Assembly: GCA_032622095.1 (NCBI GenBank) | Contig: CP136068.1 | Location: 120,453,509 to 120,517,508, forward strand | Length of the DNA stretch: 64,000 bases | Source: Siphonodentalium dalli | Taxonomy: Eukaryota > Mollusca > Scaphopoda > Gadilida > Siphonodentaliidae | Reading direction: 5' to 3' | Part shown: one piece after another, positions 1 through 64,000 of the stretch | How the letters are laid out: each line of letters starts with the position of its first letter | Numbering within the stretch: position 1 is the first letter of the stretch | Translations under genes and position numbers: made by a program | The notes under the pieces: model-generated | Seen by the model: the letters and a program-made list of their open reading frames with translations, nothing else | The model's database searches: none | Told to the model about the DNA's origin: nothing

Positions 1-282
1 AGCGTGCGGGATAACTGGGACTAGTCGTACAGAAGTAATCACAAGTCATACTCAGCCCTCCTTATATGACGTACTATTCATGTCTATTCGCGTTCAGAGG
101 GACCAAATGATAATTCGGTGTTTATTAAAGGAGTCATGCATACACATTTTTCCAGGAAGGAGTTGGAGTATGTTCAGATTCAACATATAAAAGTTTAAAG
201 GAACTTTATGAAGTGTGATGTTTTCTGGTATCGATGTTGCCTCTCCGGGATATGGGTGACCACACATTGACCACCAATAGTG

Positions 283-900
283 ATGACGTCACTACGGGAT
301 ATTTCTCGAAGTTATGCCGCACACTGTCGAATGCTCGTTAGCATTTGTCTTTTCTACACATTCGGTGTAGATGGAAACGTAAACCTAGACGCCATAGAAG
401 CAGGTTTGAGTTCCGATATTCTTGGTTGGAATAAGACATCATTGGCTATATTCATACAGGAGTTTATATTCCCCTTATCGGACGCGAATTCTGTGATAAA
501 GTGCCGCGTGATCCAGTACAATACATCGTCAAACTCGGAAATACTCAACCCCTTCATGCAACTAATTCCCGAGATGCCCTCTTCTCTCGAAGAGCTTCAT
601 TCGGGGAATGGTACTTCCGTAAACAACAGGACCATGTATGTGAGAGTGGGATTTGCTTTCAGCGGTCTTCTCGGATGTGGTGTGTCGCCCAATGATAACG
701 CGGCAGCTGACTCATCTTTTGCCAAACTTTCCTTTTCGAACAGACTTGTTATTGGTTTCGTGGCGGGTTTCGTAGTTGTGATTTTCTCGGGTGTAGGGAT
801 TTATTGTTGTAGATTCTTTTTAGACCGTTCCAAGGAGAAGTCGGAAGATATACCTAGTGAATCGACAATTTCGTTCAAACGTCTGTCGGAAATAGTGTAG
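283..900 (+). CDS. Putative single-pass type I membrane protein, 205 aa
   Basis: The ATG at 283 opens a 205-codon frame ending in TAG at 898-900. Seen: a hydrophobic stretch at residues 17-29 following basic and polar residues, which could be a signal peptide or anchor; an extracellular-like middle with N-glycosylation sequons at about N50, N80, N109 and N115; a strongly hydrophobic segment at about 155-177 (starts LVIGFVAGFVVV); then a basic and acidic cytoplasmic tail (RSKEKSEDI). I do not recognise the family. It may be a complete small gene or the last exon of a larger one, because an AG at 279-280 just before the ATG could be a splice acceptor. No mobile-element motif is visible. Function unknown; a receptor-like or adhesion-like surface protein is only inference. 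Confidence 0.5.
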   Translation: MTSLRDISRSYAAHCRMLVSICLFYTFGVDGNVNLDAIEAGLSSDILGWNKTSLAIFIQEFIFPLSDANSVIKCRVIQYNTSSNSEILNPFMQLIPEMPSSLEELHSGNGTSVNNRTMYVRVGFAFSGLLGCGVSPNDNAAADSSFAKLSFSNRLVIGFVAGFVVVIFSGVGIYCCRFFLDRSKEKSEDIPSESTISFKRLSEIV

Positions 901-1274
901 TACAATATATTTGTATATATGCAGTGACGTGGCAACAGGAGTGGGGATAGTATCTCACCCCCTACTTCGGTCAAAACTTTCAACAGTTTTCAATTTCAAC
1001 TATTTAGACTGAAAATGGCCATCAGATAAACAGAATGTTCGTTCTCAATATATTCCCGGTATGGTAAAATTAAGAACGTGAAAACAACTGACAAATGTCT
1101 AAGAATCCCATAAGTCTTTTGAGAGTATATAAAGTCTATTGTAGTATTGCATGTATCTATTTAGGTCGCCGGGACGTGACATAGTGACAAATTATTGGGG
1201 TTTTTTAAATTCCATGCTTGGAGATTATTTTAACGATGGTCTATCTCTTCCTATAAGTTTGATATAGTTTCCGG

Positions 1275-1810
1275 ATATTCAATAACACGGTTGGGAATCA
1301 CGTGGTTTCGAGCTGATGAGTATCACGCATTCAAAATGACCGAGGCGATCGCAAAAGCGACCAGAAATGATGAAAAAGGTAATAAACTATATGATAATGA
1401 TACATTACATAGTATTTTGGCAGCTATATAGGAGCAAATATATGCTATACTATTTTGCAAACAAGGTAATACCTCATTTTTGTCAAACTCACAGTTGTTT
1501 GCTCTAACATTCTGACCAAAGTTGTCAGTCGAAGGATTCTCATATAGATGTATGGACTTGTGGATTCCAAGAACATCCGATTGGCAACTTTGGTCAGAAT
1601 GTTATAGAAAACTCGGGAAAACTAGTGAAACTTTCTGAACAAATAAGGTATATCAATTTGTTTTAAAAATAAACTAGCATGCTGTAGCAGTCAAAATGCT
1701 ATGTTTTGTGTCAGTTTCCCATATATCAATTTTTTGCGCTTTTTACATTTTGAATGCGTGGTACTCACCAACATCGAAACCACGTGAGTCCCCATCGTGA
1801 ATAATATATA
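1275..1810. repeat. Foldback element with ~50 bp outer arms and an inner hairpin
   Basis: The stretch near 1291-1340 (contains CACGTGGTTTCGA and ACGCATTCAAAATG) recurs in reverse complement at about 1744-1795, with weaker pairing continuing outward to about 1275 and 1810. Between the arms a second inverted pair, TAACATTCTGACCAAAGTTG at about 1505 and its complement near 1583-1604, forms an inner hairpin with a loop of about 55 bp. No transposase frame is present, so this fits a non-autonomous foldback or MITE. Target duplications were not resolved. Confidence 0.55.
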
Positions 1811-2381
1811 TGAGTCGAAGACACCTTCCGGAAACGCTATTAAAACAAACGGAAGTAATACTTGTAATACTTTGCAAAATGTTGTTGGCAAATACCACAA
1901 AGAGTCAAAGTTTGAAACATTGAGAGACAAATATATGTGTTATGTTATATTTACGGTCGCATTCTCACATGTTGATATCTATCAATTGATCCGCAGAATG
2001 TCAATAACTTGCTATTTGCCGAATAGTGCTTGTTATGAGTGTCTTGAGAAGTTGAGACACAAGTTGAGGACTTGAGGTGCATTAATGCCGCGTTTGTAGC
2101 GCTCAGATATATTTCTTAACATTTTCATTTACACTATATCATCCACACCTCAAATGGTAAACGTATATTAAGAGCTATATATAGCGTTGTTTAACTAACA
2201 CCGGTGTAACATAATCAAATGGTATAATAAGCTAAACTCCATTTAAAAAAAAGGATAGTATATACAACATAACCGCTTCCACTCACTCTCTTCACTGTGA
2301 TTTCATTCAAGGAAGTGCTATATCAAATCAGTGGTTTCTCAATTCAACAGTTAACCTGCGATATCGAAAAAATATATAAGA

Positions 2382-2868
2382 TTAAAGGTACTCAATCCGA
2401 TAAAACTCCTCTCAATTACTATTTCAATGGCTTCGGGGGTCAAAAATATTTGATTCGAGTCGAGGAAGTCACCCATCAAAGCTCAGATTTGTTAGATATC
2501 GATTTTAGAAATCTATTATTTTTCATTATCGGGAATTCTTTCTGGCCCAGAAGACAGTCAAAATTTCGTTATTATTACCACTTGATTATAGAGTTATCCA
2601 TCCTTGTCTGTTTGAATAGAGTTTTGGCGTAAAATCTCGAGCAGGTTACCAAATTGACGGCAGTTATTAGTACTCATCTCGAGCAATTAACAAATTTCAA
2701 AAATCAATATCTAATAACTCTGAGCTTTGTTTGATGGGTTTCTCGTCTCGAATCAAATATTTTTTACCCCCAAAGCCAAAGAAATAGTAATATAGGACCC
2801 TCTGATCGGATTGTTGTTGTTGGAACCTGTTGAGATGGTGACCCTCTTTACGGGTTGAGTACCTTTAA
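2382..2868. mobile_element. TTAA-flanked MITE, family 1, rearranged copy with two right-type arms
   Basis: It begins TTAA then AGGTACTCAATCCGA and ends with GGGTTGAGTACCT then TTAA. The same termini bound the copies at 16114-16557, 36299-36668 and 56493-56942. Unlike those, the left half here (2400-2490) is the reverse complement of the family's right half: the CTTCGGGGGTCAAAAATATT block at about 2430 mirrors TTTTTTACCCCCAAAGCC at about 2760. The copy is therefore a long foldback rather than a simple short-TIR MITE. The TTAA duplication is characteristic of the piggyBac and Kolobok superfamilies; no transposase is encoded. Confidence 0.7.
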
Positions 2869-2879
2869 CTGTTGATATG

Positions 2880-3250
2880 TTTGGCATATATAAGAGAATG
2901 CATTATCCTAACAATATTTACATGTAACTTGACCTTGTAAGCCAGTGCGTTCTCTCCCTATTGGAGACCCACCATATATAATGCACTGGCACATGATCTT
3001 TAATGATGCAGCAGAGCATGAAGCTACCGTCATGAAGTGGTTAAAACTTCGTTCAACATTACAGTGCCTTATATATATTACCGGGATATAGTTATAAGCT
3101 TCTATTAGACGGAATTTGTTGCCAAACGAATTGAATTTTGAAGCACATAGTTCAGCTACGTTTAGACGGAATTTGTTACCAAACATATGGAATGTTATAT
3201 ATAGTCTCTTTAGGCTTGAAGTGCGAAGGTTGATGGTCTCCAATCTAACG
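2880..3250. repeat. Dispersed repeat fragment shared with 58.73-58.86 kb
   Basis: The block around 2885-2950 (gcatatataagagaatgc, then caatatttacatg and gaccttgtaagc) reappears near 58732-58855, partly in reverse complement (cttacaaggtcaatg, aatattgtgaggc). A short direct duplication of AGACGGAATTTGTTRCCAAA occurs at about 3109 and 3169. The reading frames overlapping this block look incidental. Family unknown. Confidence 0.35.
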
Positions 3251-3563
3251 ATTGCATATGATCACAGATTTTCATTTTCTTATATATCTTATTATATTCT
3301 ACATATTGTATACTATGTGCTTATTTGAGATAATCAAATTGATAAGTGACTACACAATACACAACAGGCACATTTCACACTCAAAGAATGTAGCACTCAT
3401 CTAATGTGACCGAAATTTTTATATCAATGCCATGAATTTCTACTTTGGCTAACGCCCGTAGAGATCATATACACACCAGTACAAACACTTTTCGAAGTTT
3501 TGAGAGGGAAGCTTATAATGTCGAAAAAATAACACGGGGAATATATTTCTTTGTTAACACCTG

Positions 3564-4148
3564 TTAAAGGGGTACTGTACGCTATTTTCATTAAATTTCC
3601 GGTGACAACAACGATCTAATATCGATAATATATAGAAACATAAGTAATTTGAGTCGAAGATGTATTCTGTAAACGCTCAGGTTAATAGGCTATCTTAAAA
3701 TTTAATAATTTAAAAGTTAATAATTTGATATAAATTGAATTTATGACTGGAGCCATAAAATGGCGTCAATTAAATTACGAATTACCGTAAACATTAATTG
3801 AGGGATACTGGATTGTTAAACCGATCGCACACACCATCGCTTAAAATATTATGATGGTACGGGGAGAACACTCAAGCCACTCACTGACTAGCGACGATAC
3901 AATAACTTAAATGATTATATGGGACTAGTATGCATATAATATAACTTTTATTTGATTCATTTGGTTGAAAACTTTACAAAAATTACTCGACAACGACAAT
4001 TTGTATTTTTGCATTCCGGTAAATTTGTCATCCGTAACATGACTTCGTACTCAACAGACTTTCAAATAATGGAAAAATTGTTACCTTATTCTCCGACTCG
4101 GAGACTATAGAAACCAACAACAACATTTAGCGTACAGTACCCCTTTAA
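3564..4148. mobile_element. TTAA-flanked MITE, family 2
   Basis: TTAA at 3564-3567 is followed by AGGGGTACTGTACGCTA. At the other end TAGCGTACAGTACCCCT precedes TTAA at 4145-4148. The terminal inverted repeats are 17 bp and perfect by eye, and the element is about 585 bp including duplications. No ORF of note lies inside. TTAA target duplication is known for piggyBac and Kolobok elements, so this is probably a non-autonomous member of one of them. Confidence 0.75.
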
Positions 4149-6580
4149 GGCCTAAAATAAATACGTTTGTTTCCGCTAACGAGCTGAAAAAAATTAGGGT
4201 AGGTAGGTAGGCTTAACATTTTTTTTTTGGTTAACTTTTTTTTTTGAGTATCTTTAAAAATAACTGAATAATACTTGTCAATAACCCAAACTATGCACTT
4301 CTTAGCCCCAATCAGGTTAACCCAGATGACACAGGAACTAGAAACTCCAATTCAATCTTACATATGCTTTAATATTTACATATATACTAGTCTATATACT
4401 AATATAGTCTGATAATCCTAATATTTCCAATATGATCTGGCGATAACTGGAGTCAGCCCAGTAGAGCCCGCAGCCGCCATCGAACGCCGCCGCCGCCAGC
4501 CATATTGGCCACAAGCCGCCGCCAGCCATATTATTTCTAACGCCAGCCACATTTAAAAATCTCCGCCGCCGGAATTGTAAAATGGCTGAGCCATGTGCAT
4601 GGGCTTATATGTCAAGCACAACTGTACTGTGAATCGCAAAGAACTAAACCGCATTGCCTAATATTGGCATACTCGCATGGTTGTTATATTATCAGAACAC
4701 CTGGCCCCTTAATGTGGAATAGACTATCCCAATGCATGCTTTCATATAACTGAATGGGCGCATCCATTCGGTACTGAAAGGGTTAAAATATAAATTGTTT
4801 ATATCGACAACACCCAGTCTCAGACATCACTGGCATTTGTCAATATATACACATAAGAATATAAAATAGTTTGAAATAGTATATATCATTACTATCCGGT
4901 TCATCATTCAATGATGCATGCATATATCGCAAGATGGCAGTGATGATAGCAGTCTGAAGTCGACAGAAGTCCCAATGTAACTACTTATACCGATTAGATG
5001 GGAAACTGCATAGTATATCCATGCCAGTCCTTCGTGAATATCGCCGTAATGGAAAACCCCAACATCAAAAGATTACGTGTGGTCTGGAATTCTACGGGTT
5101 CACCACAAACGCTAAAAAAACGGCATCTATAACCGATAACAGGGGATTAGGAACATTTCGGAAACGGAAATACGCTGAATGATAACGTCTCAGCCGGCTG
5201 AGCCGCCATATTTCTTCAGCCACGAACGTCGTGACTGAGCCGGCTTAGCTAGCTAACCAGCCACGAAAATCGGTTGAGCCAGCCATGAAAACTATTTGTC
5301 GTGGCTTCGGGGTCTACAGCCCAGCACCACTGCACTGTTCACACATTGGAGTGACCGTCTTGTACCGATCTCTTAATGATGGCTTCACAACACTACCTTC
5401 TTCTCTGCATTCAGTGAAGGATCTAGGTATTTTTTGGGGACACCTGTTTTTGGGCAATGATATGCCGAAGGCATAAGCCGAACGCCTGAGCGGAGGAAGG
5501 TTTGGGTGGGGTGACCCCCTGCTGATGGTGGGGGTTCTCCCCCTGGAAATTTTTTGAAAATCCATTGCATTTAGAGCTTATTCTAGGGCACTTTGAGTCA
5601 GAATTTTGAATTTTACTGAGAGGTCAATTTGATCAAGTTTCTCAAGCATAACTTTGGAAATTTTATATATGTATGGATTGGAAATGCTTATAAGTTATTG
5701 TCAGATATCTTTTGGTTCAATGGATTATGATTATCCTGCTTGAAATGAGACTTACCATTATCACTCTAATTCATATAATAGGCTATTTTATAAAATTCAA
5801 GTGAGACACATACATAATATACTACATGTAGTACAGAAACAATGTCTATTAAGTTAGTAATTACTATTTATAGTACTAATCTCTATGTTAATTTTTCATT
5901 TGGTATTATGAGATCCCACCTGATCCCAGGTTGATTTGATCAAATTGTTAATGTTCTGTACTGTATTTGATTGAAATACTGAAGTATGAAGGCTGGATAA
6001 ACCTGATCTGAAACTATTTGAAGTTTTCACAGATGAAAGCTAGATAAAGCCAAACATACTTTACAGTATGATTCCAACTGTTAAACTTAAATCTTTTTGT
6101 AAACTTAAATTTCTTATGTCAATATATATATATATATATAAATGTTTTGCATCTTGTTATGATATGAATTGGGACCTAAATTGAAAAAGAAAAAGAAAAA
6201 ATATTTAAATAAAACTAATTTTTATTTTAATGTTTTTTAATTTTTGGTCCAATATTTTGTTTTTTGCAATGGCAATAAAAAGCTTAGGGTCGGGGGTTTA
6301 AAATAGGGTCGGTCGGGTTAGCGGAAACAAACGTCTTTTTTTTTAGGCCTACTTTTTTAATAGTGTACTTCACTGACGGTGAAGGTACCAACTCGAAATT
6401 GCATGCTATTCTGTTATTTTTCTGAGTCGATATCGCAATAAACATTGAATTGATTGCCCAGAAAATATTCCACAACTGTAAGCAACGCACAGTAAAATCT
6501 CACACAAAGTCACTTAAGTCGTGAAATTTCGAGTTCGAACCTTCACCTACAGTGAAGTACATTAAGAGGTTGCCATAAAA
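4149..6580. other. Intergenic stretch with GCC-rich and TA-rich low complexity
   Basis: I see no supportable gene. The segment at 4460-4570 is rich in GCCGCC and GCCAGCC motifs, and 5190-5290 repeats CAGCC/GGCTGAGCC words, including the short palindrome AGCCGGCT. A (TA)n run lies at about 6124-6140 and A-rich tracts at 6184-6230. The frames at 5285-5570 overlap on both strands and have no recognisable domain. Confidence 0.4.
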
Positions 6581-7420
6581 GCGATGTACGGCCTTTTTGA
6601 TAAGACCAGAAAATTAGATCTCCCAATTGATATCATGCTGATACTCTTCGAACATAAAATCGCTCCAATTTTGTTATATGGAAGCGAAGTGTGGGGATTC
6701 GAACTAATCAAAGACATATAATATGTTCACTTGAAATTCTATAAAATATTACTGGGAATGAAATCAAGCACGCCAAGTTATATGGTTTATGGTGAGTTAG
6801 GGAGATACCCGATGAATATTGCTATTAAATGCAGAAATATTTCTTATTGGTCTAAGTTAGTTTCACAAGAGGGGTCTATATTAGCTAAAGACATATATAA
6901 ACTTGTGTTAGCATGCAGTAACACAGATTCTTTCGCGGGAATGTTAAGATGGATAGAAAATATTAGATGTATAATGAATGAAAGTGGTTTAAGTGAAACA
7001 TTCACCGCATAAACACCCCTTACCTGTCGAAATCAGCAATCAGGGAAGTTAAAACAGTTTTGATTGAACAGTTTGAAGACAGTAAGTGGGCGAATTGAAA
7101 TAGGGAATTCATCTCGGGGTTTACTATATCGACAAATTAAACCAAAATTGAATTTTAGTAAATACCTCACCGAGTTACCGCGAACATTATCTGAGTATCT
7201 TGTTAAGATTAGAACAGCTAACCACAGACTATCTATAGAGTCAGGACGATGGCATGACCAGGTTAAAGAGAATAGAATATGCAGGGCATGTAGGGAAGGA
7301 CTAGGGGATGAATACCACCATGTGTTAATCTGTAAAGAATTTCAAATTCTGAGGGCTAAATATAAACCTACGTACTACTGGGAGTCGCCTAACCTGACCA
7401 AATTTTCTGGACTAGTATGA
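6580..7420 (+). pseudogene. Degenerate non-LTR retrotransposon, C-terminal RT region and zinc knuckle
   Basis: Conceptual translation from about 6580 reads through the thumb and C-terminal part of a non-LTR reverse transcriptase. APILLYGSEVWG (about 6661-6705) is the motif that follows the RT core in CR1/L2/RTE-like elements. It is interrupted by stops near 6718, then continues with KILLGMKSSTPS and GELGRYPM (6731-7012). After a further frame change, 7064-7420 carries the C-terminal module ANHRLSIESGRW with a C-x2-C...H-x4-C knuckle (ICRACREG, DEYHHVLIC). This cysteine-histidine module is usual at the end of such ORF2 proteins. The catalytic RT core and endonuclease are absent, so it is a 5'-truncated dead copy. 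The 3' end lies close to 7500, where a second element of opposite orientation begins. Confidence 0.75.
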
Positions 7421-7504
7421 GCCTTCTTAAGAAAGTATGTATTTTTCTGAAGTTATCGCAAAGAAATTACCCCATGTAATACACACAATCGATGCCAAAT
7501 ATAT

Positions 7505-8894
7505 TATACAGCTTCATAAGATAAGATAAGATAATATTTTAATGCAAAATACACCCAAATGGGCAGTTGCAAACATGAATAAAATACATATAATTTGACA
7601 AAAATTAACTATATATATATTAGATGAGTAACATATATGCATATACACGTACAATGTAGTTTCCTAACAATTTTTTTTTTTTTTCTCTTTTCATCGTAAC
7701 ATTGAATTCATCTGTTATAAATTATTAATTGACTAGCTTTTATTGGAATCCCAAGCGGTGCAGAAAGACCGGATCATGTCACATATAACATTAATGGTTG
7801 CTTTGTGTTCATTCTTCATAATAAATCTAAATTTCTCATAATTCGTCATATCTGAAAAATGTGGGAACTCTGTGATTATGTCCCTAAAATATGTATCGCG
7901 CATACTTTTGTGGGCTCTACATTCTAATATAAAATGGTATTCTGTTTCAATTTGTTTACATTTACACAAAGTAAATAATCTTTCTTTAATGGATATTGGG
8001 GGCTGTTGTGTCTCCCCTTTTCTATTTCCAATCTATGATTGCTGATTCGCAATCTCGTAAATAGAATTCTCGCTTTATTAGAACGCGTATCGCAAATGTA
8101 TGACTCCACTTCGTACCGTGTTTTAAACAACCTATACGTTCTTGTCTTATTACCAGCGGTCGGTTTATTTTCGGAAGAGTTTATGTTGTAAAATCGTTTT
8201 AAATGTTCCGTTTTCAATTTTCTCACAAGCTCCTTTTCTTGAATTCCTTGAAGTGTCGTACGATTTTAAATATCAACAACATATTTATAGCATATAAGTC
8301 ATTGCATAATGATATCGACGTATTATCAAGTGATTCGATGTGTGCATCATGTATCAAAGACCCAGCTGGAGTATTAGAAACTTTTTTCATATACTTGAAT
8401 TGTTGTATAATCGCGTCATGTATTACCGGGAATCGTCCCAATTCTGCGTGTACGGCATGATTCGTGGCCTTTTGATTAACCCCTAATATCGTTTTGCAGA
8501 ACCTTAGGTGAACTTGCTCGCATGGTATTGTGTCAGAATGAAGCATTTTTATTTTTCCTGCCCATATCTCACACCCGTATATCATTATCGGTTTAATCAA
8601 TTTATCGAATAATTTGCATTTATTTGGACTCGAAAGTCGCAATTTAGAAGGGATAGACTGCGTTAAAAAGAACATTGCTTTCGTGGCTTTTCCACTTGTG
8701 TGCTCTTGTGACTTTGTCATTCTACCGGTTGATGTGAATTTTATTCCGAGATGGGGATACTCTGAAACAAATTCAAGCGTGTGGCCATTGATATTGAAAT
8801 TTGGCTCCCGTTTGGTTTTCTTCGATCTGAAAATTATACATTTTGATTTGCGTGCATTCACCACGAGATCATATAAAGGGGAAAAACCCAGCAT
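7505..8894 (-). pseudogene. Degenerate non-LTR retrotransposon 3' end, opposite orientation
   Basis: On the minus strand, 8894 to 8223 encodes the post-catalytic RT region (VNARKSKCIIF, PHLGIKFTSTGRM, KPIMIYGCEIWAG, AELGRFPVIHD). Frame then shifts at about 8226 (TRLRISNHRLEIEKGRH, 8226-7924) and again at about 7969 (CKCKQIETEYHFILEC, 7969-7733), which ends in the C2HC knuckle. The 3' UTR runs to a short (ATCTT)n tail at about 7508-7533, typical of CR1/L2-like elements that end in microsatellite tails rather than poly(A). It is related to, but not identical with, the copy at 6580-7420, and the two lie tail to tail. Truncated at the 5' side and frameshifted: inactive. Confidence 0.75.
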
Positions 8895-10370
8895 TTTATG
8901 TGACAGTCGCGAACCACAAAAGGCGATTGTGTGCCAGCGAGAAACGATTTATTTGTCTAGACAGATTATAATATCACGTGTCGCGCAATCCCTCGAACAA
9001 TGATATAATCACAATGAAATGTCCGACCAGACATCTAGTGACTGCTGGCAGTGTGGCGCAGTTCTCTCTTTTTGTTTCATATTTTATTGATCATCCCATA
9101 TAAACATTTCAAGCAAAACTTATTTATATAACAAACTAATGTAGGATGAACGAATGGGGATTGGGGCACAAGTTATATCAACTTAGGTGGAGCTCCTCTC
9201 CCCGGGAAAAGATGGTGGTGCACAGAAGAAAAATTTAAATACATAAATGTTGAATACAAAACAAAAATTCTGACAAAACACACAATTACAATATGGAATG
9301 TTCAAGATTGGTATGGGGTAAGGGAAGATAGTTTTATATCATATGTTTATGTTTAGTGCATGTTCTCGATTTAAGTTAATATGCGACTGGTAAAGTTCAC
9401 TAAATGCAGTTCTCTCTGTAAATTCTCAATGCAGCTCATATCAGAAATGCATCGAGGATTCATTGAATGAGCGTGGCCAAAAAAAAAACAAAACAAAAAT
9501 AAACAAAACAAATAATATAATATAGGCTAATCGGGGGTCACTGCTTGTATATATCTATTTGTATTATATATCAGTAAATATGTTTTGTTCGTGTACTAAT
9601 GCACTTATGTTAACGTTCTGAACTGATTTGCAGCTAAGGCATAATAAACTTATCAAACCATTATTAAGGAACATATACTAACTAAGAAAGAAAAAATATA
9701 TATAGGGGGAAAAAGAAGAAAAAAGAAATATAGTTATTCCCTGCGTTATTTTTTCAACTTCATAAGGTTCCATGTCAAAACTTCAACAAGTTCAGAAAGT
9801 TTTACACAGCGTCTAAACTCCACACATGCATGTAAAACATTTACTCCTCAATTCGAGACTAATTTTTATTGGCGGCCCTTTGATCTAAAGATACGTAAAA
9901 TGAAAAATCCAGAGGTGTTAAATAACAATCAATAAGTCAATTCCAACTCAATATAAGTCGTTTCAAAATTAAAATACGTAAAATGAAAGGTAATAGATGT
10001 CAACATGTATACATATGTAGATTGTATATGGGTATCAACATCTTAATGGTGGCGAGGAGTTGGTTCAATTTAAACACCCATCGCATGTTGCCAAATCCTC
10101 TTCTTCCGCATCAGTCTCCTATATATCACATACATCATATATATGAACTCATGTAATATTTTGAATGAATTAAATAATGTTTACACCAAGGTGTTTTATA
10201 TTCTTCGATTCATGCAATGACACACACAATGCCCATACTGGGTTAAATATTATCGGGTGTCTATTAATTCCGCAGATATATACATTTCGCAACACGCATA
10301 CATGTTTTGTATGCTGTGAAACAACTTGCAAACTCACAGAAAAGTTCAACTGATTTCAATTATTCGCAGA
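8895..10370. other. AT-rich intergenic sequence without recognisable genes
   Basis: A-rich runs occur at about 9479-9510 and 9687-9730. No frame of coding quality and no clear terminal repeats were found. Confidence 0.35.
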
Positions 10371-10375
10371 GAAGT

Positions 10376-10725
10376 GAGACAAACGCTCTCTATATTTACC
10401 ATGACAGAAGTACACCAACAATGGACGTTAGAGACAAACGCTCTCTATATTTACTATGGCAGACGTACACCAACAACCAACAATGGGCGTTAGAGAGAAA
10501 GGCTCTCTATATTTACCATGACATATATACGTATACCAACAATGGGCATTAGAGACAAACCTTCTCTATAGTTTCCATGGCAGGCGTACACCAACAATGG
10601 GCGTTAGAGACAAACGCTCTCTATGTTTGCCATGGCAGACATACACCAACAATGGGCGTTAGAGACAAACGCTCTCTATATTTACCATGTCATGTATGGG
10701 CATACGTACACCAACAATGGGCGTT
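10376..10725. repeat. Minisatellite, 6 units of 55-62 bp
   Basis: Units start with GAGACAAACGCTCTCTAT and end with ACACCAACAATGGGCGTTA. Starts fall near 10376, 10431, 10493, 10552, 10607 and 10662. Units differ by substitutions and small insertions, for example ATATATACGT in the third full unit. The frame crossing the array simply translates the repeat. Confidence 0.85.
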
Positions 10726-10813
10726 ATTTATAGCTCCTCGCTGATGAATATCTGTATTCAAAATCTTGAATACGTCTTGAAGTGGCATATAACTCAGCAC
10801 AAGGGTACATGCA

Positions 10814-11536
10814 TTTATCACATAATTTGGCCATAAAAGCAGTTTCATAATTATCCGTAATAGACACGTTTAATACCAGCGCGTGCGATGACGTCACGGC
10901 GTTCTTCAAATAACTTGCGATAGCTGTAGTTTATGATTGTTGTTTTCGATGAATATTTCGCGTTGCTTCGGGTTTATTTGATCATGTGATAAAAGTTATC
11001 TCACGCTCGTCCTATTTTATACGTAATTTATCAACCTCGTCCTCTAAATTCTATTTGAGCCTCGGTAAACCTCGGCTCAAATCAAATTTAGTGAACTCGG
11101 TTGATAAATTCCGTATAAAATAGAAACTCATGTGAGATCCTCTATTTATAGATGGTCTACTTCTTCCCAGAAAATATCATATACAGGGATAAAATTTGAT
11201 ATATAGAGGATCTCACATGAGTTCCTATTGTATACGGAATTTATCAACCGAGTTCACTAAATTCGATTTGAGCCGAGGTTTACCGAGGCTCAAATAGAAT
11301 TTAGAGGACGAGGTTGATAAATTACGTATAAAATAGGACGAGTGTGAGATACTTTTTATCACATGATCAAATAAACCCGAAGCAACGCGAAATATTCATC
11401 GAAAACAACAATCATAAACTACAGCGATCGCAAGTTATCTGAAGAACGCCGTGACGTCATCGCACGCGCTGATATTAAACGTGTCTATTACCGATAATTA
11501 TATGAAACTGCTTTTATGGCCAAATTATGTGATAAA
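10814..11536. repeat. ~720 bp foldback with ~335 bp arms and nested inner hairpins
   Basis: The left arm, about 10814-11150 (starts TTTATCACATAATTTGGCC), is the reverse complement of about 11200-11536 (ends GGCCAAATTATGTGATAAA), around a loop of about 50 bp. Inside each arm a second inverted pair (ATACGTAATTTATCAACC against GGTTGATAAATTCCGTAT) gives a hairpin within a hairpin. AGGGATAAAATTTGATA also recurs in the loop and just past the right end (11537-11572). A related single arm lies at 60715-60830. No ORF product is recognised. Confidence 0.8.
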
Positions 11537-11539
11537 CAG

Positions 11540-12185
11540 GGATAAAATATGATATACAGGGATAAAATTTGATACGAGGACATCTACCCGGAAAAGTTTC
11601 TATCAATTAATGTAAATGTTATTTAGAACTTCTTATCACATACACGGAACCGTTTTTTGAGTTATTTTAAGAACATAAATCCGCGCGAAAACTTTAGAAA
11701 GAATCTCAAGAAAGACAACCCTATCTTGGCACATTGCAAACAAACTTAAAATTTCACCACGATCTTGCGATTGAAATAAACCACTTTGTTTTTGCCTTTA
11801 TACAGAAAGTTTTATGTAATTATATGCACAAAATAGTTATTTGTAGTAGGTTCGTGAAGTTGGATCGAAGTTCCAAATACGCGTGAACATAGATTAAATT
11901 TCGAAATTCAATATTCGATGGAGATTCACAAGCGACAAACATGACATGCCAGTGACCACATTAATATCCCACCAAAAGTATTTTATTTCGGAATTACATG
12001 CAGTTTCTGACACAGGGGTTTGTAATGCGCTCGACTGCCCCCTCAAAACATGCACTGCACTTAAGCACCGTCCGTATTATATAAGCGCCTGCTTTACATC
12101 ATGGCACATATGCAGTATATACGCATGGGTCTCATGGAGTCATGGGCCTACTATATAGTTGGTACGGCGCATAATAGCAGTGCTG
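11540..12185. other. Intergenic sequence, nothing recognised
   Basis: Apart from the small repeat at its left edge there is no convincing frame, RNA or repeat. Confidence 0.3.
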
Positions 12186-12194
12186 ATTGGGTTG

Positions 12195-12312
12195 GGAGGT
12201 AGGGTGCGGACCGGACCGCAAACCAAAAAAAAACGGTCTGGACCACGGACCGGATCGGACCGCCGTCATTGGACCGGTCCACACTTGGCGGTCTGGTAAT
12301 GTACCGGTTCGA
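12195..12312. repeat. GGACCG/CGGTCC-rich self-complementary tract
   Basis: Short words such as GGACCGGACCGC, GGACCGGATCGG and GGACCGGTCCAC cluster here and again at 58866-58992 and 59675-59762. Dense GGTCCG words of this kind are common as subterminal repeats of hAT transposons; the 58.86 kb tract begins TAGTGATGCGGACC, which resembles a hAT terminus. No transposase is visible, so hAT membership is only a suggestion. Confidence 0.4.
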
Positions 12313-14850
12313 AAAACTTTAATACATAGATGTATGCCTTGCTTAAGTACTTGCCCTACTGGGTTAACTGCTACCGAACTCTGCATGAAGCCCCATTCGC
12401 CAGCCAATACACAACGTCGCAAATGTCTGGTCGCCTGGTGTCAGATCACATATAGCAGCTCGTGAGATACATATTCTTTTATGTCGACATCAAGCGACAG
12501 TGAGTACCGCCTCTGTCTTTTGATTCCACCGACTTCAGAGAATGCCCTGATCGGCACTTGCCCGAATTAGTGCCTATATGCGTCCGGTCCGCACCCATAT
12601 TGGAGGGGACCCGATGTGGGCGGAGCAGCGAGTGCGTTACAATTGTTAAGCCCCTGTATGTGTTTCTGCCATTTGCAAAGAATGCATGTATTTTGTCAGT
12701 GTGTTCTTCAATTACTTGTTATTGGTTCATGAAACAGACTGCGTGCAGGTGGAACATTTTATAATTAAAATACAGACTGGGCGACTATTTGGTCATCCTG
12801 ATATTTCCACCGATTTCGTCAAACTTTGGGGGCGCATGGGTGCCCAATTGCAATTGGGAAAAAACTTGTGTTGGAGGGGTGGGTGTCCGAGATCGCGGAC
12901 AGGAAAAAAAAATCGGGGTACTGTGTTCCAAAAATAAAAAACAAACAAACAAAACAAAAATTTCAACACTCTGTATCCTGGATTTTGTTCTTGACCCCCC
13001 CCCCCGGATATATATATGCTACATGTCCAACTCATACTCTAGAAACCGAACCGAACACCAAATATTCACTGGGGAAATAACATCCATAACAGTAAAATCT
13101 CAACATAAATTCCATTCTGAAAATTTCATGGCAGACTGTTCTCTAACTGTTAACCAAGTTGCCAATGATTTGCACCGCACCCACTGTATCAACGCACTTG
13201 GCAGCGGGTGGTCGATAGAGCTAGACGCACTGAATTAGGAGCAGTGGCGATACAAATTAGTTCAAAAGCCAACATAATTCAATGAATAGCCAATTATCGT
13301 AGAGCCATTAGTATAGATCTGATGCGAAGCTTGTCAGACATGTCAAATAAATAATGCTGTTTTCTTGAATTATTCAATTTTAATAACTGTTATATCACGA
13401 GTCACATTCGGTATGATTGCATGCACGTTGCACAATTTATTTAATGCACTGCAGTTTTGTTTAGTTCGATAAGTTTCCGTGCCGCACGCAAGGGGCCAAC
13501 ATAATTCTCAAGTTAAAAAACGAGGTGATTGATCGATCGTGGATATTAACCGTTTTTTGCTAAAAACAATAGCTTATCATTTACACTCCACACGTCCCCT
13601 CCCTATACTGCATATCAGACTCACCCAAACGTTTAATATGTCACCTCACACTCTTATCTATACCGATATATACTTCGTTCCGCTATATTAAATATATTTT
13701 CAATCAATTTATTTCTATTACTCCATATGAACAAAAATCTCATTTTCTATATATCTATCAATCCAGCCCACACTGTGAGTAGCTGAGTAACATATATACC
13801 AACAACGATCGTCTAAAATTATTATGAACACAATTACCTAATATTATGTAATCATTCTCACAGTGTGGACTTGTTCACACGCAATCGGAAACGACCCCCA
13901 TAAGCTTTATGCTTGATGTCGGATCCCCTCCATACAACCAATATTCATGCTGCATATTTTGTACCATGTATTGTATTTGAATTATATATATATGGAATAA
14001 ATACTGTTGACATCAACCCTTGCTTTGCTCATTGACGAGTAGTTGCCCCTTATATAGGAACTATTCGTGTTTGGTCACTTGACCGGAGGCAACTATGACT
14101 TCTATTTTAAGACACGGACAACAGATCTACACATTTTACCCAGTACTCTATAAATATCTCTCATATACTGTTCTATATTAGTGAATGTTGACAGATTTGA
14201 TGTTGTGGAATGTAGATATAAAAATAAATGATGATCGGTCACATTCGTTAGACTGCTCTGAGTACATATATTTCTGCTTCTAGAAAAGGTCACAAAATCA
14301 ATACATCACTATTACGTTACATTAACTGTTTAATTACACATAAATCACACGATTCAAGATAAACAGAAAGGATAAAACTGCGTTATTTTTCTGTTTCTGG
14401 GCACCCAAAAAGTATAAATTTAACCGTTGTATGAGACCCTGCTTTCGCTTGCCCTCGTGCAAGATATATTAGAGATTCGTACATCTATTATAAAAAGTGC
14501 CCCTTATATTCTGAAAGAATTCTTCATTGCATAATTCGAGAGCTTGTTCAATCTTATAAGACTACTATTTTCCACAAAGTAAATTTCATTCGATTTTGTC
14601 CCTTTTGGTGGCCATTTTGGGACAGACATTCTACCTATATGGTTTACGACTAATCATTGTTTATATGTCTTTTGTTTTATTAGTAATTTGGTATTACTTG
14701 GTCACCTACCACAGAAATTCAGAATTGTTCAATACCGACTGCCATCATGGACGCCATCTTGGACTACAAAGAGAGCATATAGTCCTCTTTAAAATGGAAT
14801 AAAAACAAATTTGTCCAATTTTTTTCTAGATTGACCATAATATTTATCGA
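12313..14850. other. Intergenic, low-complexity C-runs and AT-rich sequence
   Basis: A C-run at 12996-13008 and AAACAAAC-type runs at 12940-12960 lie in an otherwise unrecognised stretch. Frames here (up to 149 codons at 12789-13238) overlap one another and contain homopolymer-coded stretches. I support no gene. Confidence 0.3.
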
Positions 14851-14859
14851 CCAGACTAT

Positions 14860-15340
14860 TCTTGCAATTTTGCCCGGGGAATGGCCAAATGAGTTATTTC
14901 TTAAATTCTATATAAGTCGACAAAGGGCTCATGCAAAAATCATTGTCCGAACCCATATTCGAACTGTATTTTTGGTAGAGAAACAAACGTACCAATCCAG
15001 GTTGTCTTAATTCAGCTCTGATAAAACCCAAACTAGACTTATTGATCGGAAACGAAAATGTTATAAAATTGGGTAAATTCGAAAAAGGCCAATAACTCAT
15101 GCAAAAGTCAATAGAGACCTTTCGCAAAATCACTATTACGGATAGGTCATATTGTCCTAGTAAGGTGGACACCATCACAATTTACCTACGATTGTTACCC
15201 GTGCGTAAATATCGAACTTTTGGCCGTATACTGGCAGGAAATTGTCCATATCCGTAATCTAATTGTGATTTTGCAGAAAAACACGCATACCAACTTCAGT
15301 TTCGAGCAAATAAGAGTTTGTATTGGGACCGGCCATCTTA
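14860..15340. repeat. Dispersed repeat with CCATATTCGAAC core, related to 28.1-29.1 kb
   Basis: The words CCATATTCGAAC, 'aataactcatgc' and 'acaaacgtaccaa' match the monomers of the array at 28.1-29.1 kb. At least two partial monomers (around 14930-15080 and 15090-15300) are visible. Family unknown; such monomers are often carried by non-autonomous Helitrons or satellites. Confidence 0.45.
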
Positions 15341-15345
15341 CCTAT

Positions 15346-15437
15346 CACTCTAAATTTACCATATACAGGGGATGTCGCTCTAAATTTACCATATACAGGG
15401 AATGTCACTCTAAATTTACCATATACAGGGGATGTCA
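15346..15437. repeat. Minisatellite, three 30 bp units
   Basis: The unit CACTCTAAATTTACCATATA plus about ten more bases (CAGGGRATGT) is repeated three times with one or two substitutions. Confidence 0.85.
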
Positions 15438-15554
15438 GGAAGACAGTCTCGTCAGATTATACCCCCCCCCCCCCATTATACAAAATCATTTGTTAGTGGT
15501 TTTCCACTTATTATGTATGTATATATACATTATGTGTATATATATATGTGTATA

Positions 15555-16105
15555 TATATCAGGGGGGGGGGGGTCGGAAAAAAATTTCAGGCACGTATGG
15601 CATTTTTTCCCTTTCGATCATTTTTTGTACCCACACACCCCTACCGCCAATTTTTTTTCCGTTTTCGGCAGTTTTTTCCGACCACCATTTTTTGACACCA
15701 ACCCCCCCTTTTAACACTAAAACAGATATTTGCGGGGGGGGGATTCACTGTAAACAGCTGTACATATGAATTCCTGTGCATACTATTTATCATGGATGTT
15801 AACATGGACATGTAAATAGGAATGAGTCATTTTGAGGTCATTCGGCCAAAAAAACATGGCTGCCAGCGGCCATCTTGGATTTCAAAATTTGCAACAAAAT
15901 ACAACACGATAACTGCCTGCAGTCAGTTTACCAGTTAGAATTACATTATTTCTCTCATTCAAAGTGGTTTTGAAGCCCAACTCATTGCCAAAACACTAAA
16001 AAAAATAGCAGGAAATTTTTTTTTAGTTGCGGAAAAAATTGCTTGTTGGTGGCTTTGACCACCCACCCACCCCGGCTTATGTGCCGGAATTTTTTTTTTC
16101 ACTGA
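15555..16105 (+). repeat. Dispersed G/C-run element containing one 'aatccaagatggc' monomer
   Basis: The block begins with a G-run (about 15561-15572), contains T-rich text with 'cccacacacccct' and 'ccgttttcggcag', a G-run at 15736-15744, then a piece of the satellite found at 57.0-58.4 kb (here in reverse complement: 'catggctgccagcggcc', 'ggatttcaaaattt'), and ends with 'accacccacccaccccggc'. The same order in opposite orientation is at about 44165-44690. Homopolymer ends and the lack of an ORF suggest a non-autonomous mobile or segmentally duplicated repeat. Confidence 0.55.
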
Positions 16106-16113
16106 ACTTGAAA

Positions 16114-16557
16114 TTAAAGGTACTCAATCCGATTCGACGGTCCCCATATCATCAGATTCCAGTAACAACAACAAAATTTGAAATGCCGCTTCAGTTATCA
16201 GAATCGATTAATTGCCCAAAAATAATGCTAACCACAGTCAACTGTAGTATAAAATTGCCCAAAACCTGTTATTTATCAACGTTTTGTTCAACGAAATTTT
16301 GCCGGTTGTCAAATATCTGACACAAAAAGCCACTGGATTTTAGAGTTATCGATCTTCGACCGCTATATGGTCAGATAAGTTCTTCTCGTCGACAGTTTAC
16401 TGGACCACATAAAATTAAAATAATAAATTTCAAACATCGTTATCTGATCACTCCTATCTTTGATGGGTGGGTTCCTCGACTCGAATCAAATATTTTTTAC
16501 CCCCGAAGCCAAGGAAATAGTAATTTGCGATCGTTAATTCGGATTGAGTACCTTTAA
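16114..16557. mobile_element. TTAA-flanked MITE, family 1, canonical copy
   Basis: TTAA plus AGGTACTCAATCCGA opens the element and TCGGATTGAGTACCT plus TTAA closes it, giving 444 bp with duplications. The interior is shared with the copies at 36.3 kb and 56.5 kb (words such as AATTGCCCAAAA, CTTCTCGTCGAC and CGACTCGAATCAAATATTTT). No coding capacity. This copy gives the clearest boundaries for the family. Confidence 0.8.
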
Positions 16558-16559
16558 GT

Positions 16560-18000
16560 GTCGACATTGACATACGCACACACGGTCTTATTTTTTGGAA
16601 GGAACATTAAATATGCTCCTTGTAATATATCTCTGATATATATGCATAGCGTTAATAGACACACATTGTAGTGTGACTTATACATACAGCAGAAACCCTG
16701 TTTTAATCTGAAGTGTATGTCCTCAGAAAATTAATTCAACAGGAAGTTCATAATCACATATTCCTTGAATTGATATAGTCGTTTCAATTAAATATTTGGC
16801 CGAGATGGTCAACAAAAACAAGACACTGCACAGAAAAATCCATGCAAAGGTGGCTTTCTTAGTTTTCTGAGATGGCTTAATAAAAACGATAGCACGATAT
16901 CAGCTGGTCTGCAATGACTGGACAAAACCTGTCAGATTTAAATATATATCATCCTGTTTATATCTGATCTAATATGATGGAGATACAGGTATGGGAGTGT
17001 ATTACCCTATACAGACCATAACATCAGTATAAATGAATAGGCAAAACCTGTTAGATGTAGATATTGTTCACTTCATGCTACTTCATAGGCATAATAAAGA
17101 TCATTGAAACATAACCTATATATGTATATGTACAATGACCTAGTATCACAAATCGAAAATTGACACAGATGTATTTTTACTCTATTAAGTGCTACACCTC
17201 TGTAACAAAAGAATGGACAAAACAAGTTCCATGAGACTATCCCTTTCCCTCCCAATAGTGGTTCATAAGAATACCAACGATAATTGACATCAGACCTATG
17301 ATGGCTGAGATACAGCGCTGTAAAAATGTTATGGATCGACAGACGTACGAAACTTATTTCTATAACCCAAGCCAACTTCGTCTGCAGGGTATAAGGCCAA
17401 AGAAAAATGAACGTCAACGTTTGAGTTTACAACTTTACATATAAGAAAATAGTCGGTTTAAAAGTTTTTCATTTGACATATTATTATGGGTTTCCGTGTC
17501 TTCTGCGAGATTTCAATAACATAAATTAAGATTTTCTTTGTATGAACTGTAGTAAACACATTTCTTTGACAGATAACAACCGTTTTTGAGACATTGAAAA
17601 CTATCTATATTTGTATGAGACAATTAAGGAAAGAGAACCAGATTCACACTTGGGACAACATTGGTCTCTCAAAATACCAATATTGAGAATTTGGATTGAA
17701 ACCAATTAGTTATCCTATAAAGCCTTTCTGAACCATATGTCATTTATATACAAACAAACAAACAAACAAACAGCAAACTAAAGACGCCAGGCAGTCAATG
17801 CATGTGAACAGCTCAAGTTTCTCGTGATGCGCCAGCCAAGGTCATTCAACAGGGCTGAATTTCAATTAAACTGCTATCCATCGCTTTGTTTACATTGGAG
17901 AATATCATTGATATCTATATAACAAGAAAACCATTGTCAGAAATGGTTAACGCCCTCAATATAATATTATATAAGTATATAATTATATAATATAACATAT
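16560..18000. other. Intergenic sequence with short local repeats
   Basis: Short related phrases such as GACAAAACCTGTCAGAT (16919) and GGCAAAACCTGTTAGAT (17040) occur, and a (CAAA)n run lies at about 17751-17771. No gene is supported. Confidence 0.35.
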
Positions 18001-18001
18001 A

Positions 18002-18120
18002 TTGGTTTCAATTCAATTTCAATTTATTTTTATAAACTCATGGTCTAATTTGACATTTATGAGTACTATTGTACTCATTTACAATTACAGACTAACATAA
18101 ATACATATCAAATATATATC
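18002..18120 (-). mobile_element. Probable short 3' end of a non-LTR element with (ATTGA)n-like tail
   Basis: TTTCAATTCAATTTCAATTT at about 18005 is, on the minus strand, a short AATTGA-type tail of the sort seen at 3' ends of CR1/L2-like elements. The following 100 bp would be the 3' UTR. No coding part remains. Confidence 0.35.
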
Positions 18121-18450
18121 AAATATGGGGAATACACAGAAGAAAGTATCTATCAATATAAATATGAATATCATCCAGGAGGTGTACCCGTACATGTGTT
18201 AACGAAAGCTACTGCGGATTATACAACGGAGGACAAGTATAAAATATTCACTGTGTTATAGAGAACTTGGACTTTGAAATAACATCTACAACGAGTACGC
18301 GATCTTAGTATTTATCACCTCGTGATGTGAGGCTATGTGAGAGTATACCAATAAGAAAACAGTGTCCTGGCCATGTTGCCGCATATAGTATTCGCATACG
18401 ATTCAAAGAAGTTACATTCAGAGCATTTGTTTTCATTTCCCAGATTGACA

Positions 18451-20256
18451 ATGTTCTTTCGAATCAACCGTGGACCTATCGTACTGATTTTAATGTTTTC
18501 ATCTTATTTTTCAAATGTTGGAGTAGAGGCAATACATGGTACATTCGATGACACGATTGCTGAAACTTTCTTCAGCGTTTATGCAGATTCATCTGCAGTT
18601 GAATCCCAGAATACTAGTCTGTGGGACGGATTTTTCGGAAAAGATATTAATTTTAAGTGGTTGTTAAATTTAATTTCCGGCATACCATCTGACGAAAGCA
18701 CTGACAGGTATGCCTTGGATGATTACCAACTGTTCAACGTGTCTGAGTTGTGTCAGAAAGACGTTGACGAGATTAAAGATGGGGTTCACAACCGCACGCG
18801 ATGGTCCCTTCAAATGATCGACAGTAGTTTTAAACCGAAAGCTGGAATTCTAACCGGAAATGTGAAATGGACCGGGGACTATGAAGAGTGCTTTACAACA
18901 GAACACAGTTATAGAGTGAACGATTCTTCTAGAACGTTCAGTGGACGATACTGTGGTCTGGTTGTTCACTTTAAAACTCTCGGAAATCGGGTCTTTATGC
19001 TTGAAGGTGCGGATAATGCAGCAAAATTTTCGTTCCATGTTGGTTTGTGCGTTCCAGAAAGCTGTAACGGGAATGATATCGTGAATGTCATACACAATTA
19101 TTTAGAGCAATCGTCAATCAAAAAGCAAGTCGCGGTCGAATTTGGACATTGCGAAGCTCACGGATCAAGCTACACAATCAAAGCAATAGTTGCGTTGGCT
19201 GTATCGGGGACGATTACGCTTCTCATGGTTATAGGAACACTAAACGACATCAGTCTCTTGTACAAGACACAGAAGGAAACTCAACAGGATGGAACAGTAA
19301 ACGCACCCTCTCTTTCGTCTCACGACATATCGCACGAGTCAAGCAAGTTCCAAGTGACAAAACAACCAAGGAAGAAACGAGTCGGGATATTCGAAAAGGT
19401 TTTGTTGGCCTTTTCAGTTTACACCAACACAAAAAAGATCTTTGATTCAACAGGAGGTAACAGCACGCTAAAATGTGTCCATGGTATCCGTTGTTTAAGT
19501 ATGACATGGGTGATGGTAGGACACACCTATAAAAATGGTGTAAGTGTTTTGATGGATTTACCCCTCGCGAATTCTTGGACACACAGATTTGCTTTCCAAG
19601 TGGTCGACAATGAAACAGTGTCAGTTGACTCATTCTTTGCGCTAAGTGGTCTTCTTCTGACGTACTTGACATTGTCTGAGATGAAGCCGAAAAATGGGCG
19701 TATACACTGGGTCATGTTTTACTTCCATCGGTACTATCGTCTGACAATGCCATACGCGTTAGTCATGCTATTCTATGCGCCATTGTATCACCATTGGTAT
19801 TATGGACCTTTCTGGTCAGACAAAAGCCCAAGGGCCTGCAGCGAAAACTGGTGGCACAACTTATTGTACATAAACAACATAGTAAACGGTCCTGACTGCA
19901 TGGGCGTGACCTGGTATCTCGGAAACGACATGCAATTTTTCGTACTCAGTCCGCTGATTATCGTACCCGTGTATTTCTGGCCTCGAATTGGTTATGCCGT
20001 TTGGACTGTATTTCTATTAACTACTACAATAACCGCCGGAGTTATCTCCAATGTGAATATGTTTACACCCAGTGATCTGGGAATACACCATAAAGTTCCT
20101 CATGGTATGCATCCGAAATTCAATGACTACTACCAGAAACCCTGGTGCAGAATGGGACCATACCTTGTTGGCATTCTTTATTCTCATGAGAAGATGTGCC
20201 TATCCCATGACATTCCCCTGGTCAGGTGGCCGACCTGTGCCAATTTCCCTACATAA
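18451..20256 (+). CDS. NRF-6-like membrane acyltransferase (NRF domain + acyltransferase-3), 3' incomplete
   Basis: I chose the ATG at 18451 because it places a signal peptide (FRINRGPIVLILMFSSYF, residues 3-20) at the N-terminus; the frame is also open from an ATG at 18373. From 18451 the protein has 601 residues. About 98-230 form the cysteine-rich NRF domain (CQKDVDEIKDG, GRYCGL, LCVPESC). A membrane segment lies at about 243-263, followed by a polar loop. From 343 the acyltransferase-3 fold begins: HGIRCLSMTWVMVGH with the conserved His at 358, FFALSGLLLTY, FYFHRYYRLTMPYA, GVTWYLGNDMQFF and KPWCRMGPYLVGIL. Known relatives (nose resistant to fluoxetine protein 6, C. elegans) are multi-pass proteins implicated in lipid or drug transport across epithelia. 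After about residue 576 the family match stops and roughly 120-150 residues with several membrane spans are missing, so an intron or truncation lies near 20180. More than 1.7 kb without an intron is notable. Confidence 0.85.
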   Translation: MFFRINRGPIVLILMFSSYFSNVGVEAIHGTFDDTIAETFFSVYADSSAVESQNTSLWDGFFGKDINFKWLLNLISGIPSDESTDRYALDDYQLFNVSELCQKDVDEIKDGVHNRTRWSLQMIDSSFKPKAGILTGNVKWTGDYEECFTTEHSYRVNDSSRTFSGRYCGLVVHFKTLGNRVFMLEGADNAAKFSFHVGLCVPESCNGNDIVNVIHNYLEQSSIKKQVAVEFGHCEAHGSSYTIKAIVALAVSGTITLLMVIGTLNDISLLYKTQKETQQDGTVNAPSLSSHDISHESSKFQVTKQPRKKRVGIFEKVLLAFSVYTNTKKIFDSTGGNSTLKCVHGIRCLSMTWVMVGHTYKNGVSVLMDLPLANSWTHRFAFQVVDNETVSVDSFFALSGLLLTYLTLSEMKPKNGRIHWVMFYFHRYYRLTMPYALVMLFYAPLYHHWYYGPFWSDKSPRACSENWWHNLLYINNIVNGPDCMGVTWYLGNDMQFFVLSPLIIVPVYFWPRIGYAVWTVFLLTTTITAGVISNVNMFTPSDLGIHHKVPHGMHPKFNDYYQKPWCRMGPYLVGILYSHEKMCLSHDIPLVRWPTCANFPT

Positions 20257-21300
20257 GGAACGATCTTTATTGATCATATTTGCCCCTTTAAGTCGCATGA
20301 GATCAACGGCATCAATCTCGTGACACCCTACAGGTCAATTATCCACGTGTTTTAATTATTCCGTTTAAAACATCTGATATCAACGGGACCTATCTAATAT
20401 AAGATTAGCTACACCTGTGACATCCTGTATGATGTTAATTGCACCACTTATCATCAATTTCGGATGTTACATTGCCTTCATATTTTACTAGTATATGCCT
20501 TATATTATGGGGCGGTAAGTTTCAAATATAACACAATCGTCTACTTTGTGATCGTTAAATTTGTCACGAATGCCATTGTCAGTGTGAAGATTTTTTTTTT
20601 TCGACAAATCAATCAAAATTACCGCAACTTGTTTTCAGTTTGTGTATATGTAGCCTACGAAGAGGGTGACTTCCATTTCTCATTAATCATTCGAAAATCT
20701 TTCACTAGCATAAAGGGTGTTGCATTGTATCATCAAAACACTCTTTCCACGCACCGGTCTACCCCGATTCAAAATATTCGGATATTCTAAAACCGGGTGA
20801 ACTAGAATGTACGCAATACCTGTTTTAATTCTTGCGTTGCCTCCATCTTATATATTGTTATTGCCTGATAGCCCAACCCTCCCCCAATAAAGCACTACGA
20901 TCACATACCACCTCTTGCCCACCGGTTTGCCTATAACTGGGATCGGCCCTTTGTGGCCGAATCCTATTGTAATGATTAATATTATGACTTATCGGGCAAG
21001 AGTTGGTGTGTTCTATACGCGTGCAGTAAGTACAAAGGGAAAGAAACTAAAATATGTTGTGTTCACTTATATAGCCTTCTGTCATTCCTTGCACTACGTT
21101 CCATTGGTATAACGCAAAACTTGACTTTCCTCATTGTTCTGAAGTATTATATGCTGAATAACGATAGTATACTTCCCAAATATATTTTTGATAGGAATAA
21201 TTTCAGAGTCACTACAAACTTTAGCAAACTTTCCTTCAATGTTGCAATAAACACAATATCTCGATAATCACTAGTAACTTTATCACACTTATATATGTCG
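20257..21300. other. Downstream region of the NRF-6-like exon, no recognised exons
   Basis: If the gene continues, its remaining acyltransferase exons should lie here or beyond, but no frame shows the expected family motifs. A hydrophobic frame at about 20464-20650 is not convincing. AATAAA occurs at about 20885. Confidence 0.3.
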
Positions 21301-22391
21301 TGCAATTTATGAAATAATGAAAAGTTTATTAATGAAATCTGGGAGCGTTCACCCAAATCCTGGACCAAACGCACCTACACTGTCGATTATGTGCCTCAAT
21401 GTACAAAGCCTATTGCCAAAGATTGATACCATTATTGCCGAATGTCAAAATTATGATATACTTGCATTTACTGAGACCTGGCTATCAGATTCAACCTCGG
21501 ACGAGGAGTTGACTATACCGGGATTCAACAGCCCTGGACGACTTAATCGTCCTACTCTCGGTGGAGTTATTGCGATTTATGTCCGCAACTCACTTCATTT
21601 CAAAAGGCGAAAAGATATCGAAATACTCGGCCTTGAACATATGTGGTTAGAAATATTCACGCCTACGAACAGTTTCCTTTTTGGAACCTTCTATAGATCT
21701 CCGAATTCACCTGTAGAACTCTGGGATAAAATATAAACCTCACTTGATGGAGCGATGGATACAAAAGATTCCAGAAATCACACAATTATTACCGGAGATT
21801 TCAATTGTAACCAACTGTGCACTGAACCAAAACAAACAAGATATATATATGTGGGAAGTTTGGTATGAAACAGCTTATAGAACAACCAACCTACTTCACT
21901 GAAAAATCCCGATCACTCTTAGACCTGTTTTTCTCAAATAAACCGGATTTTGTACAGTCGTGTGAGATTTTAGATGCTTTTTTTGCAGAATTGGTTCGAT
22001 ATCACTGCCCAATCGTACTTACTTTAAATATTTGTAAAGCGACATCGAACCGATTCATCAAAAGAAGAATATGGAAATACAACGAGGCAAATTTCAGTGC
22101 AATGAATGAAGAATTGCAAACGTTGAAACATGTGAAGTATACAGAACTTGCGACGGTGGTAACTAACAAAATAAATGAAGTCGCGATAAAACACATTCCA
22201 AAAAAATTTGTTACAATTAGAACAGATGAACCCGAATGAATGTCAGGCCACATTCGTCTCCTTATGAGACAACGCAAACGATTATATGCCAAAGCAAAAC
22301 AGAATACGACATTAAATGCATGGGCTAAATATAAAACCAAGCGAAATTAAGTAATATCATCTATCAGAACTGCCAAGCGACTGATTCCTCA

Positions 22392-23483
22392 GTGTGGTGG
22401 AAAACTCTTAATAGACTCATGGCCCCAGACCACAAACATATTCCGTCACTTTGCGAGGACAACAACGTATACACAGATAACAATTCTAAATCAGAAATAT
22501 TAAATAATTATTTTTGCTCTACATCGTCCCTGCCCGAATCTGACAAAAAAGAACCACCGCTATTATCTAGATCTAAAAATTGTACATTGAAACTTATTAA
22601 GATTACACACAAAGATGTATTGGAATCCCTGACAAGTGTTAAAGTAGCAAAGGCCAGTAGCGATGACGGTATCAGCCCAAAAATTCTAAAGAATTGCGCA
22701 ACGGCCCTAGCAAGTCCTATGTGCTATATATTTAACGAATTGTTAAAACATTCCTATTTCCCTGATGAGTGGAAGAGAGCAAACGTTTGTCCCATATTTA
22801 AAAAAGGAGATCCAAGTATGCCATCGAATTATCGTCCGATTTCATTGCTAAGTTGCCTCTCAAAAATATTTGAGAAATGTATCTTTCGACATTTATCAAA
22901 ATACTTATACGAAAATAAGCTCCTAACAGATTTACAATCGGGTTTCACTCCAAATGACAGTACCGTATTCCAACTAACAGACATATATCATTATCTTATT
23001 TCATCTTTAGACGAAGGAAAAGAAATAAGGTGTCTTGTCTGTGACATCAGCAAAGCTTTTGATAAAGTTTGGCATAAGGGATTATTGTCCAAACTAAGTA
23101 ACCTAGGTGTGTGTGAAAACACATACGACATTTTGAAAAATTATTTGGAAAATCGACAACAAAGAGTCATTTTGGAAACTACCCAGTCGTCTTGGAAATC
23201 TGTAGAATCTGGTGTCCCCCAATGGTAAATACTGGGTCCCCTACTATTCTTGATATACATCAATGATATAGCAGACGATATAACAAGTAATATCCGACTT
23301 TTTGCAGACGATACCTCCCCTTTTCTAGCAGTAGAAGATCCCATAATGGCTGCTGACATCCTAAACAAAGATATATCGAAAATACACGACTGGTCTAACA
23401 AATGGCTCGTTAAATTTAACCCATCCAAAACTGAATCCCTCTTAGTTAGCAGGAAAGAAATTAAACCTAACCTTATATTCTGA
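22392..23483 (+). pseudogene. Reverse transcriptase domain of the CR1/L2-like element
   Basis: This is the best preserved coding block of the retrotransposon. Fingers and palm motifs run in order: KRANVCPIFKKGD, NYRPISLLSCLSKIFEK, LQSGFTPNDST, CLVCDISKAFDKVW (first catalytic Asp), then a premature stop at 23226-23228, and FADDTSPF (second and third catalytic Asp), with SRKEIKPNL at the break. RT would copy the element RNA at a nicked chromosomal target (target-primed reverse transcription). The stop between the palm motifs and the following insertion exclude activity. Confidence 0.8.
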
Positions 23484-23767
23484 CGACAACCTCTATAAAA
23501 TAAAATGATTTAGTTCTTGAGAAAATTGATAAATCCTCTTAGGGTATATATCAATTGTTTACACAGTCTGAACTCTAACTGTCTCATCAGACCCCAACAT
23601 ATAACATATTTGTATTTAATATATACTATTATAATTATAATATGTATATACTGTTGTGTATTATATTGATTCAACTTGTAAACATATCCATAATATGTAT
23701 TCATGTACACATGTATAACCTGAACTGTCAAAATAAAATCTAATCTAATCTAATCTAATCTAAGCCA
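23474..23767 (+). mobile_element. Nested 5'-truncated non-LTR 3' end with (TAATC)n tail
   Basis: Between codons for SRKEIKPNL and the resuming frame at about 23768 lies about 290 bp of AT-rich sequence ending in AAATAAAATCTAATCTAATC, that is, about five TAATC units before the host frame resumes at GCCACCCCC. A microsatellite tail and the lack of coding sequence fit a very short, 5'-truncated CR1/L2-like insertion into the older element. A flanking CCTAA/TCTAA match may be the target duplication. Confidence 0.6.
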
Positions 23768-23957
23768 CCCCCATCTCAAAATGGCAAATCAGCCAATATG
23801 CGAAGTAGCGACACATAAACACCCAGGTCTAACCTTTAGTTCCGATGGTAAATGGAAATACCATATCGCAGATATTGAAAAACGAGCTTATAGTAGGCTG
23901 TCCCTGCTGAGGAGGCATAAATTTAACCTTGACAGGAGGTCACTAGAAAGAAATATA

Positions 23958-24260
23958 AAGATAATCCACTGGGCGACTGTATTATTATGGTTATTTCGTA
24001 CTGAGTATAAATCGTACCGATAGAGTCACGATAGTACAACAAAGATTAGCACATGTGTTTACGTCACCGGTGTACTTGTGGGGGGCGTGATGTTGCTTGG
24101 TACGCAGATTTTCATATTCTGTGGTCGATCGATAATCCACTGGGCGACTGTATTATTATGGTTATTTCGTACTGAGTATAAATCGTACCGATAGAGTCAC
24201 GATAGTACAACAAAGATTAGCACATGTGTTTACGTCACCGGTGTACTTGTGGGGGCATGT
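23958..24260. repeat. Direct duplication of ~122 bp
   Basis: The segment from 'ataatccactgggcgactg' through 'cggtgtacttgtggggg' at about 23959-24081 is repeated with no seen change at about 24131-24253, with about 50 bp between. It straddles the point where the CR1/L2-like frame is lost. Confidence 0.85.
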
Positions 24261-25022
24261 TTCTATTATGAAGGTTCGCTTTCCCGAAGGTCCGCTATTC
24301 CGAAGGTTCTCTATTCCGAAGGTTTTTGTTATTTTTAGGTTAATTCTATATTCTAAAGTATTGAGACTAATTTGAGAGGGTTCATTATCACAAAGATTCT
24401 TTTTACGGAGTGTGCGCTCACATCCGAACTGATCCTGCGCGCATACCGATACAGATACAGGAGGAAATAACTTAACTTAGAACATTAAATGTGATTTTGT
24501 TTTGTTTTCGCGGGTTTTCTTGAGATTTAATGTCATTACGTGGGCCCATACTTTTGAATTCTTGGCATATAATATGAATGTTGTGGTATATTGTGGACCC
24601 TCCCGCATTGGGACATGACACAGGTACAGTTGACTTAAGTGATGTTCTGTGTGGGCTCCAAGTTGGAGTTCAATATTTTAAGGGCCAAATTTAGGATTTT
24701 ATGGGCCCATACCTTTGAACTCTGGGCATATAATATGAATATTGGGGGCATGTCTCTATTCCGAAGGTTCACTATCCAGAATGTCCACTATTCAGAAATT
24801 TCTCTGAATGTTCGCTATTCCGAAGGTTCACCAATCAGAAGGTTCGTTATTCCGAAGGTTCTGTATTCCGAAGGTTTTTGTTATTTTAAGGTTAATTCTA
24901 TATTCTAAAGTATTTGGAGGGTTCATTATCACGAAGATTCTTTTTATGAAGTAAATAACTTAAAACATTAAATGTGATTTTGTTTTGTTTTCGCGGGTTT
25001 TCTTGAGTTTAATGTCATTACG
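24260..25022. repeat. ATTCCGAAGGTTC short repeats and a duplicated ~200 bp block
   Basis: Variants of CTATTCCGAAGGTTC are iterated at 24264-24330 and 24752-24870. The text following each array (AGGTTAATTCTATATTCTAA, GGGTTCATTATCAC, then TGATTTTGTTTTGTTTTCGC) is shared, showing a direct duplication of the unit with about 535 bp offset. No ORF is supported. Confidence 0.7.
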
Positions 25023-25269
25023 TATGACTTTATTTCTCATTAAATATTCACGCCAAGCAGCCCACACAATTGCTATGTTTCCATGCGATTTAATGTCATT
25101 ACGTGTGACCTAATATCTCAATAATCTGAGGCAAGAGTACGCCTGCTAAAGGCGAATTATAACAGTGGGGCTATAACGCTCAATGAATACTGGGAATTAT
25201 AACAAACTGCACAGCAGAATATCGCTGATTAAACGAGTATGAGATGAGCCTAACTGCAATTGTGACTTT

Positions 25270-25390
25270 GTTTAAAGGCCCACTTAATTTTCGAGTCATT
25301 CATTTTTGTTATAGTATACGGTTTTAATAACAATTTATGCCATAAAATTTGAATAAATTACTATAATTCATCACCATTTGAAACGCAGAA
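25270..25390. mobile_element. Partial MITE end related to the element at 61.7 kb
   Basis: TTTAAAGGCCCACTTAATTT at about 25271 matches the left end of the 61.70-62.18 kb element. The following 'aacaatttatgccata' and 'ttcatcaccatttgaaa' are the complement of its right part. Only one end was identified. Confidence 0.45.
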
Positions 25391-25493
25391 TCCTTCTATC
25401 TCCTAGTTTGAAACACCTTTAAAATACCGCGACAAGTCGTGCGTCGTATATCTAGCAATTAGCAACTAACATGTCCTCTTCGGCTTTCCATAG

Positions 25494-26062
25494 ATTTCAA
25501 CGTAATTTGATACTTATGGGTATTTGTGTCCGGGAAGTGTTTTGGACGGGTCAAATCGTGAGCCCGACCTGACCTTGACCTTTAAAACTGTCAATGCAAG
25601 GTCAATTTGGGTAAAACGGACAAATTTCGGCGAAATTTGATACCTAGGGATACTTTTGTCCGGGGAGTGTTTTGAACGGGTCAAATCGTGACATCGCGTG
25701 ACCTTGACCTTCAATGTGGTCAATCAAAGGTCAAATCGGGTAAAACGGATGGATTTCGACGAAATTTGATACCTATCGGTACTTTTGTCGGGGGAGTGTT
25801 TTGGACGGGTCAAATCATGACTCCGACCTTACTTTGACCTTCAAAATTGTTAATTAAAGGACAAGTGGGGTAAAACGGACGGATTTCGACGAAATTTGAT
25901 ACCTAGTGGTACTTTTCTCCTGGTGGGGGTGTTTTGGACGGGTCAAATCATGACCCTGACCTGACCTTGACTTTCGAAATAGTCAATTGAAGGTCAAATC
26001 GCGCCTTTCGCCGGAAATCAGATGGGAAACATCCCGGACGAAGTCGGGCCCATCAGCTTGTG
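25494..26062. repeat. ~130 bp GACCTTGACC tandem array ending in a Helitron-like terminus
   Basis: Four units of about 130 bp share GGACGGGTCAAATCRTGA, TGACCTTGACCTT, GTAAAACGGAYGGATTTCG and AAATTTGATACCTA. The array ends with CCCGGACGAAGTCGGG, a short hairpin, then CCCATCAGCTTG. This is close to the hairpin plus CATCRGCTAG that ends the Helitron-like elements at 31-35 kb, with CTTG in place of CTAG. A degraded non-autonomous Helitron is the likely carrier. Confidence 0.6.
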
Positions 26063-26227
26063 TAATAAAGAAGACAGTTTGAAGAAAGTAATGTATAACA
26101 CGAGAAACGGGAAAACTTGAAATATAGAAGTATGCAAATTTCCCACATAAAATTTGAAAGCTATAGTTTATAGAATAATTGTATTATAATTTATATTTAT
26201 GGCTAATAATATGATCTTGGTGGCGTT

Positions 26228-26930
26228 ACCATTTCTGACTATGGTTTTCTTGTTCGTCCTGTCCTGGAGTATGCCTCCTCAGTTTGTGACAACTGCAGCA
26301 ACGAAGAAGCTAATGAATTAGAAGAAATCCAATACGAAGCCGCAAGAATCGTAACTGGCGCGACAAGAAGTTGTAGTAAAGAGGGCTTGCTCCACGAAAC
26401 TGGGTGGGAGACACTTACGAATAGACGCCGAAAAACCAAGCTAACCCAATTTTTCAAAATGGTGAAAAAGTCAACACCCGCCTACCTATACATATATGTT
26501 CCCCCTTTATCAGGGAGTCTAACAAATTACGACTTCAGACCTAAAGACATGAAACCGGTTTTTTGTAATACTGAATCATATAAAAAATCCTTTTTACCTG
26601 CAGCTGTGAGTCTATGGAATGATCTACCACCGGAGGCTAAAAACTGTGAAACCATATTGGACTTCAAATCTTTTCTTAATACTGACCTCGTCGTGAGCCC
26701 CCGTTACATGGAATTTGCTTACACAAGACGAAGTCAAATTTGTCATTGTCGACTACGACTAGGGTGTAGCAATCTGAACTACGACTTTTATCTCAATCAT
26801 TTGCAAGACAATCAATATTGTATATTATGTGGCGAAGTTGAAACAGTATCACACTTCTTGCACTATATTGCCCAGTCTTTGAAGCCGAGAGCAGCAACCT
26901 TAATAATTTGGAAACAAAAACACTCTTAGA
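26228..26930 (+). pseudogene. C-terminal part of the CR1/L2-like ORF2
   Basis: The frame resumes with LVRPVLEYASSVCDNC and QYEAARIVTGATR, the hallmark region after the RT core in CR1/Jockey/L2 ORF2. It has one internal stop or frame change near 26310, then runs open through SFLPAAVSLWNDLPPE and RRSQICHCRLRLGCSNLN to the cysteine-histidine knuckle CILCGEVETVSHFLH (about 26817-26861). It lies 2.3 kb from the upstream part because of the intervening insertion. Confidence 0.8.
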
Positions 26931-27414
26931 AGGTTCAAAATCACTTCCCTTATCCAAAAACATTGAGATATTCGCTAACATTCAGAAATATATAGAACTA
27001 ACTGGCAGATTCAAGCCATATTATGCACAGACCTGATGTATACGATCTTAGGCTATGTATGGAACAAATTAAAAACGCATTAAAATCAAAATTAAACTAA
27101 GTGTAACATCAATCCCAAAAGTACCCTGCCAAAACATGCTACGATTGAGGGGGTGGGGGCTATCAGGCACATTATAATTAACAATAACAATAGTAATTTC
27201 TTGAGCTGTATACATTCATATACATCGAAATGTACATTATATTTTTGTCTGTATGAAACGGTCACCATTCATTATTTCATACGTGTAGGAGATGGCTTAA
27301 GATAAGCATTATGCTTACTGCCAAATCCCATTATAACCATCAATATCTCTCATCATCATACCGTGAATTTTGTACATTATATTGGTTAAAATAAAATATG
27401 TTTAAACTAAAATA

Positions 27415-27830
27415 TCCGCCGTTCAGAGGGGTTCAACTGGGGGACTCGGCCCCTTGGCATATTTAGGTAATATAAATATGCCGCTCCTAAACATACACTC
27501 CAAACACAACCATCCCGATCAAAAATAGCTGACTCAAACAAAATAATGTTGTGTTGTGGCCATCAAGACACCCTAAATATTCACCACACCCACCCCGATC
27601 CAAAATGAACGCCACCCTGAGGGGTTTAACTAGGGGAACCATACCATTTATCGACCCCTTGACATATTTAGGTCATAAGGGTGTTGTATGGTGGCCCACA
27701 AGACACCCTAAACGTACAATCAACACCGATGCTACATGTAATTGGCCGCCTCCCGGAAGGGTCCAAATAAGGGAACCATGCCATTTTTCTACCCCTTGAC
27801 CGATTTGGACCTCTCTGGACGACGGCCAAA
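27415..27830. repeat. Tandem array of three diverged ~135 bp units
   Basis: Units share GCCRCYC.GAGGGGTT/GAAGGGTCC, CCCCTTGACATATTTAGG and CAAGACACCCTAAAYRT. Divergence is high. The frames crossing the array (27551-27799, 27742-27948) are repeat translations. Confidence 0.6.
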
Positions 27831-28099
27831 TGTTTCTTTAATTGATTGCATGTCTGCTTCCACTGGTATGGGTGTTTATTATATGACTATCGTTTTTCTT
27901 TCCCCGATACCTCTATATCTGATATTTACATACCAGGTATTGGTATAGGGGACATATAAAATAATATGGTCACTATGTTATAGTCAAAATAATTTGGGGG
28001 AGGGTTTGAGGAGGGGAAAGGGTTCACAGACAGGAAGATCTTTAAATGAGTCCCGGTAATTTCAATGGAGAATTTTGTTTTAAATTCATTAAAACTGTT

Positions 28100-29115
28100 T
28101 GGTTAAATTGAGCAAGGAGTTAAATCTAAAATCATTTTTTAAAAGTTTTTTATTTTCGAAAAATGACCATAACTCTGTTAAACAAACATCGGATTAAACC
28201 CATATTCGAACTCGATCTGTGTTATGTGGTAAGAACCTCACATTCCCAATTTGGTTCCAGTCGGATGAAAAATCTTTAAGTTATAATAGCATGCGTAGAT
28301 TAATAAGTCGAAAAATGACCATAAATCCGTTAAAAAAAATCGGATCAAACACTTATTCGAAATCGATCGGCATTTTGGACTGAGAAACACATATACGAAA
28401 TTTGGATCCGATCGGATAATTTCTTTTTCAATTATAGTATCTACGGACAGACGGACGGACGAACGACGAGTGGTCAATCCGGACGTCGACACTATGTGCA
28501 CCATACTATGGTAAGGGCCGTAACTCATACAAAGAACATCGTCAGAGCGTGGCAAACTACAACCGAGGTAATTTTGACAAAGAGCCATAACTCTGGTGAT
28601 AATTGGCGGGCGGAACCCGAATTCGAAAATGACCTGTATATATTGTGCTAGTAAACCCACGTACCAAATTTCATTCCATTCAGTTGAGGCTAAATCTAAA
28701 GTTATCATCCGGAAACCAAAAGCGAACGGACGGATGGATATAAAGACGGACGCATAGACGGACGGACCAATAACATAGTACGTCCGTTTAAAAATAATTG
28801 GACGGAACCTATATTCGAACTTGAATTGTTGTTTTGGCTTATAGACACACATACCAACTTTTGTTCTGGTCAAATAATCCAAACTTGAGTTATCTGGAAA
28901 CCCAAAAAATAAATTAACGGACAGACATGCGGATGGACAGTCTGTTTACATAATACGACCTTTTTTTTAAATGGTCATAACTCGTGAACAAAGTATTGGT
29001 CCGGATGCATATTCGAATTTGGCCTGTATCTTTGGTTGATAAACACACACAAGAACGGCATTATATGAGAACTGCTGTTAATTCCGATCAAATATTCCTA
29101 ACTACAACTAGTGTT
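28100..29115. repeat. Diverged ~160-260 bp monomer array with CATATTCGAA cores and a GGACGGACG tract
   Basis: Each monomer contains 'gaccataactc', 'ggat..aacc(c)atattcgaa', 'acacacataccaa' and 'tcggatgaa', followed in places by 'gacggacggacg' (about 28447-28467, 28728-28770, 28918-28938). About five monomers are visible. The same type occurs at 14.86-15.34 kb. The long minus-strand frame (28882-28238) is a by-product. Confidence 0.6.
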
Positions 29116-29217
29116 TGTCTCTATACTGAGCCATTGCCCTTATATGGAGTTAATTGTGAGCGTGGATGACCAGTCAACATCATCCAACATGTCAAGCATG
29201 GATAAGCGGGTTAGTGT

Positions 29218-29490
29218 CACCAAATTCACCCTCTGCGGACCTCATTCTGCTTAGGCCTCTGGTACTGCTATGGGAGACCTACGATAGGATTGAAGTTCCA
29301 CAGTTGAAGTTGATGATGTTCACCCATTAGTCACATCGATTATGCATTTTATCTTCGGAAAATTAGGGGATATAGAAACTTCACAGAAGGGAAAAAGTAA
29401 CTGAAAACAATGTTAATGTGAGACTTTATAGATACTTCCCAGAAGATGAGGCTTAAGCAGAATGAGGTTCACAGAAGGTGAATTTGGTTA
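29218..29490. repeat. Small foldback with ~43 bp arms
   Basis: ACCAAATTCACCCTCTGCGG (about 29219) through CTGCTTAGGCCTC pairs with the reverse complement at about 29448-29490. A third direct copy of part of the arm (CTAAATTCACACTCTGGGG) is at about 29519. Confidence 0.6.
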
Positions 29491-29996
29491 TGCTAGCCCC
29501 ATGTACGGGGTAACATCACTAAATTCACACTCTGGGGACCTCATTTCGCAAAAGACAGACACTATACTCAGCCTTGCCACCAGCATGGACAATACTTTTT
29601 TTTGCAAATCGGCAACCAAGAAAATATGTCTGAACATTATGCATGGCTCTACAGTAATTCAAACCAACGAAAGAGAAGATTGGTCCTATGGATTTAACCT
29701 TTTCTATACTAAATATATGTATTCCCCACCCAGTTATAAAATTATCCATTAGCAATGGTCCATTATTCAATTGGAGGGATGTTCAAGTAATAAAAGTAGA
29801 CGACAGTCAGACCAAAAGCTATAATACAGGTGCAGAAGGATTCATATTCTTTGGTGGGAAATGTTCAGATAAGTTCAACAAAATAATGGTTGTTTGTTGT
29901 ATATTTTGTGAATATATATTTCCTGAGGGAAATATTCGTCAATTAGTATTTAGTGTAGAAAGGCTGAAAGGCACGGATGGCCTCTGTTGTTATCTA

Positions 29997-31162
29997 TCTA
30001 TACTATATATTTTGAGACTTCGTATATATGTGTGTATATATATATGTGTGTGTGTACTTCATAGAATCCAAAACGCGTGTACAGATTGAGATCAAATTTC
30101 GTATGTAAGTGTAAAATCCCACCGACACCGCCGTAGATGTGTTTTCGAGAAGCTCTGAGCACCCTTTATCCACTCCCAGTCATCGAAATCAGCTCAAACG
30201 GCACGGCCGGGGTTAATAACGTCATTATATATATATATGAAGTCAGAGTCTCCAAAGTTATACCGGAACAAACACGTGTTTACGTCGTCTTGGGGGTCCA
30301 CGATGGGAGTCTGACTTCAATGCAATGTTATCGCTCGAAACACGTGTTTCCTTCGTGTTGAGGTTCACGATGGGAGTCTGACAATTGTTATCGCTCGAAA
30401 TAGTACATTAGGACGGGAACGGCTGGACAGATTGAGCTCAAACTTCCTATCTAAAGGTAAAATACCACGTACGATGTCGTCCACGCGTTTTCCAGAAGCT
30501 CCGAGCACCCGTACTCCACTCCCAGTCATAAAAATCAGCTCAAACGGCATGGCCGGGGTTAATAACGTCATTATATATATATATACGAAGTCAACGTTAT
30601 TAGCATCTGCATTGAGTGCATTTCCTAGAACGCAACACGTGTTTTACGTCGTCTTGAGGTTCACGATGGGAGTCATTTCAATGCAATGTTATCGCTCGAA
30701 ACACGTGTTTACTTCGTGTTGAGGTTCACGATGGGAGTCTGACATTTCAATGCAATGTTATCGCTCGAAATATTATGCAGAAAGGCAGATCTCGGAAACG
30801 GGTGGAGCTATCGACCTGAAATTTGCTATGTGAATGTATCTTGCACCGGGTACAAATTTTATCGGGTCGCCGAGTCCATGCGACGCCCGTGCAGCGCATG
30901 CGCAGACGAGATCTCGGAAACGGGTGGAGCTATCGACTTGAAATTTGCTATGTGAATGTATCTTGCGCCGGGTACAAATTTTATCGGGTCGCCGAGTCCG
31001 TGCGACGCCAGCTTCGCGCATGCGCAGACCAGATCTCGGAAACGGGTGGAGCTACCGGGTACAAATTTTTCTTATTGAAACGCGTGGAGCTAAAAATTAA
31101 AAACAAATATTAAAAAAATGTCATGTTTCGGACAAGCCGCCGGTGGCGGGCTAACCTGCTAG
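29997..31162 (+). mobile_element. Helitron-like element A (first of a head-to-tail array)
   Basis: It starts TCTATACTATATATTTTGAG directly after an A and ends with GCCGCCGGTGGCGGGC, a GC-rich hairpin, then TAACCTGCTAG at 31162. TC at the 5' end, a hairpin 6-12 nt before CTRR and no target duplication are the Helitron signature. Inside are two copies (about 30080-30240 and 30425-30590) of a ~355 bp unit, short CACGTGTTTACG repeats, and 122 bp monomers with GATCTCGGAAACGGGTGGAG at about 30788, 30910 and 31032. No Rep/helicase is encoded, so it is non-autonomous. Confidence 0.7.
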
Positions 31163-31600
31163 TCTGTTATATATTTTGGAACTTCTGTCTGCATGTATGG
31201 TATGTATGCATGCATGTATGTATATGTTATGTATATATGTATGTTATGTATGCATGCATGTATGTATGTTATGTTTGTATGTTATGTATGTATGTTAATG
31301 TTATGTATGTATGTTAATGTTATGTATGTATGTATGTATGTATGTGTTATAGACTCGAAAAACTTCACGACCGATCCGACCCAAATTTGGTATGTAGGCC
31401 TATTTTGATCCGGGGGACAACATGGGCGGGTGCAACTTCACGTGCGACCGTGCTCATATACGCTCATACAGCCATACAGGCATGTTTCTGGACCGATCGA
31501 ACAATAGTTTGTCCAGACGCTGTATAATTATTCTGCCCAGACGGAAGCGATCACAAAGAAATCCCTAAATAGCCCTGAAGAATTCGGGCACATCAGCTAG
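31163..31600 (+). mobile_element. Helitron-like element B
   Basis: TCTGTTATATATTTTGGAAC begins at the base after the CTAG of element A. The element ends with GCCCTGAAGAATTCGGGC (imperfect hairpin), ACATCAGCTAG, and is followed by T. It holds an ATGTATGT microsatellite at about 31190-31345. The last 144 bp and the downstream flank recur at 34.9 kb. Confidence 0.7.
31190..31345. repeat. (ATGT)n/TATGTATGTT microsatellite
   Basis: The run is composed almost wholly of TATG/TATGTT words with GCATGCATG interruptions and lies inside Helitron-like element B. Tyr-Val-Cys-Met frames through it are not genes. Confidence 0.9.
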
Positions 31601-32805
31601 TAGGTTATAATTTTGAAATAACAATTACCAAATTATGAAAAGTTCCTCAAGAATATACTAATAGTATAGTATAATGATAGTCTGTATGTGATATTATCCA
31701 CAAAACACACTTTGTTTGAGCCCAGCGTTTGTTCATATTCAGAGTAGTGAGCGATAATGGTCTGTTTTCACAGTGTATAAACCGTACAAACATTAAATCA
31801 GAAGTTGTTTTCGAAAAGACGAAAAATGCTATTTTTAGAACGTAAATGTGACAGAAATATCACAACAACACCACAAAATCCAGGTTTCAGACGGACACAC
31901 GGTTGCACCACATCTACTAACGTAATTATAAATTGTACATACACATTTGCAGATCGTAAGCGGGGCCATTTGAGCGAAGGACTGGGTTTAATAGATAAAA
32001 ACGGCCTTTGATCACTTCAGAAAATAATTTTCTCGCAAAAATTCCCTCTTCAAATGTCATTTTAACACATAGCCAGCATCTGTCGGAAACCCCACTATAT
32101 TGCAACGGAAAGGCCGTTATGTGTGCAACATATATCGACATGCCCTTGGCTCGAGTGTATTCACAATTTAAAAGTAGAGAGTATTTATTTGGACACCCCA
32201 CTCGTCAGTCTATGTACGCCTAGTTGTGTACGACGACAATACTAGTTGCGACGTTGTACAGGAATCGTACAGTAATGATATGTTCCTTTCGATCCACTTA
32301 AACATAACTATGTCTTCGAAATGTCACGTCATTGAACTTATAGACTCTGTCTGAATCAAACAAGGTATTCCTATACTATTTAGTTACTATTATTCGACTC
32401 CGCATGTAACAAAGTTGTATTTCGGGGTTGAGGAAATATGTTATATTCTGTTATGATATTGTGTATAGGTCAGGGGTGGGGTCTGCAATTGTTTTCTGAA
32501 CACTAGGCGGGCGGTGATTGGTTCTGCAGCACTGCTTACACATTTTTCCTGGCCCTGTAATTTTGTTCCTAGAGTCATTTTTCTTCAAAATAATGGGACA
32601 GAAGGTTTTAAGAATACTTCTATTATGTAATATGTATGCACTTAACCATTGGTAGGGGGCTTGAGTTCACCAGCAGTTAATAATGGGGAATGACACCAAG
32701 GGGTAATAAAATGTCAGCTTGCTAAATGCTCAAGGATCTATCAATGCACATTGGCATGGAAAGGCTGATATTTAAATAGTTCTATTAAAAATCATTTATT
32801 CAACC
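31457..32805. repeat. 1.35 kb segmental duplication, copy 1
   Basis: This block matches 34895-36239 with about five differences seen (for example a 4 bp indel after CTGTATA and single substitutions). It includes the last 144 bp of Helitron-like element B and 1.2 kb of downstream sequence. The frames 31805-32011 and 32008-32223, and the minus-strand frame 32201-31926, are identical in both copies, but I recognise no product, and three overlapping frames argue against genes. Copy 1 ends at CAACC where sequence switches abruptly to Helitron interior (AGGCGGTTGACG). Confidence 0.9.
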
Positions 32806-33190
32806 AGGCGGTTGACGTTGTCGTATTGGCGAGCCCGTGCGGTGCCCGCTTCGCGCATGCGCAGACGAGATCTCGGACACGGGTGGAGCTATCGACTTGA
32901 TATTTGCTATGTGAATGTATCTTGCCCCGGATACGAATTTTATCGGGTCGCCGAGCCCGTGCGACGCCAGCTTCGCGCATGCACAGACGAGATCTCGGAA
33001 ACGGGTGGAGCTATCGACTTGAAATTTGGTATGTGAATGTATCTTGCCCCGGATACGAATTTTATCGGGTCGCCGAGCCCGTGCGATGCCAGCTTCGCGC
33101 ATGCGCAGAACAGATCTCGGAAACGGGTGGAGCTATCGACTTGAAATTTGGTTTTTGAATAGCCCGGACAACGTCGGGCTCATCGGCTAG
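32806..33190 (+). mobile_element. Helitron-like 3' part with three 122 bp monomers
   Basis: Three monomers of 122 bp (GATCTCGGAMACGGGTGGAG at about 32870, 32992, 33114) lead to GCCCGGACAACGTCGGGC, TCATCGGCTAG, ending at 33190. The 5' end is missing because the piece starts at the duplication junction. The following base begins the next element. Confidence 0.7.
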
Positions 33191-34398
33191 TCTATACTAT
33201 ATATTTTTGAGACTTCGTATATGTGTGTGTGTGTACTTCATAGAATCCAAAACGCGTGTAAAGATTGAGCTCAAACTTCCTATGTTAGTGTCAAATCCAA
33301 CCGACACGACCGTGGTCGCGGTTTAGAGAAGCTCAGAGCACCCGTTCTCCAATCTCAAATCACCGCAAAGGCACGGCGGGGGTTAATCAAGTGATTATTT
33401 AATGAGCGTTTGTTTTTGACGCATCTCTATAAAGAGCGTCTGTTTCCCATTCAACGTTATTCGCATCTGCAGAGTTATACGGGAACGCAAACGTTATCGC
33501 TCGAAATTTATTCCCTGCGAGCACGGATGGCGCGCTTTGTTTTTACAGTATATACCTTTGGTATATACCGAAATCATCCCACATAATCACGAATATAGCA
33601 TCAGATTTCTCCCCAGATATACCGTTATAAAGCTACTGGAATCTGCCAATCTACGGGAAATTCCAGGGAATGCCGATTGAGCTCAAACTTGCTACCTACG
33701 GGAAGTGTCATATATATGAGTGTGTCCTTTATAGACTCTAACCGATTGAGCTCAAACTTGCTAAATAAGAAAATAGCCCCCAAGCCGTATATATCAACAA
33801 CAACGATATTGCTACCTACGGGGAGCAACGTTATTAGCATCTGCAGAATTATGCAGAGAGAAAGTGCTTTCCTATTTTTAGAACGCAACACATGTTTACG
33901 TCGCGTTGGTGATTGAGGTTCACAACGGGGTTAATTGACTGTCCGCTCTTTGCGACGATGAGGTTCACGGCGGGGACTATTGACCAACACTCACAATTTC
34001 GTCTTTTACATCAGATACCAACACCTCGACCCATCGGGACGAAACTTGGTACGTGAGTGTAGTTTGACCAGGTGGTCGTCGCTGTCGTATTGGCGAGCCC
34101 GTGCGACGCCCGTGCAGCGCATGCGCAGACGAGATATCGGAAACGGGTGGAGCTATCGACTTGAAATTTGGTATGTGAATGTATCTTGCCCCGGATACGA
34201 ATTGTATCGGGTCGCCGAGCCCGTGCGACGCCAGATTCGCGCATGCACAGACCAGATCTCGGAAACGGGTGGAGCTATCGACTTGAAATTTGGTTTTTGA
34301 ATAGCCCGGTCCTGTACGGGGTTACATTGAAAAACTAAAATTAATGGATCGACCAAAGCCATGGGACGAATGCCGCCAGTGGCGGGCTAACCTGCTAG
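33191..34398 (+). mobile_element. Helitron-like element C
   Basis: It starts TCTATACTATATATTTTTGA immediately after CTAG and ends GCCGCCAGTGGCGGGC, TAACCTGCTAG at 34398. Its left part resembles the left part of element A (GATTGAGCTCAAACTTCC, then GCACGGCGGGGGTTAAT). Its right part holds two 122 bp monomers. Confidence 0.7.
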
Positions 34399-34774
34399 TC
34401 TCATATATATTTTGAAGACCTCTGTCTGTTTGTCTGTCTGTCTGTCATTAATACAAATCTACGATTCACGGCCGATCGGGACGAAACTTGGTACGTGTGT
34501 GTAGTTTGACCAGGCGGTGGTCGTTGTCGTATTGGCGAGCCCGTGCGACGCCCGTGCAGCGCATGCGCAGACGAGATCTCGGAAACGGGTGGAGCTATCG
34601 ACTTGAAATTTGGTATGTGAATGTATCTTGCCCCGGATACGAATTGTATCGGGTCGCCGAGCCCGTGCGACGCCAGCTTCGCGCATGCGCAGACCAGATC
34701 TCGGAAACGGGTGGAGCTATCGACTTGAAATTTGGTTTTTGAATAGCCCGGACAACGTCGGGCTCATCGGCTAG
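34399..34774 (+). mobile_element. Helitron-like element D
   Basis: It starts TCTCATATATATTTTGAAGA after the preceding CTAG and carries a CTGT-rich stretch. Two 122 bp monomers lead to the hairpin GCCCGGACAACGTCGGGC and TCATCGGCTAG at 34774. Length 376 bp, non-coding. Confidence 0.75.
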
Positions 34775-35034
34775 TCTCATATATATTTTGAAGACCTCTG
34801 TCTGTTTGTTTGTCTGTCTGTCTGTCTGTATGTTTGTCTGTATGTTTGTCATTAATACAAATCTACGATTCTCGACCGATCGGGACGAAACTTGTATACG
34901 CTCATAGAGCCATACAGGCATGTTTCTGGACCGATCGAACAATAGTTTGTCCAGACGCTGTATATTCTGCCCAGACGGAAGCGATCACAAAGAAATCCCT
35001 AAATAGCCCTGAAGAATTCGGGCACATCAGCTAG
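34775..35034 (+). mobile_element. Helitron-like element E
   Basis: It starts TCTCATATATATTTTGAAGA, the same 5' end as element D, has a (CTGT)n run, then switches at about 34895 into the duplicated tail also found in element B. It ends GCCCTGAAGAATTCGGGC, ACATCAGCTAG, followed by T. Confidence 0.7.
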
Positions 35035-36239
35035 TAGGTTATAATTTTGAAATAACAATTACCAAATTATGAAAAGTTCCTCAAGAATATACTAATAGTA
35101 TAGTATAATGATAGTCTGTATGTGATATTATCCACAAAACACACTTTGTTTGAGCCCAGCGTTTGTTCATATTCAGAGTAGTGAGCGATAAGGGTCTGTT
35201 TTCACAGTGTATAAACCGTACAAACATTAAATCGGAAGTTGTTTTCGAAAAGACGAAAAATGCTATTTTTAGAACGTAAATGTGACAGAAATATCACAAC
35301 AACACCACAAAATCCAGGTTTCAGACGGACACACGGTTGCACCACATCTACTAACGTAATTATAAATTGTACATACACATTTGCAGATCGTAAGCGGGGC
35401 CATTTGAGCGAAGGACTGGGTTTAATAGATAAAAACGGCCTTTGATCACTTCAGAAAATAATTTTCTCGCAAAAATTCCCTCTTCAAATGTCATTTTAAC
35501 ACATAGCCAGCATCTGTCGGAAACCCCACTATATTGCAACGGAAAGGCCGTTATGTGTGCAACATATATCGACATGCCCTTGGCTCGAGTGTATTCACAA
35601 TTTAAAAGTAGAGAGTATTTATTTGGACACCCCACTCGTCAGTCTATGTACGCCTAGTTGTGTACGACGACAATACTAGTTGCGACGTTGTACAGGAATC
35701 GTACAGTAATGATATGTTCCTTTCGATCCACTTAAACATAACTATGTCTTCGAAATGTCACGTCATTGAACTTATAGACTCTGTCTGAATCAAACAAGGT
35801 ATTCCTATACTATTTAGTTACTATTATTCGACTCCGCATGTAACAAAGTTGTATTTCGGGGTTGAGGAAATATGTTATATTCTGTTATGATATTGTGTAT
35901 AGGTCAGGGGTGGGGTCTGCAATTGTTTTCTGAACACTAGGCGGGCGGTGATTGGTTCTGCAGCACTGCTTACACATTTTTCCTGGCCCTGTAATTTTGT
36001 TCCTAGAGTCATTTTTCTTCAAAATAATGGGACAGAAGGTTTTAAGAATACTTCTATTATGTAATATGTATGCACTTAACCATTGGTAGGGGGCTTGAGT
36101 TCACCAGCAGTTAATAATGGGGAATGACACCAAGGGGTAATAAAATGTCAGCTTGCTAAATGCTCAAGGATCTATCAATGCACATTGGCATGGAAAGGCT
36201 GATATTTAAATAGTTCTATTACAAATCATTTATTCAACC
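34895..36239. repeat. 1.35 kb segmental duplication, copy 2
   Basis: Counterpart of 31457-32805 at an offset of 3434-3438 bp. It ends at the same base (CAACC at 36235-36239) and then continues into unrelated sequence. The interior has no recognised gene. Confidence 0.9.
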
Positions 36240-36298
36240 TGGTGTAAATGAAAGCATAACACAATAATAGATTCTTCAAATAAATGTAAACTCTTCAA

Positions 36299-36668
36299 GT
36301 AAAGATACTCAATCCGATTCGATGGTTCCCATATCATCAGATTCCAACAACAACATTTTTGTTTGAAATGCCGCGTCAGTTATAAGAATCCAGTAATTGC
36401 CCAAAACTAATGTTAATCACAGTCAACTATAGTATAAAAATTGCCCAAAACATGTTATTGTCAACTATCTGACACAAAAAAGTCACTTGTTTTTAGAGTT
36501 ATCCATCTTCATCCGCAATTTGTTCAGATAAGTCTTCTCGTCGACTATTTACTGGGCGACTTAAAATTAAAATAATAGAATTCAAACAGCGAGATGTGAT
36601 CACTCTGAGCTTTGATGGGTCGGTCCCGCGACTCGAATCAAATATCTTTTCGGATTGAGTAATTTTAA
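36299..36668. mobile_element. MITE family 1, diverged copy
   Basis: It starts TAAAGATACTCAATCCGA and ends TCGGATTGAGTAATTTTAA. The interior is collinear with the 16.1 kb copy but deleted in the right part. The left TTAA is mutated, so only the right flank keeps it. Length about 370 bp. Confidence 0.7.
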
Positions 36669-36747
36669 CTCTTCAAATAAAAATAGACTATTAAACAACT
36701 GTAATAAAATAAAACAAATGTGTTAAAACAAACTTTGACCGATTTCT

Positions 36748-36862
36748 ATGGGAGGCCAAATTCACATTTAATAATTAATTGTGCTTAAGCGCAATCAATT
36801 GCGCTTAAGCGTAATTATTTGCGCTTAAGCGCAATTAATTGCGCTTAAGCGCAATTCATGGT
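36748..36862. repeat. Four 20 bp palindromic units (GCGCTTAAGCGCAATTAATT)
   Basis: From 36781 the 20 bp unit GCGCTTAAGCGCAATTAATT is repeated four times with few changes, and each unit is itself nearly palindromic. It is preceded by 'ctatgggaggccaaattcac', which also flanks the hairpin at 43.81-43.91 kb. Probably the centre of a foldback family. Confidence 0.85.
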
Positions 36863-37365
36863 TATATGTAACAAAACACCCCTGGTGAATAAATAGGTTT
36901 CTCCATAACTTAGCATTAACTCCTATTGACATGTCACCTCTTGGTTTCATTGGTTTGATTGGGTAGGGAGCTAGCCCAACTTCTTTATCAAAATGGCTGA
37001 CTCGCAATAGTATCACTTTCCGTTTTAGTTGGAGCGACTCGTGATAGCATTATATTATCTTCGGTATATATTAGTTGGGGCTACTTGCAATAGCATTACT
37101 TTCTGTATTAGTCGGGGCGACATTGATTTTCTTAAATACAGGCACACCATATGAGGGAAGCAAGCCCTCGGTGACACCACATTCACACTATATGATCATG
37201 GAAATACTATAGATTTGTGCAAGAGATGCTGATTTAATAAGAAAAACTAGAGCTCCAGGACTGAGACACCAAAGCTCCAGTGATTACACACCATGTTTTT
37301 GACAGGGATGCTGATAATATGAAAATATGGTTTTTTTCCCCTGATTTAAGTCAATAAGTAAACCA

Positions 37366-37579
37366 TACAGTAATGCTCTAATTAATCGACTCCTTAACCA
37401 CAGCAGAATTATGGATAACTTTTCAGGATTTAGTCGGACATATGGCTTGTTGCCATTCATTGGAAAGCTCTCGAGAGCTTTTCGATGAATGGCAACAAGC
37501 CATATTTCCGACTAAACCCTGAAATGTTACCCATAATTCTGCTGTGGTTAAGAAGTCGATTAATTAGAGCATTACTGTA
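37366..37579. mobile_element. Near-perfect palindromic MITE, TA-flanked, copy 1
   Basis: TACAGTAATGCTCTAATTAA begins an arm of about 105 bp that is reverse-complemented to end in AGCATTACTGTA at 37579; the centre is AAAGCTCTCGAGAGCTTT. Termini CAGT next to TA suggest a Tc1/mariner-type non-autonomous element. Copy 2 is at 60464-60680. Confidence 0.85.
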
Positions 37580-37740
37580 TGAGGTAAGAAAGCCCTCATG
37601 CAGTGACACCGCATGCATGTATAGACTAAAATCTGTGCAAAAATACATTAAAAACATCATACAAACAATTACTATAAGTTCCGGGAAGGCGACATCAATT
37701 CTTTGGATAGAGGGATGCTGATATTAAATATGTAATTAGT

Positions 37741-38215
37741 ATGGAATCCTATTAGGGCCACTTGCTAATGGCGCTTTCGGCGCACTTTTTGTCGCTTTCG
37801 GCGCGCGCCGAAACATACCCTAATGGCGCACTTTTTGTCGCTTCCGGCGCGCGCCATTAGGGAGTGGACCTAATAGTATGCCTAATAGCGCTTTCGGCGC
37901 GCGCCGAAAGCGACAAAAAGTGCGCCATTAGTAACGCGTCGAAAGCGACAAAATGTGCGCCATTACGGCGCACATTTTGTCGCTTTCGGCGCGCCAAAAC
38001 ATGCGCTAATATCGCACATTTTGTCGCTTTCGGCGCGCGCGCCGAAAGAGCCGAAAGCGACAAAAAGTGCGCCGAAAGCGACAAATAGTGCGCCGTAACG
38101 GCGCATATTTTGTCGCTTTCGTCGCTTTCGGCGCGTTACTAATGGCGCACTTTTTGTCGCTTTCGGCGCATCGCGCCGAAAGCGCCATTAGCAAGTGGCC
38201 CTAATAGGATTCCAT
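37741..38215. repeat. GCGC palindrome array bounded by ~30 bp inverted repeats
   Basis: ATGGAATCCTATTAGGGCCA starts the element and its complement ends it. The inside consists almost entirely of GGCGCACTTTTTGTCGC, GCTTTCGGCGCGCGCCGAAA and their complements arranged as inverted repeats, so nearly every piece can pair with several others. A second copy is at 54040-54301. The frames through it are repeat translations. Strongly GC-rich against AT-rich surroundings. Confidence 0.85.
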
Positions 38216-38220
38216 ATAAT

Positions 38221-40110
38221 AGGTATGCATGGAGTTAGTGTATGTCATGAATGATGTGAACATGTATCCAATGAGTGACTATATGGTTATGAGTGTGTTG
38301 TCCATAGTGAGATGTATAGGTATACAGGGAGAGGTCATGGTCAGGTGTGGGGTGAATCGGTATGAATGGAGTGACTGTATGGCGTATGGTTGTGTATCTT
38401 GTACGGGTGCACCCGGTGTGCCTGTATGGACATTGATGTGGTGTATGGTTATAGCTACATGGCCATCTATGTATTGATTATGTATATATGGAGTGACTGT
38501 AAGATCATGGGTGGGATGTACATGTGTTTTCTGTATGATCATGGATGGGGTGTGTGGATAAATCGTGAGTGAGTTTATGGTTACGGGCAATGTGTGTGGT
38601 ATACGTGGAATGACTGTACTGTCATGAATGAGGTGTATATGCATACCTGGAGTAAGCTGGTGGACATTATCGTGTGGGTATATAGGGAGTGTCCTCGTGG
38701 TAACGGATGGGATGTATATGTTTATATCTCGTGGATGTATTATCATTGGTATGTGTGTAGGGATTAGCTGTATGATCATGGATGGCGTGTATGATTATAC
38801 AGTGCGTTGCTGAACTGTCATGTGTGATGTATACATGCAAGTATGGATGGTATGAGTGGTCGTGTGTGCGGATTTTTTGTATATCTGGAAGGACTGAATG
38901 TCCAGTGGTGAGGTGCATATGTATACCTGGAGTGACTCTATGGTCTGGGTGGGCTTCATATGTATATATCGAGTGGTTACATGCATATGACTGTGTGTGG
39001 AATATGTATACAGGTAGTGACTGTATGGTCAATGGTGAAATGCGTACATGTAGGTATACAAGGAGTGACATCAATGTAATGAATATCTATGCCGGGAGTG
39101 ACTAAATGGTCATGTGTCAGGTGGTGTTCCTGCTTGGCGGTTCGTGGCGGTATGGTCTTGTGCAGGTTATGCGGGTATACAATGGTGTTGCTATATGGTC
39201 ATGTGCGAGGTGTATGTGTATATAGCGAGTGGCTATATGGCCATGAATGATGTGCATATGCACACATTGAGTGACAATACTGACATGGCTGGGTGTATTA
39301 GTATATCTTGAGTGGCTATTCGGCTATGGTGTGACAAATAGGGATACAGTGAGTGACATGGCCAATGGTGAGGTGAATATGTATACCATACACATTACCC
39401 GTAGCCATAAAATCACTCACTATTTATCCACACACCCCATCCGTGATCATACTGAAACACATGCACATCCCACCCATGACCATGTAGCTATATCCACACA
39501 CCACATCAATGTACATACAGGCACACCGGGTGCACCCGTACAGTATACACACAACCATACCCTGCTGGACAAAACAAGTGTCCACTTAACCACAGTGCGG
39601 TTAGCGTTGCCACCGCGGCCGAAATGCAACAACACTGCGGCTCCACCGGCTAACTACAGTTGGGCCGCAGTGTACTTGCCATTCGGCCATGGTGTAGTTG
39701 CTGCGGTGTACATTCATTAAAGTGAAAAAAGATGATACAAACCAGAAATCTAACCACGGTGCACATGCCATTCGGCCGCGTTGTAGTTGCCTTTCGGCCA
39801 TGGTGTACTTGCCGTTCGGCCGCAGTGTACTTGCTTCGGCCGCAGTGCTCAACCGCAGTTACAAACGCTGACACCGCGGCCGAACGGAAAATACACCGCG
39901 GTGCCAATGGACACTTGTTTTGTCGAGCGGGGTACACCATACAGTCAACTCCATTCATACCGATTCACCACACACCTGACCACGACCTCTCCCTGTATAC
40001 CTATACATCTCACTATGGACAACACACTCATAACCATATGGTCACTCATTGTATACATATTCACATCATTGACATTCATGACATACACTAACTCCATATA
40101 TACCTAGTAT
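38221..40110. repeat. 1.9 kb imperfect inverted repeat built of a degenerate 50-60 bp minisatellite
   Basis: The left arm, about 38221-38601, pairs with the right arm 39380-39566 plus 39937-40107 (ACGGGTGCACCCGGTGTGCC at 38403 against GGCACACCGGGTGCACCCGT at about 39521). The spacer, 38602-39380, is made of further degenerate units around GTATACCTGGAGTGACTGTA and ATGGTCATG. The right arm is interrupted by the TIR element at 39563-39936. Long frames (for example 38779-38279, minus) are His/Ile/Thr-rich repeat translations, not genes. Confidence 0.8.
39563..39936. mobile_element. TIR element inserted in the inverted-repeat arm
   Basis: CTGCTGGACAAAACAAGTGT (about 39561-39580) and, at the other end, TGGACACTTGTTTTGTCGAG (about 39908) are inverted copies of about 24 bp with few differences. 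Inside, CATTCGGCCGCAGTGTACTT and close variants are iterated. The element interrupts an otherwise continuous right arm, with CCATAC on both sides. No coding capacity. Confidence 0.65.
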
Positions 40111-40130
40111 TCACCTCACCTATGATCATA

Positions 40131-41320
40131 GAGTAACTCCCTGGCTACCATCTTAGCATCCATCCTGTATCCAGTTGACATTTGTTTATCATAATGGACC
40201 AGAAGAGTCACATATTATGGTTCATCTCAGTTCCGTCTCAAAGTTCTGCCCATTTCCTTCCAATAATATGGTCAGAATCACAAAAGAAGTTCTCCGCAAA
40301 ATTCTATAATTTAAAATGAATTTGTCATGCCCTATACGGACCTGGTACAGCCATAATAGAACATTTAATTGTCAGTTAATTAACTAACACGTATAATAAC
40401 CAAATGGGTCACAATTTGCTACATTTTTGGATAACGCAGAGAATAATGATATATATATATAATGTTATAATGATATATGTAAAAAAATAACTTATTACCA
40501 ATTTGGTTGCCATTTTGGAAGCCATCTTGAGCAATTTGGTCTATAAACACCGTAGTGTGACACATTTAAGATAGACCAATGCAATACACACCTTTCAATT
40601 CAAAGATAGTTACAATATTACTAGAAAAAATTGTCCAAACCCGAAAAGTTAATTTTTTCCGATATTTATGTCAAGTTTTTGTGAGAAACGTCCAATATTT
40701 TTGGTGATGTCAGTGATGACAACAGTAACAATTAACCATGGTGCAGCAGACATGTTAGTATTCAATGTATAGAGGGCATACTAGCCAATTGTGTACATCA
40801 ACCACAACTTGTAAGCGATTGCAGGACACCCTAGGGCAATATTTACCATTTTCCATATTTTGGCGGCCATTTTGAGCCAAAGTAAGAATTTTGGTTTCAC
40901 TTAGTTGGAATATTCATAGGTAATAGTATGCCTAACTTAATTGCAACCTTCTGTTCATTTCTTTTTGAAATATGACTAGAATCCCAGTTGTGATTTTTTG
41001 TGAAATTTTATACCGCGTTCTGTAAAATCGAATTTTTGAGGGATCACAAGCGGATAGGACCCCAATAATTGCATATTTAATTGCTCCAATGGTCAGTTAA
41101 TATACAAAATACAAAATAAAGTCATATTGCTCAACCAGTTCCAAACAGCATGAACTGATCTAGAAGATATTTGGTGGCCATCTTGGGTGGTGAGTTTCAA
41201 TTTCGGCCCAAAATAGTGTCATTATGTCTTAGCTTCATGAAAATATATACATTTTACTAGATTAGTCATGTCAATTTGCAACAAATTCCAAGTAACTGGT
41301 TTTACGTCTGGGAAAAAATT
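40131..41320. other. Intergenic sequence with 'gccattttgg' motifs
   Basis: Phrases such as TTGCCATTTTGGAAGCCATC and GGTGGCCATCTTGGGTGG recur in diverged form, hinting at a very old repeat. No gene is supported. Confidence 0.3.
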
Positions 41321-41339
41321 GGGGGGGGGGGGGGGTATA

Positions 41340-41710
41340 CTTTTTAGGGCGCTAAAAAAAATTTGCTCAAGGCTGACAGATGGCCAGCCGATAAAATCTG
41401 GATGTCGGATACCTGAATTTACAAAATCCGCAGAGAAAAAAACTTTATACGCCAAAACACGCATCCGTGACCTGGCGGCCGGACTAGCAGTGTCGCTCGA
41501 TGTGGAGCCAATTAAACAACTTCGCCAATCAACCGCATCCTGGTGATGATCAAATTTACCTGGCCAACGTCTCGCCAAGCTGTAATAGTTTTTCTCCTAA
41601 CAAAATGATAGAGAAGCTAATTAACGAAGTCCGACAATGTCGCGAACGAATTGAAGGAAGAATGCCGACACAATTAAGATCAATTAATTGTTCTGGTAGT
41701 TTGAATTTCC
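41340..41710 (+). other. Possible coding relic or exon pair, unknown product
   Basis: Two overlapping frames have balanced amino-acid composition unlike the surrounding repeats: one ending TRIRDLAAGLAVSLDVEP (about 41458-41512), the other containing SPNKMIEKLINEVRQCRERI (about 41593-41652) and followed by CTGGTAGTTT, a plausible splice donor near 41695. A G-run of about 15 bases precedes at 41320-41335. I do not recognise either frame; chance remains likely. Confidence 0.2.
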
Positions 41711-41819
41711 AACCAGTATTTAGTGTGACGTTTGTTGTTTTTAGGCCAAATATCGCATAATTGCTTACTTTTTGTAATTTTTTTGGAATATATATATTCA
41801 CACCGACCAATCATTTCTG

Positions 41820-43680
41820 CGCTGTGGCGGGTGTCTATTAGTGGCTTTTGTGACAGTTGGCCAATACGGATACGATCATGAATTATTGTAGCTCACATGC
41901 TCAGGCTCATCAGTTAGGTGTTATTGTGTTAAAATAAGACTTTTTCCGGTGGGAGAAAATGCTCAGAAACCACATACCCAGGCATTTTGTGTAGCGTTTT
42001 TCTCAGACATAGAAACTAACGGACCGTGCGGAAGCGTGCATATGTTGGCACTGATATCACCCTACAGGGCTGTGGGCCGTTTAATGTAATAAATATGATA
42101 ATTACCTGTCAATGTCGATATAAGAGAGTGTCTGTGCTTCCGTCGGACAAAGCGCTATTTGACCGCCACAGCGGCCCGCACTGTCCAGCACAGCTGACAA
42201 ACACCCACCACCACGCAGAAACGATTGATCGGTGCACATGTAAATGAAAATAAAATATATGTTTTTATTTTAAAGGAATGGTTATCGTCCACGTTGGGTA
42301 ATGCAGTAACAATATGCACATTCGTTGAAACCGTGATACTTGGCAAGCAGACAGATTGTTAAAATATAGAAAGATTTTATGCCTATAGTGCCCTATACCA
42401 ATCATACATATCTTCAAGACATACGCGGTGTTATGTAACAAAACGCCAAATTATGTAACATACATTGGATTTTGTTTACATGACACTGTTCAGCTCTTGA
42501 CAATAGTATGCTATCTACATGATATTTATGATTGGTATAAGTCAATATAAGAACAAAATAAGTCTACATTTTAATATTCTTTCTGTTTACAATTAGGGGC
42601 CAGAATTACAGAAAATAGGGCTTTGCCCCAAGATTGGGTTCTAGCTCATAAAACAGGACGTTGGCCCCTTTTTGTAAAAAAAAACAATGGATTGGACCAA
42701 TAAATTCCTCATAAAAAAAAAGTTCTTCCGAGTCACTATCAAACAGAAACTGTTCGTCAATTGCTAATAGCAGTTTTTAGACAAAGGCAATATTCAGAAT
42801 TTGAGGGGGACTGTTAGTTTTTTGGATATTCTGCATACAAATTTTTACCCAACTAAGTTCTATATTATATTGATGCGTGCTTCTAAGGGCAAAGAAATTT
42901 CTAAGACTAAACATGGGCTCGAAATGTGCTCAGCGAATGTAATGTAAGTCTTTGAAGACATTGGTTTGTTTGAAAATACAGTGCGAAAAATACAATTTTA
43001 AATAAATCTTTTCATCTGATATGCAACTCTGACCATTTTCTGTTTGCAAATTCAGGTTTTTATAACACATATATATTATTAACATCATGACATACCAGAT
43101 ATGTGAACTATTCAAAAAGGAAGTTTATATTCCACGAGTCTTCGCTGATTTGTGGCTTATTTTTTGTGGATTCGAGTGACCACCAAAAATGTCGCATAGC
43201 TCAAAATGCTCACATCTGATGTTCTGGACTTCTAGTATAGTGTCTGTGATGTTATTTTGCATAATTAGACAACAAAACTCTTCAGTTGTATTCATTTCCT
43301 TAGTTTGCCTCTTTTAGGCCTAATATACCTGGACTAATAGATCATGAGATAATATTCTCTCTCTCTGACATAAGGCTGGCATTCTACTTCTAGGCCATCA
43401 GCAACAAAGCCAACAATCAGAATTGTGAAATTTGATTCCAAATTATAATTTCTGAGCATTGAATCGATTAGAAAATATGTCAATATGGCACTCATGGCTC
43501 AATAGCACACATGATTAATTCTGACAAACTACGTAATCCAAATTGATTATCAATCGCACATGTTCAATATCAAACAACACAGGTGCATTTAATCCTGTTA
43601 TAATACGTCATAGGATTTTATTAATGAATATAAATGACATATGAAGCTTACTTCTTGCGGTAATTATGTAACATCTGTAA
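41820..43680. other. Intergenic sequence, no recognised gene
   Basis: AT-rich single-copy-looking sequence. The short frames at 42026-42346 overlap on both strands and have no domain. Confidence 0.3.
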
Positions 43681-43681
43681 G

Positions 43682-44100
43682 TTAAACAGGAAAGGGAGAA
43701 CCCAAAATCGATGTACTAAACCTCGATTTGTGTAAAAAACCTCGATCAAGGTTCTTCGAGACCATGTGACCACTGGTGATATAGTGTGGAGTATTTCATC
43801 TTACACCTATGGGAGGCCAAATTCACATTTAATAATTAATTTTGCTTAAGCGCAATCAAGCACAATTAATTATTAAATGTGAATTTGGCCTTCCACAGGT
43901 GTATTATGAAATACTCCACACTATATATCACTTACACTATATATTACTTCCATTAGTATCATTTTGGTTTAGAGTGTTTCCCCTTATATCATGTGTGTAT
44001 GTTTTGACCAGTGGTCACATGGTCTCGAAGAACCTCGATCGAGGTTTTTTACACAAATCTAGGTTTAGTACATCGATTTTGGATTCTCCCTGACCTGTTA
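43682..44100. repeat. Foldback with GCTTAAGCGC centre and an ~80 bp insertion in the right arm
   Basis: Left arm 43682-43853 (CAAAATCGATGTACTAAACC, GACCATGTGACCACTGGT, GTGGAGTATTTCAT) is mirrored at 43862-44100. The right arm has about 80 extra bases at roughly 43929-44009, between the complements of CCACTGGT and GATATATAGTG. The centre (CCAAATTCACATTTAATAAT, TTGCTTAAGCGC) is shared with 36.75-36.86 kb. Confidence 0.8.
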
Positions 44101-44164
44101 AAGATGGCGTCCTCAGCCAGGTAATAGTTCTCTTCCATCAGCAGAATGTTTCCCTGATAGTTCA

Positions 44165-44690
44165 GGGGGGGATTTTTTTTCCGGACACGTATGCCGGGGT
44201 GGGTGGGTTTTCGATGGGACCGTGGCCAACAAACAATTTTTTCCGCAACTCAATTTTTTTTTCTCCTGCAAGTCTTTTGACTGTTTTTGCAATGAGTTTG
44301 GCTTGAAACACCTTAGAATAAAAGAAATAATGTAATTATAACTGCTAAACTGACTGTAGGCAGTTATCATGTTGTATTTTGTTGCAAATTTTGAAATCCA
44401 AGATGGCCACTGGCAGCCATGTTTTTTTTTGGCCTAATGACCTCAAAATGACTCGTTCCTATTTACATGTCAATGTTAACATCCATGACAAATATTATGC
44501 ACAGAAATTCATATACAACTGTTTACAGTGAATGTCCCCACACAAATCTCTGTTTTAGTGTTAAAAGGGGTGGGTGTCCAAAAATGGTTGGGAAAAAACT
44601 GCCGAAAACGGAAACAATTTTGGACGCGGGGTGGGTGGGTGGGTCCCAACAAGGGTCGAAAGGAAAAAATCAGTTCCAGCAGCAGAATGT
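44165..44690 (-). repeat. Dispersed G/C-run element, inverted copy of 15.56-16.10 kb
   Basis: It contains, in order, a G-run, 'ccggggtgggtggg', 'tgttgcaaattttgaaatcc', 'aagatggccactggc', 'ctcaaaatgactcgttcc', 'acagtgaatgtcccc', 'ctgccgaaaacgg' and 'gggtgggtgggtgggt'. The same phrases occur in reverse order and complement at 15555-16105. One monomer of the 57 kb satellite is embedded. Confidence 0.6.
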
Positions 44691-44819
44691 TTCCCTAATA
44701 GTTCTTCATTACATGGATTCTCTCAAACACAACGCTGAAGCAGCTCCATGAATTACGTTACAAGTTCCCAGTTCTCAAAAGATAATAATAATCGTTACTA
44801 AATCGCCTATGTATGCATA

Positions 44820-45640
44820 ACCATATCAGCTATATACGGGGCTACCCTTGTGGATTCGTCTTGTGCGCCACTTGTCCATCCACAAATCACAAACTAGGTC
44901 AAATACTAGTCCAACTGTTCAAAAGTTGGGCGTAAGTCGTGCGTGGGGTCAAAATAATTAAAACAATGTCAGTTTTCGTTGCTAAATCACCCGTACAAAA
45001 GCAACCACGGAGCTATTCTTATGGATTCTTCTTGTGCCGCCACTGATCCATCTTGAAATCACAAATTAGGTCCAATACGCCCGTCCAGCTGTTAAAAAAA
45101 TGGGCGTGTCGTGCGTGGGGTAAAAATATGGCATTTTCGTTGCTAAATCGCCTGTGTAGGCATAACCATAGCAGCCACGGGGAAGTCCTTGTGGAATCTT
45201 CTTGTGCCGCCAATAGTCCATCTAGAAATCACAAACTAGGTCACATAACCCCGTCCAGCTGTTCAACAATTGGGCGTAAGTCGTGCATGGGGTAAAAATT
45301 GGACAGTTTTCGTTGCTAAATTCCTGAGGTATATATGCACAACCACAGACGCCGCGGGGCTATCCTTATGGATTCTTCTTGTGTCGCCACTATTCCATCT
45401 AGAAATAACAAAATAGGTCACATAGGCCTACGCCAGTTCAGCTGTTCAAAAATTGGGCGTATGTCGTGCTGGGGTCAATTTTTGAATAGCTGGACGGGCG
45501 TATGTGACCTAGTTTGTAATTTCTAGACGAACTAGTGACGGCACATGAAGTATCCACAAGATTGCCTCGTGGATGTTGTGGTATTGCCTACACAGTCGAT
45601 ATAGCAACGAGAAATGACCTATTTTCATTATTTTGACACC
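44820..45640. repeat. ~172 bp satellite, about four direct units and one inverted
   Basis: Direct units contain TATGGATTCTTCTTGTGCCG, TCCATCTAGAAATCACAAA, CCAGCTGTTCAAAAATTGGG and TTTTCGTTGCTAAATCGCC at about 44861, 45031, 45201 and 45377. From about 45474 the orientation flips (AATAGCTGGACGGGCGTATG). The same satellite, in the flipped orientation, continues at 54310-54690, and one fragment is at 47643-47690. Confidence 0.8.
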
Positions 45641-45891
45641 ACGCACGACACCAATCTCTACCAGAGCGCACCAGTCATACTTCCTTTCTGACTCTGTCAC
45701 CGGCTGGGTACTGGTCTGTGCTTCTATATTTAGCATGGGATTAATTTCCAGCAAAAATGGCGAAACCCGATCGCTTCAAAGTCAAATGTTCTAAGTGTTT
45801 TGAGAACAATTCCCGCACTAAAACACGATGACAGAATGGAACACCAGAGCGGTAGTTTTGTTGACGATTTTCGCAAGCTACAGTCTCGCGG

Positions 45892-47350
45892 GGGGGGGGG
45901 GGGGGAGGGGGGTAATACAAACTTTGCAGGAAGGTATGCCGGGGTGGGTGGGTGACCCGAGATGCAAAAAACGCGTTTTTTACAACCTCATGCAAGACTT
46001 TTTGTGCCCATATTTGACATTTGTAACAGTTTAAAACATATTACAATAATTTATAACAGCAAAAACACCATATTTATGTTACTGTGACCTCATATGGGCC
46101 TTAGTGGAGATGACATTAAGCTATGGCATCACACTGTTCATCGGTGCATCAAGCCAATCAGTGAATTATTTGCATGTCTATCAACTCATATGATCTGTTA
46201 CTATCACAACACCTAAAATATCCAAGTCTGGCGTTGTGACTGTTTGTCATTTTTGATAACAGACATTGCTCCAGTAGACTAACAAAGGTGTTAAGGCATA
46301 ATGCTAGATAATGGGCTTGACAGACTACTCGAGGAATGGTTAGAAATTATGGAATTGTGTGCATCCTGTACAATGACCTAAGTCTGCATATATAAATAGA
46401 CTAATGCCTAGATCATTGTGTGCATGGAAAAAGAGCGAGCAACTGTCTCAAACATTAATGCGACTGTCAATGGGTAGAAAATATATGTCATCAGTGCATC
46501 AAGCCAATCAGTGAATTATTTGCATTTCTATCAACTCAGATGATCTCTCACAAGACCTAAAGTATCCAAGTCTGGTATAGTGCTCTGACTGCTTGTCATC
46601 AATATCTATATAAATGAGTAGGATCTTTAATGATTTTTTCTCTCGAACCCCTGGATGAGTTCAGCCAACTCGGGGTACCCTGGCGGATGTTATAATATTA
46701 GTTTTTCAAATATTTGGAATTGAAAAAAAAAAAATCGGTTTTATTAAAATGAGCAATGAATTCAATCTAAAAACAAATAAATTAAAACAATATATATAAA
46801 TCAAAATGTTTCAATGATCAAAATGCGCTTGAAGCGCACAAAGGGGCGGCCACTAAATATAGGCTCTCTCTGAGATCAAAATGTCCCACATAGGGGGGGC
46901 CACAGGTATCTCCAACGCTGAATATAGGCTCCCGAAGGGAGCCTATTTCAGCTAGTTTAGTATAATAGACGTAAGTTGCTCCAGTAGACTAACATAAGCG
47001 GTGGAATATGTTAGATAATGGGCTGGTTGACAGACTAATCAGGAAATAGAAATTATGAAATTGTGTGTATCCTGCACAATGACCTCTGTTTACAGATGAT
47101 CAGCAATTTATAAAACTTTTTTTTTCAATTGAAACAGCTTGTGAAACATGTCAAACTGTTATTTTAACTAAATGAGATAATTCCCATTGATATGAGTGAT
47201 ATCAGTAGAGTTTTATACCAAATTTAGTGAAATTTGGGGGGTGGGTGTAAAAAAATTAGGAGTAAGAAATTATGGGTCCCCGAAAATGCCAGATGCAAAA
47301 AAACGGCATACCTTCCTGCAATTTTTTTTAATACCCCCCCCCCCCCCTGA
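45892..47350. mobile_element. Element bounded by inverted G-run/GGAAGGTATGCC ends with internal duplication
   Basis: The left end has a G-run, TAATACAAACTTTGCAGGAA, GGTATGCC; the right end is GGCATACCTTCCTGCA then a C-run at about 47336-47347. Inside, a block at 46141-46250 (GTGCATCAAGCCAATCAGTG) recurs at 46493-46600, and a block at 46266-46390 (TTGCTCCAGTAGACTAACA) recurs at 46975-47090. A 351 bp Helitron sits between the second copies. No coding sequence was recognised. Confidence 0.55.
46605..46955 (+). mobile_element. 351 bp non-autonomous Helitron with recognisable insertion site
   Basis: It starts TCTATATAAATGAGTAGGAT after A46604 and ends in the perfect hairpin AGGCTCCCGAAGGGAGCCT, ATTTCAGCTAG, followed by T46956. 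Insertion between A and T without duplication is the Helitron rule. The flanks on both sides are duplicated sequence; the earlier copies of those flanks (46240-46270) are joined with only about 15 bases between them, acting as an empty-site paralogue. No ORF. Confidence 0.85.
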
Positions 47351-47984
47351 GTCTCGTCAAAATTTCAGCAAATTGGAATTGTGTTTGACTTGCCGTGCAA
47401 ATTGTGACAATGTCGTACACGTACGTTTATAGAGTATCACACCGTTTCGAAATATACTTCTTCGGTTTTAGTGGGACTTTTCGAACTATAACGGTTCAAA
47501 ATTGATATTTTGTTTGCTTAACAATGGCAGCATGATTGTTGCTCTGTTTGCTTGGTATATATCTTAATCTCGTGGGTAAAATGTCGCCGGTAGCAGCGGT
47601 CTTACCGAGTCATCAAGGGAGGTAAACATGTACTGCATGGAGTTTGGCACGACACGTCCAATATTTGAACAGCTGGACAGGCGTACATGTATGATACCCA
47701 CCCCAGTTGGCCCCATATCAGGAACGATAACTCTATCCGAAGTACATGACCTATATTCTATGCAGTACCCCAGTTGGGGTTAGTCTAGACAGTTTACCTA
47801 TATTCTCCACCCACGCATTGCATCATGGTCTATTTGTATAACGGTTGGGCCCGTTGGTTATATCCAGACTTCTCCATATGAATGGTATATTATCTACATG
47901 TATATCACATGATGATCTTGGTGGGGGTAGCTCCAGTCTTGAGTGTTAAAGGGACACTAGGCTCTCACTGGGAGGATAATGTTA

Positions 47985-48130
47985 AAGTGACACTCGCATT
48001 GAAAACTTCAAAAAATTCAAAACTTCAAAAATTTCAAAAATTTCAAAAACTTCAAAAATTCAAAAAACTTCAAATATTTCAAAACAATTAAACAAAAATC
48101 AAATTTTCCAAAAACTTCAAAAAAATTCAG
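47985..48130. repeat. CTTCAAAAATTTCAAAAA low-complexity tract (also 51300-51445 and 53560-53715)
   Basis: Degenerate ~9 bp units (TTCAAAAAT, TTCAAAAAC) run on one strand here and in complement at the two other end regions of the 6.35 kb element. Copy number differs: the third tract has about 18 bases more than the second. Confidence 0.8.
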
Positions 48131-48275
48131 GATTTAGAAAAAAATATGGCTTGTTGCCATTCATCGGAAAGATCTGGGGGTACGGTGGTGAGCGCCACCG
48201 AAAAGAGCAAGTGAGCAAGGGAAAAAAGAGAAAAATAACATGACATGTGGTACATACTACAATTTATTATATTAA

Positions 48276-48803
48276 CTATTCACTGTCACTTTCGTCCGAA
48301 TTGTCATCACTTTCGTCAGATGTGTCATTTGTTTCGTCCATGAACTTTTCTAGCAATGGTCTGTACTTTAATATTGACATTTTCACTGCATCACGATCTT
48401 CAAAACCATTCTTAATATATTTGGCCACTTTATCCATGACATTGTTGTGCAGAGTCCCATTGCGCAGCCACATATTCTTTATTATTGTCCAAGCATAAAC
48501 ATTCATAAATAGCCTCATGCCTTCAGTTTTAAGATCTGTACCTTTAAGGTCCTTGTCAGCTTGTACTTTTGCCTCTTTTTCTGTCGAGCCATTTTCCATA
48601 TACGTTTCCACGTTATCACTCCATGCTTCTTGTGCTTTATCTCTACTCTCATCACACAAACTTTTGAAGTATTCATCTTCATTCGATTTAATATTCTTAT
48701 TCTGACTATCATCCATGTCCTCAGTTAATTTTCGTTTTAACTTATTTTCTTGACACCAGTTTTTTTTTACGTGTCTCTGGACATCATGCTGATCTTCGAA
48801 CAA
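48276..48803 (-). pseudogene. C2H2-linked acidic-tail protein fragment (left copy)
   Basis: The minus-strand frame of 175 codons begins within the C2H2 finger (EDQHDVQRHV), continues through a charged, probably helical region (SRDKAQEAWSDNVETYMENG, LFMNVYAWTIIKNMWL) and ends in an acidic tail (SDESDDNSDESDSE). The upstream part of the same protein (49129-48899) is in another frame because about 7 bases are missing near 48903 relative to the right copies. One extra Lys codon lies in the finger linker. Non-functional as it stands. Confidence 0.7.
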
Positions 48804-48898
48804 AAGCCCACAGTCATTGCAAGGGTACGAGATCTCTTCTCGAATGCCTATGTTTTTATGGTTTTCTTTATTAATTTCATTGATCTCACCAGGTGTCC

Positions 48899-49129
48899 TT
48901 ACGTATAGCCATTATGTTGACCATGGGGCACAATATAATTATATGTCATGCCCTCCCGTTGACCAGGGAGATCTCTGTCATCATATTTCATCTCATTCCG
49001 TTGATCCGGGCTATTGTTGTCATCACATTTCACCACATTCTGTTCATCTGGGTGCTCGCTGTCCTTATGGAGATTATATTTCATGCCATTCCATTCACCC
49101 ATATGTTGGTTCGTGTCCTCTGTTAGCAC
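48899..49129 (-). pseudogene. Linker fragment between ATPase and C2H2 part (left copy)
   Basis: The minus-strand frame contains NQHMGEWNGMKYNLHKD and DDRDLPGQREGMTYN, the same stretch that begins the long frames at 50232 and 52480. A 1-base difference near 49147 puts it out of frame with the ATPase, and the deletion near 48903 puts it out of frame with the zinc-finger tail. Confidence 0.65.
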
Positions 49130-49737
49130 ATTCTGTCGCAGCCGTAATGTGTCCGGGTTGCGGCTTTTAAATCCACCAGTAGGTAACCGTACGGTTCACT
49201 CGTCGCTTCCGAAAACTCTCTCATCATACGTTGAGGGCATTCAGGATACACCTGTCTCGATAATGTTGAAATTAAACCCTTGTCAATTCGGTTATTGAAC
49301 AATACCAAATATTGACAATTTCGTCGTTGCGTCGGATCTTTGTTGTAGTAGAAATTCTTGTTCAAACTTATCAAAGATAAGTTCAAATGGTGACTTCCTT
49401 CGGAATGTAAATCATTAACTCTCTGGTCTTTTGATGAAGTTTGCATCAAGTCATCGAGTACAACTAGATTTTTATACTGGGGGTTGATAAGAGAATCCAA
49501 GTTTGCTGGTATTCCCCGTATAAAGTTGACCTGAGGGGTGACGGTATACTTTATGTCATCATATAGGGGCTGCCAATATTTATAAAACCATATTATTCTG
49601 TCAGGTGCGGGTGATATTTTTGAGGCAGACTTTTGTAGCAAGGTTTTCACAAAGTACGTCTTCCCGCTAGATGTCGGTCCACTTACGCATGCCGTGAATG
49701 GATGGTTGAAGACAAAATATTCATGTATATTGGCCAT
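49123..49737 (-). CDS. P-loop packaging-type ATPase, 204 aa, left copy, longest in the window
   Basis: It starts at the ATG at 49735-49737. Walker A is GPTSSGKT at residues about 20-27, preceded by FNHPFTACVS. Walker B is LVVLDDL at about 92-98. Downstream are NKNFYYNKDPTQRRN, an arginine-rich stretch in the place where a sensor or finger would lie, and CPQRMMREF. These features fit the FtsK/HerA superfamily ATPases that pump DNA into capsids in Polinton-like elements and several large DNA virus groups; such proteins act as multimers at a capsid vertex. The C-terminus differs from the right copies after about residue 192 because one base is missing in a C-run near 49153. Functional state unknown, probably decayed. 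Confidence 0.65.
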   Translation of the reverse strand: MANIHEYFVFNHPFTACVSGPTSSGKTYFVKTLLQKSASKISPAPDRIIWFYKYWQPLYDDIKYTVTPQVNFIRGIPANLDSLINPQYKNLVVLDDLMQTSSKDQRVNDLHSEGSHHLNLSLISLNKNFYYNKDPTQRRNCQYLVLFNNRIDKGLISTLSRQVYPECPQRMMREFSEATSEPYGYLLVDLKAATRTHYGCDRMC

Positions 49738-49793
49738 TGGATCATCAAAGCAGGATGTTATGTCGCTTTGTTGCTGTTTTCCCTGATGGTGTT

Positions 49794-49979
49794 CTAGTAA
49801 CCGGTGTTGTTGTAATGGCTGTTGCTGTCGTTGTTGTTGTGGCTGATGCTTGTTGCTGTTTGTTGCTGCTGCTGTCGTGGTTGTAGGTTGACAAACTCAG
49901 TGTGCTTAGATTGTACATGTCTTTTCAAATCATGGATCCGCCCATACTCACTAGAGCAAATTGAACACTGGTGCTTCAT
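49794..49979 (-). CDS. Small C2H2 zinc-finger protein, 61 aa, polyglutamine
   Basis: The ATG at 49977-49979 opens a frame with one classical C2H2 finger at the N-terminus (CSICSSEYGRIHDLKRHVQS, completed by KH) and then a glutamine/asparagine-rich tail (PRQQQQQTATS, NNNDSNSHYNN). The stop lies 57 bases before the ATPase ATG on the same strand, and reading continues open into the ATPase in another frame, so the finger and ATPase may once have been one protein or two adjacent genes. An identical copy is at 52042-52227. Confidence 0.6.
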   Translation of the reverse strand: MKHQCSICSSEYGRIHDLKRHVQSKHTEFVNLQPRQQQQQTATSISHNNNDSNSHYNNTGY

Positions 49980-50059
49980 TTATACTTGACTAAAATATCT
50001 CGGGGGTATATGGCTTTCCTTTATACAAATGTTCCTTATAACCTCAAATCTGTCCTGTA

Positions 50060-51164
50060 TTGACGTCATTGCAGAATTTCTACTACAACAAAGATCCGAC
50101 GCAACGACGAAATTGTCAATATTTGGTATTGTTCAATAACCCAATTTACAAGGGTTTAATTTCAACATTATCAAGACAGATGTATCCTGAATGCCCTCAA
50201 CGTATGATGCGAGAGTTTTCGGAAGCGACGAGTGAACCGTACGGTTACCTACTCAGTGGTGGATTTAAAAGTCGCAACCCCGGACACATTACGGCTGCGA
50301 CAGAATGTGCTAAAAGAGGACACGAACCAACATATGGGTGAATGGAATGGCATGAAATATAATCTCCATAAAGACAGCGAACACCCAGATGAACAGAATG
50401 TGGTGAAATGTGATGACAACAATAGCCCGGATCAACGGAATGAGATGAAATATGATGACAGAGATCTCCCTGGTCAACGGGAGGGCATGACATATAATTA
50501 TATTGTGCCCCAGGGTCAACATAATGGCTATACTAATGACATAAGGACACCTGGTGAGATCAATGAAATTAATAAAGAAAACCATAAAAACATAGTCATT
50601 CGAGAAGAGATGTCGTACCCTTGCAATGACTGCGGGCTTTTGTTCGAAGATCAGCATGATGTCCAGAGACACGTAAAAAACTGGTGTCAAGAAAATAAGT
50701 TAAAACGAAAATTAACTGAGGACATGGATGATAGTCAGAATAAGATAATTAAATCGAATGAAGATGAATACTTCAAAAGTTTGTGTGATGAGAGTAGAGA
50801 TAAAGCACAAGAAGCATGGAGTGATAACGTGGAAACGTATATGGAAAATGGCTCGACAGAAAAAGAGGCAAAAGTACAAGCTGACAAGGACCTTAAAGGT
50901 ACAGATCTTAAAACTGAAGGCATGGGGCTATTTATGAATGTTTATGCTTGGACAATAATCAAGAATATGTGGCTTCGCAATGGGACTCTGCACAACAGTG
51001 TCATGGATAAAGTGGCCAAATATATAAAGAATAGTTTTGAAGATCGTGATGCAGTGAAAATGTCAATATTAAAGTACAGACCATTGCTAGAAAAGTTCAT
51101 GGACGAAACAAATGACACATCTGACGAAAGTGATGACAATTCGGACGAAAGTGACAGTGAATAG
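50060..51164 (+). pseudogene. ATPase C-terminal half plus C2H2/acidic-tail region, middle copy
   Basis: From about 50084 the plus strand enters the ATPase at NFYYNKDPTQRRN; everything before, including both Walker motifs, is missing. The frame ends at 50339-50341 after a 4-base insertion near 50252 (CTACTCAGTGG). The overlapping long frame, 50232-51164, carries LRLRQNVLKEDTNQHMG, the C2H2 finger (YPCNDCGLLF, VQRHVKNWC) and the acidic tail. The apparent GTG start at 50232 is not a real initiation site. Identical by eye to 52308-53412 apart from one Ser/Gly difference. Confidence 0.7.
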
Positions 51165-51565
51165 TTAATATAATAAATTGTAGTATGTACCACATGTCAT
51201 GTTATTTTTCTCTTTTTTTCCTTGCTCACTTGCTCTTTTCGGTGGCGCTCACCACCGTACCCCAGATCTTTCCGATGAATGGCAACAAGCCATATTTTTG
51301 ACTAAATCCTGAATTTTGTTTAATTTTTGAAGTTTTTGGAAAATTTGATATTTTTTTTAAATTTGTTAAATTTGTGAAGTTATTGAAATTTTTGAAATTT
51401 GTTGAAATTTTGAAATTTTTGAAATTTTTGAAGTTTTGAATTTTTCAATGCGAGTGTCACTTTAACATTATCCTCCCAGTGAGAGCATAGTGTCCCTTTA
51501 ACATTCAAGACTGAAGCTACCCCCACCGAGATCATCATGTGATATACATGTAGATAATATACCAT

Positions 51566-51985
51566 TCATATGGAGAAGTCTGGATATTTGTTGTAGTAGA
51601 AATTCTTGTTCAAACTTATCAAAGATAAGTTCAAATGGTGACTTCCTTCGGAATGTAAATCATTAACTCTCTGGTCTTTTGATGAAGTTTGCATCAAGTC
51701 ATCGAGTACAACTAGATTTTTATACTGGGGGTTGATAAGAGAATCCAAGTTTGCTGGTATTCCCCGTATAAAGTTGACCTGAGGGGTGACGGTATACTTT
51801 ATGTCATCATATAGGGGCTGCCAATATTTATAAAACCATATTATTCTGTCAGGTGCGGGTGATATTTTTGAGGCAGACTTTTGTAGCAAGGTTTTCACAA
51901 AGTACGTCTTCCCGCTAGATGTCGGTCCACTTACGCATGCCGTGAATGGATGGTTGAAGACAAAATATTCATGTATATTGGCCAT
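51566..51985 (-). pseudogene. P-loop ATPase N-terminal half, second copy, truncated at the tandem junction
   Basis: It starts at the equivalent ATG (51983-51985) with both Walker motifs (GPTSSGKT, LVVLDDL) and is identical in reading to the first copy through NKNFYYNK, where the sequence jumps at 51587/51588 to the element's end region. The last few codons are junction sequence. Confidence 0.75.
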
Positions 51986-52041
51986 TGGATCATCAAAGCA
52001 GGATGTTATGTCGCTTTGTTGCTGTTTTCCCTGATGGTGTT

Positions 52042-52227
52042 CTAGTAACCGGTGTTGTTGTAATGGCTGTTGCTGTCGTTGTTGTTGTGGCTGATGCTTG
52101 TTGCTGTTTGTTGCTGCTGCTGTCGTGGTTGTAGGTTGACAAACTCAGTGTGCTTAGATTGTACATGTCTTTTCAAATCATGGATCCGCCCATACTCACT
52201 AGAGCAAATTGAACACTGGTGCTTCAT
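52042..52227 (-). CDS. Small C2H2 zinc-finger protein, second copy
   Basis: Identical in translation to 49794-49979: one C2H2 finger followed by a Q/N-rich tail, in the second 2.25 kb unit. Its position relative to the ATPase fragment is the same. Confidence 0.6.
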   Translation of the reverse strand: MKHQCSICSSEYGRIHDLKRHVQSKHTEFVNLQPRQQQQQTATSISHNNNDSNSHYNNTGY

Positions 52228-52307
52228 TTATACTTGACTAAAATATCTCGGGGGTATATGGCTTTCCTTTATACAAATGTTCCTTATAACCTCAAATCTG
52301 TCCTGTA

Positions 52308-53412
52308 TTGACGTCATTGCAGAATTTCTACTACAACAAAGATCCGACGCAACGACGAAATTGTCAATATTTGGTATTGTTCAATAACCCAATTTACAAG
52401 GGTTTAATTTCAACATTATCAAGACAGATGTATCCTGAATGCCCTCAACGTATGATGCGAGAGTTTTCGGAAGCGACGAGTGAACCGTACGGTTACCTAC
52501 TCAGTGGTGGATTTAAAAGTCGCAACCCCGGACACATTACGGCTGCGACAGAATGTGCTAAAAGAGGACACGAACCAACATATGGGTGAATGGAATGGCA
52601 TGAAATATAATCTCCATAAAGACAGCGAACACCCAGATGAACAGAATGTGGTGAAATGTGATGACAACAATAGCCCGGATCAACGGAATGAGATGAAATA
52701 TGATGACAGAGATCTCCCTGGTCAACGGGAGGGCATGACATATAATTATATTGTGCCCCAGGGTCAACATAATGGCTATACTAATGACATAAGGACACCT
52801 GGTGAGATCAATGAAATTAATAAAGAAAACCATAAAAACATAGTCATTCGAGAAGAGATGTCGTACCCTTGCAATGACTGCGGGCTTTTGTTCGAAGATC
52901 AGCATGATGTCCAGAGACACGTAAAAAACTGGTGTCAAGAAAATAAGTTAAAACGAAAATTAACTGAGGACATGGATGATAGTCAGAATAAGATAATTAA
53001 ATCGAATGAAGATGAATACTTCAAAAGTTTGTGTGATGAGAGTAGAGATAAAGCACAAGAAGCATGGAGTGATAACGTGGAAACGTATATGGAAAATGGC
53101 TCGACAGAAAAAGAGGCAAAAGTACAAGCTGACAAGGACCTTAAAGGTACAGATCTTAAAACTGAAGGCATGGGGCTATTTATGAATGTTTATGCTTGGA
53201 CAATAATCAAGAATATGTGGCTTCGCAATGGGACTCTGCACAACAGTGTCATGGATAAAGTGGCCAAATATATAAAGAATGGTTTTGAAGATCGTGATGC
53301 AGTGAAAATGTCAATATTAAAGTACAGACCATTGCTAGAAAAGTTCATGGACGAAACAAATGACACATCTGACGAAAGTGATGACAATTCGGACGAAAGT
53401 GACAGTGAATAG
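52308..53412 (+). pseudogene. ATPase C-terminal half plus C2H2/acidic-tail region, right copy
   Basis: Same organisation as 50060-51164 at an offset of 2248 bp, including the 4-base insertion and the missing Walker region, so the damage predates the tandem duplication. The frame 52480-53412 ends with the acidic tail SDESDDNSDESDSE. It forms the inner part of the right inverted arm and pairs with 48276-49340. Confidence 0.7.
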
Positions 53413-54039
53413 TTAATATAATAAATTGTAGTATGTACCACATGTCATGTTATTTTTCTCTTTTTTCCCTTGCTCACTTGCTCTTTTCGGTGGCGCTCAC
53501 CACCGTACCCCAGATCTTTCCGATGAATGGCAACAAGCCATATTTTTGACTAAATCCTGAATTTTGTTTAATTTTTGAAGTTTTTGGAAAATTTGATTTT
53601 TTTTTGAAATTTGTTAAATTTGTGAAGTTATTGAAATTTTTGAAGTTTTTGAAATTTGTTGAAATTTTGAAATTTTTGAAGTTTTTGAAATTTTTGAAGT
53701 TTTGAATTTTTCAATGCGAGTGTCACTTTAACATTATCCTCCCAGTGAGAGCATAGTGTCCCTTTAACATTCAAGACTGAAGCTACCCCCACCGAGATCA
53801 TCATGTGATATACATGTAGATAATATACCATTCATATGGAGAAGTCTGGATATAACCAACGGGTCATGTCCGGACATGCCCAACCGGTATACAAATAGAC
53901 CATGATGCAATGCGCGGGTGGAGAATATAGGTAAACTGTCTAGACTAACCCCAACTGGGGTACTGCAGAGAATATAGGTCATGTACTTCGGATAGAGTTA
54001 TCGTTCCTGATCTGGGACAACTGGGGTGGGTATCATCAC

Positions 54040-54301
54040 ACTTCCTAATGGCGCTTTCGGCGCGCGCCGAAAGCGACAAAAAGTGCGCCATTAGTAACGC
54101 GCCGAAAGCGACAAAAAGTGCGCTATTAGTGCATGTTTCGTAATGGCGCACATTTTGTCGCTTGTTGCGCTTTCGACTCACCGAAACATGCGCTAATATC
54201 GCACTGTTTGTCGCTTTCGGCGCGTTACTAATGGCGCACTATTTGTCGCTCTCGGCGCGCGCCGAAAGCGCCATTAGGAAGTGGCCCTAATAGTATTCCA
54301 T
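54040..54301. repeat. GCGC palindrome array, second copy, 5' trimmed
   Basis: CACTTCCTAATGGCGCTTTC through GCGCCATTAGGAAGTG, then GGCCCTAATAGTATTCCAT on the right only. The interior words (GGCGCGCGCCGAAAGCGACA, AGTGCGCCATTAGTAACGCG) match 37741-38215. The left outer ~20 bp is missing where the 6.35 kb element begins. Confidence 0.85.
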
Positions 54302-54309
54302 ATAAATGG

Positions 54310-54690
54310 CAAATTTTTACCCCACGTAATATTTACGCCCGATTTTTGAAAAGCTGGACAGGCGTATGTGGCATAGTTTGTGATTTCTAGATGGACTAGT
54401 AGCGGCACAAGAAGAATCCATTAGGATAGCCCCGTGGCTGCTTTGATTATGCCTATACATGGTTGATTTAGCAACGAAATGTGACATTGTTTTGACCCCA
54501 CGCAAGACTTATACGCCAAATATTTGAATAGTTGGACGAGCGTATGTGACCTATTTGTTATTTGTGGCTGGACCAATGGAGTCAGAAGAAGAATCCACAA
54601 TGATAGCCCAGTGGCTGCTATGGTGGTTATGCCAACGCATCCGATTTAGCAACGAAAAATTAACTTTTTTCATTATTTTGACAAATCAAC
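54310..54690. repeat. ~172 bp satellite, two units in flipped orientation
   Basis: Units share AAAGCTGGACAGGCGTATGT, CACAAGAAGAATCCA, AGTGGCTGCT and GATTTAGCAACGAAA with the 44.8-45.6 kb array. The satellite therefore lies on both sides of the 6.35 kb element. Confidence 0.8.
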
Positions 54691-55690
54691 ACTTAGTTGC
54701 GGGTTGTGATGACATATCTAACTCAGACTGCCTGTATGGTCACGCTGTCACTCCATGGTGGTGAATTGGGGGGGGGGGGGGGTTCATGCACATGCAATCT
54801 AGAATATGTGTATTTCTTACAAGCATTTCAATCATTGTCGACGTTACGATGATTTGTACGTCGTTTGGCATTGGGTAATGGTTTTGAGTATGTAGGTTGA
54901 CCGACTATAACAGGCCTACATGTATATGCGTAATTGTTTATGCAGTGTCCAACGTTTTATAATGTATCAAACTCATCGACATAACTCTCTTGTTTTCCCT
55001 GTGGTATATTTTAAATTCCGAGTCGTACTATTTTTCGCTCTGGTTTAAATTTGCGCACCGACGGATGCGCGAAAAATAGTACAGCGCGAATTTAAATACT
55101 TGTAAGGTATTGCCATTTGGACGTCGAAGTTTCCTGGAGGCATGTCGGTGGTGCTGATGTTTGATGGACGGGTTATATTGGCAGTTGCTGTGGTTCCGTC
55201 TATTGACATTAATTTTTGGATGTCGAAGTTTGCTGGAGGCTTGTCGGTGGTGCTGATGGTTACACTGGTGTAAATATGGTTCGGAGTGACATCTATAGCG
55301 GATATATATAGGAGAGAATAACATAGACACTGGGCCCTGATTGGTCAATAGCATTGTGTGTCTTTTGCATAAAAAAAATCATCACACCTCTTCCCTATGA
55401 TTTTCCATAGGTAAAATAGCCATTGGTACAGGAATTAACCCTTTGTAGTGAAGTTTGAATTTTTTTGGTGTGGTCTAAAATATGACAGTATTTTTATGCG
55501 GTTCTGACACTAGTTACGAAACACAATATTTAAATGCGAATTCCCTGCTAGACGGACGATGATTTTTTTTAGTAAAACGTTTCCCCAAATGTCAATTTTT
55601 CAGATTTAACGAACATTTTGGACCAAAATTTATATTGCCAACAGCATACGCTAAAACGTTAGCACTGAGGCCTATGGAAAACATTTACAC
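54691..55690. repeat. Intergenic sequence with a ~110 bp direct duplication
   Basis: GGACGTCGAAGTTTCCTGGA (about 55118) and GGATGTCGAAGTTTGCTGGA (about 55217), each followed by GGYRTGTCGGTGGTGCTGAT, form two direct units. A short hairpin, GTACTATTTTTCGC with its complement near 55070, lies just before. No gene. Confidence 0.5.
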
Positions 55691-55702
55691 CAGTGTAACC
55701 TG

Positions 55703-56050
55703 ATGTTTCATGGATGGGTTGTATTCGCAGTAGTTTTGGCTACAGTGGCTATACGTCGACATTCCTCACATTCCCATTCTATATGGGAAGCAGTTTTAAT
55801 ATGGAATGGCGATAATCTTGCAAAGAGACTCCCGTGTTACAAGTTCGGTGTTGCCATCTCTGGCATTCTGTTGACAGAAAAAGAATTATATTATTATAAT
55901 CCTGGTCTAGTTGGTACACTGCGATATACATGTACGAGTTATATGCGGATGCAAGTAACGGCGGAATATTTTTTGAAAAATATACGGGAACAAAAAATGT
56001 GTACTAACCTTCGCATTCGAGACCATGTTGTCGCGGTCTCACTTCAGTAG
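55703..56050 (+). other. Unassigned 115-codon frame, possible gene fragment
   Basis: It starts at an ATG with a hydrophobic N-terminus (WVVFAVVLATVAI), then mixed sequence (YYYNPGLVGTLRYT). I do not recognise a family, codon use is not distinctive and the surroundings are repeat-rich. It may be chance. Confidence 0.15.
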
Positions 56051-56492
56051 AACACAAGATATTATGTCGCCGGATAGTGAGTCAGACATAAAGAACAAAT
56101 GATTAATAATAACCACTATAAAATTATCCGCCAATTTATATATTCTTTATTCTTTGTCACAACAATTATAATCGCACCCGTCGTTGTTTTTATTATGAGT
56201 TATCATTGTAAAACATTTTAATTTTGATCAACGACCAGTTATCCTCATTACAAAGCCTGGTGGTTATACAGTCAAACACCGCTGTTAATTCGTCCTGGAT
56301 ATTATCAACAAGAATGTTATATACCTCATTACATAGACGAAAATATTCAACAGCCTTCCTACAGAGCGGAAGTTATAATGGTGTTAATTTTTCAAATTTT
56401 GTTAACTTAAAAAATATATATATATACTAGTATATTATTTAATTGAGCAAGGAGTTCAATCTAAACTAAATAATAATATAAAAAAATAATAT

Positions 56493-56942
56493 TTAAAGGT
56501 ACTCAATCCGATTCGATGGTCCCCATATCATCAGATTTCAACAACAACAACAAATTTTTTTTTAATTCCACTTCAGTTATCAGAAACGATTAATTGCCCA
56601 AAAATAATGCTAACCACACAGTCAACTATAGTATAAAATTGCCCAAAACCTGTTATTTATCAACATTTTTTTCCAACAAAATTTTGCCGGTTTGTCAAAA
56701 TATTTAATATCTGACACAAAAAGCCACTTGATTTTAGAGTTATCCATGCATCCGCAATTTGGTCCAAGACCGTCTTCTCGTCAACTGTTATCGGTGGTGA
56801 AAAATAATAGATTTCAAAAATTTATATCTGATCACTCTTGAGCTTTGATGGGTGGGTTCCTTGACTCGAATCCGATATTTTTTACCCTCGAAGCCAAGGA
56901 AATAGTAATTTGCGTGCGCTAATTCGGATTACGCATCTTTAA
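56493..56942. mobile_element. TTAA-flanked MITE, family 1
   Basis: TTAA plus AGGTACTCAATCCGA on the left and ATTCGGATTACGCATCT plus TTAA on the right. The interior is collinear with the 16.1 kb copy. About 450 bp, non-coding. Confidence 0.8.
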
Positions 56943-57002
56943 AAAAATTGATTTTTTTTTTCCTTTGTTAAATTGAGCAAGGAATTCAATCTTCAATGTT
57001 TT

Positions 57003-58420
57003 TCGGCTGAACGACCCCAAAATGACTCGTTTCCCATCTACATGACATTGTTAACATACATGACAAATTTCTTGAAGTTCCGACCAAAGCTACGACCTGT
57101 AGCCCGCACCAAAGGATTTATTCATGCAAAGAGTAAAATCCAAAATGACTCGTTCCCATCCACATGTTAATATTAACATCCATGATAAATATCATGATGA
57201 TCAGACAAACAGTACGACCTGTAGCCCGTGCCAATGGATTGAATTTTGAAATCCAAGATGGCTGCCAGCGGCCATGTTTTTTGGCCGTATGACCCCAAAA
57301 TGACTCGTTCCCATATACATGTCAATATCAATATTCATGACAAATTTCATAAAGGTCAGACCAAAGGTACGACCTCTAACCCGCGACAAAGGATTTAGTC
57401 ATGCAAAGAGTAAAATCCAAGATGGCTGCTGGCGGCCATGTTTTTTGGCCGAAGACCCCAAAATCACTCGTTCCCATCTACATGTCATTGTTAACATCCA
57501 TGACATATTTCATGAAGTTCTGACCAAAGCTACAACCTGTAGCCCGCGCCAAAGAATTTAGTCATGCAAAGAGTAAAATCCAAGATGGCTGCTGGCGGCC
57601 ATGTTTTTTGGCTGAACGACCCCAAAATCACTCGTTCCCATCTACATGTCAATATTAACATCCATGACAAATTTCATAATGATCAGACGAACAGTACGAC
57701 CTGTAGCCCACGCCAATGGATTGAATTTTGAAATCCAAAATGGCCACCAGCGGCCATGTTTTTTGGCCAAATGACCCCAAATTGACTCGTTCCCATCTAC
57801 ATGTCAATGTCAACATTCATGACAAATTTCATAAAGATCAGACCAAAGGTACGACCTGTAGCCCGTGCCAAAGGATTTAGTCATGCAAAGAGTAAAATCC
57901 AAGATGGCTGCTGGCGGCCATGTTTTTTGGCCGAACAACCCCAAAATCACTCGTTCCCATCTACATGTCATTGTTAACATCCATGACAAATTTAATGAAG
58001 TTCCGATCAAAACTACGACCTGTAGCCTGCGCCAAATGATTTAGTCATGCAAAGAGTAAAATCCAAGATGACTGCTGACGGCCATGTTTTTTGGCCGAAC
58101 GACCCCAAAATGACTCGTTCCCATCTACATGTCAATATTAACATCCATGACAAATTTCATGATGATCAAACGAACAGTACGACCTGTAGCCCGCGCCAAT
58201 GGATTGAATTTTGAAATCCAAGATGGCCACCAGCGGCCATGTTTTTTGGCCGAATGACCCCAAAATGACTCGTTCCCATCTACATGTCAATGTCAACATT
58301 CATGCAAAATTTCATAAAGATCAGACCAAAGGTACGACCTGTAGCCCGCGCCAAAGGAAATTGTTGACGGACACACGCACGACGGACGCCAAGCCATGGC
58401 AATAGCTCAAACTTACAAAA
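57003..58420. repeat. Satellite with trimeric higher-order repeat (~483 bp period)
   Basis: Monomers of about 160 bp contain AATCCAAGATGGCTGCTGGC, GACCCCAAAATSACTCGTTC and CATCTACATGTCAATRTTAA. Three monomer types alternate: one with GAAGTTCCGACCAAAGCTAC, one with GATGATCAGACRAACAGTAC followed by TGGATTGAATTTTGAAATCC, and one with AAAGATCAGACCAAAGGTAC. The order 1-2-3 repeats three times; type 1 recurs at about 57071, 57511 and 57994, and the first period is shorter because about 45 bases are missing at about 57141. The array ends at about 58358 with GACGGACACACGCACGACGG and an inverted pair GCTCAAACTTAC/GTAAGTTGAGCT. Confidence 0.85.
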
Positions 58421-58440
58421 GTAAGTTGAGCTAAAAATGA
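58380..58440. repeat. Hairpin end of the satellite block, TAGCTCAAACTTAC/GTAAGTTGAGCTA
   Basis: Two short complementary words separated by four bases (AAAA) close the array, following the GACGGACACACG tract. A hairpin followed by GAGCTAA at an array edge could be a Helitron-like 3' end (CTAA fits CTRR), though hairpin and terminus are closer than usual. The complementary phrase CTGTAGCTCAACTTGG at about 62986 is close to the start of the 63 kb array. Confidence 0.4.
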
Positions 58441-58855
58441 TAACATTAACATAGGAGAACCTTCTGATTTTACACATATTTCACTTATGAAAAGTGTTTC
58501 ATATCAACACACATCTCTGCTGTAAAGTGTACTGTTCTGCATAAAACATTTCCTGTCCCAGTTGAACAAAATATTTCCAAGTGACAAATTCTAACAGAAT
58601 CTCATGTTGACTAATCGTAATCGCTTTGACTCAAAATGTATTATTTTATACGTCTGAATCAACAGGAAATTTCAGGGGAGATATACCCCATATTTAACAC
58701 TTTAACCCTTTTACGAGGGGAGCTGCGCTGGTGCATATATAAGAGAATGAACTGCTTACAAGGTCAATGTAAATATTGTGAGGCCAATGTATTCTATTAT
58801 ATATGCAAGGCTCCTACATGTACGCAAGACTAGCATAAATAAGAGAATGCATTGG
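58441..58855. other. Intergenic sequence
   Basis: Nothing recognised except the fragment shared with 2.9 kb at 58732-58855. Confidence 0.3.
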
Positions 58856-58865
58856 CACTAGTGAT

Positions 58866-58992
58866 GCGGACCGGACTGCTTTGGACCGGTCCACGGTCCA
58901 GGGGTGGACCGCGGTCCGGTCCGGACCGGGTGTCACTGGACCGGACCGGACTGCTTTTGCCGCCGGTCCGGTACTCTCCGGTCCGGTCCACT
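58866..58992. repeat. GGACCGG/CCGGTCC-rich tract, second occurrence
   Basis: Dense GGACCGGTCC, GGTCCGGTCCGG and CCGGTCCGGTAC words make the tract highly self-complementary. It follows TAGTGATGC. Together with 59675-59762 it may form the two ends of a ~0.9 kb hAT-like non-autonomous element; this is not proven. Confidence 0.45.
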
Positions 58993-59674
58993 ATTTTACT
59001 TCAGTTATAATAAACTATCGCGAATATTATTGCGTATTTGCCGTCCTATCAATTAGCAACGATGTATTGACGCATTCAAGTGGTTAATATCTATTAAATG
59101 TTTGATGCCACGAAAACAATGTATAGATGTACTTTGTACATGTCAATTTCCTTATAATGAAAGACAAGACAGTCACATTAATCCAATAGTAGTTGTACTT
59201 GGGTATATAACTGTAATTGTCAGGATTATACAATCAGCCATCACAATCTCCAAGACTCCAATATTAATGTAGTAGTCATATTAGTACACATTTGTATAAT
59301 TGTCATCAGTATAGTTATTTCGTTTAAATTTCAATTTAATGAAAATAAGTATGATACGAATCATGCATACGATCAGTTGAGTGCCATGTTAGATTGGTTA
59401 TGACACATTCTGGCCCTAGCTTTTTATCTGTCCAATACATTTAATTAGTACATATTCACATTACTAGAAATACTATTATCGTGCATCGTTCCCAGAATAT
59501 CCCGCCAGAGACAGACAATGATGCATACAATCGGCAAACAATGTCAGTTTTAACATATATGGACTCATTGCAATGCACTGAACTCAGTAACTTATAGTTT
59601 GTACTATACAGAGTAAAAACTTTGAGAAAACAGAGAATTCATTAACATATAGCCTATTATACATGTTGTAGGTG

Positions 59675-59762
59675 GACCGACCGGTCCAGGCATGTGTACC
59701 GGACTGGAATGGCCTGGACCGGACAGGACTGGACCACCTTGGCAGTGGACCGGACCACCCAA
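59675..59762. repeat. GGACCGG/CCGGTCC-rich tract, third occurrence
   Basis: Contains GTGGACCGACCGGTCCAGG, CCTGGACCGGACAGGACTGG and AGTGGACCGGACCACC. See the tract at 58866. The 680 bp between the two is AT-rich and non-coding. Confidence 0.45.
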
Positions 59763-59769
59763 GGTGGTT

Positions 59770-60460
59770 TTCACAAAATTTCAGGCAGCTCCAGTCATGG
59801 AAGGGTAAATGGTAGAGACCAGTCAACATGATCTTCCCTCAATAGGAAATAATTTCTTTCCTAACTGTTCATGCAGAGTAGGAGTCTGGGACAGAAAATA
59901 TGAATATTTTTAGAACATTTTTGATTGAAAAGCTATCTTTTAAAACACTTTCAAGTGAAATATGTGTAACACCTAATGTTTTTCTGCATTTGGAAGGGGA
60001 GGGGGGGGACAGATAGATATTTTTAGTTGTTGTTGTTGGAAGCATTACATAGAAGAGATAGATCATCTTTAAATTAACTAAAAACTCATTATTGTTGGCC
60101 TTTGATACCCTGATATCTCCAGGCCTCTTTGAAGTGATTGCATAATTGGGTTTGAAATTCCAGACACTGTCAACTCCCCGAGGTGGTTTTTGCATTGAAT
60201 AGCTTAATGTTTATATTTATTCTAACTTGCCAGATTGCTGAGGAGAACAATGGTACTGGTATGTATATCTAATGACTTTATAATGAGAAAGCTAAGAGAA
60301 TGCAATCAATTTCAAATACAGTATATACATTATACAGGCTCAGGATGCCAATGCATTATAGATCCTATATCTATTCCCAGCATCACTTCCAAAAACAACA
60401 AAACTTTTGATGAAACTCATTATTGTTCCACAAAAGCACAGGAGAAACATGTGGTGGTAC
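59770..60460. other. Intergenic sequence, no recognised gene
   Basis: AAGGTGGTTTTCACA (59760) and GAGGTGGTTTTTGCA (60180) are similar phrases at opposite sides; nothing else stands out. Confidence 0.3.
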
Positions 60461-60463
60461 ACA

Positions 60464-60680
60464 TACAGTAATGCTCTAATTAATCGACCTCTTAACCACA
60501 GCAGAATTATGGGTAACTTTTCAGGATTTATTCGGAAATATGGCTTGTTGCCATTCATCGGAAAGCTCTCGGTGAGAGCTTTCCGATGAATGGCAACAAG
60601 CCATATTTCCGACTAAATCCTGAAAAGTTACCCATAATTATGCTGTGGTTAAGAGGTCGATTAATTAGAGCATTACTGTA
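60464..60680. mobile_element. Near-perfect palindromic MITE, TA-flanked, copy 2
   Basis: Same termini (TACAGTAATGCTCTAATTAA) and inner words (TATGGCTTGTTGCCATTCAT, CGACTAAATCCTGAAAAGTT) as 37366-37579, 217 bp, with the centre GAAAGCTCTCGGTGAGAGC. About 45 bp of each inner arm also occurs at the ends of the 6.35 kb element. Confidence 0.85.
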
Positions 60681-60714
60681 TTTAACTTAGATGATATCTA
60701 ATGTCTCTAATGAG

Positions 60715-60835
60715 TAGCAATTAATACAAAATTTATTAACCGAGTCCACTACACAATTCTAGACAAGCTTCAGCGAGACTCGAATCAAATTTAGAGGACG
60801 AGGTTAATAAATTGTGTATAAAATGGCGACGAATT
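60715..60835. repeat. Single hairpin related to the 10.8-11.5 kb foldback
   Basis: AATTTATTAACCGAGTCCAC and, further on, TTAGAGGACGAGGTTAATAA with ATTGTGTATAAAATGG pair imperfectly and match the inner hairpin of the 10.8 kb foldback (GAATTTAGAGGACGAGGTTG). Confidence 0.55.
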
Positions 60836-60839
60836 TGAC

Positions 60840-61700
60840 ATCCATTTGATTACATAATCACATTTTAGCAAGGAAAAACAATCTCGAAACGGCTGGGGTT
60901 AAACAAATTAATATTGATTTCCTTATCACAACCAAAGAGGAAGTAATGACACCTTCAAGAAAATAGATAGTTCCATTTTAAATATGTCTTTTCGTGTTGA
61001 CAAAATTGTTCAACCACCCTTATCACCCATGTTTATCTGACATTCCAACACCAAATAACCCAACACAAATCAAATATCATAATTATATTCTAATTAACAT
61101 AATATTACATCGACATCATTGCGCTAGGCTCTTACATCACTGTGTGTGCCGATAATACACGTGTATCTTACTAAAAATATGAGGCTGGTTTAGGGCTAAT
61201 TATGTGATAAACAAGACAGTCAATGACTGTGGGTCACTCACCAGACTATAAAGACTGAGAAGACTGGCAATATGAAGACTACGACAGTCAGTACTTGTCA
61301 AATTTACTTCAAAATAAGTAGTAAGAACTATACACTCAGCTTAGAAATTAAAGTGTTCACAGTGACATACATACGCATTCTTAATTCAATTAATTTGAAG
61401 GCAGAGTATTAAATCTGCAAAGACTGCCCCTTCTTGAATAACCAACTCAATTTGAGCAAACCTGATATGAGATTCAGATGTTGACATTTAATATGTGCAC
61501 CATATGTGTACATGTGTTGGAAGACAAAAAATTGTATTACACTAACATTCATCAGAAGATTTATTTAAATCTGAAAAGTGAATGTTATCAGGAACTAAAT
61601 TCCACAGGTAGTTCATACTCAAATTTAAATGTTAAAATAGTAGGATAAAACATACAAAGGCTATGAAAGGTTTTAGATAACCATACCAGTCAGGTAAGCA
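60840..61700. other. Intergenic AT-rich sequence
   Basis: No gene, RNA or clear repeat was recognised. Confidence 0.3.
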
Positions 61701-61703
61701 TAA

Positions 61704-62182
61704 AGGCCCACTTAATTTTCAAACCCACAGATGACATATATAACATATATGCCATATTATATACCATTTGAAAGAGGAAGCTCCAAAACATTGTATTATC
61801 AAATTATCGGGTGTAATAAACTGTGAACATGTTGTTTTTGTTGAGTTACTGATGTGTTTTTTTCCATCTGAATTGGAGTTCAAATTGAATTATATTCGAT
61901 GGAGGTGGAATAACTCTAAATCTTAAAGATACAGTAATTCCCCTTCCATTGAAAATACATTTTTAGTTTGAATTCTGATGTATTCTGGGAGCCAAACGGG
62001 GGTACTCTTTATATGATTTCAGTGGTTTTCTATTTCTCTATGGGTATCTTCTGAGACACATATGTTTCAACTGGTGATGAATTATAGTATTTTAATCATA
62101 TTTTATGTCATAGATTGTTATTAAAACCGTATATCAAGGCTCTATAAAAAAAATAATCAGTGACTCGAAAATTAATGAAACT
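61704..62182. mobile_element. MITE-like element with AAAGGCCCACTTAATTTTC end
   Basis: The left end AAAGGCCCACTTAATTTTC and right end TGACTCGAAAATTAATGAAA pair imperfectly. The right part (GATGAATTATAGTATTTTAA, TAACAATCTATGACATA in complement) matches the partial copy at 25270-25390. Non-coding. Confidence 0.5.
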
Positions 62183-63070
62183 GTTCAATTTTGTCCTCAT
62201 CAGAAGCCGAACCCACCCCATGACATCGTGTTATAAAATAATAAATATTGGGTAAAATATTACAACTGGGAGCCCCTTCTCTTGATTTATATTGGTCTAT
62301 AATTTTATATTCATTCTGTTATTTATAATTGGTTTCGGAAAAAAAATTAAAAGTCATTGAAAAAATATGCAACGAATTCGTTTCCCCCTCCCCTCCTCTG
62401 TCGACACATCCCTGCGAGAATAAGACATGCGGGATAATTTATTTGGATGCCTGACTACTAACTCAGACAGGCAATTCAACACCCACCCCATGTTCTATTT
62501 GAGTAAATACATATGTGCCCCACTATGAGTACACATAGACATATAAATAAAGACTTTGAAAATAAAACAAATATACTAGTATGTGGGTTAAAACTACACA
62601 TGTAACTTCTGTCAAACAAGTATTTCAAATAGCAGTAAACAGTGGATTAATTCATGCCACCAGTAGACCAGTTATTGTTTCTGCTGGATCTGCAAGATCA
62701 ACTGTCAACATAGATATCATTGTTAAATACTTTATAAACTACCAGACAGCTGTGCTACCACTTTGCTGTGCTACTATTGACACCTGGCCATGTCAAATAT
62801 AATTTAGCCGTTATGAGCTGTATTCAAAAGGCATTTAATGATACAATGATTGTACAGTGTGGGGTGGGATTCATGGGAGGGGCAGGGGGTGTTAGTGTGC
62901 ATGGGCGATGGGTTGGGTGAGGCGGGTAGTGGTGTGTCTTTAAACAAGTGTTAAATCTAAAAAAAAATGAAAGTGTCAATGACACTGTAGCTCAACTTGG
63001 AAAGGGAATAATTTAATGTATTACAGTCAATGGAGCGATTAGAAATGTGGAAAGTTGAATGTCTAATACT
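62183..63070. other. Intergenic sequence
   Basis: A G-rich run (GGGAGGGGCAGGGGG) lies at about 62874-62890. The frame 62581-62802 is unrecognised. Confidence 0.3.
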
Positions 63071-63089
63071 AGTTTATAGACATGAAGAG

Positions 63090-64000
63090 AAAAGTAAAAT
63101 CCAAGATGGCTGCTGGTGGCCATGTTTTTGGCCGAATGACCCCAAAATGAGTCGTTCCCATCTACATGTCATCGTTAACATCCATGACAAATTTTATGAC
63201 GATCAGACTAAAGGTATTACCTGTAGCCCATGCTAAAGAATTTAGTCATACAAAGAGTAAAATCCAAGATGGCTGCTGGCGGCCATGCTTTTTGGCCAAA
63301 TGACCCCAAAATTACTCGTTCCCATCTACATGTCAATATTAACATCCATGACAAATTTCATGATGATCAGACGAACAGTACAACCTGTGGCCCATGCTAA
63401 TGGATTAAATTTTGAAATCCAAGATGGCCGCTGGTGGCCATGTTTTTTGTCCGAATGACCCCCCCCAAAATGACTCGTCCCATCTACATTCCAATTTCAA
63501 CAGCCATGACAAATTTTATGATGATCAGACTAAAGGTACAACCTGTAGCCCGTGCTAAAGGATTTAGTCATACAAAGAGTAAAATCCAAGATGGCTGCTG
63601 GCGACCATGTTTTTGGCCGAATGACCCCAAAATTACTCGTTCCCATCTGCATGTCATTGTTAACATCCATGACAAATTTTATGATGATCAGACTAAAGGT
63701 ACGACCTGCAGCCCATGCTAAAGAATTTAGTCATACAAAGAGTAAAATCCAAGATGGCTGCTGGCGGCCATGTTTTTTGGTCGAATGACCCCAAAATTAC
63801 TCGTTCCCATCTACATGTCAATATTATCATCCATGACAAATTTCATGATGATCAGACAAACAGTACGATCTGTGGCCCGTGCTAATGGGTTAAATTTTGA
63901 AATCCAAGATGGCCACTGGCGGCCATGTTTTTGTCTGAATGACCCCAAAATGACTCGTTCCCATCTACATTCCAATTTCAACAGCCATGACAAATTTTAT
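63090..64000. repeat. Satellite of the 57 kb family, second array, cut by the window end
   Basis: Monomers of the same ~160 bp type (AATCCAAGATGGCTGCTGGC, CATCCATGACAAATTTYATG) run to the last base. The order is again three-fold: one with GACTAAAGGTATTACC, one with GACGAACAGTACAACC plus TGGATTAAATTTTGAAATCC, one with GACTAAAGGTACAACC, then the cycle repeats. About 5.5 monomers are visible. Confidence 0.85.

What the first reader, a model, noticed from the sequence alone, without database searches (positions are those of the whole stretch)
47691..54036. A 6.35 kb foldback element carrying packaging-ATPase and zinc-finger genes
Large inverted arms (more than 1.6 kb) contain coding sequence for a P-loop ATPase linked to a C2H2/acidic-tail region, with a second small C2H2 gene head to head at the centre. 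A Walker A/B ATPase of packaging type without capsid, polymerase or integrase in sight is unusual for a eukaryotic transposon, and pairing with two zinc-finger modules is not a layout I can match to a named family. It may be a minimal Polinton-like or otherwise undescribed virus-derived element, or a satellite element using another's machinery.
Basis: partly seen in the sequence, partly recalled or inferred. Interest (0 to 1): 0.9.

Follow-up and report, generated by a model that had tools for sequence, protein, structure and literature searches.

The report
Broken foldback Polinton-type element
The large inverted repeat is real, but it is most likely a decayed, rearranged end piece of a virus-like jumping element of the Polinton/Maverick type rather than a new kind of minimal element.

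Summary
The foldback is real: 47691-54036, arms about 1.7 kb, 94% identical. It holds three copies of one terminal segment, because a 2.25-kb block is also tandemly duplicated (99%). In another clade, with Mytilus members, an adenovirus-type protease replaces the tail. One probably mussel-derived contig has this ATPase head to head with a family-B DNA polymerase. That points to a Polinton/Maverick-type parent, although no full-length relative, integrase or capsid gene was seen. In the window the gene is broken or truncated in every copy and no other core gene was recognised. Differences between the arms are enriched for synonymous changes (9 of 21, 4.3 expected, one-sided P=0.013), suggesting two diverged copies joined head to head. 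A trans-mobilised foldback satellite is not excluded but lacks positive evidence: no target-site duplication was found, and other copies could not be sought (genome search did not complete, 11 calls).

The parts
47691..54036 (.). Whole foldback element
   Evidence: Self-BLAST arms 47688-49358 / 52321-54040, 94%; both ends begin with the same 18 bases (ATGATACCCACCCCAGTT)
47691..49358 (+). Left arm (L)
50073..51587 (-). Inverted arm R1 (lacks the outermost ~170 bases of the end)
   Evidence: 95% identical to L
52321..54036 (-). Inverted arm R2, with the complete end
   Evidence: 94% identical to L
49331..51587 (+). First copy of a 2.25-kb tandem duplication (loop + R1)
   Evidence: 98.9% identical to 51578-53853; four substitutions and two 9-base indels, plus two differences at the junction end
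51578..53853 (+). Second copy of the tandem duplication (loop + R2)
49123..49896 (-). A32-like packaging ATPase frame, left copy (257 codons), Walker A GPTSSGKT, Walker B LVVLDD
   Evidence: Pfam Pox_A32 E=8.9e-6, 25.8 bits vs cut-off 22.8; 489 homologues
49794..49979 (-). N-terminal C2H2 piece, in another frame than the ATPase (same again at 52042-52227)
   Evidence: resembles the N-termini of P0001, P0006, P0048
51566..52144 (-). N-half of the ATPase, second copy, cut off at the duplication junction
   Evidence: Pox_A32 E=4e-5, 23.6 bits vs 22.8
50208..51164 (+). End of ATPase + second C2H2 + acidic tail (R1)
   Evidence: 318-codon frame; P0008 residues 245-419 match at E=1.2e-26; alignment A2
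52456..53412 (+). End of ATPase + second C2H2 + acidic tail (R2)
   Evidence: 318-codon frame; P0008 match E=1.6e-26
48276..48911 (-). Second C2H2 + acidic tail, left copy
   Evidence: P0008 match E=1.3e-24
50042..50341 (+). C-half of ATPase in R1 (same again at 52290-52589 in R2)
   Evidence: P0006/P0008 matches at 50057-50254 and 52305-52502
49980..50072 (-). Stretch upstream of the C2H2 start, promoter-like: TATAAAG and a TGACGTCA palindrome; ends at the inversion junction
   Evidence: sequence; function inferred
48001..48139 (+). Near-terminal array of ~9-base A/T-rich repeats
   Evidence: family D3

Best explanation
This is a decayed, non-autonomous and rearranged remnant of a Polinton/Maverick-type virus-like element, probably in a bivalve genome. 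The parent's end next to its packaging-ATPase gene is present in head-to-head inverted orientation. Shown: the arms, the extra tandem duplication, and the ATPase gene broken or truncated in every copy. Inferred: the ATPase once powered DNA packaging into capsids in the parent; the zinc fingers and acidic tail handled DNA or partners; polymerase, protease, integrase and capsid were encoded on the lost part. Inferred origin: two slightly diverged copies of the terminal segment were joined head to head, by template switching between co-replicating genomes or by insertion of one truncated copy beside another. A 2.25-kb tandem duplication, perhaps microhomology-mediated, followed. It is now most likely a fossil.
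For: Pox_A32 match above the curated cut-off. 489 homologues, 120 listed; 15 of the 120 carry an organism name and those 15 are bivalves. Relatives encode C2H2-ATPase-C2H2-tail in one protein. Adenain (PF00770) is fused behind the ATPase in P0042 (31.0 bits, cut-off 21.3) and P0124 (21.8 bits), and below the cut-off in P0033, P0030 and P0125. L001, a contig filed under a Bathymodiolus symbiont bin, has the C2H2-ATPase divergent from a DNA_pol_B_2 piece (E=8e-5, 22.1 bits, just under the cut-off of 25.8). The window ATPase has the longest end branch of its 10-row set, 0.53 (tree median 0.19), and departs at several positions that are at least 90% invariant, which fits decay. Arm differences: 9 of 21 synonymous vs 4.3 expected, one-sided P=0.013. 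GGAT is shared by both sources of the duplication junction. Published: Maverick is listed at 1.69% and 1.93% in a table of the Mercenaria genome paper (PMC8905726, passage); Mavericks occur in all mollusc genomes analysed in PMC10294476 (passage); vertebrate Mavericks hold PolB and ATPase in one module (PMC8097293, section 7).
Against: No 6-bp target-site duplication and none of the end motifs listed for vertebrate Mavericks at these ends. No integrase, capsid or penton gene was recognised in any relative. The polymerase evidence rests on one short contig whose frames are broken, on a match just under Pfam's cut-off; another piece of it matched no polymerase in the PDB. The synonymous excess depends on 21 changes and on a frame switch placed by hand (10 of 21, P=0.003, with the first, wrong placement), and could also come from selection after the joining. 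Bivalve host is inferred from homologue names only.
Confidence: 0.7

Rival explanations
1. It is a true foldback satellite of a Polinton: both ends derive from the same end of the parent, so each carries the terminal origin (and perhaps a packaging region). It was copied by the parent's protein-primed polymerase, perhaps packaged, and integrated in trans, like a defective-interfering genome.
For: Both ends begin at the same base and L and R2 keep the complete end. [quoted passage not shown] That some adenovirus defective genomes are symmetric is recalled, not read.
Against: No target-site duplication. The arms look like two diverged copies rather than one molecule folded back on itself. No second copy is known; the genome could not be searched.
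Confidence: 0.15
2. The parent is not a Polinton proper but a relative in the adintovirus/adomavirus/'meldvirus' or Polinton-like-virus assemblage, with a different gene set around the same ATPase.
For: Chimeric animal viruses of this assemblage are reported, e.g. an adomavirus sequence from a Tegillarca clam dataset with a packaging-ATPase homologue and a zinc-finger gene (PMC11071296, sections 14 and 16). No integrase or capsid gene was seen here.
Against: Family-B DNA polymerase piece beside the ATPase and adenain fused to it fit Polintons; but adintoviruses may share both, so this does not separate them.
Confidence: 0.25
3. The foldback is an assembly or sequencing artefact (missed-adapter chimera, collapsed haplotypes).
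For: R1 and R2 are 99% identical, so the tandem copy in particular could be an assembly effect; no reads were available.
Against: L differs from the R arms by 5-6%, with 13 to 23 gap openings (alignment); a missed-adapter palindrome would be expected to be near-identical.
Confidence: 0.06
4. The ATPase is a host gene captured by or domesticated from the element and kept for a cellular function.
For: Bivalve gene models contain it (15 named ones among the 120 listed).
Against: Gene broken or truncated in every window copy, long branch, repeat-rich setting; adenain fusion and PolB neighbour in relatives.
Confidence: 0.03

Closest known systems
Polinton/Maverick elements (incl. adintoviruses)
   Same: A32/FtsK-HerA-type packaging ATPase; one relative sits beside a family-B DNA polymerase piece, others carry adenain; inverted ends; Mavericks reported in mollusc genomes.
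   Different: In the window element no PolB, integrase, protease, capsid or penton was recognised; the arms include the ATPase gene itself; no target-site duplication or vertebrate end motif; ATPase flanked by two C2H2 fingers in one protein.
Adenovirus defective (incomplete-particle) genomes
   Same: End-derived, non-autonomous DNA keeping a terminal region; symmetric forms are recalled from older literature (reference titles only seen).
   Different: Host-integrated; arms appear to come from two diverged copies; no evidence of replication or packaging.
Foldback (FB/TU-type) transposons
   Same: Long inverted arms with internal repeats (name and features recalled).
   Different: Arms carry a viral-type packaging-ATPase gene; no evidence of a foldback family.
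C2H2 proteins of virophages and protist Polintons
   Same: C2H2 zinc proteins listed in virophages and some Polintons (PMC3671162, passages).
   Different: In those passages the C2H2 stands alone or with a GIY-YIG nuclease, not with the ATPase.

Membership tests
Polinton/Maverick | Packaging ATPase of A32/FtsK-HerA type | tested here: met
   Pox_A32 above cut-off; gene broken in the window
[quoted passage not shown]
   None of the L001 frames other than the ATPase matches the element (two weak 26-29 aa matches lie elsewhere in the window, E=0.005-0.009); no PolB among Pfam hits of the seven main frames. A PolB piece lies beside the ATPase in relative L001. So 'derived from', not 'is', a complete member
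Polinton/Maverick | Adenovirus-type protease (adenain) | tested here: not met
   None among the Pfam hits of the seven main frames of the element; fused to the ATPase in some relatives
Polinton/Maverick | RVE integrase | tested here: not met
   None among Pfam hits of the seven main element frames nor of ten further frames of the window; relatives' surroundings not available
Polinton/Maverick | Major and minor capsid proteins | tested here: inconclusive
   None recognised by Pfam; structure prediction never ran (10 calls, machine busy)
Polinton/Maverick | Terminal inverted repeats | tested here: met
   Both ends share the terminal sequence, inside much longer arms
Polinton/Maverick | 6-bp target-site duplication; AG/AGT/AC end motifs (vertebrate elements, PMC8097293) | tested here: not met
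   read; end motifs of bivalve elements unknown to me
Defective-interfering (snapback) genome of a protein-primed virus | Symmetric arms copied from one molecule | tested here: inconclusive
   Arms symmetric, but differences look older than the joining (9 of 21 synonymous, one-sided P=0.013)
Defective-interfering (snapback) genome of a protein-primed virus | Replication and packaging in trans | not testable with these tools
   needs experiments or multiple copies

The most novel reading that the evidence does not exclude
A palindromic satellite of a Polinton: a 4-6 kb element with the same parental end at both sides, hence two terminal origins and perhaps two packaging signals, replicated, packaged and integrated by full-length Polintons in animals; a natural defective-genome lineage of these elements fixed in a host.
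Probability: 0.12. Interest if true: 0.65.

Novelty: new variant of a known kind. Interest (0 to 1): 0.3.

Why it matters
Mavericks encode capsid homologues but their particles have not been observed (abstract of PMC8097293 as listed). A C2H2-ATPase-C2H2 protein ending in either an acidic tail or an adenain protease would tie the packaging motor physically to DNA-binding modules and to the maturation protease; I found no description of it in the held papers (searches; passages). The window locus itself is mainly a caution: a foldback of broken pieces can look like a new minimal element.

Tried and rejected
Rejected: separate ATPase and zinc-finger genes (relatives show one protein). Missed-adapter artefact for the arms (5-6% divergence). 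Simple snapback from one molecule is disfavoured, not excluded, by the synonymous excess. The first version of that test used a wrong frame-switch position and gave 10 of 21, P=0.003; corrected to 9 of 21, P=0.013. In the tree I labelled five rows as adenain-fused; one of them (P0041) has no protease hit of its own in any call and was labelled by its near-identity to P0042, so only four count.

Led nowhere: four viral-contig scans found no relative; PHROGs gave no informative match; PDB by sequence gave zinc fingers and weak chance-like matches and no polymerase for one L001 piece; a search with the upstream part of a Mytilus gene model found only itself and one other Mytilus model; structure prediction of the ATPase and of the C2H2/tail never started; paper searches for non-autonomous Polintons and palindromic protein-primed genomes gave nothing on point in their listings. 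Host species not determined.
Full report
What is there. Self-comparison of the window shows an inverted repeat: L (47688-49358) pairs with R2 (52321-54040) at 94% and with R1 (50073-51587) at 95%. R1 and R2 exist because a block of about 2.25 kb is present twice head to tail (49331-51587 and 51578-53853, 98.9%); these differ by four substitutions and two 9-base indels, plus two differences at the junction end; the indels lie in an A/T-rich repeat array. The element is therefore: end - L - loop - R1 (without its outermost ~170 bases) - loop - R2 - end. The duplication junction shares GGAT between its two sources, which fits microhomology-mediated duplication.

The gene. The minus-strand frame 49123-49896 matches Pfam Pox_A32 at E=8.9e-6, above the curated cut-off, with intact Walker A and B motifs. 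A protein search gave 489 homologues among 707 candidates (the best 120 listed). Of the 120, 15 carry an organism name, and those 15 are bivalves (Mytilus, Mercenaria, Mya, Ruditapes). By pattern, 27 of the 120 have the first finger, 50 the second and 12 both; of the 59 long enough beyond the ATPase core, 47 have the second finger (many entries are fragments or gene models that start inside). P0034 and P0043 show both fingers, the ATPase and at least the beginning of the tail in one entry. The small central 'gene' (49794-49979) resembles the N-terminus of this protein and lies in another frame than the ATPase. So the zinc-finger pairing is an architecture of the family, not a chance combination in this element.

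State of the copies. Only the left copy has a complete ATPase frame; the first C2H2 and the tail lie in other frames. The loop copy before R2 keeps the N-half only, and the right-pointing arms keep the C-half, finger and tail. The ATPase departs from several positions that are at least 90% invariant, and its end branch, 0.53, is the longest of its 10-row set (tree median 0.19; four rows elsewhere are longer, in which 51 of 135 proteins had a recognisable full domain and 49 were of suitable length). No polymerase, integrase, protease or capsid gene was recognised in the element by Pfam on its seven main frames, nor by comparison with the L001 frames.

What the relatives carry. P0042 (Mytilus galloprovincialis) ends in an adenovirus endoprotease domain (PF00770, 31.0 bits, cut-off 21.3); P0124 is just above the cut-off (21.8) and P0125 just below (21.0); P0033 and P0030 are below it (17.1 and 19.9). 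P0042, P0124, P0033 and P0030 fall in one 12-row set (97/98) together with rows without a visible protease, apart from the window's 10-row set (97/90). The only scan of genome contigs confirmed 1 of 24 candidate stretches: L001, 5,687 bases, filed under a thiotrophic symbiont of Bathymodiolus septemdierum; I take it for host mussel DNA by inference. There the C2H2-ATPase is divergent from frames of which one matches DNA polymerase B (DNA_pol_B_2, E=8e-5, 22.1 bits against a cut-off of 25.8, profile positions 375-433); the frame nearest the ATPase on the polymerase strand starts with another C2H2, and that it belongs to the polymerase gene is inferred. PDB comparison of another piece gave no polymerase. 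ATPase, protease and PolB are Polinton core genes in the papers consulted (PMC4028283, passages; PMC8097293, passages and section 7), and PolB and ATPase share a module in vertebrate elements. A table of the Mercenaria paper lists Maverick at 1.69% and 1.93% (PMC8905726, passage).

How the foldback arose. A fold-back of one replicating strand would give arms identical at birth that then decay neutrally. In the shared coding stretch (about 1.09 kb) L and R2 differ by 21 substitutions, 9 of them synonymous against 4.3 expected (one-sided P=0.013; an earlier version with a misplaced frame switch gave 10 and P=0.003). This suggests that much of the difference arose while the gene was still under selection, most simply in two separate parental copies. 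I therefore favour joining of two diverged copies head to head, by template switching between co-replicating genomes or by insertion side by side. The junction lies 93 bases upstream of the C2H2 start, behind a promoter-like stretch with TATAAAG and TGACGTCA. The test is small and the inference moderate.

Is it mobile? Both ends are complete and equal, which a trans-acting polymerase and integrase could use; [quoted passage not shown] the old papers themselves were not read). But no target-site duplication was found: the left flank appears to stop inside a ~178-base tandem repeat unit, and the right side is taken up by an adjoining MITE-like palindrome. The key test, other copies in the same genome, could not be run: the genome search did not complete (11 calls), and structure prediction never started (10 calls).

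Verdict. Ordinary in kind: a broken, rearranged Polinton-type remnant, with a family architecture (C2H2-ATPase-C2H2-tail or -adenain) for which I found no description in the held papers. Interest 0.3.

Noticed in passing
window 54039-54283, and 37881-38219: A G+C-rich MITE-like palindrome (GGCGCTTTCGGCGCGCGCCGAAAGCG...) abuts the right end of the foldback; a related copy lies at 37.9-38.2 kb.
   Followed up: partly
window 37422-37523 and 60520-60624, and 48126-48175: Two short palindromic MITE-like elements share a 50-base stretch (90-94%) with the near-terminal part of the foldback arms; the relation is unexplained.
   Followed up: partly
window 44792-45638, 47647-47685, 54304-54658: Diverged ~178-base tandem repeats lie on both sides of the element; the insertion site seems to lie in such an array, with part of a unit missing.
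   Followed up: partly
window 50061 and 52309: TGACGTCA palindrome (ATF/CREB-like, name recalled) upstream of the ATPase gene in both loop copies; it occurs five times in the whole window, so it may be chance.
   Followed up: no
window 18355-20253: NRF-6-like acyltransferase gene piece (NRF and Acyl_transf_3 domains), likely a host gene.
   Followed up: no
window 21278-23225: Non-LTR retrotransposon remains: endonuclease and reverse transcriptase domains.
   Followed up: no
L001 1-5687: Contig JACCHT010000018.1, filed under a bacterial symbiont bin, looks like host mussel DNA with Polinton genes: probable contamination of the bin.
   Followed up: partly
P0131 (Mytilus edulis gene model): A model named DIS3-like exonuclease 2 is 91% identical to 36% of the C2H2/adenain region of P0042: a chimeric gene model or an insertion.
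   Followed up: no
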